This document shows, in pieces, positions 1 through 43,954 of a DNA stretch of 43,954 bases; position 1 is the stretch's first letter; each line of letters begins with the position of its first letter. The stretch is from a virus: IMG/VR virus record IMGVR_UViG_3300043419_002111, positions 1 to 43,954 of that record. One strand, 5' to 3'. The translations under genes and the position numbers were made by a program. The notes beneath the pieces are model-generated. The model was not told the origin of the DNA. It saw only the letters and a list, made by a program, of their open reading frames with translations, and searched no databases.

Positions 1-113
1 GATTCATATATGTCTATACCACTAATCAAATCTTTAAATTTGAATACTTCACCAGTAGACGAAGTCAGTGTTGCTTCATCTATCGAATAGTCTAATTTAC
101 CTAATGCTGCCAT
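1..113 (-). CDS. N-terminus of a baseplate hub-like protein (partial)
   Basis: Only the first 37 codons are inside the window; the gene runs off the left edge. It starts MAALGKLDYSIDEATLTSS and continues TGEVFKFKDLISGIDIYE. A short N-terminus followed by a polar TSSTG turn and an I-x-I-Y-E strand is the style I associate with gp27-like baseplate hub proteins of T4-type phages. Its ATG overlaps the stop of the gp53 gene as TAATG, so it is translationally coupled to gp53. Family assignment is an inference from a short fragment. Confidence 0.45.
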   Translation of the reverse strand, partial: MAALGKLDYSIDEATLTSSTGEVFKFKDLISGIDIYE

Positions 114-829
114 TATTCTGCTGTCGGATTAATTTGTTGGAAGAATTGCTCAGATACACGCATTATGTATTGTGGTCGAATAACTTTAATTTCAGTTTTT
201 TCTTCATTCAAGTTGAATTCGTATTCTGAATTTGTTATTGGAATTCCATGAGCTTTATCTGTAATTGTAGAATTCGGTCCTTCATAATGATGAGTTGCAT
301 CATAGAATGGAATTTGACCCGTAATTTGAACTGTATCGTTGCTTGTCAATCCTCTAATTAATTCATTAGCTCTAAATTGACCAACTACATTAAGTATTCG
401 AATAGTATCTGTATTGCAATCTTTTTGAGTTATTGTTGCAGTTGCACCAGATACTAAACCTTGGATTGTTTCATTTTTAGTGAATAAAGTAGATATGTCG
501 CTATCAACTGTTAGTGCATATCCATCATATTTCAATGCAATATGATCTTCTAATTCTTGACGTGATAATGGCCAATCTGTGTGGTAGTTAACTAACTTCT
601 CGTTAACCATAAAGAATGTCCAATAATAATCAATAGAACCATAAAGCTTTTGCGAAACATGATCTGGACGTTCTCCGTCTTTAATTGTATATTTGCTATA
701 CAATAACAGATCATCTTTTAATGATTGCTTTGGTCTAACAGTTCTAAAAATATCAGTGACTTCGATGAAGTGTCTATCATCATCGACGTCATATTGAATT
801 GTAGGAAAACCTTGGAAATACACTGACAT
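113..829 (-). CDS. 53: Baseplate wedge protein gp53
   Basis: This is a 238-residue T4 gp53-like wedge subunit, which helps join the six wedges around the hub. I chose the ATG at 829 (MSVYFQGFPTIQYDV) rather than the upstream start 29 codons earlier, because this N-terminus is typical of gp53 and it lies just after the gp48 stop at 831. The segment YGSIDYYWTFFMVNEKLVNY is the characteristic gp53/LysM-like core. A roughly 60-residue insert rich in T, V and I (TQKDCNTDTIRILNVVGQ) follows. It is second in a leftward late operon after gp48, and the next gene is coupled by TAATG. Confidence 0.85.
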   Translation of the reverse strand: MSVYFQGFPTIQYDVDDDRHFIEVTDIFRTVRPKQSLKDDLLLYSKYTIKDGERPDHVSQKLYGSIDYYWTFFMVNEKLVNYHTDWPLSRQELEDHIALKYDGYALTVDSDISTLFTKNETIQGLVSGATATITQKDCNTDTIRILNVVGQFRANELIRGLTSNDTVQITGQIPFYDATHHYEGPNSTITDKAHGIPITNSEYEFNLNEEKTEIKVIRPQYIMRVSEQFFQQINPTAE

Positions 830-830
830 T

Positions 831-1730
831 TTAGTAACCTTTTTTGATAAGCGCTCTGTTGAGTGCTTTAGATTCTTGGAATGTAAGCTGTAAATCAACT
901 TCAGCTGGCATACCATCTTTATGGAATGTTGGACTATTTGTGTTATATGTTACAGTAACAGAAGTAAGATATGAATTCATAACAGCAATCATATTTTCGT
1001 TTTCAACACCTCTATTTAAATAAGTGATTTCGAAAATATCTGGGAACTTGAACGTTGCCATTTCAAGAGTACCTTCTCCACTAGTATCACCACCACCGCC
1101 ACCAAGTTCTGGATATGCAGCAATACGGAAAAATTGTACAATCTTAATAATTTCACGAGCTTCTGCTTGTGAACGAGGGATCATCTTAAAACTATATGTA
1201 AACTGTCTAAGCGCAGGAGTCTTAAACAACATTTGAGTGTGAGGGTTAGCAACAACACCAGCATTAATTTGTGCTTGTTGAGCTGCACCGCCTAAACCTT
1301 TTTCTTGGGATAATCTGCTTAGACCAGCAATAACTGCTGTTTGAGCAAGTGGTTTAGCGTTTTCTTTTACTTTATCAATAAATTCACCAGGGTTTGCTGA
1401 TGAACCTGCTGCATTAAGTGCCATACCGCCAAGACCTGTATCAGCATTATCGTATGATAAGTTATCATTAACTGAAACACCAGCTGGCATGTATAGTGTA
1501 ACACTTCCTAATGGCTTTTCAGCTAGCTTAGGAACTCGCACATCTACTACACTGCTTTTCTTCACACGAGCTAAAGCTGAAAACTTAATAACGTTCTCAT
1601 ATTTTGCCACGTCTCCAAGAGGATATCGGTAACTTACCTGAGCTCCAAATGGATTTGTGAATAGGTCGACACCTAAAATTTTAGTAATTGTTGACTTTAC
1701 ACTGCCAACTAGATCTGTAAGAATTGCCAT
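831..1730 (-). CDS. 48: Baseplate tail-tube cap protein gp48-like
   Basis: This 299-residue protein matches the gp48/gp54 fold of T4 phages, which caps the hub and nucleates the tail tube. The diagnostic segment is TYSFKMIPRSQAEAREIIKI followed by VQFFRIAAYPEL, where a tube-type strand is followed by a helix leading to a Y-P-E turn. The C-terminal part (ITYLNRGVENENMIAVMNSY) continues the pattern. It is shorter than T4 gp48 (364 aa). A late promoter lies about 35 bp upstream. The choice of gp48 over gp54 rests on its position beside gp53 and on a separate tube-like gene at 2825. Confidence 0.75.
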   Translation of the reverse strand: MAILTDLVGSVKSTITKILGVDLFTNPFGAQVSYRYPLGDVAKYENVIKFSALARVKKSSVVDVRVPKLAEKPLGSVTLYMPAGVSVNDNLSYDNADTGLGGMALNAAGSSANPGEFIDKVKENAKPLAQTAVIAGLSRLSQEKGLGGAAQQAQINAGVVANPHTQMLFKTPALRQFTYSFKMIPRSQAEAREIIKIVQFFRIAAYPELGGGGGDTSGEGTLEMATFKFPDIFEITYLNRGVENENMIAVMNSYLTSVTVTYNTNSPTFHKDGMPAEVDLQLTFQESKALNRALIKKGY

Positions 1731-1763
1731 AGATACCCTATAAGGTGAAATTTCTCTTTCTAG

Positions 1764-1771
1764 TATTTATA
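1764..1771 (-). promoter_or_regulatory. T4-type late promoter for the gp48-gp53 operon
   Basis: The minus strand reads TATAAATA here, the exact T4 late -10 box recognised by the gp55/gp33 sigma system. The start of gp48 is at 1730, giving a leader of about 25 nt. On the plus strand the box overlaps the ATG of gp4. Confidence 0.7.
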
Positions 1772-2214
1772 TGGCAACTTACAAAGGTTTTTATAGGGTG
1801 AAGAACCCTGCGAAATATGATGGCGATTTTAAGAATGTCGTCTACAGATCCCATTGGGAGATGCAAGTATTTCGATGGTGCGACTCAAATGATCAGGTCC
1901 TTAAATGGAGTTCTGAGGAGATAGTTGTGCCTTATTATCTCCCACTAGATAAAAAATGGCATCGATACTTTGTTGATGTCAAGTACACTACTGCCCAAGG
2001 CACATTCCTAGTAGAGATTAAACCAAAGTCTCAAACACTACCTCCAAAGAAACCTTCTAGACAAACCAAAAAGTATTTAGAGGAAGCTAGAACATTCGTT
2101 AAAAATCAATGCAAATGGAAAGCTGCTACAGACTACGCAAATGACCGTAATTGGCAATTTGTTATTTGGACTGAAGACACAATTAAATCCATGGGCATCA
2201 GATTACTTACATAA
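1771..2214 (+). CDS. 4: Head completion protein gp4 (TnsA-like nuclease fold)
   Basis: The 147-residue product matches T4 gp4 (also called gp50/gp65), needed to finish filled heads before tail joining. It has PD-(D/E)XK (TnsA-like) nuclease residues: YRSHWE with E30, VDVKY with D69, and VEIKPK with E82 and K84. The start MATYKGFYRVKNPAKY matches the usual gp4 opening. There is no convincing ribosome-binding site in the short divergent spacer, and the ATG overlaps the minus-strand late promoter. Confidence 0.85.
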   Translation: MATYKGFYRVKNPAKYDGDFKNVVYRSHWEMQVFRWCDSNDQVLKWSSEEIVVPYYLPLDKKWHRYFVDVKYTTAQGTFLVEIKPKSQTLPPKKPSRQTKKYLEEARTFVKNQCKWKAATDYANDRNWQFVIWTEDTIKSMGIRLLT

Positions 2215-2222
2215 ATAGAAGT

Positions 2223-2825
2223 ATGGCTACAACAACAAGTTTATTCGACAAGATGCGCAAAGGCATGACAGTGCCTGAACGTTCTAATGCATCTAAAAAA
2301 TGGTTTGGCGAGAAGGTAAAAAGTCTTAAGGGCAACATCAATTCGTTGCAATTCCTAAAAGATCCACACTTCATCAGAAAAACAAAATTCAGACCAGGTT
2401 TCATGTATCATTTCATTTATGATGCATTGAATAAAGATACATTACCATATTTTGACCGTTTTCCTTTGATCGTTGCCGTAGCGCCTGCAGAAGGCGGATT
2501 CTATGGCATGAATTTACATTATATTGCTCCAGCACCACGAGCTCGTTTATTGGATAATTTAATGTTAACCAATAATAATGACAATTATGACGAGACTACA
2601 AAGTTTAAAATTAATTATAATATCTTAAATTCTGCAGCAAAGTTTAGATGGTTTAGACCGTGCTTTAAAAAATACTTGTTCTCCCAAGTCGATTCTAGGA
2701 TTATGTTAATTCCTTCATCTGAATGGGAAATTGCCATCTTTTTACCAACTGAAAAGTTCGTTGGTGCAAATAAGACCAAAGTTTGGAGAGAATCTAAACA
2801 AATGGTTACAGGATACAGAGCATAA
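2223..2825 (+). CDS. 2: DNA end protector protein gp2-like
   Basis: This 200-residue protein resembles the short gp2 form of marine T4-type phages. In T4, gp2 binds packaged DNA ends and protects them from RecBCD on injection. The segments FRPGFMYHFIYDALNKDTLP, YFDRFPLIVAV and GFYGMNLHYIAPAPRARLLD are the conserved core I recall for this family. It follows gp4, the usual partner in head completion. The stop overlaps the next ATG (TAATG), so translation is coupled to the tube gene. Confidence 0.7.
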   Translation: MATTTSLFDKMRKGMTVPERSNASKKWFGEKVKSLKGNINSLQFLKDPHFIRKTKFRPGFMYHFIYDALNKDTLPYFDRFPLIVAVAPAEGGFYGMNLHYIAPAPRARLLDNLMLTNNNDNYDETTKFKINYNILNSAAKFRWFRPCFKKYLFSQVDSRIMLIPSSEWEIAIFLPTEKFVGANKTKVWRESKQMVTGYRA

Positions 2826-3475
2826 TGCAAATCGACAAGTTTAAATCAGTAATTAGCAAACGCGGTGGACTAGCTCCGCAAAACCGTTTTGCAGTCTACA
2901 TGGCATTGCCATTAATTAGTTTTGATCCACAAGATCTAATTGCAAAAGTATTTGACCAAGGCGCAAACACTGGTGGTGGTTTATTGGGTATCAATGATCC
3001 ACGAGATGTATCAATTTTGTGTGATTCAGTGACAATGCCAGGTCGCCAAATTGCAACTAATGATTTACAGAATAACTTATTGGCTGTAAAGATGCCATAC
3101 ACATATATGAATGATGATGTTACATTCTCATTCCATATTACAAATGACCACTTTATGAAAAAGTATTTCGAAAAGTGGTTTAATCAGATCGTTGACCGTC
3201 GTTCGATGACAATTAAATATAAGTCTCAATATGCTACGGATGTTATTATCCAGCAATTGGATCAACGCGATGTTCCTGTTTACACATGTACATTACGCAA
3301 TGCATTTCCTACTACTATTGCAGGTTATGAAGTAACTAATAGCGGTGAGAATCAAACACAACGTATGCAAATTACCCTAGCGTACGATGATTGGTATGAA
3401 GAGGGTTTTGTAGAATCTATTCTATCCAAAGGCAAAGTGCTTCTTGGATCAGTTGGAAAAACATTTGGTTTTTAA
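2825..3475 (+). CDS. Tail tube family protein (gp54 initiator-like or gp19)
   Basis: The 216-residue product has the T4 gp19/gp54 tube fold. CDSVTMPGRQIATND is the usual 'class of strain-avoiding P-G-R' turn, followed by MPYTYMNDDVTFSFHITND, a helix FEKWFNQIVD, and a C-terminal strand pair ending ITLAYDDWYEEG. T4 gp19 is 163 aa and gp54 320 aa, so length does not decide. Its place among baseplate genes, directly before gp26, favours a tube initiator. A gp19 tail tube is the alternative, as no other tube gene is in the window. Confidence 0.65.
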   Translation: MQIDKFKSVISKRGGLAPQNRFAVYMALPLISFDPQDLIAKVFDQGANTGGGLLGINDPRDVSILCDSVTMPGRQIATNDLQNNLLAVKMPYTYMNDDVTFSFHITNDHFMKKYFEKWFNQIVDRRSMTIKYKSQYATDVIIQQLDQRDVPVYTCTLRNAFPTTIAGYEVTNSGENQTQRMQITLAYDDWYEEGFVESILSKGKVLLGSVGKTFGF

Positions 3476-3493
3476 TTTTTATTGGAGTATATT

Positions 3494-4204
3494 ATGTCTT
3501 TACCTATTATTTTAAACACACCGAAATATGAAGTTGAATTGCCGATTTCAAAGAAAACGGTTTCATATCGTCCTTACTTAGTTAAGGAAGAAAAACTATT
3601 AATGATGGCGTTAGAGTCTAAGGATCAAAAACATATCCTTAAGACAATTCAAGAAGTTATTGGTACATGTACATTTGGTGAACTAAACATCAAAGCATTA
3701 CCAACATCTGAATTAGAATTATTATTCTTAAAGCTTCGTGCTAAATCTGTAGGTGAAACATCTACGGTTGGTTATGAGTGCGGAGAATGTAAAACTACTA
3801 ATAATGTTACTATCAACTTGAATGATGTTGAGATTAAATTTGGTGAGAAAGTTGATCCAAAGATTATGTTGACAGATACAGTTGGTATTACACTTAAATA
3901 TCCAAACTCAGAAGATGTGTCTAAGACTATGTCCTCTGATTCAAGTGATATTAAGACAACATTTAATATTATTACTGCTTGTGTAGAATCAATCTTTGAT
4001 ACAGAGAACGTTTATCAAGCAAAAGATATGCAGAAAAAAGATATTGAAGAATTTATTGATTCATTAAACTCTCAGCAGTTTGCTAAGATCCAAGAATTCT
4101 TCGTATCGATTCCAAAACTATCCCATCAGGTTAGTTTTAAATGTGAGAAATGTGGCTCAGACAACGACATCACTGTCGAAGGTTTGCAGCATTTTTTCGC
4201 ATAG
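3494..4204 (+). CDS. 26: Baseplate hub protein gp26-like
   Basis: This is a 236-residue member of the T4 baseplate gp26 family (T4_baseplate), involved in hub assembly. I chose the ATG at 3494, preceded by TTGGAG six bases upstream, over the in-frame ATG at 3482. The N-terminus SLPIILNTPKYEVELPIS is typical. Two CxxC pairs, C96/C99 (ECGEC) and C217/C220 (KCEKC), could form a zinc site. The gene ends on a run of T with a canonical slippery heptamer (4192-4198) just before the stop, so an extended product of about 301 aa may also be made. Confidence 0.8.
   Translation: MSLPIILNTPKYEVELPISKKTVSYRPYLVKEEKLLMMALESKDQKHILKTIQEVIGTCTFGELNIKALPTSELELLFLKLRAKSVGETSTVGYECGECKTTNNVTINLNDVEIKFGEKVDPKIMLTDTVGITLKYPNSEDVSKTMSSDSSDIKTTFNIITACVESIFDTENVYQAKDMQKKDIEEFIDSLNSQQFAKIQEFFVSIPKLSHQVSFKCEKCGSDNDITVEGLQHFFA
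4192..4198 (+). promoter_or_regulatory. Candidate -1 ribosomal frameshift site T TTT TTC
   Basis: In the gp26 frame the sequence reads T TTT TTC GCA TAG: an X XXY YYZ heptamer one codon before the stop. A -1 slip continues as R-I-A-L-S-H-D-D into the ORF ending at 4398. A 6-bp stem ACCTCG/CGAGGT (4220-4225 with 4237-4242) lies about 22 nt downstream. The slip site and open frame are seen; frameshifting itself is inferred. Confidence 0.55.
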
Positions 4205-4251
4205 CTCTCTCACATGACGACCTCGCTAACCATTATCGAGGTAATTTCATT

Positions 4252-4398
4252 ATGATGCAACATCACAAGTATAGTTTGACTGAATTGAACGAGATGTTGC
4301 CATGGGAGAGAGAAGTTTACGTTGCTATGTTAGTTGAATATGTTAAAGAAGAAAATGATAGAATAAAACAAGTAAATTCCAAATACGGAAAGATGTAG
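4252..4398 (+). CDS. Small hub-assembly protein or frameshifted C-terminal extension of gp26
   Basis: As a separate gene it would start MMQHHKYSLTELNEML (48 aa) with GAGG 10 bases upstream. The segment YSLTELNEML-PWEREVYVAML is a conserved motif I recall immediately after gp26 in related phages (gp51-like or gp26-fused region). The open frame extends upstream without stops into gp26 in the -1 frame, and the peptide RIALSHDDLANHYRGNFIMM looks protein-like. The only SD sits in the 3' arm of a hairpin. Both an independent small protein and a fusion product are possible. Confidence 0.65.
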   Translation: MMQHHKYSLTELNEMLPWEREVYVAMLVEYVKEENDRIKQVNSKYGKM

Positions 4399-4407
4399 GA
4401 AACTAAT

Positions 4408-4857
4408 ATGACAGAAGAAGTCAAACCACAAATGAGCGAAAGCGAAAAGAAAAAAGAAGATTGGATGAACAGCAAATGGCGTCCAATGATGGGATGGATG
4501 TACATGGTTGTTTGTACAGCCGACTTTGTTTTATTCCCTATTCTTTGGTCTTTAGTTCAAGTTATTGGTGGTGGAAAAGTTGAAACACAATGGTCGCCTA
4601 TTACTTTACAAGGCGCAGGACTTTTCCATATGGCTATGGGTGCAATCCTTGGTATCGCAGCTTATGGTCGTACACAAGAAAAATTAGGTGGTGCTAATAA
4701 TGGTGGTGCAGCAGTTCCAACTCCAGTAACTCCATCAGTAACACCTGCAGTTCCAGCACCATCAGTGTCTGTACCATCTGTAGCTGTACCATCAGTGGCT
4801 GCACCAGCGGTGGCAAAACCACCACCAGTTATTGCAGTACCACCAAAGGTAAGTTAA
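4408..4857 (+). CDS. Putative holin (three-TM GTA-type family)
   Basis: The 149-residue product has a charged N-terminus, the motif NSKWRPMMGWMYMVVCTADF, a second hydrophobic segment around residues 40-52 and a third, LQGAGLFHMAMGAILGIAAY. These match the 3TM holin family of gene transfer agents and many myophages, which makes inner-membrane holes for endolysin release. After residue 95 comes an unusual 50-residue tail of P-A-V-S-x repeats (PAVPAPSVSVPSVAVPSV), probably disordered. The SD AGGAAACTA precedes the start, and the next gene begins one base after the stop. Confidence 0.7.
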   Translation: MTEEVKPQMSESEKKKEDWMNSKWRPMMGWMYMVVCTADFVLFPILWSLVQVIGGGKVETQWSPITLQGAGLFHMAMGAILGIAAYGRTQEKLGGANNGGAAVPTPVTPSVTPAVPAPSVSVPSVAVPSVAAPAVAKPPPVIAVPPKVS

Positions 4858-4858
4858 T

Positions 4859-6601
4859 ATGGCAACCAAGTACGTAACGTCTAAAGAAAATATTGCAGCT
4901 CTTATTCAAGAGGTGCAAAAAACCAATGCGCTCATGATCGAGGCACAGCCAAAAGATGATGAGCGTAATGCTTCTTTAAAAAGTATTGCTGAAGATATAA
5001 AAACAAATATAGCTTCCATAGCATCTGAAACTTGGGCTACTGCTTATAATACTAAAGCTTTTAACGATAATCTTGTTGTTTTAGCTGGATTTATTCGCGA
5101 ACATCAAGACGCAATATTAGACTTAGCGACTAGTTCTAACTATGCTTTGCAGAAAATCAACAATGAAATGGTTGACTCTGCAGAAAGTATGAAAGCCATG
5201 CATGAAGCGGCTGAAGCAGATAGACTAAAACAAAAAGAATTAACTGCTGAACAGACAAAGCATAACGAAGCTATCCTTGCTGCGCTTCAAAATCCTAAAG
5301 AATCTCCTCAAGCAAAAGCTATGAAGGGTGATAAAGAGAAGGATGCTAAGAAGGGTAACTTCGGCTCCATGATGAAAGATCTTGGCGAAGGCATGTTCAA
5401 TGCAGGTAAAGGTTTACTTGCTATGGCTGCTGCAATTTGGGTCTTAGCAAAAGCATTTGGTGATTTTAGTAAACTTTCATGGTCAGATATGTCTAAGGGA
5501 TTATTAACCCTTGGTGCATTAACTGTTGCTGGTGCTGTAATTGGTAAAGGAAACGGTAAAGATAGTTGGAAACCACTCTTAGCAATCGGTGGTGCTATGC
5601 TTATCTTAGCAGAATCATTTAGACAGTTTAGTAAATTAGATTGGTCAGAAGTAGCTAAAGGTATTGTAGTATTAGGTGCATTGGCTATCGCTACTAAACT
5701 AATGAACGGAGCCACAGGCGCATTAACAATCTTAGCTGTTGCAGGTGCGATGTTTATCTTAAGCGAATCAATGGGTAAGTTTGCTGCTCTTGATTGGGAA
5801 GGTATAGCTAAAGGTGTTGTAGTATTAGGCGGATTAGTAGCAGCAGTGTTATTATTAGGCGCAACTGCACCTGTTGCATTACTTGGTGCTGCGGCCATGA
5901 TCGCTGTTGCTGGTGCATTGTATATTGCTGCGAAGGCATTTGAAGTAGTCGCAGGAACAATGGACACATTTACAGCTGGTCTAGAAAGACTTGCTAAGGT
6001 AGATGGAACAGGATTATTAACTACAGCTGGTGCACTTGGTGCATTAGGTGCTGCTATGGCTGCATTCGCCGTAGGTCAAGCAGCAGCAGGTTTAGGCACA
6101 TTAATCTCTAACCTATTAACTATTGGTCAAGATTCTCCTGTTGATCAGATTTTAAAGTTATCAAGAGCTGGTGATGGTTTATTAAAAACTGCTGAAGGTC
6201 TAAGTAGAATTGCTGATGCGATGGCTAAGTTTGCTGCGATTAGTCCTGATAGTATGAAGGCAATCAATGAATTCCCATGGGTTAGAATGACTGCCTTTGC
6301 ACAAGCGGGTGGACAAATGACGGTGAATGGTGCTACAGTAGGTAAAGCACCGATAGCTGCTCCTCAACCACCTGCGGCCGCCGAACTAAGTAATGTTCAA
6401 AGTAAGAACGTTCAAGGTACTACTGTTGCTGAGGTATCAAGAGCTGAGGCAAACGTTCAAGCCATGGCAGAAGGTCGCCGCCCAAGCTTTGATAGAGCAC
6501 GTCCAGAGGGAGGTAAGTATAGCCAACCTCAGATTGTTCCACTCACAGCACGTACAACTAAATGGGATCCAGAAGATGCAATGGCTCGTGGCGCACGTTA
6601 A
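4859..6601 (+). CDS. Tail tape measure protein (gp29-like)
   Basis: This 580-residue protein is close in length to T4 gp29 (590 aa), the hub/tape-measure protein. It has a helical N-terminal half to about residue 155, then at least three hydrophobic repeats of about 40 residues built around FSKLSWSDMSKGLLTLGAL, FSKLDWSEVAKGIVVLGAL and FAALDWEGIAKGVVVLGGL. This W-x5-KG-x-x-x-LG pattern is typical of tape measures. A polar C-terminal domain follows. At about 0.15 nm per residue, 580 residues would span roughly 87 nm. It is the last gene of the rightward virion operon. Confidence 0.7.
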   Translation: MATKYVTSKENIAALIQEVQKTNALMIEAQPKDDERNASLKSIAEDIKTNIASIASETWATAYNTKAFNDNLVVLAGFIREHQDAILDLATSSNYALQKINNEMVDSAESMKAMHEAAEADRLKQKELTAEQTKHNEAILAALQNPKESPQAKAMKGDKEKDAKKGNFGSMMKDLGEGMFNAGKGLLAMAAAIWVLAKAFGDFSKLSWSDMSKGLLTLGALTVAGAVIGKGNGKDSWKPLLAIGGAMLILAESFRQFSKLDWSEVAKGIVVLGALAIATKLMNGATGALTILAVAGAMFILSESMGKFAALDWEGIAKGVVVLGGLVAAVLLLGATAPVALLGAAAMIAVAGALYIAAKAFEVVAGTMDTFTAGLERLAKVDGTGLLTTAGALGALGAAMAAFAVGQAAAGLGTLISNLLTIGQDSPVDQILKLSRAGDGLLKTAEGLSRIADAMAKFAAISPDSMKAINEFPWVRMTAFAQAGGQMTVNGATVGKAPIAAPQPPAAAELSNVQSKNVQGTTVAEVSRAEANVQAMAEGRRPSFDRARPEGGKYSQPQIVPLTARTTKWDPEDAMARGAR

Positions 6602-6665
6602 GAAGATTAGGAAGTTTTTAGATAACTTACCAAAGACAGACGGGAAAAATATTCCTGGATATTAG

Positions 6666-6690
6666 AAAGGGACCGAAAGGTCCCTTTTTT
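6666..6690 (+). terminator. Rho-independent terminator after the tape measure gene
   Basis: A 9-bp stem AAAGGGACC/GGTCCCTTT encloses a GAAA tetraloop and runs into a T tract. It lies 65 bp after the tape measure stop and ends the rightward virion operon. Confidence 0.9.
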
Positions 6691-6691
6691 A

Positions 6692-6922
6692 TTATATGAT
6701 TCTCCCTAATACCCTAAAGATTAAGGTATCTAGTTCTTTTTGATAGTCTTTCCCTAATCTTCGAGATTCATAGATGATATTGAGCAAGTTCTTATTATCG
6801 CCGTCCTCCCAATCATTATCAGACAGAGAGCCCCCACGACGCTCTAACTCTTCCCTTAAGTCTTCTGTATCGATGTCATATAGATCTACATCCACATCTA
6901 CGTTTACTGTAATATATCCCAC
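6692..6922 (-). CDS. Conserved small acidic phage protein
   Basis: The 76-residue product starts MGYITVNVDVDVDLYDIDTE. I prefer the GTG at 6922 because GGAG is five bases upstream of it, whereas the earlier GTG at 6928 abuts the SD. A run of V-D repeats followed by DLREELERRGG is a pattern I have seen in small early proteins of unrelated phages. The C-terminal half is helical and charged. Function is unknown. It ends right at the virion-operon terminator, so the two transcripts converge. Confidence 0.75.
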   Translation of the reverse strand: MGYITVNVDVDVDLYDIDTEDLREELERRGGSLSDNDWEDGDNKNLLNIIYESRRLGKDYQKELDTLIFRVLGRII

Positions 6923-6931
6923 GCGCACTCC

Positions 6932-6979
6932 TTAATAATTAGGCAGAGGACCCCCACGACGCTCTAATAAATCAGACAT
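6932..6979 (-). other. Mini-ORF duplicating part of the next gene
   Basis: A 15-codon ORF, MSDLLERRGGPLPNY, ends inside the SD of the 6692-6922 gene. Its LLERRGG matches ELERRGGSL of that gene, and the DNA cccacgacgctctaa is repeated at about 6833 and 6953. It could be a leader peptide or a remnant of a partial duplication. Confidence 0.35.
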
Positions 6980-7023
6980 ATATCCTGCTAAGGGGTTCCC
7001 GCCGGTTTTTTACTGATGGTTAT

Positions 7024-7052
7024 ATTATACCATAGAAATATATTGTTGTACA
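7024..7052 (-). promoter_or_regulatory. Phage early-type promoter (copy 1)
   Basis: On the minus strand: -35 TGTACA at 7047-7052, 17-bp spacer ending TATGG, -10 TATAAT at 7024-7029. It would drive the 15-codon ORF and the 76-aa gene. Confidence 0.75.
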
Positions 7053-7471
7053 TGGTATTGTAATGGATCATATAGTAGTCATTAAGTAGCTTAGGGACTC
7101 ATTAATGATACAATATTGTTTCTTATAGTATACAAACTGCAGTATTCTGTATACAATGGGATACATTCTGTATCATGAGAAACAAACAACCTAAGGGGGG
7201 AACAATGTGAAGGTTGTATAGTATTAATCTCTTGGATACAGTATTACCCCCAGGAGAAGGGATAAACCCTGGGGGGAATTTTTCTATGGCGAATTATCTG
7301 TAATTATCTGGAAAAAGATAATTGGTTACTGTTCATCCTTGGAAGGGACTGACATCCTGGGGATATTCTGCCCATGGGGGGAATTTTTTATTTTTTGTCT
7401 TTGTGACGGACGACAACGGTTTAACCGAGTATGTAACTTATAGATGGTCTCCTATTAATATGGAACCTTAA
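7053..7471. other. Non-coding segment with interleaved inverted repeats
   Basis: I see no credible gene in about 420 bp. ATGATACA (7105-7112) pairs with TGTATCAT (7169-7176), and TTGTTTCT (7116-7123) with AGAAACAA (7178-7185); the order is interleaved, as in a pseudoknot. A hairpin CCCCCAGG/CCTGGGGG (7247-7254, 7268-7275) precedes GGGGGGAATTTTT, which recurs at 7376. Possible roles are an origin, a non-coding RNA or a regulatory region; none is proven. Confidence 0.5.
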
Positions 7472-7503
7472 TAAAAGGGTACCTTAGTTTCCTATAGGTA
7501 CCC
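7472..7503 (-). terminator. Terminator of the AAA-ATPase operon
   Basis: On the minus strand GGGTACCT and AGGTACCC form an 8-bp stem with an 11-nt loop, followed by TTTTATTAA. It lies 12 bp after the stop of the last gene in the operon. Confidence 0.75.
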
Positions 7504-7514
7504 CTGCCTGTATA

Positions 7515-7709
7515 CTATTGTTTCTGCATGATATGAGCAATGATTGTCTTTGCATCTGACAAATCTGACTGATCTACTGCTGCATCAATGAAGTCTAGTT
7601 GCTGTGTATGTAGATCATCTAATACTCTATTGATGGTCTGACGTTTTCTCCATCCGGTGATGTAATGATACGGTTGTGTCCATCTGGTGGATGCTGTGTA
7701 TTTCTTCAT
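7515..7709 (-). CDS. Small basic phage protein, unknown
   Basis: The 64-residue product starts MKKYTASTRWTQPYHYITGW, with AGGAG seven bases upstream of the chosen ATG. The start overlaps the previous stop as ATGA. The first half is basic and aromatic; the second (RVLDDLHTQQLDFIDAAVDQ) is an acidic helix. I do not recognise it. It is the last gene of the operon led by the AAA+ ATPase. Confidence 0.65.
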   Translation of the reverse strand: MKKYTASTRWTQPYHYITGWRKRQTINRVLDDLHTQQLDFIDAAVDQSDLSDAKTIIAHIMQKQ

Positions 7710-7843
7710 CTGTTGACTCCTGTCTGTACACACTTAAGCGCTAATTGTGGGGAGAGCATCCCTACCACAACAATGATTACTCCTAATAGACACATGTACA
7801 TCCGTGCCTGGATCATGTCTGTCACTGCATTGAATAGTTTCAT
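7706..7843 (-). CDS. Small single-TM protein
   Basis: The 45-residue product starts MKLFNAVTDMIQARMYMCLL, with AAAGGA upstream. Residues 16-35 form a hydrophobic helix (MCLLGVIIVVVGML). It is joined to both neighbours by ATGA overlaps, which supports it as a real gene despite its size. Function is unknown; it is probably an inner-membrane early protein. Confidence 0.65.
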   Translation of the reverse strand: MKLFNAVTDMIQARMYMCLLGVIIVVVGMLSPQLALKCVQTGVNR

Positions 7844-8034
7844 ATTTGTCCTTTCTTTAATGCTACAAATGTCCTGTACCTGGCATCAAACCTAATCCTC
7901 TTGGAGAGGGTGATCAGGTCCCGTGTACCAGCCTTGACATACCCATACATCCACTGTTTGTCATCTGACAGTACATAGGCATGATTGGGGGTAGGCTGCT
8001 GCCAATCCTTAGTCGTCTCCCTGAACAGCTTCAC
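7840..8034 (-). CDS. Small phage protein, unknown
   Basis: The 64-residue product starts at a GTG (MKLFRETTKDWQQPTPNHAY) with GGAG five bases upstream. It contains SDDKQWMYGYVKAGTRDLIT and a basic C-terminus, suggesting a compact beta-rich fold. The start overlaps the preceding stop as GTGA. I do not recognise the family. Confidence 0.65.
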   Translation of the reverse strand: MKLFRETTKDWQQPTPNHAYVLSDDKQWMYGYVKAGTRDLITLSKRIRFDARYRTFVALKKGQI

Positions 8035-8183
8035 ATCATCTCCTTAATAAAGTCCATGATCTCGTCTGTCTGCTCGACACATTCATCAATAGACAAGTTC
8101 GGATCGAGTCTCTCCTGGACCTTCTGAATAATCATGATCTGGATCTCATCCCTGAGGTCGCATATCTCTTTGTCTGTCAACAT
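8031..8183 (-). CDS. Small helical acidic protein
   Basis: The 50-residue product MLTDKEICDLRDEIQIMIIQ continues as an amphipathic acidic helix to the C-terminus DEIMDFIKEMM. GGGAG lies five bases before the ATG. It follows the AAA+ ATPase by 12 bp and overlaps the next start by GTGA. Function is unknown; a partner or inhibitor role would be a guess. Confidence 0.65.
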   Translation of the reverse strand: MLTDKEICDLRDEIQIMIIQKVQERLDPNLSIDECVEQTDEIMDFIKEMM

Positions 8184-8195
8184 AAAAACTCCCAA

Positions 8196-9119
8196 TTAGT
8201 TAGTCAAGATGTAAGTTGCGAGGTCTTTGTAGTCCACAGGGTTAGCTGCGCGGATCTTACAAACACTGATCAAAGTACGGAGACTGATTTCTTTAGCATC
8301 GTCTTTAACTTCGCGGATCAGAGCAAGTGAATCGGACTTGACTTTAGCGTCGTATTCTGGCATGAATTCTTCGCTGTCTGCAATGTGAGCCATACGGTCG
8401 ATTTTCTGATCGTCTGTCATGGACAAGTCAATCATCATAGAACGACTACGGATTGCCTGGTCAATCTTGTCTTGGTCCATGTTAGAGATGAACACTACAC
8501 GACCTTTGAACTCGAAGCTACGTGGCAACTCGTCGTCCTTGCCAAAGGACTCTGCATTCCAAGAGATGATGCGCTTGCCATAGGAGTCCAAAGCACCTTT
8601 GAGCAAGTTAAGGGCAACAGGGTCTTTGAGGATAGAATCACAGTCATCGAACACAATGGTTGCATTCTGATTCTCGAACAGAGTACGGTACAAACCCTTA
8701 GGAGTAGAGTAACCTTTGACAGTGACATACACCTTAGACATTTGGATCGTAGAGCCAGAAGGCAAACGTTGGATTAATTCATTGTAGTCTTGGAGACCAG
8801 AAGCCTTGAGAGTCTTCATGACAGTGTATGTCTTGCCCAAACCACCTTGACCGGTGATCACTGTAGATGGCTGGATGCCAGTGGCGACCATGCCTACGAT
8901 CTTCTCCACGAAACCAAATCGTTCGTTGATGCCAAACTTCTCAACAGTGGCTTTTTGCATTGCCTCGATGTCTTTGAATGTACGCTTTTGACCAGTGATT
9001 TGCTTGAACATGTATTCGATGTAAGACTGTTTGGTCGTAGTGAACTTCTGACCATTGATGGAACATTTGAACTTGCCAGCAGCCTTGTCAAAGGCGATCA
9101 TTACAGAAACTTGAGTCAT
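8196..9119 (-). CDS. AAA+ ATPase
   Basis: The 307-residue protein has a Walker A GQGGLGKT at 90-97, Walker B TIVFDD at 154-159, a sensor I asparagine in VVFISN (N213) and arginine-finger candidates RSRS at 224-227. The segment LKDPVALNLLKGALDSYGKR is conserved in ATPases of cyanophages and other T4-type phages, whose role is not settled; a DnaC-like loader or remodeller is possible. About 70 N-terminal residues precede the ATPase core. It is the first and largest gene of an early operon, 34 bp downstream of a promoter. Confidence 0.85.
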   Translation of the reverse strand: MTQVSVMIAFDKAAGKFKCSINGQKFTTTKQSYIEYMFKQITGQKRTFKDIEAMQKATVEKFGINERFGFVEKIVGMVATGIQPSTVITGQGGLGKTYTVMKTLKASGLQDYNELIQRLPSGSTIQMSKVYVTVKGYSTPKGLYRTLFENQNATIVFDDCDSILKDPVALNLLKGALDSYGKRIISWNAESFGKDDELPRSFEFKGRVVFISNMDQDKIDQAIRSRSMMIDLSMTDDQKIDRMAHIADSEEFMPEYDAKVKSDSLALIREVKDDAKEISLRTLISVCKIRAANPVDYKDLATYILTN

Positions 9120-9152
9120 TTACTATCCTTATGTTATTCAATCTATGGATAG

Positions 9153-9181
9153 ATAATACCACACCCACAGCCCCTTGTACA
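9153..9181 (-). promoter_or_regulatory. Phage early-type promoter (copy 2)
   Basis: Minus strand: -35 TGTACA (9176-9181), 17-bp spacer ending TGTGG, -10 TATTAT (9153-9158). A partial palindrome GTAGTCTACCGTTTCAGTA lies just upstream (9192-9210). It serves the AAA+ ATPase operon. Confidence 0.8.
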
Positions 9182-9315
9182 TGTTTATTTGAGTAGTCTA
9201 CCGTTTCAGTACAGTATTATTTGTCTATACAGATCATTGGCTTACACGGGTCTTCTTGGCTCTGGGGACTACTCATTTAATCCCTTTATTTCACAGGATG
9301 GCATGGGAGCGAGCT

Positions 9316-9507
9316 TCAGTTGCTACCTAGAACCTTTGTTTCTATCTGGTACCAATACTCATATGAGTCGTTTATACCAAATCCTTCCTCTTGCTTTGCA
9401 TGTTCCTCACAAAATGGATGATCCCCTGCAAATTGTGTTGATCTAATCCATGTGGCATCATTACCACATTCTATACACTTATATGTTATTGAGTCCGATT
9501 CTTGCAT
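9316..9507 (-). CDS. Small zinc-binding-like protein
   Basis: The 63-residue product MQESDSITYKCIECGNDATW has CIEC, then HPFCEEH, giving C-x2-C...C-x2-H, a likely zinc knuckle. A weak AAAGGAA lies upstream of the ATG. It is the last gene of a leftward run from 10679. The next 125 bp to the downstream promoter hold nothing I can identify. Function is unknown. Confidence 0.65.
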   Translation of the reverse strand: MQESDSITYKCIECGNDATWIRSTQFAGDHPFCEEHAKQEEGFGINDSYEYWYQIETKVLGSN

Positions 9508-9649
9508 AACCGAGTTCCTTTCTTATGTCCTTATCCCTTATGACACGCTTTTTTGTCTTACCTTCTCGACATAACCAACAATCACATTGTGGCTTATTCT
9601 TTTGATGTTCTCTTTTGTTGCCTATGTCTCTGTTCTTTCTATCTGACAT
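9479..9649 (-). CDS. Small basic Cys-containing protein
   Basis: The 56-residue product starts MSDRKNRDIGNKREHQKNKP; TAAGGA before this ATG makes it better than the start 11 codons upstream. CDCWLC could bind a metal, and the rest is strongly basic (REGKTKKRVIRDKDIRKEL). It overlaps both neighbours. It may bind nucleic acid, but this is only composition-based. Confidence 0.6.
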   Translation of the reverse strand: MSDRKNRDIGNKREHQKNKPQCDCWLCREGKTKKRVIRDKDIRKELGYARIGLNNI

Positions 9650-9800
9650 TAGATTCCTTATCATCAAAGCATGTGCATGCAAAGAATTCTTGACATGTTT
9701 CGTCTATGGGTAAGAAATCCCATTCACAGCAATAATGTTTGTACTTGCCTATGAGGATCTTCCCATAATGATGGAGGCAATCTTGTTCGAAGTCTGTCAT
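9639..9800 (-). CDS. Conserved small phage protein (IDETC motif)
   Basis: The 53-residue product MTDFEQDCLHHYGKILIGKY continues HYCCEWDFLPIDETCQEFFA. I recall the WD-x-LPIDET(C) motif from small early proteins of many phages. There are six cysteines and three histidines, which suggests metal binding. AAGGAG lies 8 bases before the ATG. It overlaps the neighbours by ATGA-type junctions. Confidence 0.7.
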   Translation of the reverse strand: MTDFEQDCLHHYGKILIGKYKHYCCEWDFLPIDETCQEFFACTCFDDKESNVR

Positions 9801-10009
9801 TTCACTCTCCTTAGTACTATATTCTCACCGCACTGGAAGAACTTGACCGAGTTTAAATCCCTTGCATTACCGATATACGTACATCCCATCTCTGTGGCTA
9901 ATTGTTCTGCTCTTTTTGTCCTATCCATGTCTAATGGGATGACATACACGAAGAAGCCAATGAACGTGATGATCAATGCTGCGAAGACTACTTTTAGTGC
10001 TGCATCCAT
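9797..10009 (-). CDS. Small membrane-anchored phage protein
   Basis: I chose the ATG at 10009 (MDAALKVVFAALIITFIGFF), which overlaps the upstream stop as TAATG. One N-terminal TM helix is followed by a soluble part, CTYIGNARDLNSVKFFQCGE, a motif common in short phage and prophage proteins. The product is 70 aa. Function is unknown. Confidence 0.7.
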   Translation of the reverse strand: MDAALKVVFAALIITFIGFFVYVIPLDMDRTKRAEQLATEMGCTYIGNARDLNSVKFFQCGENIVLRRVK

Positions 10010-10188
10010 TACTTGATCCCCCATACAGCTTTTAGATGTTCTACTACTACTTTACATGAATTAATGAGTTCGGTGTTTTGGGGAGTGCAGTTCTCCTCAA
10101 AGTAGATCGTTCTCTCTAATCTATTGATAGTGAATAGGTCCATGAAATGGGTAAGAGAGGTGGTGTTATCGTATTCTATTTTGTTCAT
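10009..10188 (-). CDS. Small phage protein, unknown
   Basis: The 59-residue product MNKIEYDNTTSLTHFMDLFT has GAGG upstream of its ATG and is joined to both neighbours by overlapping start/stop codons. It is mostly helical, with VVVEHLKAVWGIK at the C-terminus. I do not recognise a family. Confidence 0.6.
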   Translation of the reverse strand: MNKIEYDNTTSLTHFMDLFTINRLERTIYFEENCTPQNTELINSCKVVVEHLKAVWGIK

Positions 10189-10427
10189 ACTGTTTCCTCG
10201 AGGTATTCCTCTGCATCATCATATCCACATACCTCGGCGAAGGCGAGAAGGTCGTCCTTATTATATGATGAGAATTTGTAGACTGGATTGCCTCCTCCTG
10301 GTCCATTTGGATCGATGAGTTCAGCTACTAATCCATAGTTTGACATGTCCTGATCGAGTTCAGAGGTTGGGTATTCTGAGCAAATGTCGAGTTCGAGGGA
10401 GTAGAGGGTGCGAGTCTTAGTATTCAT
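10185..10427 (-). CDS. Conserved small acidic phage protein
   Basis: The 80-residue product starts MNTKTRTLYSLELDICSEYP. It contains VAELIDPNGPGGGNPVYKFS, a G-P-x-G-G-N-P-x-Y/F motif I have seen in early proteins of T7- and T4-like phages, and ends DDAEEYLEE. Starts and stops overlap those of its neighbours. It probably forms a small alpha/beta domain; the role is unknown. Confidence 0.7.
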   Translation of the reverse strand: MNTKTRTLYSLELDICSEYPTSELDQDMSNYGLVAELIDPNGPGGGNPVYKFSSYNKDDLLAFAEVCGYDDAEEYLEETV

Positions 10428-10510
10428 TTATTAGCCATTCTTTTCAATACGTTCATGATCTCTTTATCAGAGGCGAGTTTAGCGAGGAAATTTTCAATCG
10501 ATTTGGACAT
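10424..10510 (-). CDS. Very small ORF (28 aa)
   Basis: MSKSIENFLAKLASDKEIMN is an amphipathic helix of 28 residues in total. It overlaps the upstream gene by 17 bp and its TGA overlaps the downstream ATG (ATGA). Its main support is that it fills an otherwise empty gap in a tightly coupled operon. Confidence 0.45.
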   Translation of the reverse strand: MSKSIENFLAKLASDKEIMNVLKRMANK

Positions 10511-10679
10511 CTACAACCTTACCATTACGAACAATATAATATGCACTGACTCGACCATAATTTACACCAACACAGTGATTAGCCTTATATGTTGTGTAGT
10601 GGAGAATGCCTTCCTCGGCGAGTTTGGCTTTGACTACTTCCAAGTCTTGTTCATATGAGCTTTGCAGGTATCCGTACAT
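10494..10679 (-). CDS. Small phage protein, unknown
   Basis: The 61-residue product MYGYLQSSYEQDLEVVKAKL has an N-terminal helix followed by a beta-rich half (YYIVRNGKVVDVQID). AGGA lies 9 bases before the ATG. It is first in its transcription unit, about 30 bp from a promoter. Function is unknown. Confidence 0.65.
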   Translation of the reverse strand: MYGYLQSSYEQDLEVVKAKLAEEGILHYTTYKANHCVGVNYGRVSAYYIVRNGKVVDVQID

Positions 10680-10712
10680 TTTCTTAGTCCTTTTCTTAAT
10701 CTGTTAGAACCT

Positions 10713-10740
10713 ATTCTATCACAATGGGTGAGTTTGTACA
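10713..10740 (-). promoter_or_regulatory. Phage early-type promoter (copy 3, weaker)
   Basis: Minus strand: -35 TGTACA (10735-10740), 16-bp spacer ending TGTGA, -10 TAGAAT (10713-10718). This is the least consensus-like copy. It serves the 10679-9316 gene run. Confidence 0.65.
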
Positions 10741-10780
10741 TGTAGGAAGATAGTATTACATGCAAAACGATAGACTATTA

Positions 10781-10891
10781 TTATGATGCCAAGAGGGAGA
10801 GGAGGAAGATCGTTAGTGCAATGAATGGACTACCTGTCATGAATGCAAACATAGCTACAATTGATCCATAGAATATTGCGTCATTTTTCAT
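10781..10891 (-). CDS. Very small membrane protein (36 aa)
   Basis: MKNDAIFYGSIVAMFAFMTG is followed by a second hydrophobic stretch, FIALTIFLLSLL, so it could span the membrane twice. AGGAAC lies upstream. Its start lies within the end of the upstream gene. It is the last ORF of the unit that begins at 13408. Confidence 0.55.
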   Translation of the reverse strand: MKNDAIFYGSIVAMFAFMTGSPFIALTIFLLSLLAS

Positions 10892-11033
10892 TCTTTAGTT
10901 CCTCTATGACCATACGATCTATGTGTTTGGCAAGATCCATGGCATGTTGTTCTATGATTTTTTGTGGATCGACCGGTTTGGCATCGTGGTACCTCTGACA
11001 CCGATTACACCACTTCTTTACTTCTTGATGCAT
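10881..11033 (-). CDS. Small Cys/His protein
   Basis: The 50-residue product MHQEVKKWCNRCQRYHDAKP has C-x2-C followed by H, then an amphipathic helix KIIEQHAMDLAKHIDRMVIE. It resembles a half zinc ribbon. It overlaps both neighbours. No strong SD is present, so translation probably depends on coupling. Confidence 0.55.
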   Translation of the reverse strand: MHQEVKKWCNRCQRYHDAKPVDPQKIIEQHAMDLAKHIDRMVIEELKNEK

Positions 11034-11197
11034 AATACGTTGACATCCCAGTCTTTCCTAAACTTTTTGCCATAGGCCTCGATCTGCATTTTTGCCTCAT
11101 AACAATTAGATGCTGAACTGACCTCTGTGACTGTGATCTGAGGGCCCGCGGAGTTCATCCATATTACAACCATAATGGTTACATAACTTATGCTCAT
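11018..11197 (-). CDS. Small exported or anchored phage protein
   Basis: The 59-residue product starts MSISYVTIMVVIWMNSAGPQ with AAGGG upstream of the ATG, and ends WDVNVLCIKK. A short hydrophobic N-terminus resembles a signal or anchor, and the two cysteines (C32 and C56) could form a periplasmic disulfide. I recall similar N-anchored small proteins in phage early regions. Function is unknown. Confidence 0.6.
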   Translation of the reverse strand: MSISYVTIMVVIWMNSAGPQITVTEVSSASNCYEAKMQIEAYGKKFRKDWDVNVLCIKK

Positions 11198-11703
11198 AGT
11201 AACCCTTGCTCTGTTTGTGGTGGGGCAGGTGGAGTGGCATCAGAGTATCGATACACATACTCAGTCGATGGAGTATATGGGAAGGTGACATACACACGAG
11301 ATTCTCGGCATGTGTAGTGCGACTTATATGGATCTTCCTTCGTACCACTCCATTCCCAAAAAACTTTCCCATCGATATCGTATGCTCGTCCATCCTCATC
11401 CTTGAACACCTTACCGCATCGTTTGTTTTGCCAACACTTGCTACCCATTCGTTCGCTTACCTCAGTCCATTCCCAATCTTCACCAGTCAATGGCACAACA
11501 GGATCAAACTTAGCAAGTTTGGAGAATAAATTGATAGCATACGGTGCAGAGGATCCACTATGTCCCTCACCATCGAATACATCAAGTAATGCAAGTACAT
11601 GACGACAAATCATCTCTTGCATCTCATCGATATAATTACCATTCTCATCTATCCATCCTGCAGCACGGAATTCCATCAATGCATGTTTTTCATAGTTACT
11701 CAT
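11194..11703 (-). CDS. Conserved phage early protein
   Basis: The 169-residue product contains VVPLTGEDWEWTEVSERMG, CWQNKRCGKVFKDEDGRAYD, IDGKVFWEWSG and SHYTCRESRVYVTFPYTP. This chain of motifs recurs in proteins of unknown function in many tailed phages. The C-x5-C and the later CRES may bind a metal. The stop overlaps the next gene and the start overlaps the preceding stop. The role is unknown; conservation suggests takeover of host functions. Confidence 0.75.
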   Translation of the reverse strand: MSNYEKHALMEFRAAGWIDENGNYIDEMQEMICRHVLALLDVFDGEGHSGSSAPYAINLFSKLAKFDPVVPLTGEDWEWTEVSERMGSKCWQNKRCGKVFKDEDGRAYDIDGKVFWEWSGTKEDPYKSHYTCRESRVYVTFPYTPSTEYVYRYSDATPPAPPQTEQGLL

Positions 11704-11903
11704 TACCAGTTCTCCACATTTGAAATAATATAAGAAAATGTACCACGCAATGAATTGACTGAATATGGTACATGTACAATGACTGTCCTTCCTATGCCTG
11801 AGGATTCATCGATCTCGATCTCAAAGTTACCATCATAATCAATGGCTTCCATCAGTGCCTTGATGCGATCTATGTCTTCTGTATGAAGGAATGATTTTAC
11901 CAT
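11703..11903 (-). CDS. Small phage protein, unknown
   Basis: The 66-residue product MVKSFLHTEDIDRIKALMEA continues with a beta-rich half (RTVIVHVPYSVNSLRGTFSY). The stop overlaps the next ATG. I do not recognise it. Confidence 0.65.
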   Translation of the reverse strand: MVKSFLHTEDIDRIKALMEAIDYDGNFEIEIDESSGIGRTVIVHVPYSVNSLRGTFSYIISNVENW

Positions 11904-12232
11904 CTTGAGGTTCCTTTACGTGTGAGGTACTTATAGAAAAACTGGCCGATTGGTCCATGCATATGACGAGGACCAACAAACACACGAAGATACGGAAGGA
12001 TGGCACCGAACCCGATACAGGATGGGGAGATTTCAAGGTCAAATTGAATGCTTACATGACTGAGTGTCCATACGTGGAAAATAAGCCAATGCACACTCAC
12101 ATCTGCGGCATTCCATTCATCCTTAGGTCGATATGAGAATCGTGGGACTAGTGGGCACAGATCATTGCACCATAGTTGATGTAGTGGGTAGTGTTCCCAC
12201 CAATTCAATTCGCGCTTACATTCATTTTCCAT
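11897..12232 (-). CDS. Conserved Trp/His-rich phage protein
   Basis: The 111-residue product contains DVSVHWLIFHVWTLSHVSIQ and GFGAILPYLRVFVGPRHMHG. I recall similar aromatic-rich proteins in T4-like and other phages, without a known function. The strands look alternately hydrophobic, suggesting a beta sandwich or membrane association. It overlaps both neighbours by a few bases. Confidence 0.7.
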   Translation of the reverse strand: MENECKRELNWWEHYPLHQLWCNDLCPLVPRFSYRPKDEWNAADVSVHWLIFHVWTLSHVSIQFDLEISPSCIGFGAILPYLRVFVGPRHMHGPIGQFFYKYLTRKGTSRW

Positions 12233-12569
12233 TGTTTTCTTCCTTCATCATAGCAATGTTCTTCTCGAGGATGGCGATCCTCTGTGCTGCTTCCTCTAAT
12301 AGGTCTGCAATCCTATCAGGTGCACCTTCCTGTACTGATTTTCGTGTGGTGATTTGACGGCGAATCTCAGCTCGTTTGTTTAGCCGATATACGAGATCAT
12401 TCTTTACAGGTGGGAAATCAATAGGATTGTCAGTGTTTGTCTCATGCATAGGTTTCTTTGGTCTATTGCTACAATATTCACATGCGGGATCACAACACCG
12501 ACTATCAACCCATTCATTGGTTTGGTCGTCATAATACGCATCGTATTCTTCAGAGTATTGTAACATCAC
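12222..12569 (-). CDS. Conserved phage protein with Cys motif and coiled coil
   Basis: The 115-residue product begins MMLQYSEEYDAYYDDQTNEW and has CCDPACEYC, a likely metal site, then NRPKKP. The C-terminal half is a coiled coil (IADLLEEAAQRIAILEKNIA). The EYDAYYD...W...C-x2-C arrangement recurs in phage early proteins. Start and stop overlap the neighbouring genes. Confidence 0.7.
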   Translation of the reverse strand: MMLQYSEEYDAYYDDQTNEWVDSRCCDPACEYCSNRPKKPMHETNTDNPIDFPPVKNDLVYRLNKRAEIRRQITTRKSVQEGAPDRIADLLEEAAQRIAILEKNIAMMKEENNGK

Positions 12570-12817
12570 TTACCTTTAATGTTTGCTTCATCTGATGGGT
12601 GCATAGGTCCAGCACTTCTCTTTGTATAGTAGTGTTCATCGGGAATGGCAATGACTGCGATCTCGTCAATGGTTTGACAATATGGATCTAATGGATTGGC
12701 ATTCTTAATGATCGTACACTTAGTCTCCTCACCTTTCTCGAATCGCTCGAGTTTGGATAGAAGGGTCAGCAAGTTGCGCTTGCTCAGATAGATACGATTC
12801 TCATAATCTAAAATCAT
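12566..12817 (-). CDS. Conserved small phage protein
   Basis: The 83-residue product has NLLTLLSKLERFEKGEETKC, TIIKNANPLDPYCQT and a C-terminal DEHYYTKRSAGPMHPSDE. The last block (YY-T/D-R-x-x-G-x-x-HP-x-D) recurs in phage proteins of unknown function. Both ends overlap the neighbours by 4 bp. Confidence 0.7.
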   Translation of the reverse strand: MILDYENRIYLSKRNLLTLLSKLERFEKGEETKCTIIKNANPLDPYCQTIDEIAVIAIPDEHYYTKRSAGPMHPSDEANIKGK

Positions 12818-13095
12818 TTGATTTCCTTATAGATTGCTACTGCTTTCACTACACGATCTCTGCATATTTTTGCTGCTTCAATCGGAGTTGCATGATTCCA
12901 TTCTGAACGTACTTTAAAATCTGATCCGATTGTGTTAGTATTCATTTCAACGTTACAATGCCATTTCATATCACTACCATAGACACCAATTCGTGGTTGT
13001 CCATAATTTAATAGTTCTATGAGTATCTCATCAAGAGATTCTTGAGGCACTGGTCGTGCTTCATCTTCTGTAACAGTTTTAAATAGTGTCAACAT
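12814..13095 (-). CDS. Small phage protein, unknown
   Basis: The 93-residue product contains PRIGVYGSDMKWHCNVEMNT followed by WNHATPIEAAKICRDRVVKA. A beta-hairpin with a C-terminal helix is likely. I recall similar W-H-C-x-V arrangements in short phage proteins, but no function. It sits one base from the upstream gene. Confidence 0.65.
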   Translation of the reverse strand: MLTLFKTVTEDEARPVPQESLDEILIELLNYGQPRIGVYGSDMKWHCNVEMNTNTIGSDFKVRSEWNHATPIEAAKICRDRVVKAVAIYKEIK

Positions 13096-13096
13096 A

Positions 13097-13408
13097 TTAC
13101 ATGTTCAATACATTCATGGTAAACTTACCGGTCTTCTCAGCATCACGTTGGAAACCGCTGTAAACGCTACTCATATATGCACCCATTCCTTGTGCATTCT
13201 TATAGCATCGATAGACAGATCCACTATGATTGGTGAATTCATAATAGTCATCACGATCTTCAGTGTTCACAACACCCGAAGATAATTTCCATGAGTCTGC
13301 ACCACCGTATCCGCCGTACCAACCAGCAAACACTTTCGTGTGTGTCTCACCTGTCTCTGTGACAGTCAATTCAACCAAAACCCATCGATCGGGTGTATAT
13401 TCACTCAT
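13097..13408 (-). CDS. Conserved small phage protein (GWYGGY motif)
   Basis: The 103-residue product has PDRWVLVELTVTETGETHTK, VFAGWYGGYGGADSWKLSSG and YEFTNHSGSVYRCYKNAQGM. The DRWV...AGW-x-GGY...SWKLSSG pattern is one I recall from small proteins in many phages. AAGGA lies upstream of the ATG. It is the first gene of a long early unit, 32 bp from a promoter. Confidence 0.75.
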   Translation of the reverse strand: MSEYTPDRWVLVELTVTETGETHTKVFAGWYGGYGGADSWKLSSGVVNTEDRDDYYEFTNHSGSVYRCYKNAQGMGAYMSSVYSGFQRDAEKTGKFTMNVLNM

Positions 13409-13439
13409 TGTAATCCTTAAAAATTGCAGTTATGGGTAT

Positions 13440-13468
13440 ATTATACCACATTTATTCTCTGCTGTACA
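13440..13468 (-). promoter_or_regulatory. Phage early-type promoter (copy 4)
   Basis: Minus strand: -35 TGTACA (13463-13468), 17-bp spacer ending TGTGG, -10 TATAAT (13440-13445). It begins just after the terminator of the upstream unit and drives the 13408-10781 run. Confidence 0.85.
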
Positions 13469-13473
13469 CCAAT

Positions 13474-13495
13474 AAAAAAGCCACCCGAAGGTGGC
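13474..13495 (-). terminator. Terminator of the gp32-VWA unit
   Basis: Minus strand: GCCACC, a TTCG tetraloop, GGTGGC, then TTTTTT. The C(UUCG)G loop is exceptionally stable. It lies 22 bp after the VWA gene stop and abuts the next promoter. Confidence 0.9.
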
Positions 13496-13516
13496 TGCAT
13501 GTAATTGCGTTGCGAG

Positions 13517-14098
13517 TTATTTTCCTGCTGCTGCTTGCTTATCTGCGTCGCTAAAGTTGATTGATGCACCACTAGCGTATGCCATAGTAGATGCCATCAA
13601 TGTATCCATACCGCGAGCAAAATTACCGACACCATAGTTCAATGTCTTAGAACCAACTACACCGATAGAGTTCGATACGGATTCAACTGCATCAAAGTTT
13701 GCACCAAGGAATACTACTTCCCATTTCTTATCAGTCCATGATTCTACTTTAGCTTTGATCGCTGCTTGTGTATACTCATGTGATGCGTTCTCAAATCCAT
13801 CAGTCATTACAACCATTAATGTTTTACGTGCGTCTGCTTCTTCAGCCAATGACATGACTTTGCCGCATGAGTCATATAATGGTGTACCACCTCTTGGAGA
13901 TACTTCTTCAGTGTTGATATCTTTCCACTTCTCAACTGTGCAATCACGTACTACATCATGCGATACGCTATCAAATACGGCTAAGTGCACTTTATCTTTT
14001 TTGTTTAACTTCTTAACATAACCATTGATTGAACCTAATGCTTCTCCCCACATGGTTTGCATTGAGCCACTACGATCTAACAAAATATATACATTCAT
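13517..14098 (-). CDS. VWA-domain protein
   Basis: The 193-residue protein is essentially one von Willebrand factor A domain. The MIDAS motif DRSGSM is at residues 8-13, SPRGGTPLYDS supplies the conserved threonine, and VVMTDGFENAS gives the final aspartate. The last 25 residues are low-complexity. Phage VWA proteins of this type occur near replication genes, but their partner is unknown; a metal-dependent protein-protein contact is expected. It is the last gene of the gp32 unit. Confidence 0.85.
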   Translation of the reverse strand: MNVYILLDRSGSMQTMWGEALGSINGYVKKLNKKDKVHLAVFDSVSHDVVRDCTVEKWKDINTEEVSPRGGTPLYDSCGKVMSLAEEADARKTLMVVMTDGFENASHEYTQAAIKAKVESWTDKKWEVVFLGANFDAVESVSNSIGVVGSKTLNYGVGNFARGMDTLMASTMAYASGASINFSDADKQAAAGK

Positions 14099-14113
14099 TT
14101 TTATTTCCTTTAA

Positions 14114-14365
14114 TTAACCTTTATCGACTTCTTCGATGATATCGTCGAGTAAAGGATTTCGTGTACGTGTACACATCCACAATTGAGAGAGAATATCATC
14201 ACGATCGAGTCTTTTCTCCCAAGTTCCCACAAAAAAACCATGGGGATCTGTCACACCTCGCAAACTATTTGCGTTGGTAACATACTTATATTCACTAGTG
14301 TTGTAATTTCTACCTTTTATGAAATTATTATATTCTTCATAAGTTCCTGCTATTACATACATCAT
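14114..14365 (-). CDS. Conserved phage protein (YVIAGTYEEY motif)
   Basis: The 83-residue product MMYVIAGTYEEYNNFIKGRN continues YKYVTNANSLRGVTDPHGFF and VGTWEKRLDRDDIL. A strand-turn-strand followed by a helix fits a small Rossmann-like or TIR-like fragment, a pattern I recall from phages. The alternative start is one codon downstream. It overlaps the preceding gene by ATGA. Confidence 0.7.
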   Translation of the reverse strand: MMYVIAGTYEEYNNFIKGRNYNTSEYKYVTNANSLRGVTDPHGFFVGTWEKRLDRDDILSQLWMCTRTRNPLLDDIIEEVDKG

Positions 14366-14526
14366 GACAACCCATAATCATCTTTAATTGTGGGATTTAT
14401 ATTTAACGAAATATTAAATCGTTTATATGCCCATCCTATGTGGAAACCCCAATTCCACATACGATCACTTTTTACGTATGAGATGTTAAATCCTAAAAAA
14501 TTAATCACATCAATCCATGGTACCAT
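14362..14526 (-). CDS. Small phage protein, unknown
   Basis: The 54-residue product starts MVPWIDVINFLGFNISYVKS; I chose this ATG because it overlaps the upstream stop as TAATG. It is aromatic-rich (DRMWNWGFHIGWAYKRFNIS) and may be a beta hairpin peptide. No family recognised. Confidence 0.6.
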   Translation of the reverse strand: MVPWIDVINFLGFNISYVKSDRMWNWGFHIGWAYKRFNISLNINPTIKDDYGLS

Positions 14527-14720
14527 TATGCGAATCCTCCGTAACAATGCCATGCCAAATAATCATGCACTTCATCTGAATTTAATTCAAAAGCAACGAA
14601 TGGTGTTTGATCTTTAAATGCTTTATTTGGAGATGCCCACCATTTTGGTGCCATTTCTTTACCAACTAATGCTTCAACCATCAACTCACATCTTGCTTTT
14701 TGTTTATCTCTGTTTGTCAT
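14526..14720 (-). CDS. Small phage protein, unknown
   Basis: The 64-residue product MTNRDKQKARCELMVEALVG continues KWWASPNKAFKDQTPFVAFE and ends VHDYLAWHCYGGFA. The PNKAF...P-x-x-x-F-x-x-V-x-x-YL pattern resembles the toxin-binding-region style of MbcA/ParS antitoxin C-termini, which often end in a short helix; this resemblance is weak. Starts and stops overlap neighbours. Confidence 0.6.
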   Translation of the reverse strand: MTNRDKQKARCELMVEALVGKEMAPKWWASPNKAFKDQTPFVAFELNSDEVHDYLAWHCYGGFA

Positions 14721-15031
14721 AGTTCAATACCATCGTCATCATAATCAGATGGTGGTAGCACATACCAATCATCTTCTTGTAATACATATTCACCGTTTGC
14801 TCTACGTTCCTCATTCTTCTTATGAGTCTCAATATCACGCGCAAACTTCTTTGTACTCGCTACACCTTCGGGTGTTTTCTTCCATTCTTTAGCATTATGA
14901 GAATGCAATAGCTTTGTCTTTATGCCTACTTCACGAAAAGAATTAGAACAAGCTTGAGAGCAAAAAGGTCCACGTTTTCTGTGAACCTCTCCGCACTGCT
15001 TACATTCTTTTTGCTTGTAAACACCAGCCAT
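14717..15031 (-). CDS. Zinc-finger phage protein
   Basis: The 104-residue product begins MAGVYKQKECKQCGEVHRKR with GPFCSQACSN next: C-x2-C...C-x3-C forms a clear treble-clef zinc site. A basic linker and an acidic C-terminus (DDWYVLPPSDYDDDGIEL) follow. Similar short finger proteins are common in T4-type phages; DNA or RNA binding is plausible but unproven. It begins one base after the previous gene ends. Confidence 0.7.
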   Translation of the reverse strand: MAGVYKQKECKQCGEVHRKRGPFCSQACSNSFREVGIKTKLLHSHNAKEWKKTPEGVASTKKFARDIETHKKNEERRANGEYVLQEDDWYVLPPSDYDDDGIEL

Positions 15032-15445
15032 TTACAACTTCTCTGCTATTTTCTTCGTATTCATATCATCGCCGAATGACATATTCTCGCGATAGATTCT
15101 AATCATACCTCTACGATAGAGACTCTCAATTGCAATCAATGCAAGGAAAATATTTAGTCGTTTATGAAGTACATCAAAATCCTCTGATCCTTCTAAACCT
15201 TCTGCTCGTGCTAGCATCTCTGCAATAAGAAGGAATTCCTCCATCTTTGGATTGTCTTCATTCTCTGCAACATCTAGCATCTCGTCGAGTTGACTTGTTG
15301 TAATGCTCTGTAAGTATTCACCTACAGTTAGGTATTCGTTCTTCTGAATCATACGGACACAGTCATGTGTGCACGTCATCATATCGGCGCGCATAATCAT
15401 ATCGTGGTTGATTTCGAAGGGGAAAAATTCGTCGTGTTCATTCAT
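15032..15445 (-). CDS. Helical phage protein downstream of gp32
   Basis: The product starts MNEHDEFFPFEINHDMIMRA (137 aa). A TTG at 15484 would add 13 residues and couple directly to the gp32 stop, so that start cannot be excluded. The protein is helical and acidic, with EMLDVAENEDNPKMEEFLLI and a basic helix IAIESLYRRGMIRIYREN. Its place after gp32 suggests a replication or late-transcription accessory role, but I recognise no family. Confidence 0.65.
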   Translation of the reverse strand: MNEHDEFFPFEINHDMIMRADMMTCTHDCVRMIQKNEYLTVGEYLQSITTSQLDEMLDVAENEDNPKMEEFLLIAEMLARAEGLEGSEDFDVLHKRLNIFLALIAIESLYRRGMIRIYRENMSFGDDMNTKKIAEKL

Positions 15446-15484
15446 AGTATAAAATGGGTGGAGTTTCCCCCACCCATAACTCAA

Positions 15485-16381
15485 TTAAGCTTCTTTAGCT
15501 AGACGTGAGAAGTATGACAAAGTTTCGTCGTCACCTGCTTCGTCATCTGATGCTTCAACTGGTGCGAACTTAGTCTTACCAACTGATGGTGCAGTAGCTG
15601 ATTCATCAAGAGTGATGGACTCAGCAGTAGTACGTGGTGCGGAACCACCCAATACACGCTCGAGCTTTGCTTTCAATTCATCATAAGTTTTGTAAGTCTT
15701 AGGATCAGTGAACTCTTTGAGTGAGTAGCACTTAGAATAGATTGCTTCAAGTTCTTCTTCATCGCCATTTGCAACAGCGCTTTGCTTATCGAACTCTGAT
15801 TTGTCATAGTTACGATAACCTTCAACGTTGCGAATCTTCAACTTAAAGTTTGCACCTTCCCATAGATCGAAAGGATTAACCGGTGTTTCGTCTTGGAATT
15901 GTGGTTGCATAACATCCATCATCTTGTCATAGATCTTCTTACCATATTGGAAGAGGAATACTTTACCTTCATTTTCGGGATGAGCTGGATCTGAAACAAC
16001 GAGGATGTTCGATACGTAGTGAAGACGACGCTTCTGTTTACGTGCGATATCCTTATCAGATTCTAAACCACTATTCCATAGTTTAGAGTTGATTTCAGAA
16101 ACTGGATCTTGACCACCGATGGAAGTCAAAGACTTTTCGATGTACCAACCACCAGGACCTTGAAAACCGTGGTCCCAATAACGAGTCCATGGATAATCAT
16201 CACCTTCGGGTGCTGGCAAGAAACGAATGACCGCAAAACCGTTACCAGCTTTGTCGACCTCAGGTTTCCACATGCGATTGTCTTCGAAAGATTGTTGCTG
16301 ACCACCGCCGACTTTTTCGGCTGCTGCAACTAGTTTGTTGATCGCTGAAACGCGATTTGCTTTGAGATTTGCTAATGACAT
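15485..16381 (-). CDS. 32: Single-stranded DNA-binding protein gp32
   Basis: The 298-residue protein is T4 gp32-like: it coats ssDNA during replication, recombination and repair. A basic N-terminus (SLANLKANRVSAINKLVAAA) for cooperative binding precedes an OB-fold core with PENEGKVFLFQYGKKIYDKM, the most conserved gp32 stretch. The acidic C-terminus (SDDEAGDDETLSYFSRLAKE) would contact partners such as gp59. T4's zinc cysteines are missing: the only cysteine is in YSKCYSLKEF, as in marine relatives. It has its own promoter at 16427-16455, inside the end of gp59. Confidence 0.92.
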   Translation of the reverse strand: MSLANLKANRVSAINKLVAAAEKVGGGQQQSFEDNRMWKPEVDKAGNGFAVIRFLPAPEGDDYPWTRYWDHGFQGPGGWYIEKSLTSIGGQDPVSEINSKLWNSGLESDKDIARKQKRRLHYVSNILVVSDPAHPENEGKVFLFQYGKKIYDKMMDVMQPQFQDETPVNPFDLWEGANFKLKIRNVEGYRNYDKSEFDKQSAVANGDEEELEAIYSKCYSLKEFTDPKTYKTYDELKAKLERVLGGSAPRTTAESITLDESATAPSVGKTKFAPVEASDDEAGDDETLSYFSRLAKEA

Positions 16382-16426
16382 ATTATGTTCCTTATATAGC
16401 AGTGTTTAACATTGTATGGAATAACT

Positions 16427-16455
16427 ATTATACCACAACGGCATTCGATTGTAAA
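16427..16455 (-). promoter_or_regulatory. Phage early-type promoter for gp32 (copy 5)
   Basis: Minus strand: -35 TTTACA (16450-16455), 17-bp spacer ending TGTGG, -10 TATAAT (16427-16432). It overlaps the last codons of gp59, so gp32 can be made independently of gp59 and gp33. Confidence 0.8.
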
Positions 16456-17048
16456 CAATCTTTTAACGCCTCTGCGACTTTTTTGTTATTCACCGAAATA
16501 AACTTATCATACTTTCTGATCTTCAGCGAGATATCAGGCCACATGATGGGATCTGTTATCTCTTTGTCGAACTTCGGCATGAAGTCTATGTATCGATTAA
16601 GGACAACAAAGGTCTCGAGTGGTATCTCGTTTTGAATTAACATCTTAACGAGTTTAGGATGTTGTCCATCCTCTACCACAAACAAACTTTTGAAGTCGTT
16701 CACCGATATAATTTTATCTATATCATTTTTGAAGCGATATGTGAAACTTTCTAACAAACTTTTATAAGACTTATACGTCTCATCAGCTTGATCGTCAGTT
16801 AATCCACCAACCCACTTCGTACCATGATGTGCAAAGTTACAAGCAAAAAAGTATGGTAACTCGTCGATGCCATACGTCCTCACTAGTTTCGCAAAGAAGT
16901 ACTTATCTCTACGAGCAAAGAATGATTTAGGAGTTACGCTCGATTTACCATTGTATTTGAAATAGTCATACGTCTTTGATTCAAAGTGCAACTTAATTGC
17001 AATATACTTTTGGTATGCTGTGAAGCCATCAATCGAACTGTAACTCAT
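16428..17048 (-). CDS. 59: Helicase loader gp59
   Basis: The 206-residue protein matches T4 gp59, which loads the gp41 helicase onto gp32-coated forks. Diagnostic segments are YQKYIAIKLHFESKTYDYFK, FFARRDKYFFAKLVRTYG, SFTYRFKNDIDKI and GQHPKLVKMLIQNEIPLETF. Length fits T4 gp59 (217 aa). It lies between gp33 and gp32, the same order as in T4 (33-59-32). The start overlaps the end of gp33 by 20 bp. Confidence 0.92.
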   Translation of the reverse strand: MSYSSIDGFTAYQKYIAIKLHFESKTYDYFKYNGKSSVTPKSFFARRDKYFFAKLVRTYGIDELPYFFACNFAHHGTKWVGGLTDDQADETYKSYKSLLESFTYRFKNDIDKIISVNDFKSLFVVEDGQHPKLVKMLIQNEIPLETFVVLNRYIDFMPKFDKEITDPIMWPDISLKIRKYDKFISVNNKKVAEALKDCLQSNAVVV

Positions 17049-17265
17049 TCTTTTTCTTTAAATAACCAAGATTCATCCCTTCAGCCTCGAGTTTGGCTTT
17101 AATAGGATTACTCAACATTTTTGCCACGTCTTCTGGATCTAACATACGCTCTTTGCAAATATCCATGATTGCATCGAGGTATGTTGATCGATCCTTCTTA
17201 ACTCGTTCTTGAACTAAATCGCTGAACGACTTTTTTGTGAACATGCCTTCTGGTTGTTCTGACAT
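17029..17265 (-). CDS. 33: Late promoter transcription co-activator gp33-like
   Basis: The 78-residue product resembles the short gp33 of marine T4-type phages: FSDLVQERVKKDRSTYLDAI, MDICKERMLDPEDVAKMLSN, PIKAKLEAEGMNLGYLKKKN. In T4, gp33 bridges RNA polymerase and the sliding clamp at TATAAATA late promoters, and such promoters are present in this window. The gene is directly upstream of gp59, as in T4. It overlaps the end of the endolysin gene by 52 bp. Confidence 0.75.
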   Translation of the reverse strand: MSEQPEGMFTKKSFSDLVQERVKKDRSTYLDAIMDICKERMLDPEDVAKMLSNPIKAKLEAEGMNLGYLKKKNELQFD

Positions 17266-17744
17266 TTTTCATTTACCTTATAATATATGTGGCTACCAAT
17301 TGTTGTTACTCGTTCTACGCCTCTCCATTGTGGATTGACATAGTGCGCATGATAAAATGTAGATCCTTGTGTTACGTCAACATTGCGATGATAATACATC
17401 TTTAGTGCTTGACGAACTGATTCTAAAGAATCTTGCCAAATATCGGATTCTTGCGGTGCAAGTTGACCCATTAATCGGCGATCGCATGTCCACGAAAACT
17501 GACATGTAGTCTTTGCTTCGTGTTTAGTCTTTTGATAGACTACATCGCAGGCACTCTTAGGAAAACCTGGATCTTTCATGCGATTTAAAACTACGTGTGT
17601 CACAGCGATCTGTGACATCTGCGAATCCCCTTTCGCTTCGTAGTATGCGTTACGTGTTAGACAATATACATCTTGCTCATTTAATGGAATCGGGTTTACC
17701 AACGCCGATATCCATGTAGTGATCGCGATTAATATTTCTGTCAT
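17214..17744 (-). CDS. SleB-type cell wall hydrolase (endolysin)
   Basis: The 176-residue protein is a Hydrolase_2/SleB family enzyme that cleaves the peptidoglycan glycan strand. TRNAYYEAKGDS contains the catalytic glutamate E36; QIAVTHVVLNRM, CQFSWTCD and STFYHAHYVNPQW are the other family blocks. Residues 1-20 (TEILIAITTWISALVNPI) form an N-terminal hydrophobic segment that could act as a signal-arrest-release anchor. The start overlaps the preceding stop by ATGA. A second endolysin of another family is encoded at 27302. Confidence 0.88.
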   Translation of the reverse strand: MTEILIAITTWISALVNPIPLNEQDVYCLTRNAYYEAKGDSQMSQIAVTHVVLNRMKDPGFPKSACDVVYQKTKHEAKTTCQFSWTCDRRLMGQLAPQESDIWQDSLESVRQALKMYYHRNVDVTQGSTFYHAHYVNPQWRGVERVTTIGSHIYYKVNEKCQNNQKACSQKSRSAI

Positions 17745-18937
17745 TTAGTTACCTTTAAAATGATCGTATCTTCGTTGATCCGTCCATTTGGTTCTTTAGG
17801 CTTCGTAGTAAGTGAAGCAAAAAGTTTGGCTGCTTTCGTTTTTGAAGACGACAGCACCTCTGATAACGTTTCTTCAGGCTTACGTAGTGTACGTGTTTGG
17901 GATTCGGAAGTATTAAACTTGATAAGGGAAGTGCCCTTGATTTCAAACCCAAGACCTGACTCAGCGATATAGCGCGTTAGAGATTTGTACTTAACATTGT
18001 AAGTCCACAACTCTGTGGCACCGATTATCAGAGACGGATTGATCGAAACTAATTTATGCTCGGGCGACTCCTTCAAGTATTTGAGCTTCGAGACTTGTTT
18101 CTCGAGAGATACAGGTTTTTTCGTACGGGCTTTGCGGACAGTCTTAGTGTTAGTACCAAAACGCTGAGCATCTGCAATAATACCCTCGAACCATGATGCA
18201 AATTCTTTCTTACGTTTTAATGTAAGATGAGAATAACCCTCAACTAACTGAGGATCTGTCTTATTTATAGCACCTTGAATCTCCACAAGATGCCTTTGAG
18301 ACCAATCAATGATATGTTTAGATGCCATTGCAGGTAAAATGGCTGCTTTCATTGCTTCGTATACATCAATGAATGGTGATTCTCCCATAATCCATTGATC
18401 GAGCATGTCTTCGAGATCGCCTAATACAGTTGCATCCACTTTCATTCGAAGACGTTCTTGTACTGATATGACTTCACGTTTAACATGACCGTTTGCTGCA
18501 TCTTTTGCATCTTCAACAGCATCTTCTTTGATCTTGCGTGTAGTCGCAAGCATCATTTTTTCGAGAACGTTGTTTATGTATTTAAACTCTGCATCGCGAA
18601 GAACAAGACCGCGACTACGCATACGCAAAAGAGCTCCAGATTGTAGTTCAGCAGTCCAATCAGGCGAGCTATCCAACAATTCAAGCTTGTCTTTACTGAA
18701 TTTAAGTTCGTCTTTAGCATATTTAATCAAGTCTTTCTTAAAGTGTTTACCGCTATTGAAGTAGTTGTAATAATTAAAAGCTCTCATTAACGAGACTTTG
18801 CGATGAGTCTCGTCTTTGAATTCGACACCAGCAAAGATCGGTTCCTCTCCAGTGTACTTCTCATCAACCATCAATGGGTTTGTGATACGCTTTTTTGGTG
18901 GCTTGAAAGCCTTACCATTAATCTTTACTGTTGCCAT
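17741..18937 (-). CDS. Conserved T4-type phage protein (398 aa)
   Basis: I recall homologues of this protein in cyanophages and other marine T4-type phages, annotated as hypothetical. The helical N-terminal two thirds contains YNYFNSGKHFKKDLIKYAKD, and a basic linker (KARTKKPVSLEKQVSKLKYL) leads to a beta-rich domain with SLIIGATELWTYNVKYKSLT and GLGFEIKGTSLIKFNTSES, then TLRKPEETLSEVL. It is first in the unit carrying endolysin, gp33 and gp59. A DNA-binding or virion role is possible; the sequence does not decide. Confidence 0.8.
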   Translation of the reverse strand: MATVKINGKAFKPPKKRITNPLMVDEKYTGEEPIFAGVEFKDETHRKVSLMRAFNYYNYFNSGKHFKKDLIKYAKDELKFSKDKLELLDSSPDWTAELQSGALLRMRSRGLVLRDAEFKYINNVLEKMMLATTRKIKEDAVEDAKDAANGHVKREVISVQERLRMKVDATVLGDLEDMLDQWIMGESPFIDVYEAMKAAILPAMASKHIIDWSQRHLVEIQGAINKTDPQLVEGYSHLTLKRKKEFASWFEGIIADAQRFGTNTKTVRKARTKKPVSLEKQVSKLKYLKESPEHKLVSINPSLIIGATELWTYNVKYKSLTRYIAESGLGFEIKGTSLIKFNTSESQTRTLRKPEETLSEVLSSSKTKAAKLFASLTTKPKEPNGRINEDTIILKVTK

Positions 18938-18956
18938 ATTTTCTCCTCATTGTATT

Positions 18957-18985
18957 ATTATACCACATTAATTTCCTGCAGTACA
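18957..18985 (-). promoter_or_regulatory. Phage early-type promoter (copy 6)
   Basis: Minus strand: -35 TGTACT (18980-18985), 17-bp spacer ending TGTGG, -10 TATAAT (18957-18962). It drives the 398-aa gene, endolysin, gp33 and gp59. Confidence 0.8.
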
Positions 18986-18988
18986 TGC

Positions 18989-19750
18989 TTATACTGTGGT
19001 ACTACAATGTGAATATCGTTGATGATTAAAAGTATTGCAGAAAAAATCATTAACTCGCACTACGTTTGGTTGTAGTATGTACATCTCTATGAATAATGAA
19101 TTGAGTTGTACATCACTAGTAACATAACCAATTTCTTCAATCACTTTAAAAAGTTTTTTACATGCATCAGGTGTAATGATATATCCATGAGAACCACGAA
19201 TGAACCTATTCCTCAACTGCTCGAAGTTAATTTCATCTGTATAATTACCATAACCATAGAAACGTTCGATCGTCTGTGGTCCATCTTTCATAACTTTTTC
19301 TCCATATAATTTAGGATTCATTATGAAAGTGGCACGTGACTCAGCTGTGTCTTGAGTAGGATCATTCGTGTGAGGATCAAGCGATAGAAAGTCTGTAAAC
19401 TTTCCATGAACCTCTGGCAGAGGTCGAACAAAGAAAGCATCATGTTCTAAGATGATGATTGGTTCGTCCAACTCTGCACACTTCAACCACATCATATAAT
19501 GACTCGCCAAAACACCCTTTCGTGGGAATTGTTTTGTTAGTAGAGTCTCTTTGCCATTCTCTAAATAAGGTCTTAGGTTGTGATGAGCTAAAAATTCTTG
19601 TGCAGTTTGTTGATATAGTCCATTGACCTTCTCAACATGTATACCAAATTTTTTACCCGTGTTTACACAAGCCTGAGCAAGTTTACTGCTTATCTCTTGA
19701 TCTTCTTTATGAATGACAAAAGCTTTATACGACGCTGATGATTGAATCAT
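18989..19750 (-). CDS. GT25-like glycosyltransferase
   Basis: The product from the ATG at 19750 is 253 aa (MIQSSASYKAFVIHKEDQEI). The blocks VIHKEDQEISSKLAQAC, KQFPRKGVLASHYMMWLKCA and EPIIILEHDAFFVRPLPEV fit glycosyltransferase family 25: a core G-x-x-x-SH and an E/D-H-D nucleotide-sugar and metal motif. RGSHGYIITPDACKKL is the usual GT25 second half. Phage enzymes of this kind may modify envelope sugars, virion proteins or DNA; the target is unknown. It overlaps the upstream gene by 26 bp. Confidence 0.75.
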   Translation of the reverse strand: MIQSSASYKAFVIHKEDQEISSKLAQACVNTGKKFGIHVEKVNGLYQQTAQEFLAHHNLRPYLENGKETLLTKQFPRKGVLASHYMMWLKCAELDEPIIILEHDAFFVRPLPEVHGKFTDFLSLDPHTNDPTQDTAESRATFIMNPKLYGEKVMKDGPQTIERFYGYGNYTDEINFEQLRNRFIRGSHGYIITPDACKKLFKVIEEIGYVTSDVQLNSLFIEMYILQPNVVRVNDFFCNTFNHQRYSHCSTTV

Positions 19751-19973
19751 ACCTAAATGATCTCCACCCTGCGTTCTCAATGTCCCACACTGCAAGTGCT
19801 TCATCGTTCTGCTTTTTGGCAGTTACTAATTTAGTAGCATCTACTTGTGGCAACACAAATTCTTGTAGAGTGCACTTCAATACACGTTGAGTGCCATCAG
19901 TCTTAGTGAAGGTGATCGTTTTCACACCTTCTTTAAGTTCTTTGCGGAGTGTATCTTTATTAATAATCATCAT
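19725..19973 (-). CDS. DUF2693-like small SH3-barrel protein
   Basis: The 82-residue product MMIINKDTLRKELKEGVKTI continues TFTKTDGTQRVLKCTLQEFV and ends AVWDIENAGWRSFRYDSIIS. The pattern F-T-K-x-DG-x-x-R-x-L-K-C-T followed by W-D-x-x-x-x-x-WRSFR is the DUF2693 family, found widely in phages and predicted to form an SH3-like barrel. Its role is not known. It is flanked by ATGA-type overlaps. Confidence 0.75.
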   Translation of the reverse strand: MMIINKDTLRKELKEGVKTITFTKTDGTQRVLKCTLQEFVLPQVDATKLVTAKKQNDEALAVWDIENAGWRSFRYDSIISVV

Positions 19974-20767
19974 TTTCCAATCATCAAGCCAGTCATGTTG
20001 CTAGGTACAACGATGGTTTGCACTTTACCGTTCTTAATACCTTCAGAGATGTTCAATGCAGCTTGAGCATTCATGTATGCGATAGAACTTGCACCTTGAT
20101 TGGACAATGCTTGCATACGTTCAGCTTCCATTTTAGCTGTACGCACTTCAACTTCTTTTTGCTTTAGTTCGTTCTTTGCACGAACCAATGCGTTTGCACT
20201 CTCAACGACTGAATCAGCAGGAACGATGTTACGAATCAACACTTGACCGATCATCAAACTACCATCAAGCTTTTCTTCAGCGAGTGATTTCTGGATCTGT
20301 TCTTTGATTGCTTGTTCCATTGCTTGACGATTGTCAGCCATGTCTAATGCTTCGTATTTACGTGCTTCTTTGTAAATAGCATTACGAGTAGTTTGAACGA
20401 TATAGTTGTACATCAGATAGATGTCGCCGTTATGACGAGCGTGGAATGCTTGACTCTTTTGGCTATAGAGCTCAGCGACTTGTGCTTGATTGATGTTATA
20501 GATTACAACAGCATCGAAGTCTTTCATTGTGCTATTGTCTTTTGCAACAGGTGTCATATCTTCGAGCTTAACGTTCACATCTTTGATTGGGAATGTAAGC
20601 ACATCACCAATCAACACTTGATTGAACGAACCAGGCAAGAGTTCGCCTTGTTGAACTTGTTTATCGAAACCAACTCGTACACCGACTTCGCCAGTCTCAA
20701 TACGTGTACATGCTGGGAGTGCAGCGACGGCCATTGCGATAGCCAAGAGTTTCATAGATGTCTTCAT
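19970..20767 (-). CDS. SPFH/Band-7 domain lipoprotein
   Basis: The product from the ATG at 20767 is 265 aa. MKTSMKLLAIAMAVAALPAC is a lipoprotein signal with the lipobox LPAC, so it should be anchored in the envelope. TRIETGEVGVRVGFDKQVQQ begins a prohibitin/stomatin (Band-7) domain, followed by DFDAVVIYNINQAQVAELYS and a long helix rich in K/E (VRAKNELKQKEVEVRTAKME). SPFH proteins form large membrane rings, e.g. HflK/HflC around FtsH. A phage copy might shield the infected cell from such host complexes or reorganise the membrane; this is inference. Confidence 0.85.
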   Translation of the reverse strand: MKTSMKLLAIAMAVAALPACTRIETGEVGVRVGFDKQVQQGELLPGSFNQVLIGDVLTFPIKDVNVKLEDMTPVAKDNSTMKDFDAVVIYNINQAQVAELYSQKSQAFHARHNGDIYLMYNYIVQTTRNAIYKEARKYEALDMADNRQAMEQAIKEQIQKSLAEEKLDGSLMIGQVLIRNIVPADSVVESANALVRAKNELKQKEVEVRTAKMEAERMQALSNQGASSIAYMNAQAALNISEGIKNGKVQTIVVPSNMTGLMIGK

Positions 20768-20775
20768 ATAAATCC

Positions 20776-20952
20776 TTAAAATAAAATCACGATCAAAATC
20801 ATTGCGCCGATTGCAAGCAAAGAGCACACAAAACTGTACAATGCGATCTTCGTTACAGCCCACTTCTCACGACCAGTGAGTTTATGGAATGTAGGAATAC
20901 CAACATAAAACAGAAAAAATATTACGAAAAATGCCAACCAAAGTCTAATCAT
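20776..20952 (-). CDS. Two-TM membrane protein
   Basis: The 58-residue product MIRLWLAFFVIFFLFYVGIP continues TFHKLTGREKWAVTKIALYS and ends in a second TM helix. AAAGG lies six bases before the ATG. I recall close relatives in cyanophages beside Band-7 genes. Its position 8 bp before the SPFH lipoprotein suggests the two act together in the membrane. Confidence 0.75.
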   Translation of the reverse strand: MIRLWLAFFVIFFLFYVGIPTFHKLTGREKWAVTKIALYSFVCSLLAIGAMILIVILF

Positions 20953-21051
20953 ATAGCCTTTCAATAAATGGAGCCGCTTACTCTAATGCGGCGACCTATA
21001 TAGCCAGATTCTCCCGAATGTGGTGGTCAGTCTAAGCGAAAGGAAAGGAGC

Positions 21052-21537
21052 TTAGTCTAGTGTGTTACGGAATTCGCCGAGACCAAATTCGCCGCGCAGA
21101 GATGCTACGTCATCGAATGATACATCGTTGTCGAATCCACCAGTGCCGATATCTGAATCGGACTTATCTGACTTCTTAATACGTGTCACAGCTGTGGTGA
21201 CTTTCGGTGCGGACACGCGAGCTACTGTCGCTTTAGGCGTCTTCGCTACCTTTGGTTGCTTCGATTTAACGATGCTTGCTGCAGTTGCTGCAGGTGTACC
21301 AGCGATCAATGCTGGTTTCGTTGGCATTTTGTAAACGCCTTTCGAAACTTTGTTAGTAAAGAAGTAAAACGGATATTCGTTACCGTTACGTGGATTCAAA
21401 CCAAGTTGACGCATGACTTTAACTGCATCTTTCCAAAGGAATGTACCACCACTCTTTACTTGAGGGAATTCTGAATAGAACTTGTCTTCGAACTTTTGAA
21501 CAAATTCTGCTTGATAAACACGTGCTTTACGACCCAT
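21052..21537 (-). CDS. Phage protein with disordered Lys/Ala-rich tail
   Basis: The 161-residue product has a folded N-terminal 75 residues (QAEFVQKFEDKFYSEFPQVK, LWKDAVKVMRQLGLNPRNGN, FYFFTNKVSKGVYKMP), followed by a basic, Ala/Thr/Lys-rich linker and an acidic C-terminus (DNDVSFDDVASLRGEFGLGE). The first part could be a small winged-helix or beta domain. A nucleoid- or DNA-associated role would fit the composition, but I recognise no family. Confidence 0.7.
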   Translation of the reverse strand: MGRKARVYQAEFVQKFEDKFYSEFPQVKSGGTFLWKDAVKVMRQLGLNPRNGNEYPFYFFTNKVSKGVYKMPTKPALIAGTPAATAASIVKSKQPKVAKTPKATVARVSAPKVTTAVTRIKKSDKSDSDIGTGGFDNDVSFDDVASLRGEFGLGEFRNTLD

Positions 21538-21685
21538 GATTTAACTCCATTTCAATGTTAATGATTTCACTACGTTGCTTACGTGTGTAAGCTTTCTTGC
21601 TTTTGACAACACGCATGCGGTACTTCGGTGTACGCAAATCTTTCGCTATCGGATTTGCTTTGCGAGTTACCTTTCGTTTTGTCAT
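21527..21685 (-). CDS. Small highly basic conserved protein
   Basis: The 52-residue product MTKRKVTRKANPIAKDLRTP continues KYRMRVVKSKKAYTRKQRSE. About a third of residues are K or R. The N-P-x-A-K-x-L-R-T-PKYR-x-R-VV-x-SKKAY-x-RK string is one I recall from small proteins of marine T4-type phages. A nucleic-acid role is likely. The promoter -10 box ends only five bases before the ATG, so the transcript may be leaderless. Confidence 0.75.
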   Translation of the reverse strand: MTKRKVTRKANPIAKDLRTPKYRMRVVKSKKAYTRKQRSEIINIEMELNHGS

Positions 21686-21690
21686 GATTA

Positions 21691-21719
21691 ATTATACCAC
21701 ACTTTTTCTTGTTTGTACA
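21691..21719 (-). promoter_or_regulatory. Phage early-type promoter (copy 7)
   Basis: Minus strand: -35 TGTACA (21714-21719), 17-bp spacer ending TGTGG, -10 TATAAT (21691-21696), a perfect copy. The ATG of the basic protein begins five bases after the -10 box. Confidence 0.88.
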
Positions 21720-21732
21720 TGCTTTTTGCGAA

Positions 21733-21885
21733 TTAATTCGCATTTATTTTTTTAGTACCAAAGTACATCAATGCCAATCCTGTAACCGCCAGAGCGATCT
21801 GTGCAGGTAATTGCGCATCAGTACCACTGTCCATGCCACCAACTGCACCAAAAACTATCAGAAAACCAATTACTACTCGAATCAT
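21733..21885 (-). CDS. Small two-TM membrane protein
   Basis: The 50-residue product MIRVVIGFLIVFGAVGGMDS has two hydrophobic helices (1-17 and about 28-43, LAVTGLALMYFG) separated by GGMDSGTD. AGGAG lies upstream of the ATG. I recall the I-x-x-x-L-x-VFGAVGGMD motif from cyanophage small proteins. Function unknown. Its start overlaps the stop of the upstream gene. Confidence 0.7.
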   Translation of the reverse strand: MIRVVIGFLIVFGAVGGMDSGTDAQLPAQIALAVTGLALMYFGTKKINAN

Positions 21886-22232
21886 TAGTATGCTCCTGTC
21901 CATGTAATTTGACTAAAATCTCCATCGATAACGTTACCGCGTGCAAAGTTTGTTGCTGGTGCACGCCACGATGCAGCTTTCAAAATATCACCGACATTAA
22001 AACCTTTTGTTGCTTTTGCTACGACAAAAAATTTAACGCTACCATCAGCGGCAATTTTTACATAGTTACGACCTTTTTCAATACGTGTAGTTTTGATAAA
22101 CTTTTCTACTTGTTCTGCAGCAAAAACTTTGCGTGCAGCATTGTCATCAGCGCGAGCTTTGTACAAATTAATGTAACTATCTTGCATAAGTTGTACAGCT
22201 TTTGAGATGCCTTCGTCTAATGTGTATTTCAT
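21885..22232 (-). CDS. Conserved T4-type phage protein
   Basis: The 115-residue product has a helical N-terminal half (KAVQLMQDSYINLYKARADD) and a C-terminal beta domain: RIEKGRNYVKIAADGSVKFF, VVAKATKGFNVGDILKAASW, RAPATNFARGNVIDGDF. The last part (G-D-x-LKAASW-x-APA...RG-N-x-x-DGDF) recurs in T4-like phages as a protein of unknown function. First gene of a short unit with its own promoter. Confidence 0.8.
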   Translation of the reverse strand: MKYTLDEGISKAVQLMQDSYINLYKARADDNAARKVFAAEQVEKFIKTTRIEKGRNYVKIAADGSVKFFVVAKATKGFNVGDILKAASWRAPATNFARGNVIDGDFSQITWTGAY

Positions 22233-22263
22233 AATTTACCTCGCTTTTTCAATTTATGTAACC

Positions 22264-22292
22264 ATTATACAGCGTTTCCTGCAGTTTGTACA
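22264..22292 (-). promoter_or_regulatory. Phage early-type promoter (copy 8)
   Basis: Minus strand: -35 TGTACA (22287-22292), 17-bp spacer, -10 TATAAT (22264-22269). It lacks the TGTGG before the -10 box (CGCTG instead). It drives the 115-aa gene. Confidence 0.8.
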
Positions 22293-22330
22293 TAGCCTGG
22301 GCGAAATATTTTCACTTTTTTTTCAGCAAG

Positions 22331-22355
22331 AAAAAGCCAATGAAATCATTGGCTT
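22331..22355 (-). terminator. Terminator downstream of the 22397-22675 gene
   Basis: Minus strand: AAGCCAATGA and TCATTGGCTT pair, followed by TTTC. It stands between this unit and the next promoter. Confidence 0.75.
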
Positions 22356-22396
22356 GCACGGAGGGACTTGGATGTGGTGCATTTCACCAGGTGAAA

Positions 22397-22675
22397 TTAG
22401 AACTTTTGTATCGAGTCTAATTTACTCCTAAATGCCTTAACCTTGCTTGTACGATCTGGCCAGTGGATGTATGCTTTCTCAGGATTTGCTTCCAGATTCT
22501 TTAGTAGTGGTTCGATACATGCACGTAGCGTCTTCAACTTTTCTTTAAGTGTCTCTACTTCCCCGCTTGTTGCTTCTACTTGTGCAGTGACTGTTTGTAC
22601 CGCTTCAAGTTCTTCCTCATCGACAGCAGTAAACCCGAAATCGAAATCAATCTCTTGTATTTGGTTCTTGTTCAT
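22397..22675 (-). CDS. Coiled-coil phage protein
   Basis: The 92-residue product starts MNKNQIQEIDFDFGFTAVDE and forms a coiled coil (VEATSGEVETLKEKLKTLRA), ending NLEANPEKAYIHWPDRTSKV. The L-x-x-NPEK-x-YI-x-WP-x-R ending is common in short proteins of cyanophages, next to structural or late genes. The start overlaps the previous stop. Function unknown. Confidence 0.75.
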   Translation of the reverse strand: MNKNQIQEIDFDFGFTAVDEEELEAVQTVTAQVEATSGEVETLKEKLKTLRACIEPLLKNLEANPEKAYIHWPDRTSKVKAFRSKLDSIQKF

Positions 22676-23181
22676 ATTAAGTCTTTCAGTTGTGTGCCTT
22701 CTATTGTGTTATGCACGATTATGTTGTATGTTTTAAATTGTTGCCATTTTTCTCTCCAATGGATAGGTAAGTCGTGTTGCCGTCTATCTCTAGGAATTAG
22801 TATGTCAGTTTTTGTTTCTTGGCTATCTGACCAAATTGAGTCAAATCCCCATAGATGAATTTCTGTGTATCCATTATCAATTGCCCATTTTGCAGCGATA
22901 TGACCTGCACTCATATATTTTTCTAAAAAAGGTAACTTATAAATGATGTCTAGTTCTTTCTCAATGTCTTTATGTTTAATTCCATCCATAGCATATTGAG
23001 AAGTGATGATAGGTTTACCTTGAAAAATCATCCTATTTGCCATGTACAAATGGAATGGTTTTATATCAACAGCAATTGATATATCAACTGGATGGGTTTG
23101 TACATTACAACCGATTACGTATCCATCGCTTGGTTCATATAATATATTGGAAGGACCATTGCCTAAAATGTGCGTTTTCAT
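22672..23181 (-). CDS. Conserved phage protein (glycosyltransferase-associated type)
   Basis: The 169-residue product begins MKTHILGNGPSNILYEPSDG, has VIGCNVQTHPVDISIAVDIK, then SAGHIAAKWAIDNGYTEIHL and WGFDSIW. G-x-GPS, GCN and SAGH-x-AA-x-WA..GY..I-x-x-WGFDS are recurring in phage proteins near glycosyltransferases, similar in layout to MptE/DUF115-like enzymes. The start is about 7 bp from a late promoter box, so the transcript has almost no leader. Confidence 0.75.
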   Translation of the reverse strand: MKTHILGNGPSNILYEPSDGYVIGCNVQTHPVDISIAVDIKPFHLYMANRMIFQGKPIITSQYAMDGIKHKDIEKELDIIYKLPFLEKYMSAGHIAAKWAIDNGYTEIHLWGFDSIWSDSQETKTDILIPRDRRQHDLPIHWREKWQQFKTYNIIVHNTIEGTQLKDLI

Positions 23182-23188
23182 ATGCTTT

Positions 23189-23200
23189 TATTTATAAATA
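23189..23200. promoter_or_regulatory. Bidirectional T4-type late promoter
   Basis: The palindromic sequence TATTTATAAATA contains TATAAATA on both strands: plus at 23193-23200, minus at 23189-23196. It lies between the divergent 23181 (leftward) and 23267 (rightward) genes and would fire both late. Confidence 0.8.
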
Positions 23201-23266
23201 ACAATAAGTGTCATGGTGGCAAAAAATGCCACTGGTTTCATTATAATAACTAAAACAGGAAAAACC

Positions 23267-23740
23267 ATGTACAAAAAGATCGCCGCAACGGTGCTTTTTG
23301 TTATGACTACATCATTAACAATTGCTCAACCAATTGTTACCGACTCGACAAGTAGATCCACAACAGATTCTACTTCAAATAGCACAACAACAGTAAAATC
23401 TCCTCCTCCAACTGCAGTTGCACCAGCAATTACAGTTATCAATAGTGACGTCTGTGCAGTAGGATATTCAGGCGCTGCTCAAACTCAAGTGTTGGGCATT
23501 TCTTTTGGCGGTAGTGTTACCGATAAGAACTGCGAACGCTTAAAATTAGCTCGTTCATTATACGATATGGGTATGAAAGTTGCAGCTGTATCAACTTTAT
23601 GCCAAGATGAACGTGTATTCACAGCTATGATGAATGCTGGTACACCATGTCCAGCAGATGGCAAAATCGGTGAACAGGCTAAACAAATCTGGGAAGCAGA
23701 TCCAGATCGCAAGCCACAAAAAGTAAAAAGTAAAGAGTAA
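23267..23740 (+). CDS. Exported phage protein
   Basis: I chose the ATG at 23267 (AGGA seven bases upstream), which gives a signal peptide MYKKIAATVLFVMTTSLTIA. The 157-aa product then has a Ser/Thr linker, KSPPPTAVAPAITVINSDVC and a compact Cys-containing domain: CAVGYSGAAQTQVLGISFGG, CERLKLARSLYDMGMKVAAV, STLCQDERVFTAMMNAGTPC. Four cysteines may form disulfides. I recall near-identical arrangements in phages of aquatic methylotrophs. It is cotranscribed with the repeat protein next to it and is probably periplasmic or virion-associated. Confidence 0.8.
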   Translation: MYKKIAATVLFVMTTSLTIAQPIVTDSTSRSTTDSTSNSTTTVKSPPPTAVAPAITVINSDVCAVGYSGAAQTQVLGISFGGSVTDKNCERLKLARSLYDMGMKVAAVSTLCQDERVFTAMMNAGTPCPADGKIGEQAKQIWEADPDRKPQKVKSKE

Positions 23741-23742
23741 GC

Positions 23743-25686
23743 ATGAAGCGCTTACTTGTGTCCTTACTATTATTAGTAAGCACGGTTGTTGCACGTGCTG
23801 AACTTGTTACGATCCAAATTCCTGGTGCTCCTCCTGGATTGTCGATAACAGTTGGAACAGGCGCTAATGCTTTACCTTTACAAAATATTCGCACAAATCC
23901 AAATGCAGTTAATATTACTGCAGCTGATGACGATTGGCGCAATGTTCCATTAGGTTTTGATTTTCCATTTTTTGGTAGAGTGTTCAATAATTCATGGGCA
24001 ATGACTAATGGCGTTGTAACGTTCCAAGATCCAATGCAAAGCGGTGCTTATGGATTATGTTGTACAGGTGTTGATTTAAGAACAACAACAGATCCTCGTT
24101 ACAATTACTCTATTTTTGGTATACACACAGATTTATATTCTTGGAATGGCCAAAACCAATATTACCTGCGTGAAGGTAATAGTATGACATATGGTTGGTA
24201 TAATTTAAGTCAATGTTGTTCATCACAAGGCGGTAATAGTTTTGAGATTAAAATCAACTCTGCTGGTTTAGTTGATACACGAATTGCTGGTGCCATGGTA
24301 CAATGGAATGCAGTTACTTCAGGTATGTCTGGTAACTTGGCAAATGGTGAGTATTATCAATACTATCACGGCCGAGGTTTAAACATTACGCCTGGAAGTG
24401 CAAGTATTTTTAGTTGGCAAGCACCTAATGGTACAGGTCCAGTTGACATGTGTATCATCAATCCATTATCATCACCAACATGTCCAGGATATCAAGTTGC
24501 TTACACTGCTCAACAATGTACAATAAGTGCATTATTTGATCCATCTTGTCCAGGATATGCAGCTGCACACTTAACACAACAATGCTCTACAAATCCATTG
24601 TATAGTCAACAATGTCCAGGTTATCAAGCTGCTTATTTACAACAACAATGCTCTATTAATCCATTATATTCTACAACATGTAGTGGTTATCAACAAGCAT
24701 ACTTCGAGCAACAATGTTCATTGAATACACTATATTCTGTGAACTGTCCAGGTTATGCGACAGCTTATTTAGAATTACAATGTTCATTAAATCCATTATA
24801 TTCTACAACGTGTAGTGGTTATCAACAAGCTTACAAAGCACAGCAATGTTCTATCAATGCGTTATATGCTACAGATTGTCCAGGATATCAAGAAGCATAT
24901 TTTAGTCAACAATGTACAATAAGCGGTTTGTATTCTACTCGTTGCCCAAATTATGGTGAAGCGTATGCTACTCAACAAGCATTACAAAGACAAAACACAC
25001 CTACTACTACGACAACAACTACTGTTGCCGAAACTGTAGTTGTAGCATCTAATACAAATACATCATCAACTCCTGTAGCGGTGATATCAGATCCAGTTGT
25101 TAATAACGTTGTTACATCAACATCTACATCTGCGTCTCCTGCGGCAGCAGCGACTACTGCTGTTAGTTTAACACCTTCAGTTAGTTCTACGAGCACATCT
25201 TCACCAACTTCTGTTACGTCAGTCGCTACAGCACCTGCACCAGCCAAAAAAGAAGAACCTAAAGAAAATGCTCCATCAAATACACAAGCATCTTCTGGTG
25301 GATCTACAACAACTGCATCAACAAATAATAGTAAAACTTCAGATAGTCCAAAACCAACTGCACGCCAAGAACTTCAAGCAAGACGTGAAGCAGCAGCAAA
25401 AGCTAAAGCAGTTGAGGATGGTAAAAATTTAGCTGGAAACATGGGTAAAGCTGCTGATATGGAACAGCAAAAGCAAATTCAAAACGTAGTTATCCAAGCA
25501 ATGGGTTTTACTCCAGGATTTGATGCTTATCAAGTAAAAATGCCAGATGTGGCAGGTTACAAACCATTTACAGTATACAACAATCAAAAGACTATTGATA
25601 ATCGTCGTGCAAGTATGGGACTATTTGGTCCTTCAGATAAAGTGCACTATGATATGGTTGATTCACAATATAACAGAAAGGATTGA
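23743..25686 (+). CDS. Exported repeat protein with eight 22-residue Cys repeats
   Basis: The 647-residue protein has a signal peptide (MKRLLVSLLLLVSTVVARAE). Residues 25-235 form a beta-rich domain with PLGFDFPFFGRVFNNSWAMT and TNGVVTFQDP, typical of nidogen-like or PEP-CTERM-associated exported domains. Residues 237-412 are eight tandem units of the form C-x9-C-P/S-G-Y-x3-A-Y-x4. A Ser/Thr/Val-rich linker, a basic helix and a conserved C-terminus (VIQAMGFTPGFDAYQVKMPD) follow. Adhesion or attachment is plausible, but a T4-type virion protein with a Sec signal would be odd. Confidence 0.8.
   Translation: MKRLLVSLLLLVSTVVARAELVTIQIPGAPPGLSITVGTGANALPLQNIRTNPNAVNITAADDDWRNVPLGFDFPFFGRVFNNSWAMTNGVVTFQDPMQSGAYGLCCTGVDLRTTTDPRYNYSIFGIHTDLYSWNGQNQYYLREGNSMTYGWYNLSQCCSSQGGNSFEIKINSAGLVDTRIAGAMVQWNAVTSGMSGNLANGEYYQYYHGRGLNITPGSASIFSWQAPNGTGPVDMCIINPLSSPTCPGYQVAYTAQQCTISALFDPSCPGYAAAHLTQQCSTNPLYSQQCPGYQAAYLQQQCSINPLYSTTCSGYQQAYFEQQCSLNTLYSVNCPGYATAYLELQCSLNPLYSTTCSGYQQAYKAQQCSINALYATDCPGYQEAYFSQQCTISGLYSTRCPNYGEAYATQQALQRQNTPTTTTTTTVAETVVVASNTNTSSTPVAVISDPVVNNVVTSTSTSASPAAAATTAVSLTPSVSSTSTSSPTSVTSVATAPAPAKKEEPKENAPSNTQASSGGSTTTASTNNSKTSDSPKPTARQELQARREAAAKAKAVEDGKNLAGNMGKAADMEQQKQIQNVVIQAMGFTPGFDAYQVKMPDVAGYKPFTVYNNQKTIDNRRASMGLFGPSDKVHYDMVDSQYNRKD
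24451..24978 (+). repeat. Eight tandem 66-bp coding repeats
   Basis: Eight in-frame units of 22 codons encode C-x-I/L-N-x-L-Y-x3-C-P/S-G-Y-x3-A-Y-x2-Q-Q. Each unit has two cysteines, at positions 1 and 11. Units four and six are the most alike (NPLYSTTCSGYQQAY), indicating recent duplication or conversion. Confidence 0.9.
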
Positions 25687-25687
25687 C

Positions 25688-25867
25688 ATGGATTATATGC
25701 CATTTGTAGCTTATGTAATTTCAGTGATATCCTTAGCACTATCCCTTTATACGCTTTACGAATTGAATTGTACTAAGGCTCAATCACCACAAAAACGAAA
25801 AGCACCTGTAAAACCAGTTGCTAAATCTAGTTCAACAAAGAAAAGCACACATATAGTGTGGAAATAA
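25688..25867 (+). CDS. Small single-TM basic protein
   Basis: The 59-residue product MDYMPFVAYVISVISLALSL has one N-terminal TM helix and a basic Lys/Pro tail (SPQKRKAPVKPVAKSSSTKK). AAAGGA precedes the ATG; the longer in-frame extension upstream lies inside the previous gene. It belongs to the late exported-protein operon. Confidence 0.7.
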   Translation: MDYMPFVAYVISVISLALSLYTLYELNCTKAQSPQKRKAPVKPVAKSSSTKKSTHIVWK

Positions 25868-25876
25868 GGGAAGAAA

Positions 25877-26371
25877 ATGTCAGATAAAAACTTAAACAAA
25901 AAGATAGACGATTTAGCAGATGCTAAAGAAAAATACATGAGTGCTAATACTGTAATTAGTATTGGTGGTTATGAATTTACTCCAGCTAAATTGATGATTG
26001 CAGCAACAATCGTATCATCAACACTTGGTGGTTTATACGGCGTATTCGAAGTATATAAAGACTATCAAAGCATGAAGAAAAAGATTGCTGAGTATGTTAC
26101 ACCAGATTTGACTGAAGTGCATAAAAAGTTAGCTGTCATCGAAGAAAACAGCTCAAAGACAAATGACTACACACGTGATATCAAGAATGATCTTAAGAAT
26201 GATATCCGTCGTTTAGAAGGAGTTGTTGAACAAGTAGAACGTTCAGCTAAACAATCTGCACGTGAAGCAACAGAAGCTCAAAAAGAAGTAGATCGTGAAA
26301 TCCGTAACGTACGTAAAGAGATAGATAATAAGATTCAGAAAGCTTTGGATAACCCATTAGCAGGAAAATAA
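25877..26371 (+). CDS. Membrane-anchored coiled-coil phage protein
   Basis: The 164-residue product has a TM segment (about residues 37-57, LMIAATIVSSTLGGLYGVFE) and a long coiled coil with NDYTRDIKNDLKNDIRRLEG and VVEQVERSAKQSAREATEAQ, ending IQKALDNPLAG. The IKNDLK-x-DIRR-x-EG-VVEQVERS and KALDNPL strings are ones I recall from marine T4-type phages. It may organise the envelope late in infection; function unproven. Confidence 0.75.
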   Translation: MSDKNLNKKIDDLADAKEKYMSANTVISIGGYEFTPAKLMIAATIVSSTLGGLYGVFEVYKDYQSMKKKIAEYVTPDLTEVHKKLAVIEENSSKTNDYTRDIKNDLKNDIRRLEGVVEQVERSAKQSAREATEAQKEVDREIRNVRKEIDNKIQKALDNPLAGK

Positions 26372-26381
26372 AGGAAATTAT

Positions 26382-26936
26382 ATGACTGAAGTTGTAGAAA
26401 AGAAACCATTGACACGTAGCGAACGTGAAGCACAAATTAAAGACAAAGCTGGTTTAGTGATTGTCATTATGGCATTGTTCTTAGCATTAAACACATATTT
26501 TGCTAATAGCTTTAGCGGATCAGCGATGACTAATTTGTTAAAAGCGTCTAATACGTATGGATTCTTTCAAGCTAAATCATTGAAACAATCATTAGCTGAA
26601 GCAGAATACGAAACAGCTAAAGACAGAGGCGATCATGCGAGAGCCGATAAACTAAAAGCAAAGATCGAAAGATACGAATCTGATCCAGTATCTGGTGAAG
26701 GTAAGAAAGAACTTTTAGCTAAAGCAAGAGCATACGAAGCTGAACGTGAAGAAGCACGTAAACATGGTCCATGGTTGACATTCTCTGGAATGTTATTCCA
26801 ACTCGCCATTGTTTTATTATCCGCATCTATCATCGCTGTCAATATGCGAATGTATTATGCAAGCCTCGGTGTTGGTGTAATAGGTCTTCTATTACTAACA
26901 CAAGGTATATGGTTAGTTGTACCGATTACTATTTAA
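26382..26936 (+). CDS. DUF4337-like membrane protein
   Basis: The 184-residue product has three to four TM segments: VIVIMALFLALNTYF near the N-terminus, then a long soluble coiled region SNTYGFFQAKSLKQSLAEAE, and two to three more helices at the C-terminus. DKAGLVIVIMAL...N..FQAKSLKQ is typical of DUF4337 proteins of bacteria and phages. It is the last gene of the rightward late operon. Confidence 0.75.
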   Translation: MTEVVEKKPLTRSEREAQIKDKAGLVIVIMALFLALNTYFANSFSGSAMTNLLKASNTYGFFQAKSLKQSLAEAEYETAKDRGDHARADKLKAKIERYESDPVSGEGKKELLAKARAYEAEREEARKHGPWLTFSGMLFQLAIVLLSASIIAVNMRMYYASLGVGVIGLLLLTQGIWLVVPITI

Positions 26937-26950
26937 ATAGTAGTAAGCAT

Positions 26951-26976
26951 AAAAAAAGGGGACTTTCGTCCCCTTT
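26951..26976. terminator. Bidirectional terminator
   Basis: AAAGGGGAC and GTCCCCTTT form a 9-bp stem with a 4-nt loop (GAAA on the minus strand) flanked by A and T runs. It separates the converging 26936 and 27033 genes; the seven-T tract makes it stronger leftward. Confidence 0.88.
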
Positions 26977-27032
26977 ATTATTTCCCCCGGCCCTTATAGA
27001 GATATCTATAAAAAGCTTGTTCTCTGCAACGC

Positions 27033-27266
27033 TTATTGTTTAGCGTTATTTTCTGCAGCTTTCTTTTGTGTTGCAGCAGGTGCAGCTTTCTTTTTCTCAG
27101 GTTTCTTAATCTCTACCTTTGTTTTTGACTCAGGTGCTTTAAGACATGGACCTTTACTCTTATTTGCTGGTTTTGTGCAATCTAATTTCGGTGCTGGTTT
27201 TGGATCAGCAGCATAAACACTAGTCATACCAAACGTAATCGCTAATGCTAACATTAATTTTTTCAT
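27033..27266 (-). CDS. Small exported Lys/Pro/Ala-rich protein
   Basis: The 77-residue product has a signal peptide (MKKLMLALAITFGMTSVYAA) and a short mature part with two cysteines (LDCTKPANKSKGPCLKAPES), then Lys/Ala-rich sequence. AGGAAT lies upstream of the ATG. It is probably periplasmic. It follows the GH19 endolysin gene and may be part of the lysis group. Confidence 0.7.
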   Translation of the reverse strand: MKKLMLALAITFGMTSVYAADPKPAPKLDCTKPANKSKGPCLKAPESKTKVEIKKPEKKKAAPAATQKKAAENNAKQ

Positions 27267-27301
27267 TGTAACATTCCTTATGTTAAAGTGTGTATATTAT
27301 G

Positions 27302-27931
27302 TTACGCTGAGAAAATCTCTACAGCGTGATTATAATGTTTGATACGATCGTCTAAACCGATTGTACCACCATTGATACGCTTAGTCATACCAGTGAAATC
27401 ACCAGCATCTGCGTATGTATTCAAGTCATTTGAATACCAGAACCAACATGCTGAGTGTACAGCACCGCGTGGAGATTCGATATATTCAGGTGCATCTTCT
27501 ACTGACATACCTGCGTATTGTGCGAATGCAGAATAGTTTGCTTTACCAGTCAATTGTAGTAGACCACGACCGCAATACAACCAACCTTCACCGCTATGTT
27601 CATCTCCGTTACCCATACGTGATGAGTAAACTTTATTAGCGATAGCTTGCGGATTACGATTATAAGGCATAGCTGACTCAACCGTTGGGAAACGATTTGG
27701 CCATAGTTTATGCAAACCTTCAGCACTATAGTTTAAGTTTTCTTTTAGTGCTGTATAACCACCAGATTCATGAGCAGTTTGCGCAACAAATGCAGCAACA
27801 CGACCAACTGTAGTAATTTCAAAAACTGGTAAAAGTTCTACCAATTCTTTGTGCCATGTTTCTACTCCATACTTTGCGTTAGGAATAACGTGTGCAAGTT
27901 TTTCTTGCGTAAATTCAAAATCAAAAGACAT
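27302..27931 (-). CDS. GH19 (chitinase-like) endolysin
   Basis: The 209-residue protein is a glycoside hydrolase family 19 lysozyme-type enzyme. FVAQTAHESGGYTALKENLN carries the two catalytic glutamates E55 and E64; LNYSAEGLHKLWPNRFPT, AIANKVYSSRMGNGDEHSGE and GWLYCGRGLLQLTGKANY are the other family blocks. There is no signal peptide, so it needs a holin. Substrate is most likely peptidoglycan. It is the second murein hydrolase in the window. Confidence 0.92.
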   Translation of the reverse strand: MSFDFEFTQEKLAHVIPNAKYGVETWHKELVELLPVFEITTVGRVAAFVAQTAHESGGYTALKENLNYSAEGLHKLWPNRFPTVESAMPYNRNPQAIANKVYSSRMGNGDEHSGEGWLYCGRGLLQLTGKANYSAFAQYAGMSVEDAPEYIESPRGAVHSACWFWYSNDLNTYADAGDFTGMTKRINGGTIGLDDRIKHYNHAVEIFSA

Positions 27932-27940
27932 TTAATCTCC

Positions 27941-28360
27941 TTAGCTTAATACAAAAGCAACTGCAAATGCTGCTTTAGATTTAGCTTCTGTTGTTGTATT
28001 CGATGAAGTTTCTAATGCAGAAATTGCATCGTCGGTATATGTATTTACCTGTTCTTCAAATGCTCTGAAAAAACCAGATGAAATACGAATTTCTAATTTA
28101 GATCCTTTTGGCCAATTGCGCGGTGTCGAATCATCGTATCCTCGTTCTATTGTCAATGTTCTAGTAGGACGATCAATAAAAGTAATTTTAATCGATTCTG
28201 TTAAACTATTATCATCGTTAGCAATAGTTGCTACAGCAAAATCAGTTGGTGATATATTTGCTGGAAATGATGTAACAGATTCTACTACTACAAAAGTATC
28301 TGTTTCTCCAATAGGATCAAATAATTGTGATCCAACGTTATCTGCATATTTTAATGCCAT
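27941..28360 (-). CDS. Putative tail fiber or baseplate protein
   Basis: From the ATG at 28360 the product is 139 aa (MALKYADNVGSQLFDPIGET). It contains VVVESVTSFPANISPTDFAV and TLTIERGYDDSTPRNWPKGS, then KLEIRISSGFFRAFEEQ. The I-x-RG-x-D-x-T-x-x-x-WP-x-GS block is a common N-terminal domain of phage tail fiber/appendage proteins. It is next to a PAAR gene under a late promoter, which supports a virion role. It ends in a hydrophobic helix instead of a receptor-binding domain. Confidence 0.65.
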   Translation of the reverse strand: MALKYADNVGSQLFDPIGETDTFVVVESVTSFPANISPTDFAVATIANDDNSLTESIKITFIDRPTRTLTIERGYDDSTPRNWPKGSKLEIRISSGFFRAFEEQVNTYTDDAISALETSSNTTTEAKSKAAFAVAFVLS

Positions 28361-28361
28361 A

Positions 28362-28688
28362 TTATCCTTGTTTCTCCACACCAAATTTCGAAATACCAAA
28401 TCGTGTAGGTCCCGGATTTGGGTAAAATCCTGTTAATACATTATCTGAACCTGAAATAGCATGACCGCACGATGCCAAATCGCCAGTTCTACATATACCT
28501 ATACCATTCGCAAACACGTCAACAGCTCCTTCAACCATAGTTGGAGAAGCGTGAGGAGCAAGTCCGTGACCTGCAATAGTTGCACCTATCACTACGATAG
28601 GTGAACCATTTACGAAAACTGTGGGAGCTAAATTACCGGTGACTACTCCACCGGCTTTGTCAACACCAACTCTAGCAATTCCTGGCAT
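28362..28688 (-). CDS. 5.4: PAAR-domain spike tip protein (gp5.4-like)
   Basis: The 108-residue protein has the PAAR repeat pattern: GIARVGVDKAGGVVTGNLAP, NGSPIVVIGATIAGHGL, and ASPTMVEGAVDVFANGIGIC RTGD. In T4-type tails, gp5.4 caps the central spike and binds a metal at its tip. T4 gp5.4 is about the same length (97 aa). AAAGG in its leader lies in the loop of an inverted repeat, and a late promoter is directly upstream. Confidence 0.88.
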   Translation of the reverse strand: MPGIARVGVDKAGGVVTGNLAPTVFVNGSPIVVIGATIAGHGLAPHASPTMVEGAVDVFANGIGICRTGDLASCGHAISGSDNVLTGFYPNPGPTRFGISKFGVEKQG

Positions 28689-28719
28689 ACAGATATCCTT
28701 TTAGATATCTGTATTTATA
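28689..28719 (-). promoter_or_regulatory. Late promoter and leader hairpin of the PAAR gene
   Basis: TATAAATA (minus strand, 28712-28719) is the T4 late box. Next to it, ACAGATATC (28689-28697) and GATATCTGT (28704-28712) form a perfect inverted repeat; its loop and adjacent arm hold the SD AAAGGA, right before the ATG at 28688. Confidence 0.7.
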
Positions 28720-28995
28720 TTACTTTTTAGGGTAACTTGCTGGTGAGACTGAAATAGGAGCTGAGGCGTCCTTAAATTGACCTGAGAGTGACATAGCCAT
28801 AATCATAGATTGGCACTCTTCTGTTGTTGTAGTATTCATTGAACACTTAACATATAATGGATTTTGACCTTTTTCTAAAGCCAACTTAACAGCTTCTGCA
28901 CGATTATTACTTGAAATAATTCCCCATGCAATGCATCCACCAAGTAAAATAGTAATAGCTACAACTATCGTATAAAATTTATTATCGTTAATCAT
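28720..28995 (-). CDS. Small membrane-anchored protein
   Basis: The 91-residue product MINDNKFYTIVVAITILLGG has an N-terminal TM helix, a helix SSNNRAEAVKLALEKGQNPL and two cysteines in YVKCSMNTTTTEECQSMIMA. It looks like a periplasmic protein held by its N-terminus. Its stop lies just outside the PAAR late promoter. Function unknown. Confidence 0.7.
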   Translation of the reverse strand: MINDNKFYTIVVAITILLGGCIAWGIISSNNRAEAVKLALEKGQNPLYVKCSMNTTTTEECQSMIMAMSLSGQFKDASAPISVSPASYPKK

Positions 28996-29327
28996 ACCTT
29001 TATTGATATTCCTTTAGTTACTGCATCAATCTCGTTTTGAGGTACATTAAATAGTTTCTCAGGATAACGAGCTTTTGCATTATCGTTTAACTCAATGAAG
29101 TTTTTACCTTGTGCTATGAATTCGCCATTTTCTTTGTTGTACAAAAACAACATGCCATTGACTACTTCGATGCGACTAGGAATTACAACTTCTCTAAGCT
29201 TTTGTAACCCTTCTTCTAGTTTCTTGTCGAGTTGTTTATTTCTAATTTCATCAACAGCTTTAGCAAGAATATTTAACACAATAAGAGTTAATATAACTCC
29301 TGTTACTATACCAATTAGTAGATCCAT
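28992..29327 (-). CDS. Small membrane-anchored protein
   Basis: From the ATG at 29327 (overlapping the upstream stop as TAATG) the product is 111 aa. It starts with a TM helix (MDLLIGIVTGVILTLIVLNI), then charged helices (DEIRNKQLDKKLEEGLQKLR) and a small beta part (RIEVVNGMLFLYNKENGEFI). I recognise no family; the order TM-coiled-coil-beta resembles small phage spanin-like proteins only superficially. Confidence 0.65.
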   Translation of the reverse strand: MDLLIGIVTGVILTLIVLNILAKAVDEIRNKQLDKKLEEGLQKLREVVIPSRIEVVNGMLFLYNKENGEFIAQGKNFIELNDNAKARYPEKLFNVPQNEIDAVTKGISIKV

Positions 29328-29512
29328 TATTTGCTCTTTGAATAACTGATTGTTCCACCAACCACTGCTGCTAACCAAAATGCAGAGATCCATGTATCAA
29401 ATGTAATAGGAATTGCAAGATTAAACAGTGTGTTTAGCGATAGAATAGTTGCGATTGGACCACATGCAATAATGATAACAACAATTGCAACAACGAATAA
29501 AAGTTTTAACAT
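29327..29512 (-). CDS. Small two-TM protein (possible holin-like)
   Basis: From the ATG at 29512 the product is 61 aa (MLKLLFVVAIVVIIIACGPI). It has two hydrophobic segments, the second ISAFWLAAVVGGTISYSKSK. Size and topology would allow a class II holin or antiholin, and it is in the same leftward group as the GH19 endolysin, but this is composition only. Confidence 0.6.
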   Translation of the reverse strand: MLKLLFVVAIVVIIIACGPIATILSLNTLFNLAIPITFDTWISAFWLAAVVGGTISYSKSK

Positions 29513-29514
29513 AA

Positions 29515-30213
29515 TTAATCCCATAAAGTTTGAAAATACTTACCAAATAAACGCAGTCCATTATTGATACGATCTTGATGTTTCTGACGTCCTACCCAAT
29601 CACATTCACCTTTAACTTTCCAACGAAGCGGTTTTGAAGTTTTACCTTCGTCTTCTGGATACTCAGTAAAGTCAATCTCTGGATGTGTGATCCAATATTG
29701 TTCTTCCCAATTATCATCATTGAGCTGTTCAAATGCCCAAATCATTTCATCTAATACCCATTCATAACGAGTATGAATATCACACTGAATATTTTGACGC
29801 GTTAAATCAGGATCATTATAAAACTCAAATGTTGATTGAGCATCATAATCTTCTGTGCTAGTTAAACGCATAGCTTCAGGTACATCTTCTAATTCAATAT
29901 AACCTGATCCATGTTTGTGTTCTTTAAGGCTTTTAAGTAATGGTAAAACGATTGGTGCTAGTGTTGCATCACACGACCAATGATCGTAATAATCAATCTT
30001 TACTTTTACTTTTCGTTTTTGGAAATTATGAACCCACTGGCAAAAATCTGCAACCCAAGTAGAAGCTAACCATGTGCCAAACTTATCATGAAGTTTATAA
30101 TCCCAACGATTTTCAAGTTCTTCCTCTGGATATTTTTCAACCCAGAAAAAAATTTTATCAGCGATTTGATACGGTCCAACCCAATTTACATATGGACCAA
30201 TATTTACTTTCAT
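29515..30213 (-). CDS. Conserved phage protein (WVGPYQIADK motif)
   Basis: The 232-residue product contains IGPYVNWVGPYQIADKIFFW, WLASTWVADFCQWVHNFQKR and KVKVKIDYYDHWSCDATLAP. The IGPY-x-x-W-x-GP-x-QIAD-x-I-x-F opening and VKI-x-x-YD-x-WS-x-D-x-TLA are strongly conserved in proteins of T4-type cyanophages and other phages, usually annotated as hypothetical. It may be a small enzyme or an inhibitor; not known. It overlaps the next gene by 4 bp. Confidence 0.8.
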   Translation of the reverse strand: MKVNIGPYVNWVGPYQIADKIFFWVEKYPEEELENRWDYKLHDKFGTWLASTWVADFCQWVHNFQKRKVKVKIDYYDHWSCDATLAPIVLPLLKSLKEHKHGSGYIELEDVPEAMRLTSTEDYDAQSTFEFYNDPDLTRQNIQCDIHTRYEWVLDEMIWAFEQLNDDNWEEQYWITHPEIDFTEYPEDEGKTSKPLRWKVKGECDWVGRQKHQDRINNGLRLFGKYFQTLWD

Positions 30214-30431
30214 GTCAAATCTTTCATTATATTATGAATTCGAGAAATTGCAGCCCATTGATTTCTTGTGAGTGAAAGGCGTTCATCATAATACAAAGTT
30301 TGTACATCCATTTGAATATCTTTTAATAACAAATAAATTTCTTCATATCCTTTTGTGCTCAATCTTTCGACTGCTTGTTTATAACGACGTTCATTTTCGT
30401 TACCCATTGCACCGTGTAGAATATCACCCAT
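30210..30431 (-). CDS. Small helical protein, unknown
   Basis: The 73-residue product MGDILHGAMGNENERRYKQA is mostly helical (VERLSTKGYEEIYLLLKDIQ) and ends SRIHNIMKDLT. It overlaps both neighbours by 1-4 bp. I do not recognise it. Confidence 0.65.
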   Translation of the reverse strand: MGDILHGAMGNENERRYKQAVERLSTKGYEEIYLLLKDIQMDVQTLYYDERLSLTRNQWAAISRIHNIMKDLT

Positions 30432-30877
30432 TAATAATCCTTCTTTTCGCCTTCTTTAGTAAAGAATGCTTTGATTTTTTGAGCTTTAGTCCAATCTTGA
30501 CAATAGTTGTTATCTATATCGCAGATTTCTAAAGCTTGCTTTTCGGTAACTACTCGATGAGACATAATTTGTTCACCGATAAACTCTTGTGAAAACTCTT
30601 TTGCAGTTTCCATAGTTACATCATCTAGCGCATATTCTGGATGATCTGCTGGTGCTTCAACCATGTATCGCATACGAAATGTAGATACACACTCAACCAT
30701 TACCCATACTTTATCTTGTTTCTTAGTCAAAGTCCAACTCCCATCATGATTATTAATCCAATCAAGTTCATCACCTAATTTAAATCCAGAGGCCTCAAGC
30801 ATTTCTTCGGTGAAGACTATGTATTTATCACCGTCTTCACCTTCATGCACATCTAATACCCAAGATTTGTTTACCAT
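30431..30877 (-). CDS. AbrB-like N-terminal domain protein
   Basis: The 148-residue product starts MVNKSWVLDVHEGEDGDKYI, and residues 18-50 (VFTEEMLEASGFKLGDELDW, then DGSWTLTK) resemble an AbrB/MazE-type swapped-hairpin domain. The remainder (DKVWVMVECVSTFRMRYMVE, then a helical C-terminus) is a pattern I recall in cyanophages as hypothetical. It overlaps the next gene and sits directly after the phosphoesterase. Confidence 0.7.
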   Translation of the reverse strand: MVNKSWVLDVHEGEDGDKYIVFTEEMLEASGFKLGDELDWINNHDGSWTLTKKQDKVWVMVECVSTFRMRYMVEAPADHPEYALDDVTMETAKEFSQEFIGEQIMSHRVVTEKQALEICDIDNNYCQDWTKAQKIKAFFTKEGEKKDY

Positions 30878-31810
30878 TTAAACGTCCACGTATTTTAATT
30901 CAAAATCTCTTGCGCGTTGTTCATGACCAATATAACCACGTGGATTACAAACAACTCTTGTGTTGTGTACCATATAGTCGAATGGTTCATGTGTATGTCC
31001 ATGTGTCCACAATTTGATACATGGACGACGTTCCATCAATTCTTCTAAATTACTATGATATGCACCATTCATTAGTTGATCGTTCGCATACCATGGAGCC
31101 ATACTTTGAAAACTAGGACTATGATGTGTACATACAACATATTTGTTAGGATTCTCACCTAAAAAATCTGTAACTACTTCGACATACTGTTTAAATCTTT
31201 TATGCATTTCAACAGAATCTTCTGGGCTAAATGATGCTACTTCAGCCTTTTTCTTATGACCAATTGGGATATTGTAGCCATTCTCATCTTTCTTTAAGCT
31301 ACCATCTTCATTGTATTCATAGATTGGTACAGTGCGAAATACTTCACGATTACCATTTTTGATAACGCGGAAGTCATTCATTCTGCTCTTGATATGAAAT
31401 AATGTTAGTGGATCTTCTTTATTCATATCAGTCCACATGGTACCACCGATGAAAGTTACATCATCAATTTTTTTACATTCATCATCAAGAACATACAAGT
31501 TTGTGAATTGTTGCAACTGTTCTTTGATGTGTTTAGCTGTGTACTTGATATCAAAGTTGTAGCTCTCGTGATTTCCTAACACATAGATCACATGAGGAAA
31601 TTGAAATGTTATTGCTTTGAAGAAGTCGATGAATCGTTGATTTTTAGAAGTAGAATACGTATCACCATACATGCCGCTTCCTGCAGCATAGTCAAGACCT
31701 TTAGCTGTGCAGATGTCACCACTCAAGATAAGCACATCTGCATTCTGTTCATTTTTTAATAGTAGTGGACCAAATTCTAGGTGCACATCACTGGCTACTG
31801 CAATACGCAT
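30878..31810 (-). CDS. Calcineurin-like metallophosphoesterase
   Basis: The 310-residue protein has all metal-binding blocks of the family: SDVHLEF (D8, H10), LSGDIC (D32), LGNHESY (N80, H81), CTHHSPS and WTHGHTHEPFD. It would hydrolyse a phosphomonoester or phosphodiester with two metals. An insert of about 45 residues (VPIYEYNEDGSLKKDENGYN) lies between the GNH and THH blocks. Phage members of this clade are common, but their substrate (nucleotide, RNA end or second messenger) is not known. First gene of a leftward unit with its own promoter. Confidence 0.9.
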   Translation of the reverse strand: MRIAVASDVHLEFGPLLLKNEQNADVLILSGDICTAKGLDYAAGSGMYGDTYSTSKNQRFIDFFKAITFQFPHVIYVLGNHESYNFDIKYTAKHIKEQLQQFTNLYVLDDECKKIDDVTFIGGTMWTDMNKEDPLTLFHIKSRMNDFRVIKNGNREVFRTVPIYEYNEDGSLKKDENGYNIPIGHKKKAEVASFSPEDSVEMHKRFKQYVEVVTDFLGENPNKYVVCTHHSPSFQSMAPWYANDQLMNGAYHSNLEELMERRPCIKLWTHGHTHEPFDYMVHNTRVVCNPRGYIGHEQRARDFELKYVDV

Positions 31811-31834
31811 TATTATTCCTTAAGTATAGGTTAT

Positions 31835-31863
31835 ATTATACCACAAAAATATCCTGCTGTACA
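31835..31863 (-). promoter_or_regulatory. Phage early-type promoter (copy 9)
   Basis: Minus strand: -35 TGTACA (31858-31863), 17-bp spacer ending TGTGG, -10 TATAAT (31835-31840). It drives the phosphoesterase and downstream genes. The upstream sequence (GTAGTACTTT) is shared with copy 10. Confidence 0.88.
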
Positions 31864-31872
31864 TGTAGTACT

Positions 31873-32418
31873 TTAGGTATAATGCAGGTATGTACCTACG
31901 ATATATTTTGGATTGGTGATAGGTGGCAAACCTGCATGAGGATGTGTCCACATTGGTGGAAACATTAGCAAGCGACCTGTTTTGGGTGAAACCCGTTGAT
32001 CGTCATTAATACCAATGAAAGCAGTTTCACCGCCTTCAGCAACATTATTGAGATAAAAAAACATGACAAGAAAACGTCGAGCAGATGCATAATCGCCTAC
32101 GTCAACGTGATGGCGAAACTCTTCTTTTCCACCGACTTCGTATTTTTTCATACGCACTTGTTCGAAGCCAATTTGTTCTGGGAAAAATTTAATATCCCAT
32201 TGCTCACAGTACTTTTGTACGTATGGCTGAACTTTAGAAAGAATAGTATTTTGCTCTTCAGCAAAAATTGGATATTGACCGAAGTTGATCTCATTAAATG
32301 TTTTAAACTTATCGTCACGTCTAACCCAAACATCTTTACTTCGTTCAAATTTCTCTCGAAGATTTTTACAAAAGTCTTCTTCAAGAACATTATCAAATAC
32401 AGAAATATAGCTTTTCAT
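31873..32418 (-). CDS. 2OG-Fe(II) oxygenase (prolyl hydroxylase type)
   Basis: From the ATG at 32418 the product is 181 aa (MKSYISVFDNVLEEDFCKNL). FRHHVDVGD supplies the H-x-D iron ligands (H104, D106), WTHPHAG the distal histidine H159, and NPKYIVGTYLHY the 2-oxoglutarate-binding basic residue K171. RFLVMFFYLNNVAEGGETAF is the typical core. Such enzymes are frequent in T4-type marine phages and may modify proteins or nucleic acids; the substrate is unknown. Confidence 0.9.
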   Translation of the reverse strand: MKSYISVFDNVLEEDFCKNLREKFERSKDVWVRRDDKFKTFNEINFGQYPIFAEEQNTILSKVQPYVQKYCEQWDIKFFPEQIGFEQVRMKKYEVGGKEEFRHHVDVGDYASARRFLVMFFYLNNVAEGGETAFIGINDDQRVSPKTGRLLMFPPMWTHPHAGLPPITNPKYIVGTYLHYT

Positions 32419-32432
32419 AATATTATATATCC

Positions 32433-32459
32433 AAAAAAATGGAGGCATAAGCCTCCATT
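32433..32459 (-). terminator. Terminator after the HNH gene
   Basis: Minus strand: AATGGAGGC, loop TTAT, GCCTCCATT, then TTTTT. It lies 8 bp after the HNH stop and before the oxygenase gene. Confidence 0.88.
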
Positions 32460-32466
32460 CGTTGAT

Positions 32467-33024
32467 TTAAGACAAAACACGTGAATGTTTTGGTACACCT
32501 GTCCGAAGATAATCCATTTGATCTGCAAGAATATTGCGGTTCTGAAGGATAATATGTTCGTAGTGATTTGGTTCGTAAGGCATGTACAGTAACTCTAAAC
32601 CTGCTTCTTTCAAAGATTTGTCACTCTTTTGTGAGTTACATTTCTTGCAAGATGTTACTACGTTCATCCACTTATTCTCACCACCACGTGACATAGGAAC
32701 GATATGATCACGGGAAAGATGATTAGAAGTAAAATGATTACCGCAGTAGGCGCAGACATGACGATCTCTACCAAATAATGTCTTATTGCTAAGAACCACT
32801 GTACCAAACTTCGCTGGATTAAAACCTTCACCACCTTTAATGGCGATGATAGAAGGTGTTTCAAGAATTGATTCTGTTCCATCATTCTGTACACCTCCAC
32901 GAAACTTCGCGATTGTATCACCAAGAGACCAAGCAACTTGGCCTTTAGCTTGATACAATATAGCTTGTTCTAAGTTTAACCATTGACGTGGAATTCCACC
33001 TACGTCTAATGCCAGCACATTCAT
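32467..33024 (-). CDS. HNH endonuclease
   Basis: The 185-residue protein has an HNH domain with a zinc ribbon: C91AYC94, LSRDHIVPMSRGG (D106, H107), N121 and C126KKC129N. The N-terminal 85 residues (LNLEQAILYQAKGQVAWSLG) match the common bacterial HNH family with a conserved leader domain. It is not inserted in another gene, so a free-standing homing or packaging role is possible. A weak TATTTATC (late-like) lies upstream at 33052-33059. Confidence 0.88.
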   Translation of the reverse strand: MNVLALDVGGIPRQWLNLEQAILYQAKGQVAWSLGDTIAKFRGGVQNDGTESILETPSIIAIKGGEGFNPAKFGTVVLSNKTLFGRDRHVCAYCGNHFTSNHLSRDHIVPMSRGGENKWMNVVTSCKKCNSQKSDKSLKEAGLELLYMPYEPNHYEHIILQNRNILADQMDYLRTGVPKHSRVLS

Positions 33025-33060
33025 AACTACCTCATTTGTTTCTCTTCTAACTATTTATCT

Positions 33061-33134
33061 TGGTACCTCGTTGCGGTAACGCTCCGCCGTCTTCCACTTG
33101 TAAGGAGGGTGTTCTACTTTTAAACTACCGAGGC
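33061..33134 (-). tRNA. tRNA-Val(TAC), aberrant
   Basis: CCA is encoded. Acceptor GCCTCGG/ACGAGGT, D-stem GTTT/GAAC and anticodon loop CTTACAA are seen. The D-loop is AAAAGTA (no GG) and the T-loop AGCGTTA rather than TTCRANY. The anticodon stem has two mismatches, so function is uncertain. Confidence 0.65.
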
Positions 33135-33142
33135 ATAAATTT

Positions 33143-33216
33143 TGGGGTGAAAGGGGGAATCGAACCCTCTCTTATTGTTTCACAGACAATCGTGCAGCCA
33201 CTACACTACTAACACC
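33143..33216 (-). tRNA. tRNA-His(GTG)
   Basis: Anticodon stem ATTGT/ACAAT with loop CTGTGAA, T-loop TTCGATT, discriminator C and encoded CCA, as expected of tRNA-His. Two acceptor positions are T-T mismatches. Confidence 0.85.
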
Positions 33217-33254
33217 ATAGATCGAAATACACTCAGTGAATATACTTTGATTTA

Positions 33255-33329
33255 TGGTAGGGGCACAGAGAATCGAACTCTGATTATCTGGTTAAAAGCC
33301 AGGTACTTTAGCCGTTAAGTTATACCCCC
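33255..33329 (-). tRNA. tRNA-Lys(TTT)
   Basis: Acceptor GGGGGTA/TGCCCCT, anticodon loop CTTTTAA, T-loop TTCGATT and encoded CCA. The D-loop retains GG. Confidence 0.93.
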
Positions 33330-33357
33330 ATAGGTTTTCGAGGTTTATGTTTTCGTT

Positions 33358-33591
33358 TCATTTACGTTCTTTCTTTACACGACCAATGCGTGATTTTTTA
33401 TTCCAATCATATGCAATGCCATCTGGACATATTCCGTCTTTAATAGAATCTACGCCAAATACACCACATGCTTCAAAATCTTTCCCTTTGATGGTTACAA
33501 ACCGTCCATAATGTTTAGCAAAAATCATTGCATCATCCAACGTTGGACTAGCATTCAATGTGAAACCATCTTTAGTTATTATATAAAACAT
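33358..33591 (-). CDS. Conserved small phage protein in the tRNA array
   Basis: The 77-residue product MFYIITKDGFTLNASPTLDD continues FVTIKGKDFEACGVFGVDSI and ends KDGICPDGIAYDWNKKSRIG. The CGVFGVDS-I-x-DG-x-CPDG-x-x-Y-x-W string is one I recall from short proteins in unrelated tailed phages. It lies between tRNA-Lys and tRNA-Gly and would be cotranscribed with them. Function unknown. Confidence 0.75.
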   Translation of the reverse strand: MFYIITKDGFTLNASPTLDDAMIFAKHYGRFVTIKGKDFEACGVFGVDSIKDGICPDGIAYDWNKKSRIGRVKKERK

Positions 33592-33619
33592 TCTTTAAAA
33601 ATTAGCAGCAATTCTTTAT

Positions 33620-33693
33620 TGGAGCGGGATGCGAGAATCGAACTCGCAACTACAACTTGGAAGGATGTCGTTTTACCACTAAACTAATCCCGC
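33620..33693 (-). tRNA. tRNA-Gly(TCC)
   Basis: Acceptor GCGGGAT/ATCCCGC, D-arm with GG, anticodon loop CTTCCAA, T-loop TTCGATT, discriminator T and encoded CCA. One T-T mismatch in the anticodon stem. Confidence 0.92.
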
Positions 33694-33750
33694 ATTGGCG
33701 ACGCAGGTGTAGAATCTAATCTATCTTTCCTTGCTACCCACGCCATTGTT

Positions 33751-33824
33751 TGGCATCCCGGGAGGGACTCGAACCCCCACTAACGGTTTTGGAGACCGCA
33801 GTGCTGCCATTACACCACCGAGAC
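33751..33824 (-). tRNA. tRNA-Trp(CCA)
   Basis: Anticodon stem GCGGT/ACCGT with loop CTCCAAA, T-loop TTCGAGT, discriminator G and encoded CCA. Confidence 0.93.
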
Positions 33825-34093
33825 ATATTAAGATGAAGATAATGAATCAATTCAAACCTGCGACAAGTCGCTCAGCAATCTGCATTAAGCAATTTGCAAT
33901 AAGCAGACCACAAACAATTGGTTCTCGAGAGCAATAAGCAGCGACTTTTCGAGTCATGTTATTCGAGAGCAATTATGTATAAGTTGGTCGATTGTTCGGA
34001 TTAAGCTTTCAGGGCTTAAACCTATCCAGTAATGGATAGTTTTGTGCGCTTGTCAAAATGCAAGGCTCTCCTATCATCACTATCTTCAAAACT
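33825..34093. other. Non-coding gap with inverted and direct repeats
   Basis: No gene is seen. AAGTCGCT (33865-33872) pairs with AGCGACTT (33940-33947), TCGAGAGCAAT is repeated at 33925 and 33963, and CTATCCA/TGGATAG (34022-34039) forms a GTAA-loop hairpin. It may hold one or more small structured RNAs. Confidence 0.5.
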
Positions 34094-34669
34094 TTAGATA
34101 ATGCCTTCTGCAGTCAAAGTTACCTTTGTTTTATCTGTCAACTCAATTAGAGTATTGACATTCAACTGCAAAAGCTTATCGCTTAATGCTTGCTTTTCGC
34201 GCTTAAGGCGTTTTACTTCCTCTTTAGCTACGCGAATAGCTTCTTCTGTTGCAACACCAGTTTCTACGTTGCTTAGACGATCACCATACAGTGACATTCT
34301 ATCGCCAGTAGCAGACTTAGCTTTCACGATACGTGCATTGATCTCTGTGATCTCTTTACGTGGTGTGCTTGTTGCAACAACTGTTTTTAGGTTGATCTTC
34401 GCATCGAAGTTTTCAACTTCAGCCAAAAGATCGCTAATACCTGCAGATGCGTTTGCACGACCAACTGCAGCACGAATTTGGAATAGCGCATCGTTAAGCG
34501 CTTCTTTACGTTCAACCGCTTGGTTGAACTCTAATGCACCTTTACTCAAAGCTGCATCTACATCACTAGTGAATTCACTTACTGTGATGTTATTTTCTAC
34601 CTTTACGCTGCTGATTGCCTTGCGGATTTCAGACTGAATAGCGTTTGCTTTACGAAGATTGATTTGCAT
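34094..34669 (-). CDS. Coiled-coil phage protein
   Basis: The 191-residue product begins MQINLRKANAIQSEIRKAIS and is mostly coiled coil, with EFNQAVERKEALNDALFQIR and ATEEAIRVAKEEVKRLKREK. The C-terminal NVNTLIELTDKTKVTLTAEG may be a small strand domain. I recall N-L-R-K-A-N-A-x-Q openings in phage proteins of unknown role. It is inside the tRNA array, with its own promoter 26 bp upstream. Confidence 0.75.
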   Translation of the reverse strand: MQINLRKANAIQSEIRKAISSVKVENNITVSEFTSDVDAALSKGALEFNQAVERKEALNDALFQIRAAVGRANASAGISDLLAEVENFDAKINLKTVVATSTPRKEITEINARIVKAKSATGDRMSLYGDRLSNVETGVATEEAIRVAKEEVKRLKREKQALSDKLLQLNVNTLIELTDKTKVTLTAEGII

Positions 34670-34694
34670 ATTATTCCTTTACAATGTATAATCT

Positions 34695-34723
34695 ATTATA
34701 TCACATTCAACACAATTTGTACA
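34695..34723 (-). promoter_or_regulatory. Phage early-type promoter (copy 10)
   Basis: Minus strand: -35 TGTACA (34718-34723), 17-bp spacer ending TGTGA, -10 TATAAT (34695-34700). It drives the 191-aa gene and the tRNAs beyond it. Confidence 0.83.
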
Positions 34724-34733
34724 TGTAGTACTT

Positions 34734-34828
34734 TGGTACTCCCGACCGGATTCGAACCGATATCATTCCCTCATCTAGAGACATCGCCAAGGTATAAGCT
34801 TGGAGTTTTACCGTTAAACTACAGGAGC
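34734..34828 (-). tRNA. tRNA with anticodon TAT and a long variable arm
   Basis: Acceptor GCTCCTG/CGGGAGT, D-arm GTTTAACGGTAAAAC, anticodon stem CCAAG/CTTGG with loop CTTATAC, T-loop TTCGAAT and encoded CCA. The anticodon would read AUA (Ile), yet the variable region is 25 nt with a 4-bp stem, as in class II tRNAs. Confidence 0.8.
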
Positions 34829-34836
34829 ACTGTCTC

Positions 34837-34911
34837 TGGTGCGCAATGATGGAATCGAACCACCATCTCGAAGTTCGTAGCCTCGAATATTGTCCATTAT
34901 ACTAATCGCGC
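34837..34911 (-). tRNA. tRNA-Arg(ACG)
   Basis: Acceptor GCGCGAT/ATTGCGC, anticodon stem CGAGG/CTTCG with loop CTACGAA, T-loop TTCGATT and encoded CCA. A34 would need conversion to inosine by host TadA. Confidence 0.88.
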
Positions 34912-34915
34912 GCAT

Positions 34916-34991
34916 TGGTCCCAACTTCTGGTTACGCTCCAGACTATCTGGCTTTTCAGACCAGCGCTTTCACTAGATTAGCTTAATTGGG
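34916..34991 (-). tRNA. tRNA-Phe(GAA), aberrant T- and D-loops
   Basis: Acceptor CCCAATT/AGTTGGG, anticodon stem CTGGT/GCCAG with loop CTGAAAA, T-stem TCTGG/CCAGA and encoded CCA. The T-loop is AGCGTAA and the D-loop lacks GG, as in the Val and Ile(GAT) tRNAs. Confidence 0.85.
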
Positions 34992-34992
34992 A

Positions 34993-35250
34993 TTATTCTT
35001 CTACAACTGCAATCACATTTTCCTCTGCGATTACAAAAAACGTTTTATCTTTATATGATGATTTTGATGCATACTGCCAATCAACTACTACTACATCATC
35101 AACTTTTACTTCTGTAACGTTATCTCCAATAGCTAACACTTTTGAATGTTTAACATCAGTGCGTTTACCTTGTAGAATAATTCCTGAACTCGATACATTT
35201 TCAGTAGCGATCTCTTCGATTATAACGTTCTTACGTAATGGCTTTATCAT
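34993..35250 (-). CDS. GroES-like co-chaperonin (gp31-like)
   Basis: The 85-residue protein MIKPLRKNVIIEEIATENVS has the GroES/Cpn10 fold: SSSGIILQGKR is the mobile-loop region, KVLAIGDNVTEVKVDDVVVV the barrel core and VIAEENVIAVVEE the C-terminal signature. It resembles GroES more than T4 gp31 in length, and would pair with host GroEL to fold phage proteins. It is set between tRNA-Phe and tRNA-Leu and probably depends on their transcription. Confidence 0.88.
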   Translation of the reverse strand: MIKPLRKNVIIEEIATENVSSSGIILQGKRTDVKHSKVLAIGDNVTEVKVDDVVVVDWQYASKSSYKDKTFFVIAEENVIAVVEE

Positions 35251-35266
35251 ATCATCCTATATTATG

Positions 35267-35349
35267 TGGTGCCCCAAGAGAGACTCGAACTCTCACGCAC
35301 TAGGCACTGGCTTCTAAGACCAGCGTGTCTACCATTCCACCATCGGGGC
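35267..35349 (-). tRNA. tRNA-Leu(TAG)
   Basis: Class II with variable arm TGCCTAGTGCGT. Acceptor GCCCCGA/TTGGGGC, anticodon stem CTGGT/GCCAG with loop CTTAGAA, T-loop TTCGAGT, CCA encoded. Confidence 0.93.
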
Positions 35350-35355
35350 ATTATT

Positions 35356-35431
35356 TGGAGCGGGATAAGAGGCTCGAACTCTCGACCTATACCTTGGCAA
35401 GGTATCGCTCTACCAACTGAGCTAATCCCGC
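35356..35431 (-). tRNA. tRNA-Gly(GCC)
   Basis: Acceptor GCGGGAT/ATCCCGC, D-loop with GG, anticodon stem ATACC/GGTAT with loop TTGCCAA, T-loop TTCGAGC, CCA encoded. Confidence 0.93.
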
Positions 35432-35436
35432 ATATA

Positions 35437-35628
35437 TTAATCTACACTACCTTTGATTTTTAAATCTGGGATAGTTGCTTTAATTTTTACTTCTTTTTCA
35501 TCTTTTACTTCTTCAACGTTTTCTTCTTTTGGAAGATCACGTTGAAAAATTGTATCCCATCGTTTATCATATTCATCTTGTGATACACTAAACGGTCTTG
35601 GTTTACATCCTTTTCCACCATCACTCAT
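35437..35628 (-). CDS. Small conserved protein (KPRPFSVS motif)
   Basis: From the ATG at 35628, with AGGAG upstream, the product is 63 aa. MSDGGKGCKPRPFSVSQDEY is followed by DKRWDTIFQRDLPKEENVEE and an acidic/basic tail. The G-K-G-x-K-x-RPFSVS-x-x-E-x-x-x-x-WD-x-IF motif is common in small proteins of T4-type phages. The longer ORF upstream would run into tRNA-Pro and is rejected. Confidence 0.75.
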   Translation of the reverse strand: MSDGGKGCKPRPFSVSQDEYDKRWDTIFQRDLPKEENVEEVKDEKEVKIKATIPDLKIKGSVD

Positions 35629-35641
35629 ACTAACTCCTAAA

Positions 35642-35718
35642 TGGTCGGAGTACAAGGATTCGAACCTTGGACCCCCTGGTCCCAAACCAGGTGCGCTACC
35701 AGACTGCGCTACACTCCG
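35642..35718 (-). tRNA. tRNA-Pro(TGG), first copy
   Basis: Acceptor CGGAGTG, anticodon stem CCTGG/CCAGG with loop TTTGGGA, T-loop TTCGAAT, CCA encoded; C1-G72 as usual for bacterial tRNA-Pro. Confidence 0.93.
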
Positions 35719-35728
35719 ATAAATTTAT

Positions 35729-35802
35729 TGGTGCTCCATGATGGAATCGAACCACCTTCGTCGGACTACAAAACCGATATAATACCAATATACGAATAGA
35801 GC
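35729..35802 (-). tRNA. tRNA-Thr(TGT), less regular
   Basis: Acceptor GCTCTAT/ATGGAGC, T-arm GGTGG/CCATC with loop TTCGATT and CCA encoded. The anticodon stem TCGGT/TCCGA ends in a T-T pair and the loop reads TTTGTAG, so the anticodon is best read as TGT, less securely than for its neighbour. Confidence 0.7.
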
Positions 35803-35810
35803 AAAAACTT

Positions 35811-35885
35811 TGGTGCCGGTTGTCGGGATTGAACTGACGACCTACCGCTTACAAGGCGGTTGCTCTACCACTGAGCTAAACCGGC
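35811..35885 (-). tRNA. tRNA-Thr(TGT)
   Basis: Acceptor GCCGGTT/AACCGGC, D-loop with GG, anticodon stem ACCGC/GCGGT with loop CTTGTAA, T-loop TTCAATC, CCA encoded. Confidence 0.93.
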
Positions 35886-35907
35886 GTACTAATTATATAT
35901 CAACAAC

Positions 35908-35982
35908 TGGTGGTAACGATTGGATTCGAACCAATGTTAGCTTCCGTATGAAGAAAGTGCAAGGCCTCTTTGCTACGTTACC
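35908..35982 (-). tRNA. tRNA-Met/Ile2(CAT), first copy
   Basis: Acceptor GGTAACG/CGTTACC, D-arm GCAA/TTGC with GG, anticodon stem CTTTC/GGAAG with loop TTCATAC, T-loop TTCGAAT, CCA encoded. CAT could serve Met, or Ile after lysidine modification. Confidence 0.9.
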
Positions 35983-36107
35983 ATTTAGAATCATACTCGA
36001 TACATTCGCTGGTGCTGGCACACTTGCTTTTCGCCCTCTGCCAGGAGGACCGAATGTTACCCGCTAATCTTGGCGGTTGGCACCCGTCGAGTCTGATTTT
36101 AAATGGT
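35981..36107 (-). ncRNA. Structured RNA candidate next to tRNA-Met
   Basis: TTTAGAATCATACTCGA (35984-36000) pairs with TCGAGTCTGATTTTAAA (36087-36103), with one mismatch and one wobble; flanks extend it. Inside, ACATTCG pairs with CGAATGT (36002-36008/36051-36057), CTGGCA with TGCCAG, and CCGC with GCGG (about 36061/36072). It resembles a cloverleaf-like RNA but has no tRNA signatures. T4 has two stable RNAs in its tRNA cluster. Confidence 0.5.
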
Positions 36108-36394
36108 GTCAGGTGATTACGCACACCTGACAATGCGGGGTCTGTAGACTATTGACGATTTATCTCATTATACGCGGTCAATAAACGCGAGTGCGGAATT
36201 TGTAAGTAATGCAACCATCATTATATGCATCATTCACCCATTTATCAAGGCGCGCTGGGACTCGGTACGTCATTACAGTTACTTATCCAACGTTTTCTAT
36301 TTTTGCTAGGGTATTGCGCCCCACGTTGTTTACACTTGCTTTTGCTGGCCAGCTACTAACAAATGTGACTTTCACTTACTAACACTTACAAAAC
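36107..36394. other. Non-coding gap in the tRNA array
   Basis: About 290 bp lack a tRNA or credible ORF. TGTCAGGTG (36107-36115) and CACCTGACA (36124-36132) form a 9-bp hairpin. TATTGAC/GTCAATA, TAAGTAA/TTACTTA, CAACGT/ACGTTG and GCTGGCCAGC are further inverted repeats, so one or two structured RNAs may lie here. Confidence 0.4.
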
Positions 36395-36479
36395 TGGTGG
36401 GGACAGAAGGATTCGCACCTACTAGTCCGAAGAAACTGATTTACAGTCAGCCGCGACCCTCTAACTTCGCCGTGTCCCC
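36395..36479 (-). tRNA. tRNA-Tyr(GTA)
   Basis: Class II with variable arm. Acceptor GGGGACA/TGTCCCC, anticodon loop CTGTAAA, T-loop TGCGAAT (T55 replaced by G), CCA encoded. Confidence 0.92.
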
Positions 36480-36485
36480 ATAAAT

Positions 36486-36563
36486 TGGCTGTGCTCCTAG
36501 GGATCGAACCTAGCTCATTCCTGATTAACAGTCAGGCGCATACACCTTGCTTGCTCGAGCACA
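36486..36563 (-). tRNA. tRNA-Asn(GTT)
   Basis: Acceptor TGTGCTC/GAGCACA, anticodon stem CCTGA/TCAGG with loop CTGTTAA, T-loop TTCGATC, discriminator G, CCA encoded. Confidence 0.92.
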
Positions 36564-36571
36564 ATAAAAAA

Positions 36572-36630
36572 TTTGTTGTCAAGATCTCTACTTAAAGTTT
36601 ATCAGCAAGCTGACACACCTTAACAACAAA
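36572..36630. other. Stem-loop between tRNA-Asn and tRNA-Met
   Basis: TTTGTTGTCAAG (36572-36583) pairs with CTTAACAACAAA (36619-36630) with one mismatch, and an inner TCAGC/GCTGA helix follows. It may be a processing signal or a small RNA. Confidence 0.45.
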
Positions 36631-36632
36631 AC

Positions 36633-36705
36633 TGGTTGCGGGCATAGGACTCGAACCTATTCCCAACTAGCTTATGAGACTAGCGTCACGCCATGTGAAC
36701 CCGCA
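36633..36705 (-). tRNA. tRNA-Met/Ile2(CAT), second copy
   Basis: Acceptor TGCGGGT/GCCCGCA, anticodon stem CTAGT/GCTAG with loop CTCATAA, T-loop TTCGAGT, CCA encoded. The D-arm is short. It lacks the three G-C pairs typical of initiator tRNA. Confidence 0.88.
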
Positions 36706-36713
36706 ATAAAACT

Positions 36714-36788
36714 TGGCGATCCTGCGGGGAATCGAACCCCGATATCCGACTAGACAGGCCGGTATAATAACCACTATATGACAGGACC
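36714..36788 (-). tRNA. tRNA-Asp(GTC)
   Basis: Acceptor GGTCCTG/CAGGATC, anticodon stem CCGGC/GTCGG with loop CTGTCTA, T-loop TTCGATT, discriminator G, CCA encoded. Confidence 0.93.
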
Positions 36789-36789
36789 A

Positions 36790-37020
36790 TTAATTAGTGT
36801 TGCTATGTTATGGACAACAATAACCCTATTGCCGTTTGCTTTTATCGTGTCAACTTATATGGAGCATTCGTCAATGCTTTATCCAACTTCGTTACGAGAA
36901 TCATGGGCATGACCCATAATCCTCTGACATCAACTCGTAACGGGTGTGTGCACACAGAGCCGTCAGTGAGAGTGCATTATCCAAGTGAACACTGGATTTT
37001 TCCACAACAACACTAATTAA
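36790..37020 (-). ncRNA. Compact structured RNA candidate (231 nt)
   Basis: A perfect 13-bp helix, TTAATTAGTGTTG (36790-36802) with CAACACTAATTAA (37008-37020), closes the element exactly between tRNA-Asp and tRNA-Ile. Inside are CGTTACGAG/CTCGTAACG (36890-36898/36934-36942, 9 bp), ATGGG/CCCAT, AGCATT/AATGCT and ATCC...GGAT hairpins. There is no credible ORF. I place it on the strand of its neighbours. This is an undescribed stable RNA candidate, analogous in position to T4 RNA C/D. Confidence 0.6.
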
Positions 37021-37094
37021 TGGTACTCTCAAAAGGTAACGCTCCTTTGTCTCTAGGTTATCAGCCCAGTGCTCTACTTTTGAGCTATGAGAGT
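37021..37094 (-). tRNA. tRNA-Ile(GAT), aberrant T- and D-loops
   Basis: Acceptor ACTCTCA/TGAGAGT, D-stem GCTC/GAGC, anticodon stem CTGGG/CCTAG with loop CTGATAA, T-stem AAAGG/CCTTT, CCA encoded. T-loop AGCGTTA and D-loop AAAAGTA lack the usual T-loop/D-loop contact bases. Confidence 0.87.
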
Positions 37095-37098
37095 ATAT

Positions 37099-37173
37099 TG
37101 GTACTCGGTACGGGAATTGAACCCGTCTCTACGACTTGAAAGGCCGTTGATCTAACCGATAATCTAACCGAGT
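37099..37173 (-). tRNA. tRNA-Glu(TTC)
   Basis: Acceptor ACTCGGT/ACCGAGT, anticodon stem ACGGC/GTCGT with loop CTTTCAA, T-loop TTCAATT, CCA encoded. A promoter lies just upstream. Confidence 0.93.
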
Positions 37174-37186
37174 ATAACTTACATCT

Positions 37187-37215
37187 ATTATACCACACTT
37201 TTAATGTGTTGTACA
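37187..37215 (-). promoter_or_regulatory. Phage early-type promoter (copy 11)
   Basis: Minus strand: -35 TGTACA (37210-37215), 17-bp spacer ending TGTGG, -10 TATAAT (37187-37192). It boosts transcription of the second half of the tRNA array. Confidence 0.88.
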
Positions 37216-37225
37216 CTAGTTTTTT

Positions 37226-37301
37226 TGGCGTCGCTGGAGAGATTCGAACTCCCAACCCACGGTGTAGAAGACCGATGCACTATCCATTGTGCTACAGCGA
37301 C
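37226..37301 (-). tRNA. tRNA-Arg(TCT)
   Basis: Acceptor GTCGCTG/CAGCGAC, D-stem GCAC/GTGC, anticodon stem TCGGT/ACCGT with loop CTTCTAC, T-loop TTCGAAT, CCA encoded. Confidence 0.93.
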
Positions 37302-37307
37302 ATTATT

Positions 37308-37391
37308 TGGTGCGACTGACCGGACTCGAACCGGTACGAATAAATCGTCAGATTTTAAGTCTGATGCGGCTACCAATTACGCCACAGTCGC
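37308..37391 (-). tRNA. tRNA-Leu(TAA)
   Basis: Class II with variable arm CGATTTATTCGT. Acceptor GCGACTG/CAGTCGC, anticodon stem TCAGA/TCTGA with loop CTTAAAA, T-loop TTCGAGT, CCA encoded. Confidence 0.93.
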
Positions 37392-37400
37392 ATTATATTT

Positions 37401-37478
37401 TGGAGGTGCGAGTCAGATTTGAACTGACGGTTTTACGGGTTTGCAATCCGTTGCCTTGGACCACTCGGCCACCGCACC
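37401..37478 (-). tRNA. tRNA-Cys(GCA)
   Basis: Acceptor GGTGCGG/TCGCACC with discriminator T, which is diagnostic of Cys; anticodon loop TTGCAAA; T-loop TTCAAAT; CCA encoded. Confidence 0.9.
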
Positions 37479-37488
37479 ATAAATTAAT

Positions 37489-37562
37489 TGGTCTCCGCGG
37501 AAGGAATCGAACCTTCTCCTCGAGTATCCAAGACTCGTCGACTACCATTATCCTACACAGAG
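37489..37562 (-). tRNA. tRNA-Pro(TGG), second copy
   Basis: Acceptor CTCTGTG/CGCGGAG, anticodon stem CGAGT/ACTCG with loop CTTGGAT, T-loop TTCGATT, CCA encoded. It is clearly not a recent copy of the first Pro tRNA. Confidence 0.88.
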
Positions 37563-37570
37563 ATTAAATT

Positions 37571-37645
37571 TGGTGGAGCTGTGGAGACTCGAACTCCAAT
37601 TCTCGACGTGCAAAGCCGATGTAATTCCCTCTATACTACAACCCC
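37571..37645 (-). tRNA. tRNA-Ala(TGC)
   Basis: Acceptor GGGGTTG/CAGCTCC, with a G-T pair at the third position and another wobble at position 5; anticodon stem TCGGC/GTCGA with loop TTTGCAC; T-loop TTCGAGT; CCA encoded. Confidence 0.9.
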
Positions 37646-37650
37646 AAATT

Positions 37651-37741
37651 TGGTGGTGAATGCAGGATTCGAACCTGCGGACCGTTTAACACGATCTTTT
37701 GTTTAGCAAACAAACGCAATAAGCCTCTCTGCCAATTCACC
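37651..37741 (-). tRNA. tRNA-Ser(GCT)
   Basis: Class II with a long variable arm. Acceptor GGTGAAT/ATTCACC, anticodon stem TTTGT/ACAAA with loop TTGCTAA, T-loop TTCGAAT, CCA encoded. Confidence 0.93.
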
Positions 37742-37749
37742 ATTTTTAA

Positions 37750-37831
37750 GTACACTTACCAGAATCGAACTGGTGACCGGAAAGCTATCCAGCTATGTTC
37801 CACATAAACGCCTAGCCTCAGCGTCAGTGCA
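37750..37831 (-). tRNA. tRNA-Ser(GGA), no encoded CCA
   Basis: Class II. D-arm with GG, anticodon loop GTGGAAC, T-arm ACCAG/CTGGT with loop TTCGATT. The acceptor is irregular and the 3' end reads CTTAAAA instead of CCA; it is flanked by a palindrome (TTTTTAAGTACAC and GTGCACTTAAAAA). It may need host CCA addition or be decaying. Confidence 0.65.
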
Positions 37832-37839
37832 CTTAAAAA

Positions 37840-37931
37840 TGGTGGAAGCGGTGAGATTCGAACTCACGGACCGCGCTAACGATCGTCTGTTTTCAAGACA
37901 GGTGCAATAAACCGGGCTCTGCCACGCTTCC
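37840..37931 (-). tRNA. tRNA-Ser(TGA)
   Basis: Class II with long variable arm. Acceptor GGAAGCG/CGCTTCC, anticodon stem CCTGT/ACAGA with loop CTTGAAA, T-loop TTCGAAT, CCA encoded. Confidence 0.92.
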
Positions 37932-37985
37932 AAATTGCTGCAAATTTTTAAAGAACATTTGATCTTACGATCTGATTGAGGTATG

Positions 37986-38014
37986 ATTATACCACAACCG
38001 TTTTACTTTGTACA
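37986..38014 (-). promoter_or_regulatory. Phage early-type promoter (copy 12)
   Basis: Minus strand: -35 TGTACA (38009-38014), 17-bp spacer ending TGTGG, -10 TATAAT (37986-37991). It starts the tRNA-Ser(TGA) end of the array. Confidence 0.88.
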
Positions 38015-38043
38015 TAGTTTTTTCAAACTATTTTCAAATATTT

Positions 38044-38117
38044 TGGCGGGGCTAGCAGGATTCGCACCTACGATAGTTGAGTCAAAGTCAACTGTGTTAC
38101 TGCTACACTATAGCCCT
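38044..38117 (-). tRNA. tRNA-Gln(TTG)
   Basis: Acceptor AGGGCTA/TAGCCCC (first pair A-C), D-stem GTGT/ACAC with loop AGCAGTA (no GG), anticodon stem GTTGA/TCAAC with loop CTTTGAC, T-loop TGCGAAT, CCA encoded. First tRNA of the array. Confidence 0.88.
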
Positions 38118-38168
38118 ACAATTTTTTCAGTAGAAGATTACGAGTAACCTTTTGCTGAAAGAACTGCA

Positions 38169-38197
38169 ATTATACCATACTTTCATTAGTTTGTACA
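38169..38197 (-). promoter_or_regulatory. Phage early-type promoter (copy 13)
   Basis: Minus strand: -35 TGTACA (38192-38197), 17-bp spacer ending TATGG, -10 TATAAT (38169-38174). It is one of three promoters stacked before the tRNA array. Confidence 0.85.
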
Positions 38198-38256
38198 TAG
38201 TAGTTGACTAATTTAGTAGACTATCTACAGTGTAACTTTGCTGCTGAATTACATTC

Positions 38257-38285
38257 ATTATACCCTGAATTTTGGGTTTTGTACA
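38257..38285 (-). promoter_or_regulatory. Phage early-type promoter (copy 14)
   Basis: Minus strand: -35 TGTACA (38280-38285), 17-bp spacer ending CAGGG, -10 TATAAT (38257-38262). It is the outermost promoter of the tRNA array. Confidence 0.83.
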
Positions 38286-38289
38286 CAGT

Positions 38290-38312
38290 AGTCTACCGTT
38301 TTAGTAGACTAA
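38290..38312. promoter_or_regulatory. Operator-like palindrome at the tRNA-array promoter
   Basis: TAGTCTAC, a 7-nt gap (CGTTTTA) and GTAGACTA form a perfect 8-bp inverted repeat five bases upstream of the -35 box. Related half-sites occur upstream of copy 13 (around 38200-38225) and of copy 2 (9192-9210). Confidence 0.55.
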
Positions 38313-38332
38313 TACTTTTGTTTTCAGATATG

Positions 38333-38366
38333 AAAAAAGCCTCAGATCTTTTAGGTCTGAGGCTTT
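38333..38366 (-). terminator. Terminator before the tRNA-array promoters
   Basis: Minus strand: AAAGCCTCAGA and TCTGAGGCTTT form an 11-bp stem, followed by TTTTTTCAT. It closes the AhpC/AhpD unit. Confidence 0.9.
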
Positions 38367-38397
38367 AGAGTAAAATCCGTTAGAACTTTTTACTTAC

Positions 38398-38526
38398 TCA
38401 ACCTCCACGACCTCCGCCAATATTCGCGCAGTCATAGCCCATTGACCATGATGATGTGTGTTCAGGGCGTAACGCTACCTGACTAAACGTCATTCTAGGT
38501 TTTTGGGATGTGAGTATTTTGTTCAT
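38398..38526 (-). CDS. Small ORF with Gly-rich tail (42 aa)
   Basis: The ORF MNKILTSQKPRMTFSQVALR continues PEHTSSWSMGYDCANIGGGR-GG. The leader lacks a clear SD and reads TATATATAAATCT just before the ATG, so a leaderless late transcript is possible. It sits between AhpD and the terminator. Codon content looks protein-like but I recognise no family. Confidence 0.4.
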   Translation of the reverse strand: MNKILTSQKPRMTFSQVALRPEHTSSWSMGYDCANIGGGRGG

Positions 38527-38579
38527 AGATTTATATATACAAAAATTTAGTTTAAAATGAGTATTTTTTTAATTTATTT

Positions 38580-39092
38580 TCAACTATTTAATACTTTTGC
38601 TACAGAGTTCATAACAGCAGCGATACGACCGATATCACGTAACTGTTCAACGCTGTAACCTTCTTTCTTTAGTGTTTCGTAGTGTGCTTTAACACAGAAG
38701 TGACACTTACCTACAATACTTGCAGCAAGAGAGAATGCTTCAAAGTTAGACTTAGTGGTACCACCATGACTAGTGATTGCATTCATGCGCAATTGAGCTG
38801 GCAAACCTGTTAGTGATGCATCATCTGCCATCTCAACGTATGGATACCACACATTGTTTTGTGCCATAATACTTGCAGCAGTCATCGCTGACTCTGCATG
38901 AACTGGATTGCTTGCTAACATATGAGCAAGAACCTTGCCATTACCAGTTGCTGCTAATGCTGCTACAGCACAACCATAAGCAACATCTTTGTCTAATGTA
39001 CTACGCTCTAAAACAGCATCAAGATTTAACTTAGTATCTTTAGCGTAGTCTGGCAGTGCTGGTTTAATCGATTCGATAAACGAATAAATCAT
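38580..39092 (-). CDS. ahpD: AhpD-like alkylhydroperoxidase
   Basis: The 170-residue protein is AhpD of the carboxymuconolactone decarboxylase family, which reduces AhpC using its own dithiol. The active-site block GKCHFCVKAHYETLKKEG has C130, C133 and H137, and E118 is in place: the same spacing and numbering as in M. tuberculosis AhpD. NAITSHGGTTKSNFEAFSLA is also typical. The start overlaps the ahpC stop, so the two are coupled, as in bacterial ahpCD operons. A phage copy is unusual. Confidence 0.9.
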   Translation of the reverse strand: MIYSFIESIKPALPDYAKDTKLNLDAVLERSTLDKDVAYGCAVAALAATGNGKVLAHMLASNPVHAESAMTAASIMAQNNVWYPYVEMADDASLTGLPAQLRMNAITSHGGTTKSNFEAFSLAASIVGKCHFCVKAHYETLKKEGYSVEQLRDIGRIAAVMNSVAKVLNS

Positions 39093-39652
39093 TATAGTGT
39101 TTCTCCACCAACTGTACGGTTACATGCACATAATTCACCTGTTTGCAATGCATCAAGAATACGTAATGTTTCCTCTGGTGAACGACCAACATTTAAGTTA
39201 TTTACTGTAACGTGTTGGATAACATTATCAGGATCAACGATGAAGGTAGCACGAAGAGCTGCGCCTGCAGGGTGATAGAACACACCAAGTTGTTCAATTA
39301 AACTAAGATTGTGTGAACCTTCTTCAACAGAATATGAAGGACGTTGTGTATCAGCAAACTGAATATGCTTAATCTTACTTAGATCTTCATGACTACGTTG
39401 CCATGCAAGTTTACAGAATTCATTATCTGTAGAACCAGTCAATAGAACTGCATCGCGATCTGCAAAGTCTTGGAATAGTTTATCGTAAGCTACGATCTCC
39501 GTAGGACACACGAACGTGAAATCCTTAGGATAGTACACAATAACTTTCCACTTACCAGCAAATGATTCATCTGTAATAGTGAAGAAGTCATCTTTGCCAG
39601 GATTTATACCAGTCACTGCAAATTTTTCTAATTTTTGTCCAACTGTTTTCAT
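39092..39652 (-). CDS. ahpC: AhpC-type peroxiredoxin
   Basis: The 186-residue protein is a 2-Cys peroxiredoxin that reduces hydrogen peroxide and organic peroxides. FVCPTEIVAYDKLFQDF contains the peroxidatic C49; GELCACNRT contains the resolving C175, with a further C177; HPAGAALRATFIVDPDNVIQ and NNLNVGRSPEETLRILDALQ are conserved. Length equals bacterial AhpC (187 aa). AAAGGA lies upstream of the ATG. The 120-bp leader lacks the phage promoter pattern but has a Fur-box-like palindrome, so it may have arrived as a host cassette. Confidence 0.92.
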   Translation of the reverse strand: MKTVGQKLEKFAVTGINPGKDDFFTITDESFAGKWKVIVYYPKDFTFVCPTEIVAYDKLFQDFADRDAVLLTGSTDNEFCKLAWQRSHEDLSKIKHIQFADTQRPSYSVEEGSHNLSLIEQLGVFYHPAGAALRATFIVDPDNVIQHVTVNNLNVGRSPEETLRILDALQTGELCACNRTVGGETL

Positions 39653-39745
39653 AATACGTTTCCTTTATTGATTATGTGTATTGATTAATTTTCTTAATCC
39701 AGAATTATATATCTCTGGAAGCGCTATTACGAGAAATAATTATTT

Positions 39746-39759
39746 TAATGATCATTATC
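39746..39759 (-). promoter_or_regulatory. Fur-box-like palindrome upstream of ahpC
   Basis: The minus strand reads GATAATGATCATTA, with the 12-bp perfect palindrome TAATGATCATTA. It matches the Fur consensus GATAATGATAATCATTATC at about 14 of 19 positions when extended. A second inverted repeat, TCCAGA/TCTGGA, flanks a TATAAT at about 39699-39720. Regulator binding is inference. Confidence 0.45.
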
Positions 39760-39773
39760 AATTTTTTTAATAA

Positions 39774-40328
39774 TCAAATAACTTTAACTTTGTATTTTTC
39801 TTTGTCTTTAGTCATCTCTTTTGGGTTGCACATCTTCATGAGCAATTGACCAGCAGGAATAACTGACAACACCAACATCTCAGGTTTATCACCTAATTTC
39901 AATGGTTTAGTTGGTCTATCCATAAATTTCCAAAAAGCAAAGTAGTGCAAATGACCGTTATTAAACGATTCTAAGTATTGCATATATTTGTTTGTGTGCA
40001 ACCAAAAGATGTCTTCATGTAACACCTTATTGTCAATACACCAAATCACTTGTTCAGGATCTTTGCGAAAGCGAAAGTCGTGTTTACGTGCTTCTGTAGA
40101 TGGCAAGATATAGTCTTTGCCAGAATTGCGGACAATCTCATCTGCGAATTCGCAATCGATATCTAAACAACGCTCTTCACGAGTACGTTTTTTGCCATTG
40201 TTGTCTTTATAAGACGATAGCTTTTTCTCTCGTGCATCGAGATACAGCTCATCAACTGCAAAAGTTGTATTAAGATTGATATCGCTTAGCGCGTTTAAAA
40301 TAAATTTTGAATTAGGATCACTGTGCAT
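39774..40328 (-). CDS. Phage protein of unknown function
   Basis: From the ATG at 40328 the product is 184 aa (MHSDPNSKFILNALSDINLN). Segments include TREERCLDIDCEFADEIVRN, KHDFRFRKDPEQVIWCIDNK and EDIFWLHTNKYMQYLESFNN, then HLHYFAFWKF. An early D/E-x-D-x-E and a later D-x-K could mark a nuclease-like fold, but I cannot assign a family. It overlaps the upstream gene by 11 bp and is in the same unit as the two-TM protein. Confidence 0.7.
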   Translation of the reverse strand: MHSDPNSKFILNALSDINLNTTFAVDELYLDAREKKLSSYKDNNGKKRTREERCLDIDCEFADEIVRNSGKDYILPSTEARKHDFRFRKDPEQVIWCIDNKVLHEDIFWLHTNKYMQYLESFNNGHLHYFAFWKFMDRPTKPLKLGDKPEMLVLSVIPAGQLLMKMCNPKEMTKDKEKYKVKVI

Positions 40329-40572
40329 AAAATAAGAAGTATTTGACAAAGACAAAAAGAATTGCAGCAATTACGGCATAACGCAATACAACCATTATTG
40401 GTTTAATGAATATCACTAAAAGCAAAATGACAAAAAGTGTGGTGAAACCACTAAAGTCCATTTGAATAACATCATCAAATGCTTTAGACCAACCATCTGC
40501 TTCGACCGTAATTTGTGTTTGAGTCTGTTCAGATGGTTGTTGTTTTGGTTCCTGTGTTACTTCAATAGCCAT
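40318..40572 (-). CDS. Small membrane protein with two TM helices
   Basis: From the ATG at 40572 the product is 84 aa (MAIEVTQEPKQQPSEQTQTQ). After a polar, Gln-rich N-terminus come DDVIQMDFSGFTTLFVILLL and a second hydrophobic helix (VLRYAVIAAILFVFVKYFLF). It is about 30 bp downstream of a promoter. Function unknown. Confidence 0.7.
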   Translation of the reverse strand: MAIEVTQEPKQQPSEQTQTQITVEADGWSKAFDDVIQMDFSGFTTLFVILLLVIFIKPIMVVLRYAVIAAILFVFVKYFLFYAQ

Positions 40573-40605
40573 AGTATATCTCGCTTTTTGATTGTCTATG
40601 GATAT

Positions 40606-40634
40606 ATTATACCACATTTTTTGCTCGTTGTACA
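40606..40634 (-). promoter_or_regulatory. Phage early-type promoter (copy 15)
   Basis: Minus strand: -35 TGTACA (40629-40634), 17-bp spacer ending TGTGG, -10 TATAAT (40606-40611). It drives the two-TM gene and could also read through to ahpC/ahpD. Confidence 0.88.
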
Positions 40635-40672
40635 TAGGCCTAAAGTTCTAACCCCCATATAGGGGCCAGAGC

Positions 40673-41401
40673 TCACTGGAGAGTCTTGGAGATGATTACT
40701 GCATCACCACGTGCAATTGCATCTTCTACACGTTTCTTAACGACTGGGTCGCTTATGGTGTGATGGGGAAGTTCATTTGCACGCTGGCTAAGTGTCTTCT
40801 TTTCTTCTGGAATTGGTGTGACTACATTAGGTGTCATATTGTCTAAACGATCTCGTTCAAGTTGAGATTTTTTCTCTGCAGCTTTTTCTTTACGCTTCTC
40901 AATACGTTGTGCTTGTTGCACTAATTTATTGTTGTCTGTATAGTCATAAACTAAACGAACATACACGCGATAGCCACGACCTTCGCGACGTACTTCAATC
41001 TTATCACGCTTAAAACCTACGATCAAAGTGCTATCAACTTTAGATTTTGTAACACGTTTAGTTGCACGTTCAACATCATCGATATCTGTACCATTACCTT
41101 CTTCGGCAATCATGGTTTCGGTATCCATTTGGATTCTATTGTTTACTTGAGATGCGAGTTGAGCTTTTGCTGCTAGCATTGCTTTATCAATAGCGAATTG
41201 ATAATCAGCAGAATATTCAGTTGCAGTTGCAAAGATGTGTGAACCATCGTTTGCTAAATGCATTGTAAACCATTCGGGTGCCATTGCAAGATCTACTTTA
41301 TCAGATCCTTGTACCCAATCTGCTTTCTTTTCGACGAGTGATGTAGTGCCACAACCTGTCAATGCTGCGGCAATCATTGCTGCTAAAATAACCTTCTTCA
41401 T
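40673..41401 (-). CDS. LPP20-like lipoprotein
   Basis: From the ATG at 41401 the product is 242 aa with a lipoprotein signal (MKKVILAAMIAAALTGCGTT; lipobox LTGC). APEWFTMHLANDGSHIFATA and QFAIDKAMLAAKAQLASQVN fit the LPP20 domain found in outer-membrane lipoproteins. A basic coiled region (IEKRKEKAAEKKSQLERDRL) and a conserved-looking C-terminus follow. It is coupled to the upstream exported protein and should be delivered to the envelope. Confidence 0.8.
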   Translation of the reverse strand: MKKVILAAMIAAALTGCGTTSLVEKKADWVQGSDKVDLAMAPEWFTMHLANDGSHIFATATEYSADYQFAIDKAMLAAKAQLASQVNNRIQMDTETMIAEEGNGTDIDDVERATKRVTKSKVDSTLIVGFKRDKIEVRREGRGYRVYVRLVYDYTDNNKLVQQAQRIEKRKEKAAEKKSQLERDRLDNMTPNVVTPIPEEKKTLSQRANELPHHTISDPVVKKRVEDAIARGDAVIISKTLQ

Positions 41402-41411
41402 AATATAGTCC

Positions 41412-42152
41412 TTACTGTTCAATAACAAGGTTGCGACGTACGATACGTCTATCTTTGATCGGAATGGAAAGTAATTTCGCATTCAGATCGTTCACTTCAT
41501 AATCTCGCATCAGTTTTAAATCTGCATTCGAGAATATGAATACTAACGACTCATCAAATCTTCCTGCTTGAGCCCTAATTCTATATCCTTCTGTTGGTAC
41601 AGTCAATTCATTTGCAACATGATTGTTTGTACCTACAAAAGTTGGCCATATCATAGTGGCCTTTTTACCTTCCATATGAAAGATGTAGACTTTAGATGGT
41701 TGATTTGTTGCCATCTTAAATTGCATCAATTCGCCAGATTTATACATGAATCGACCATCAACGTAAGCGTCAATCGAAGGACGATCGTTTGAAACTTGCA
41801 CGCTTACATCTACTGTACAAACTTTCTTACCCATAAATTCTGTGATACGTTGTTTGCGTTCGCTGATAGACTTTACGTATGAGTCTGTCATAGAGAACAC
41901 AGCTTTATCAGTGGCACACGTTACTTTATTCTTACGTTCAGTGCATTGATTAAATTCATCAATGTAAATGTTCTCACCCAAAACAGAACGAATGGCACTG
42001 ATCCTAGCTAGTGTCTCCGCTCTTTCACAAGCGTAGTTCTCACTAACGTCTGGACCGAAGTGCCATTCGCCTGTGCCTGTTGCTGCCGTTGACGTATTCA
42101 TCGCCAACGAAAATAACATGCTAATTAAACTAATCGGTAGTGTGTCCGTCAT
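41412..42152 (-). CDS. Exported protein with DUF4384-like domain
   Basis: The 246-residue product has a hydrophobic N-terminal signal (MTDTLPISLISMLFSLAMNT). The middle (ENYACERAETLARISAIRSV) resembles the LPP20/FlgO-type start, and RFMYKSGELMQFKMATNQPS, KVYIFHMEGKKATMIWPTFV is typical of DUF4384 domains. In bacteria, such proteins pair with LPP20 lipoproteins in cell-envelope assemblies; here the next gene is LPP20-like. Cysteines C42, C69, C79 and C112 could form disulfides. First gene of its unit, next to a promoter. Confidence 0.75.
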   Translation of the reverse strand: MTDTLPISLISMLFSLAMNTSTAATGTGEWHFGPDVSENYACERAETLARISAIRSVLGENIYIDEFNQCTERKNKVTCATDKAVFSMTDSYVKSISERKQRITEFMGKKVCTVDVSVQVSNDRPSIDAYVDGRFMYKSGELMQFKMATNQPSKVYIFHMEGKKATMIWPTFVGTNNHVANELTVPTEGYRIRAQAGRFDESLVFIFSNADLKLMRDYEVNDLNAKLLSIPIKDRRIVRRNLVIEQ

Positions 42153-42184
42153 CTTGTGCAGTAAATATCTCTTCGTTTAGAGAT

Positions 42185-42213
42185 ATTATACCACACTTTT
42201 CGACATTTGTAAA
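42185..42213 (-). promoter_or_regulatory. Phage early-type promoter (copy 16)
   Basis: Minus strand: -35 TTTACA (42208-42213), 17-bp spacer ending TGTGG, -10 TATAAT (42185-42190). It drives the DUF4384/LPP20 pair. Confidence 0.85.
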
Positions 42214-42250
42214 CTGGCTCATAACATGCTGAAAACATGTTAGAACTGAC

Positions 42251-42937
42251 TCACTTTTTAGGTGCAAGGTTTTTTCTTGTAGTTTTGGTTGGTTGTTTTG
42301 CTGCAGGTTGTTTTGCTGCGGGTTTCTTAGCAGCAGGTTTACTTTGTAGTTTTTCATGTTCTTTGGCCAATTTCTCAAATTTCTTTTGACGCTCAGTTAG
42401 ACGCTTCAATACTTCTTCGCCATCCATCCAAATGTCTTTATTGTCTAACAATGATGCAATCTCAGGAGCGTGTAAGAAACCAGCATATACACGATTCAAT
42501 AGATGTTCTGACCACTTACGTTCATGTACAATGTTATCAAACATCTCTCCACCTTTACCAAACGTTGCGCTTGAGTAATTGTGGAACATAAACATAGAAT
42601 GCTCACTTACTTCATAAGTATCAGCACACAAGAAAATCATAGTTGCAGCTGACATACATGCGCCTTCAACTGAACAAATTACGTGTGCATTTGTATCAGC
42701 GATGGCTCGCATAAATTGAATAGCAGTGAATAGATCACCGCCGCAAGAGTTGATGTGAATTTGAATAACATCATTCTCACCAGCATTACGAATCAATTCA
42801 AACCATGCAACATATTCTGTTGGATCTTCGATGCTTCCACTAAGGTAAAAGGAATGAAGTTGATTGATTGGTTTATTAACAAAAGCTTTCTGTAACGAAG
42901 AACTTTGTTGTGTTTGAGTTGGATTATTTCGAGGCAT
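42251..42937 (-). CDS. ClpP-like serine protease
   Basis: From the ATG at 42937 the product is 228 aa. It has the ClpP/crotonase fold: INSCGGDLFTAIQFMRAIAD, then VEGACMSAATMIFLCAD with the catalytic serine S96, and HSMFMFHNYSSATFGKGGEM with H119. About 45 C-terminal residues are Lys/Ala/Pro repeats (KPAAKKPAAKQPAAKQP), probably disordered. T4-type phages carry ClpP-like proteins whose partner unfoldase is unknown; cleavage of a host or scaffold protein is possible. It overlaps the RecB-like gene by 14 bp. Confidence 0.85.
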   Translation of the reverse strand: MPRNNPTQTQQSSSLQKAFVNKPINQLHSFYLSGSIEDPTEYVAWFELIRNAGENDVIQIHINSCGGDLFTAIQFMRAIADTNAHVICSVEGACMSAATMIFLCADTYEVSEHSMFMFHNYSSATFGKGGEMFDNIVHERKWSEHLLNRVYAGFLHAPEIASLLDNKDIWMDGEEVLKRLTERQKKFEKLAKEHEKLQSKPAAKKPAAKQPAAKQPTKTTRKNLAPKK

Positions 42938-43628
42938 AACTAATTCCTTTTTCTTTTTCATATGATCTTATCTTATGTATCAAGTTACCCACATGGTTAT
43001 CTCTGTGCTCTTTGAACACCAGAGGCTCACTACTGTTTTCCACTGCCATAATCGTAACTAAGTTGACGATTGGCTTTTTGGTTCTTTCTTCGTACATGAT
43101 TGCGTACGCTGATTCTTGTTCGTAATAATCTGTGATGCTTTCCGCTGTTTTGATTCTTGACGACGTTTTGAAGTCAATGATAGACGGTACTCCATCGAAT
43201 TCTGCGATAAGGTCAACTCTGCCAGCCAATCTGAGGAAGTTTGAATAGAGCGGCACTTCTTGCATGTATACCACTCCAATTCGCTCATCCAAGATTGGTT
43301 TGATTGAGTTGAACATTCCCCGCACGTGCGGCATTGCTTCGCCAAAGTAATCTTCCTCGTTATCTATGTAACGTTCACAAATAGTGTGAAGAGATGTTCC
43401 TCTTCCGCTTGCACGTGCAGATATTTTGTTGGCTTCTGCTTCACCAACTCTCTTACGCCATGCAAGGATTTCGTGTTTTGTGAAGTGTCCTAATACGGTA
43501 GTGATAGAAGGATACTTAAATCCTTCTGGTGTAACATAGCGACGACCTTGGTCAGTAGACTCTGTAATTAAGTCTGCATAACCCAAATCTACTGGATCAT
43601 GTTTAAAGATCTTCCTCATTTGCATCAT
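42924..43628 (-). CDS. RecB/Cas4-like PD-(D/E)XK exonuclease
   Basis: From the ATG at 43628 the product is 234 aa. KYPSITTVLGHFTKHEILAW and RASGRGTSLHTICERYI supply the N-terminal helix and conserved H; LAGRVDLIAEFDGVPSIIDF with KTSSR gives the D...D-x-K nuclease core; YYEQESAYAIMYEE is the final QxxxY motif. It is typical of small RecB-family nucleases of T4-type phages, active in recombination or host DNA breakdown. Start alternatives are 43625 and 43619. It overlaps the small upstream gene. Confidence 0.88.
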   Translation of the reverse strand: MMQMRKIFKHDPVDLGYADLITESTDQGRRYVTPEGFKYPSITTVLGHFTKHEILAWRKRVGEAEANKISARASGRGTSLHTICERYIDNEEDYFGEAMPHVRGMFNSIKPILDERIGVVYMQEVPLYSNFLRLAGRVDLIAEFDGVPSIIDFKTSSRIKTAESITDYYEQESAYAIMYEERTKKPIVNLVTIMAVENSSEPLVFKEHRDNHVGNLIHKIRSYEKEKGISYASK

Positions 43629-43770
43629 ATCGCCTGTATTTTTCACTTCTGTCTTTTTTACTAAAAACACGTTTCAGTTTATGTTCAATGTGTTTTGAAT
43701 ATTCATAATCTGGACGTTCACGTTTCTTACTACGCCGATCTTGCTTAGCGTTTTCTCTATTGCTACTCAT
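43603..43770 (-). CDS. Small basic protein
   Basis: The 55-residue product MSSNRENAKQDRRSKKRERP continues DYEYSKHIEHKLKRVFSKKD. About 40% of residues are charged and mostly basic, so nucleic-acid or ribosome contact is possible. Its ATG overlaps the phoH stop (ATGA), and its 3' end overlaps the nuclease gene by 26 bp. I recognise no family. Confidence 0.65.
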   Translation of the reverse strand: MSSNRENAKQDRRSKKRERPDYEYSKHIEHKLKRVFSKKDRSEKYRRYDANEEDL

Positions 43771-43954
43771 GATGAGATTTTTAAAGTTTCCTTAGTTACA
43801 ATATAATCTCTGACAAAGTCAGAGCGGACAATGTCGGCCCATTTAAACTCAACATGATGGAATGAGTTCATAGCTTCGACAATCTTCATAAAGCCAACGA
43901 TGCCTTGTTTATCTTTGTCTTTATCGAAGTCTGATTGATAATAATCACCGCACA
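43767..43954 (-). CDS. phoH: PhoH-like ATPase, C-terminal part
   Basis: The last 61 codons are in the window. CGDYYQSDFDKDKDKQGIVG and FMKIVEAMNSFHHVEFKWAD, then IVRSDFVRDYIVTKE match the C-terminal sensor-II/R-finger region of PhoH proteins of T4-type phages, where GD-x-x-QSD and DIVRS are constant. The N-terminal Walker motifs lie beyond the right edge. PhoH is frequent in marine T4-type phages; its role is debated. Confidence 0.85.
   Translation of the reverse strand, partial: CGDYYQSDFDKDKDKQGIVGFMKIVEAMNSFHHVEFKWADIVRSDFVRDYIVTKETLKISS

Follow-up and report, generated by a model that had tools for sequence, protein, structure and literature searches.

A predicted −1 programmed frameshift at the end of gene 26 would give an unannotated phage a short and a long tail-assembly chaperone

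The stretch of viral DNA analysed here, 43,954 nucleotides long and referred to below as the window, very probably encodes two chaperones for its tape measure protein from a single gene 26, by −1 programmed frameshifting that would yield a short form (TAC-N) and a long form (TAC-NC). As we infer from the site and its relatives, slippage would take place during translation, with a presumed efficiency such that most ribosomes would halt at the TAG at 4202 and release the 236-residue gp26 (TAC-N). In a minority, the two Phe-tRNAs paired with T TTT TTC, one in the P site and one in the A site, would shift one base back (TTT TTC to TTT TTT), a slip probably aided by a Shine-Dalgarno-like GAAGGT upstream, and the slipped ribosomes would translate 66 more codons to make a 301-residue gp26-gp51 fusion (TAC-NC). 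The chaperone role is proposed from gene position, from homology to gp26 and gp51, and by analogy with lambda gpG/gpGT: TAC-N would coat the tape measure protein, the extra domain of TAC-NC would recruit tail tube subunits, and neither form should stay in the virion. A −1 frameshift producing a chaperone pair of the G/GT type had been put forward in the first-pass annotation of this DNA, and comparative evidence now strongly supports it.

The gp26 homologue occupies positions 3494–4204 of the + strand (236 residues, 0 frame). It belongs to PF12322 (T4_baseplate; E = 1.4e-65, 221.5 bits), membership being taken as a profile score above the gathering cutoff of 24.5, and it matches the baseplate hub profile phrog_150 with E = 1.3e-67. 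Its AlphaFold model has a pLDDT of 89.7; a PDB fold search with this model returned no significant match, the best chaperone being HK97 gp13 (2ob9; E = 2–3, probability 0.23–0.28). The gene ends in GAA GGT TTG CAG CAT TTT TTC GCA TAG, and thus carries the slippery heptamer T_TTT_TTC in the 0-frame phase at 4192–4198, one codon ahead of the stop TAG at 4202–4204, just as first annotated. From the heptamer onwards, the −1 frame is free of stops until the TAG at 4396–4398, so that the −1 extension, a T or ‘gp51’ domain of 66 codons plus stop, spans 4198–4398 of the + strand. The predicted fusion, whose junction reads ..QHFFRIALSHDD.., adds up to 235 + 66 = 301 residues, the size that had been estimated for it alongside the 236-residue form. 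The earlier description of a −1 frame open from about 4150 to 4398 holds at its downstream end; position 4150 is merely where that frame has its first ATG within gp26, and the meaningful part starts at the heptamer. Among window ORFs of at least 100 residues, T_TTT_TT occurs eight times in frame, and a single occurrence, that of gp26, is at most about three codons away from a stop, which together with the conservation described below indicates that the placement of the heptamer is not due to chance. Elsewhere in the window, no tRNA-Phe, which would decode the slippery TTT and TTC, was found in an array of 24 tRNA genes on the − strand (33144–38117); given that the window is a fragment, this absence may mean nothing.

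Relatives were gathered as 80 contigs found via the window gp26, 80 via a gp26 alignment and 80 via an alignment of the extension, plus isolate genomes, using gp26 and T-domain search patterns that exclude the slip site. All 194 distinct loci carrying the downstream domain motif have T_TTT_TTN in the same phase, with C as the last base in 128, T in 50, A in 15 and G in one. The −1 frame is likewise open in 194 of 194, as against about 9% of shuffled segments. The refuting condition set in the first-pass annotation, namely relatives that have neither the heptamer nor an open −1 frame, did not hold: both features are present in every close and moderately distant relative. A 0-frame stop follows the heptamer at a distance of zero or one codon in 165 of 178 relatives (TTC and TTT sites). 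The codon preceding TTT may specify Ser, Asn, Asp, Ala, Gly or His, yet its wobble base is invariably T, compared with a background T fraction of 0.33–0.76; this invariance fits the expectation that two Phe tRNAs re-pair in tandem. Eleven loci without the search motif lie outside the 194-locus count. In four, the site and domain are present and were missed by the regular expression (L130, L131, L141, L165); L013 and L158 are truncated where the contig stops; L092 and L093 keep the heptamer beside a diverged domain; a different site is used in L094 and L095; and L098 lacks an extension.

In Ackermannviridae and in Vibrio phage D504, the gp26 stop is likewise followed by an open −1 frame encoding a T-like domain (HGYSIFEISESMPWHL), and T_TTT_TTN is absent. 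Such T-like open −1 frames without the heptamer were located at L094:4756-4960, L095:4801-5010, L259:2238-2450 and L260:2298-2500. Three Ackermannviridae genera share GAR ATT TTC ATT TAA, which is possibly a non-canonical slip site; the corresponding end in Vibrio D504 is CTT TTC AAG TAA.

Several lines of comparison indicate that the −1 frame encodes protein. In a profile search, residues 2–64 after the slip match phrog_634 (gp51, baseplate hub assembly catalyst) with E = 1.4e-26, a match that takes in about 18 residues upstream of the first ATG (4252). The extension also matches the end of phrog_150, the gp26-family profile; the length of this profile (282) and its match to T4 gp51 show it to span the fused form. 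The pre-ATG segment between the heptamer and the YSLTE block (−1 codons 5–17) is constrained in its own right: pairwise differences at codon positions 1, 2 and 3 number 2511, 1685 and 5958, these counts and the codon statistics being drawn from related sequences and hence not representing independent events, and stops occur in 0 of 183 segments in the −1 frame versus 134 and 177 of 183 in the other two frames. Since codons 5–17 precede the usual annotated start, they are most simply accounted for by ribosomes arriving from gp26.

The constraint on this segment bears directly on the reading implied by GenBank annotation, for instance of Melnitz and P-TIM40, in which a small gp51 is made from its own ATG, its translation perhaps being coupled to the end of gp26, and no fusion arises. 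In the window, that would correspond to a 48-residue product of the ORF at 4252–4398 (+ strand, ORF scan), whose ATG has a Shine-Dalgarno-like GAGGT 9 nt upstream; in Vibrio V09, Cr30, phiM9 and Marzo the candidate ATG overlaps the gp26 stop. We consider a separate gene very improbable as the sole explanation. Protein conservation and −1 codon constraint extend past the ATG up to the heptamer, and a separate gene leaves the invariant wobble T before TTT TTN without a reason. The start itself is not conserved: among 178 relatives, no conserved start codon of an independent gp51 was found, its first −1-frame start codon varying in place (codon 20–21 in 76 of 178), and one relative (L227) has no start codon at all ahead of the conserved motif. 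In 158 of 178 relatives, the −1 frame also lacks a start codon upstream of the site. The only Shine-Dalgarno-like sequence ahead of ATG 4252 would moreover be hidden by a predicted hairpin (ACCUCG...CGAGGU, 4220–4242, + strand), although the fold of the RNA from 4199 to 4270 is not significant (z = −1.35), and T4 has the fused protein as a single ORF. Separate initiation of gp51 could nevertheless occur alongside frameshifting. In KVP40-like phages, phiM9, Cr30 and Marzo (L087:4011-4015, L088, L089, L092), the ATG overlaps the gp26 stop as TAATG or TGATG, and there both frameshifting and stop-start coupling could feed the −1 frame.

Upstream of the heptamer, the Shine-Dalgarno-like GAAGGT (4178–4183, + strand), 8 nt 5′ of the slip site, probably acts as a frameshift stimulator, a role that codon bias in the relatives suggests. 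A GGN codon stands at this fixed distance of 8 nt in all 157 relatives scored, as part of a GARGGN element. Within that element, GAG accounts for 72 of 113 Glu codons, compared with a share of 26% in the rest of gp26, and GGR is enriched over background at the glycine codon. A conserved downstream stimulatory structure was rejected as a candidate, since RNAalifold found none in 30 relatives and the window hairpin is not significant; lineage-specific hairpins are modestly enriched, with z < −2 in 20% of 110 relatives versus 7% and 4% in control segments.

The same features weigh on a second reading, in which RNA polymerase would add or skip bases in a T6–T8 run and the fusion would be read in the 0 frame from part of the mRNA. 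Runs of seven or eight T are indeed present in 50 of 178 relatives. The other 128, and the window itself, have only T6 followed by C, and six T is short for polymerase slippage. Slippage during transcription needs no phase, yet the only phase in which the run occurs is the one where two tRNAs can re-pair in tandem, and the upstream Shine-Dalgarno-like codon bias points to the ribosome. Transcriptional slippage is accordingly judged very improbable. Lastly, decay or sequencing error, in which a formerly fused gene was broken by an indel, would account for the way that one −1 step unites two homologous parts, but is already refuted, with practically no chance left to it, by one identical break, identically placed, across 194 distinct contigs and isolates (S-PM2, P-SSM2 and P-TIM40 among them) and by purifying selection on both frames.

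The genes around gp26 are in keeping with programmed frameshifting in a tail-assembly chaperone. Between 2223 and 6601, the + strand encodes, in order, a DNA end protector, a tail-tube family protein, the gp26 homologue, the short −1 frame, a holin-like protein and the tape measure, a layout resembling that of Methylophilales phage Melnitz and cyanophages such as P-TIM40. The overlapping gp26 and −1 frames thus lie upstream of a tape measure gene, as had been noted at the outset, with one holin-like ORF in between. This ORF (4408–4857, + strand) encodes a membrane protein matching GTA_holin_3TM (E = 2e-7) and the holin profile phrog_3427 (E = 7e-9). The tape measure protein, the presumed client of the chaperones, is encoded at 4859–6601 on the + strand (580 residues; phrog_4372, tail length tape measure, E = 6.7e-24). 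Three further features of the window were recorded. A 15-nt repeat (VPSVA) occupies 4758–4814, in the C-terminal part of the holin-like ORF. A Cys-containing tandem repeat of 22 residues with a 66-base period, of the GYQQAYLEQQCSLNPLYSTTC type, lies at 24576–24902 within ORF 23743–25686, whose 647-residue product has no PHROG match. On the − strand, 42251–42961 encodes a ClpP-like protein that matches both the ATP-dependent protease and the head maturation protease families.

The first-pass annotation knew of no report of a T4-type gp26 frameshift, a statement that is out of date. T4-like chaperones were identified by Vladimirov, Gautam and Davidson (2022; Virology 566:9-15, PMID 34826709), a study known here through the papers citing it: one, on phage Adele (2025, PMC12846349), refers to it for −1 slip sites of the poly-T type in T4-like TAC-N genes, and another, PRFect (PMC10885494), for some T4-like phages having one short gene plus a longer one that encodes the fusion. 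As far as these accounts go, the kind of frameshift is known in T4-like tail-chaperone genes, and the window is a newly found, unannotated case. Among the papers searched, none on a cyanophage gp26/gp51 frameshift was found. Sullivan et al. 2010 (PMC3037559) reported that cyanophage gp51 is short of about 200 N-terminal residues, in a paper where the word frameshift is absent; the frameshift and fusion would explain why these residues are missing. Atkins et al. 2016 (PMC5009743) still gave T4 as the exception. Public gp26-family phage records examined list either a separate small gp51 or nothing, and the joined product is absent from all of them, including S-PM2, P-SSM2, P-TIM40 and the KVP40-like V09.

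Taken jointly, the evidence leads us to favour, on balance, a broader proposal. Outside the T4 branch, the majority of gp26-lineage phages (marine Kyanoviridae-like, KVP40-like, Aeromonas P19, phiM9, Cr30, pf16, Menderavirus) would have the small ‘gp51’ only as a frameshift extension, reached via T_TTT_TTN and a codon-selected Shine-Dalgarno-like stimulator and without an independent protein, and the long gp51 of T4 would have arisen when duplication and fusion took the place of frameshifting. The ‘hub assembly catalyst’ gp51 would thus be the long tail-tube/tape-measure chaperone. With the fusion annotated, a core tail gene is set right in an ocean virus group that ranks among the most abundant, and gp51 gains a testable role.

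Phage lambda G/GT likewise pairs a short protein with a rare −1 fusion, both encoded ahead of the tape measure; no sequence homology to lambda is claimed, and the window differs in having the holin-like ORF between chaperone and tape measure. The lambda slip site is G_GGA_AAG, that of the window T_TTT_TTC. T4 offers a homologous comparison: its gp26 is of the same family as the window gp26, and its gp51 combines a gp26-like domain (residues 1–201 match PF12322, E = 3.9e-52) with the C-terminal domain of the −1 extension (residues 200–244 align with the T domain by hhalign). On these alignments, T4 gp51 is a pre-fused, hard-wired form of the gp26-gp51 fusion in one ORF. T4 makes its two proteins from two divergent genes, 26 and 51, with no frameshift, whereas the window would make both from one gene and a frameshift. 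A long chaperone encoded as its own fused gene in T4 agrees with the PRFect account (PMC10885494) of short and fusion genes in T4-like phages. In T4, gp51 has long been regarded as essential for assembly, with no function assigned to it (PMC3004832). The TAC genes of Vandenendeviridae and Andersonviridae (Adele, PMC12846349) share a conserved −1 shift, poly-T at the TAC-N 3′ end and an unbroken −1 frame, and their −1 part was likewise formerly annotated as a separate small gene; they differ in using a GTTTTT motif and in belonging to other phage families. Judging from the subject of the paper, the TAC genes of T4-like phages treated by Vladimirov et al. 2022 are of the same family as the gene described here, to which the present analysis adds another, unannotated genome together with statistics on the wobble T, the start codons and the Shine-Dalgarno-like element.
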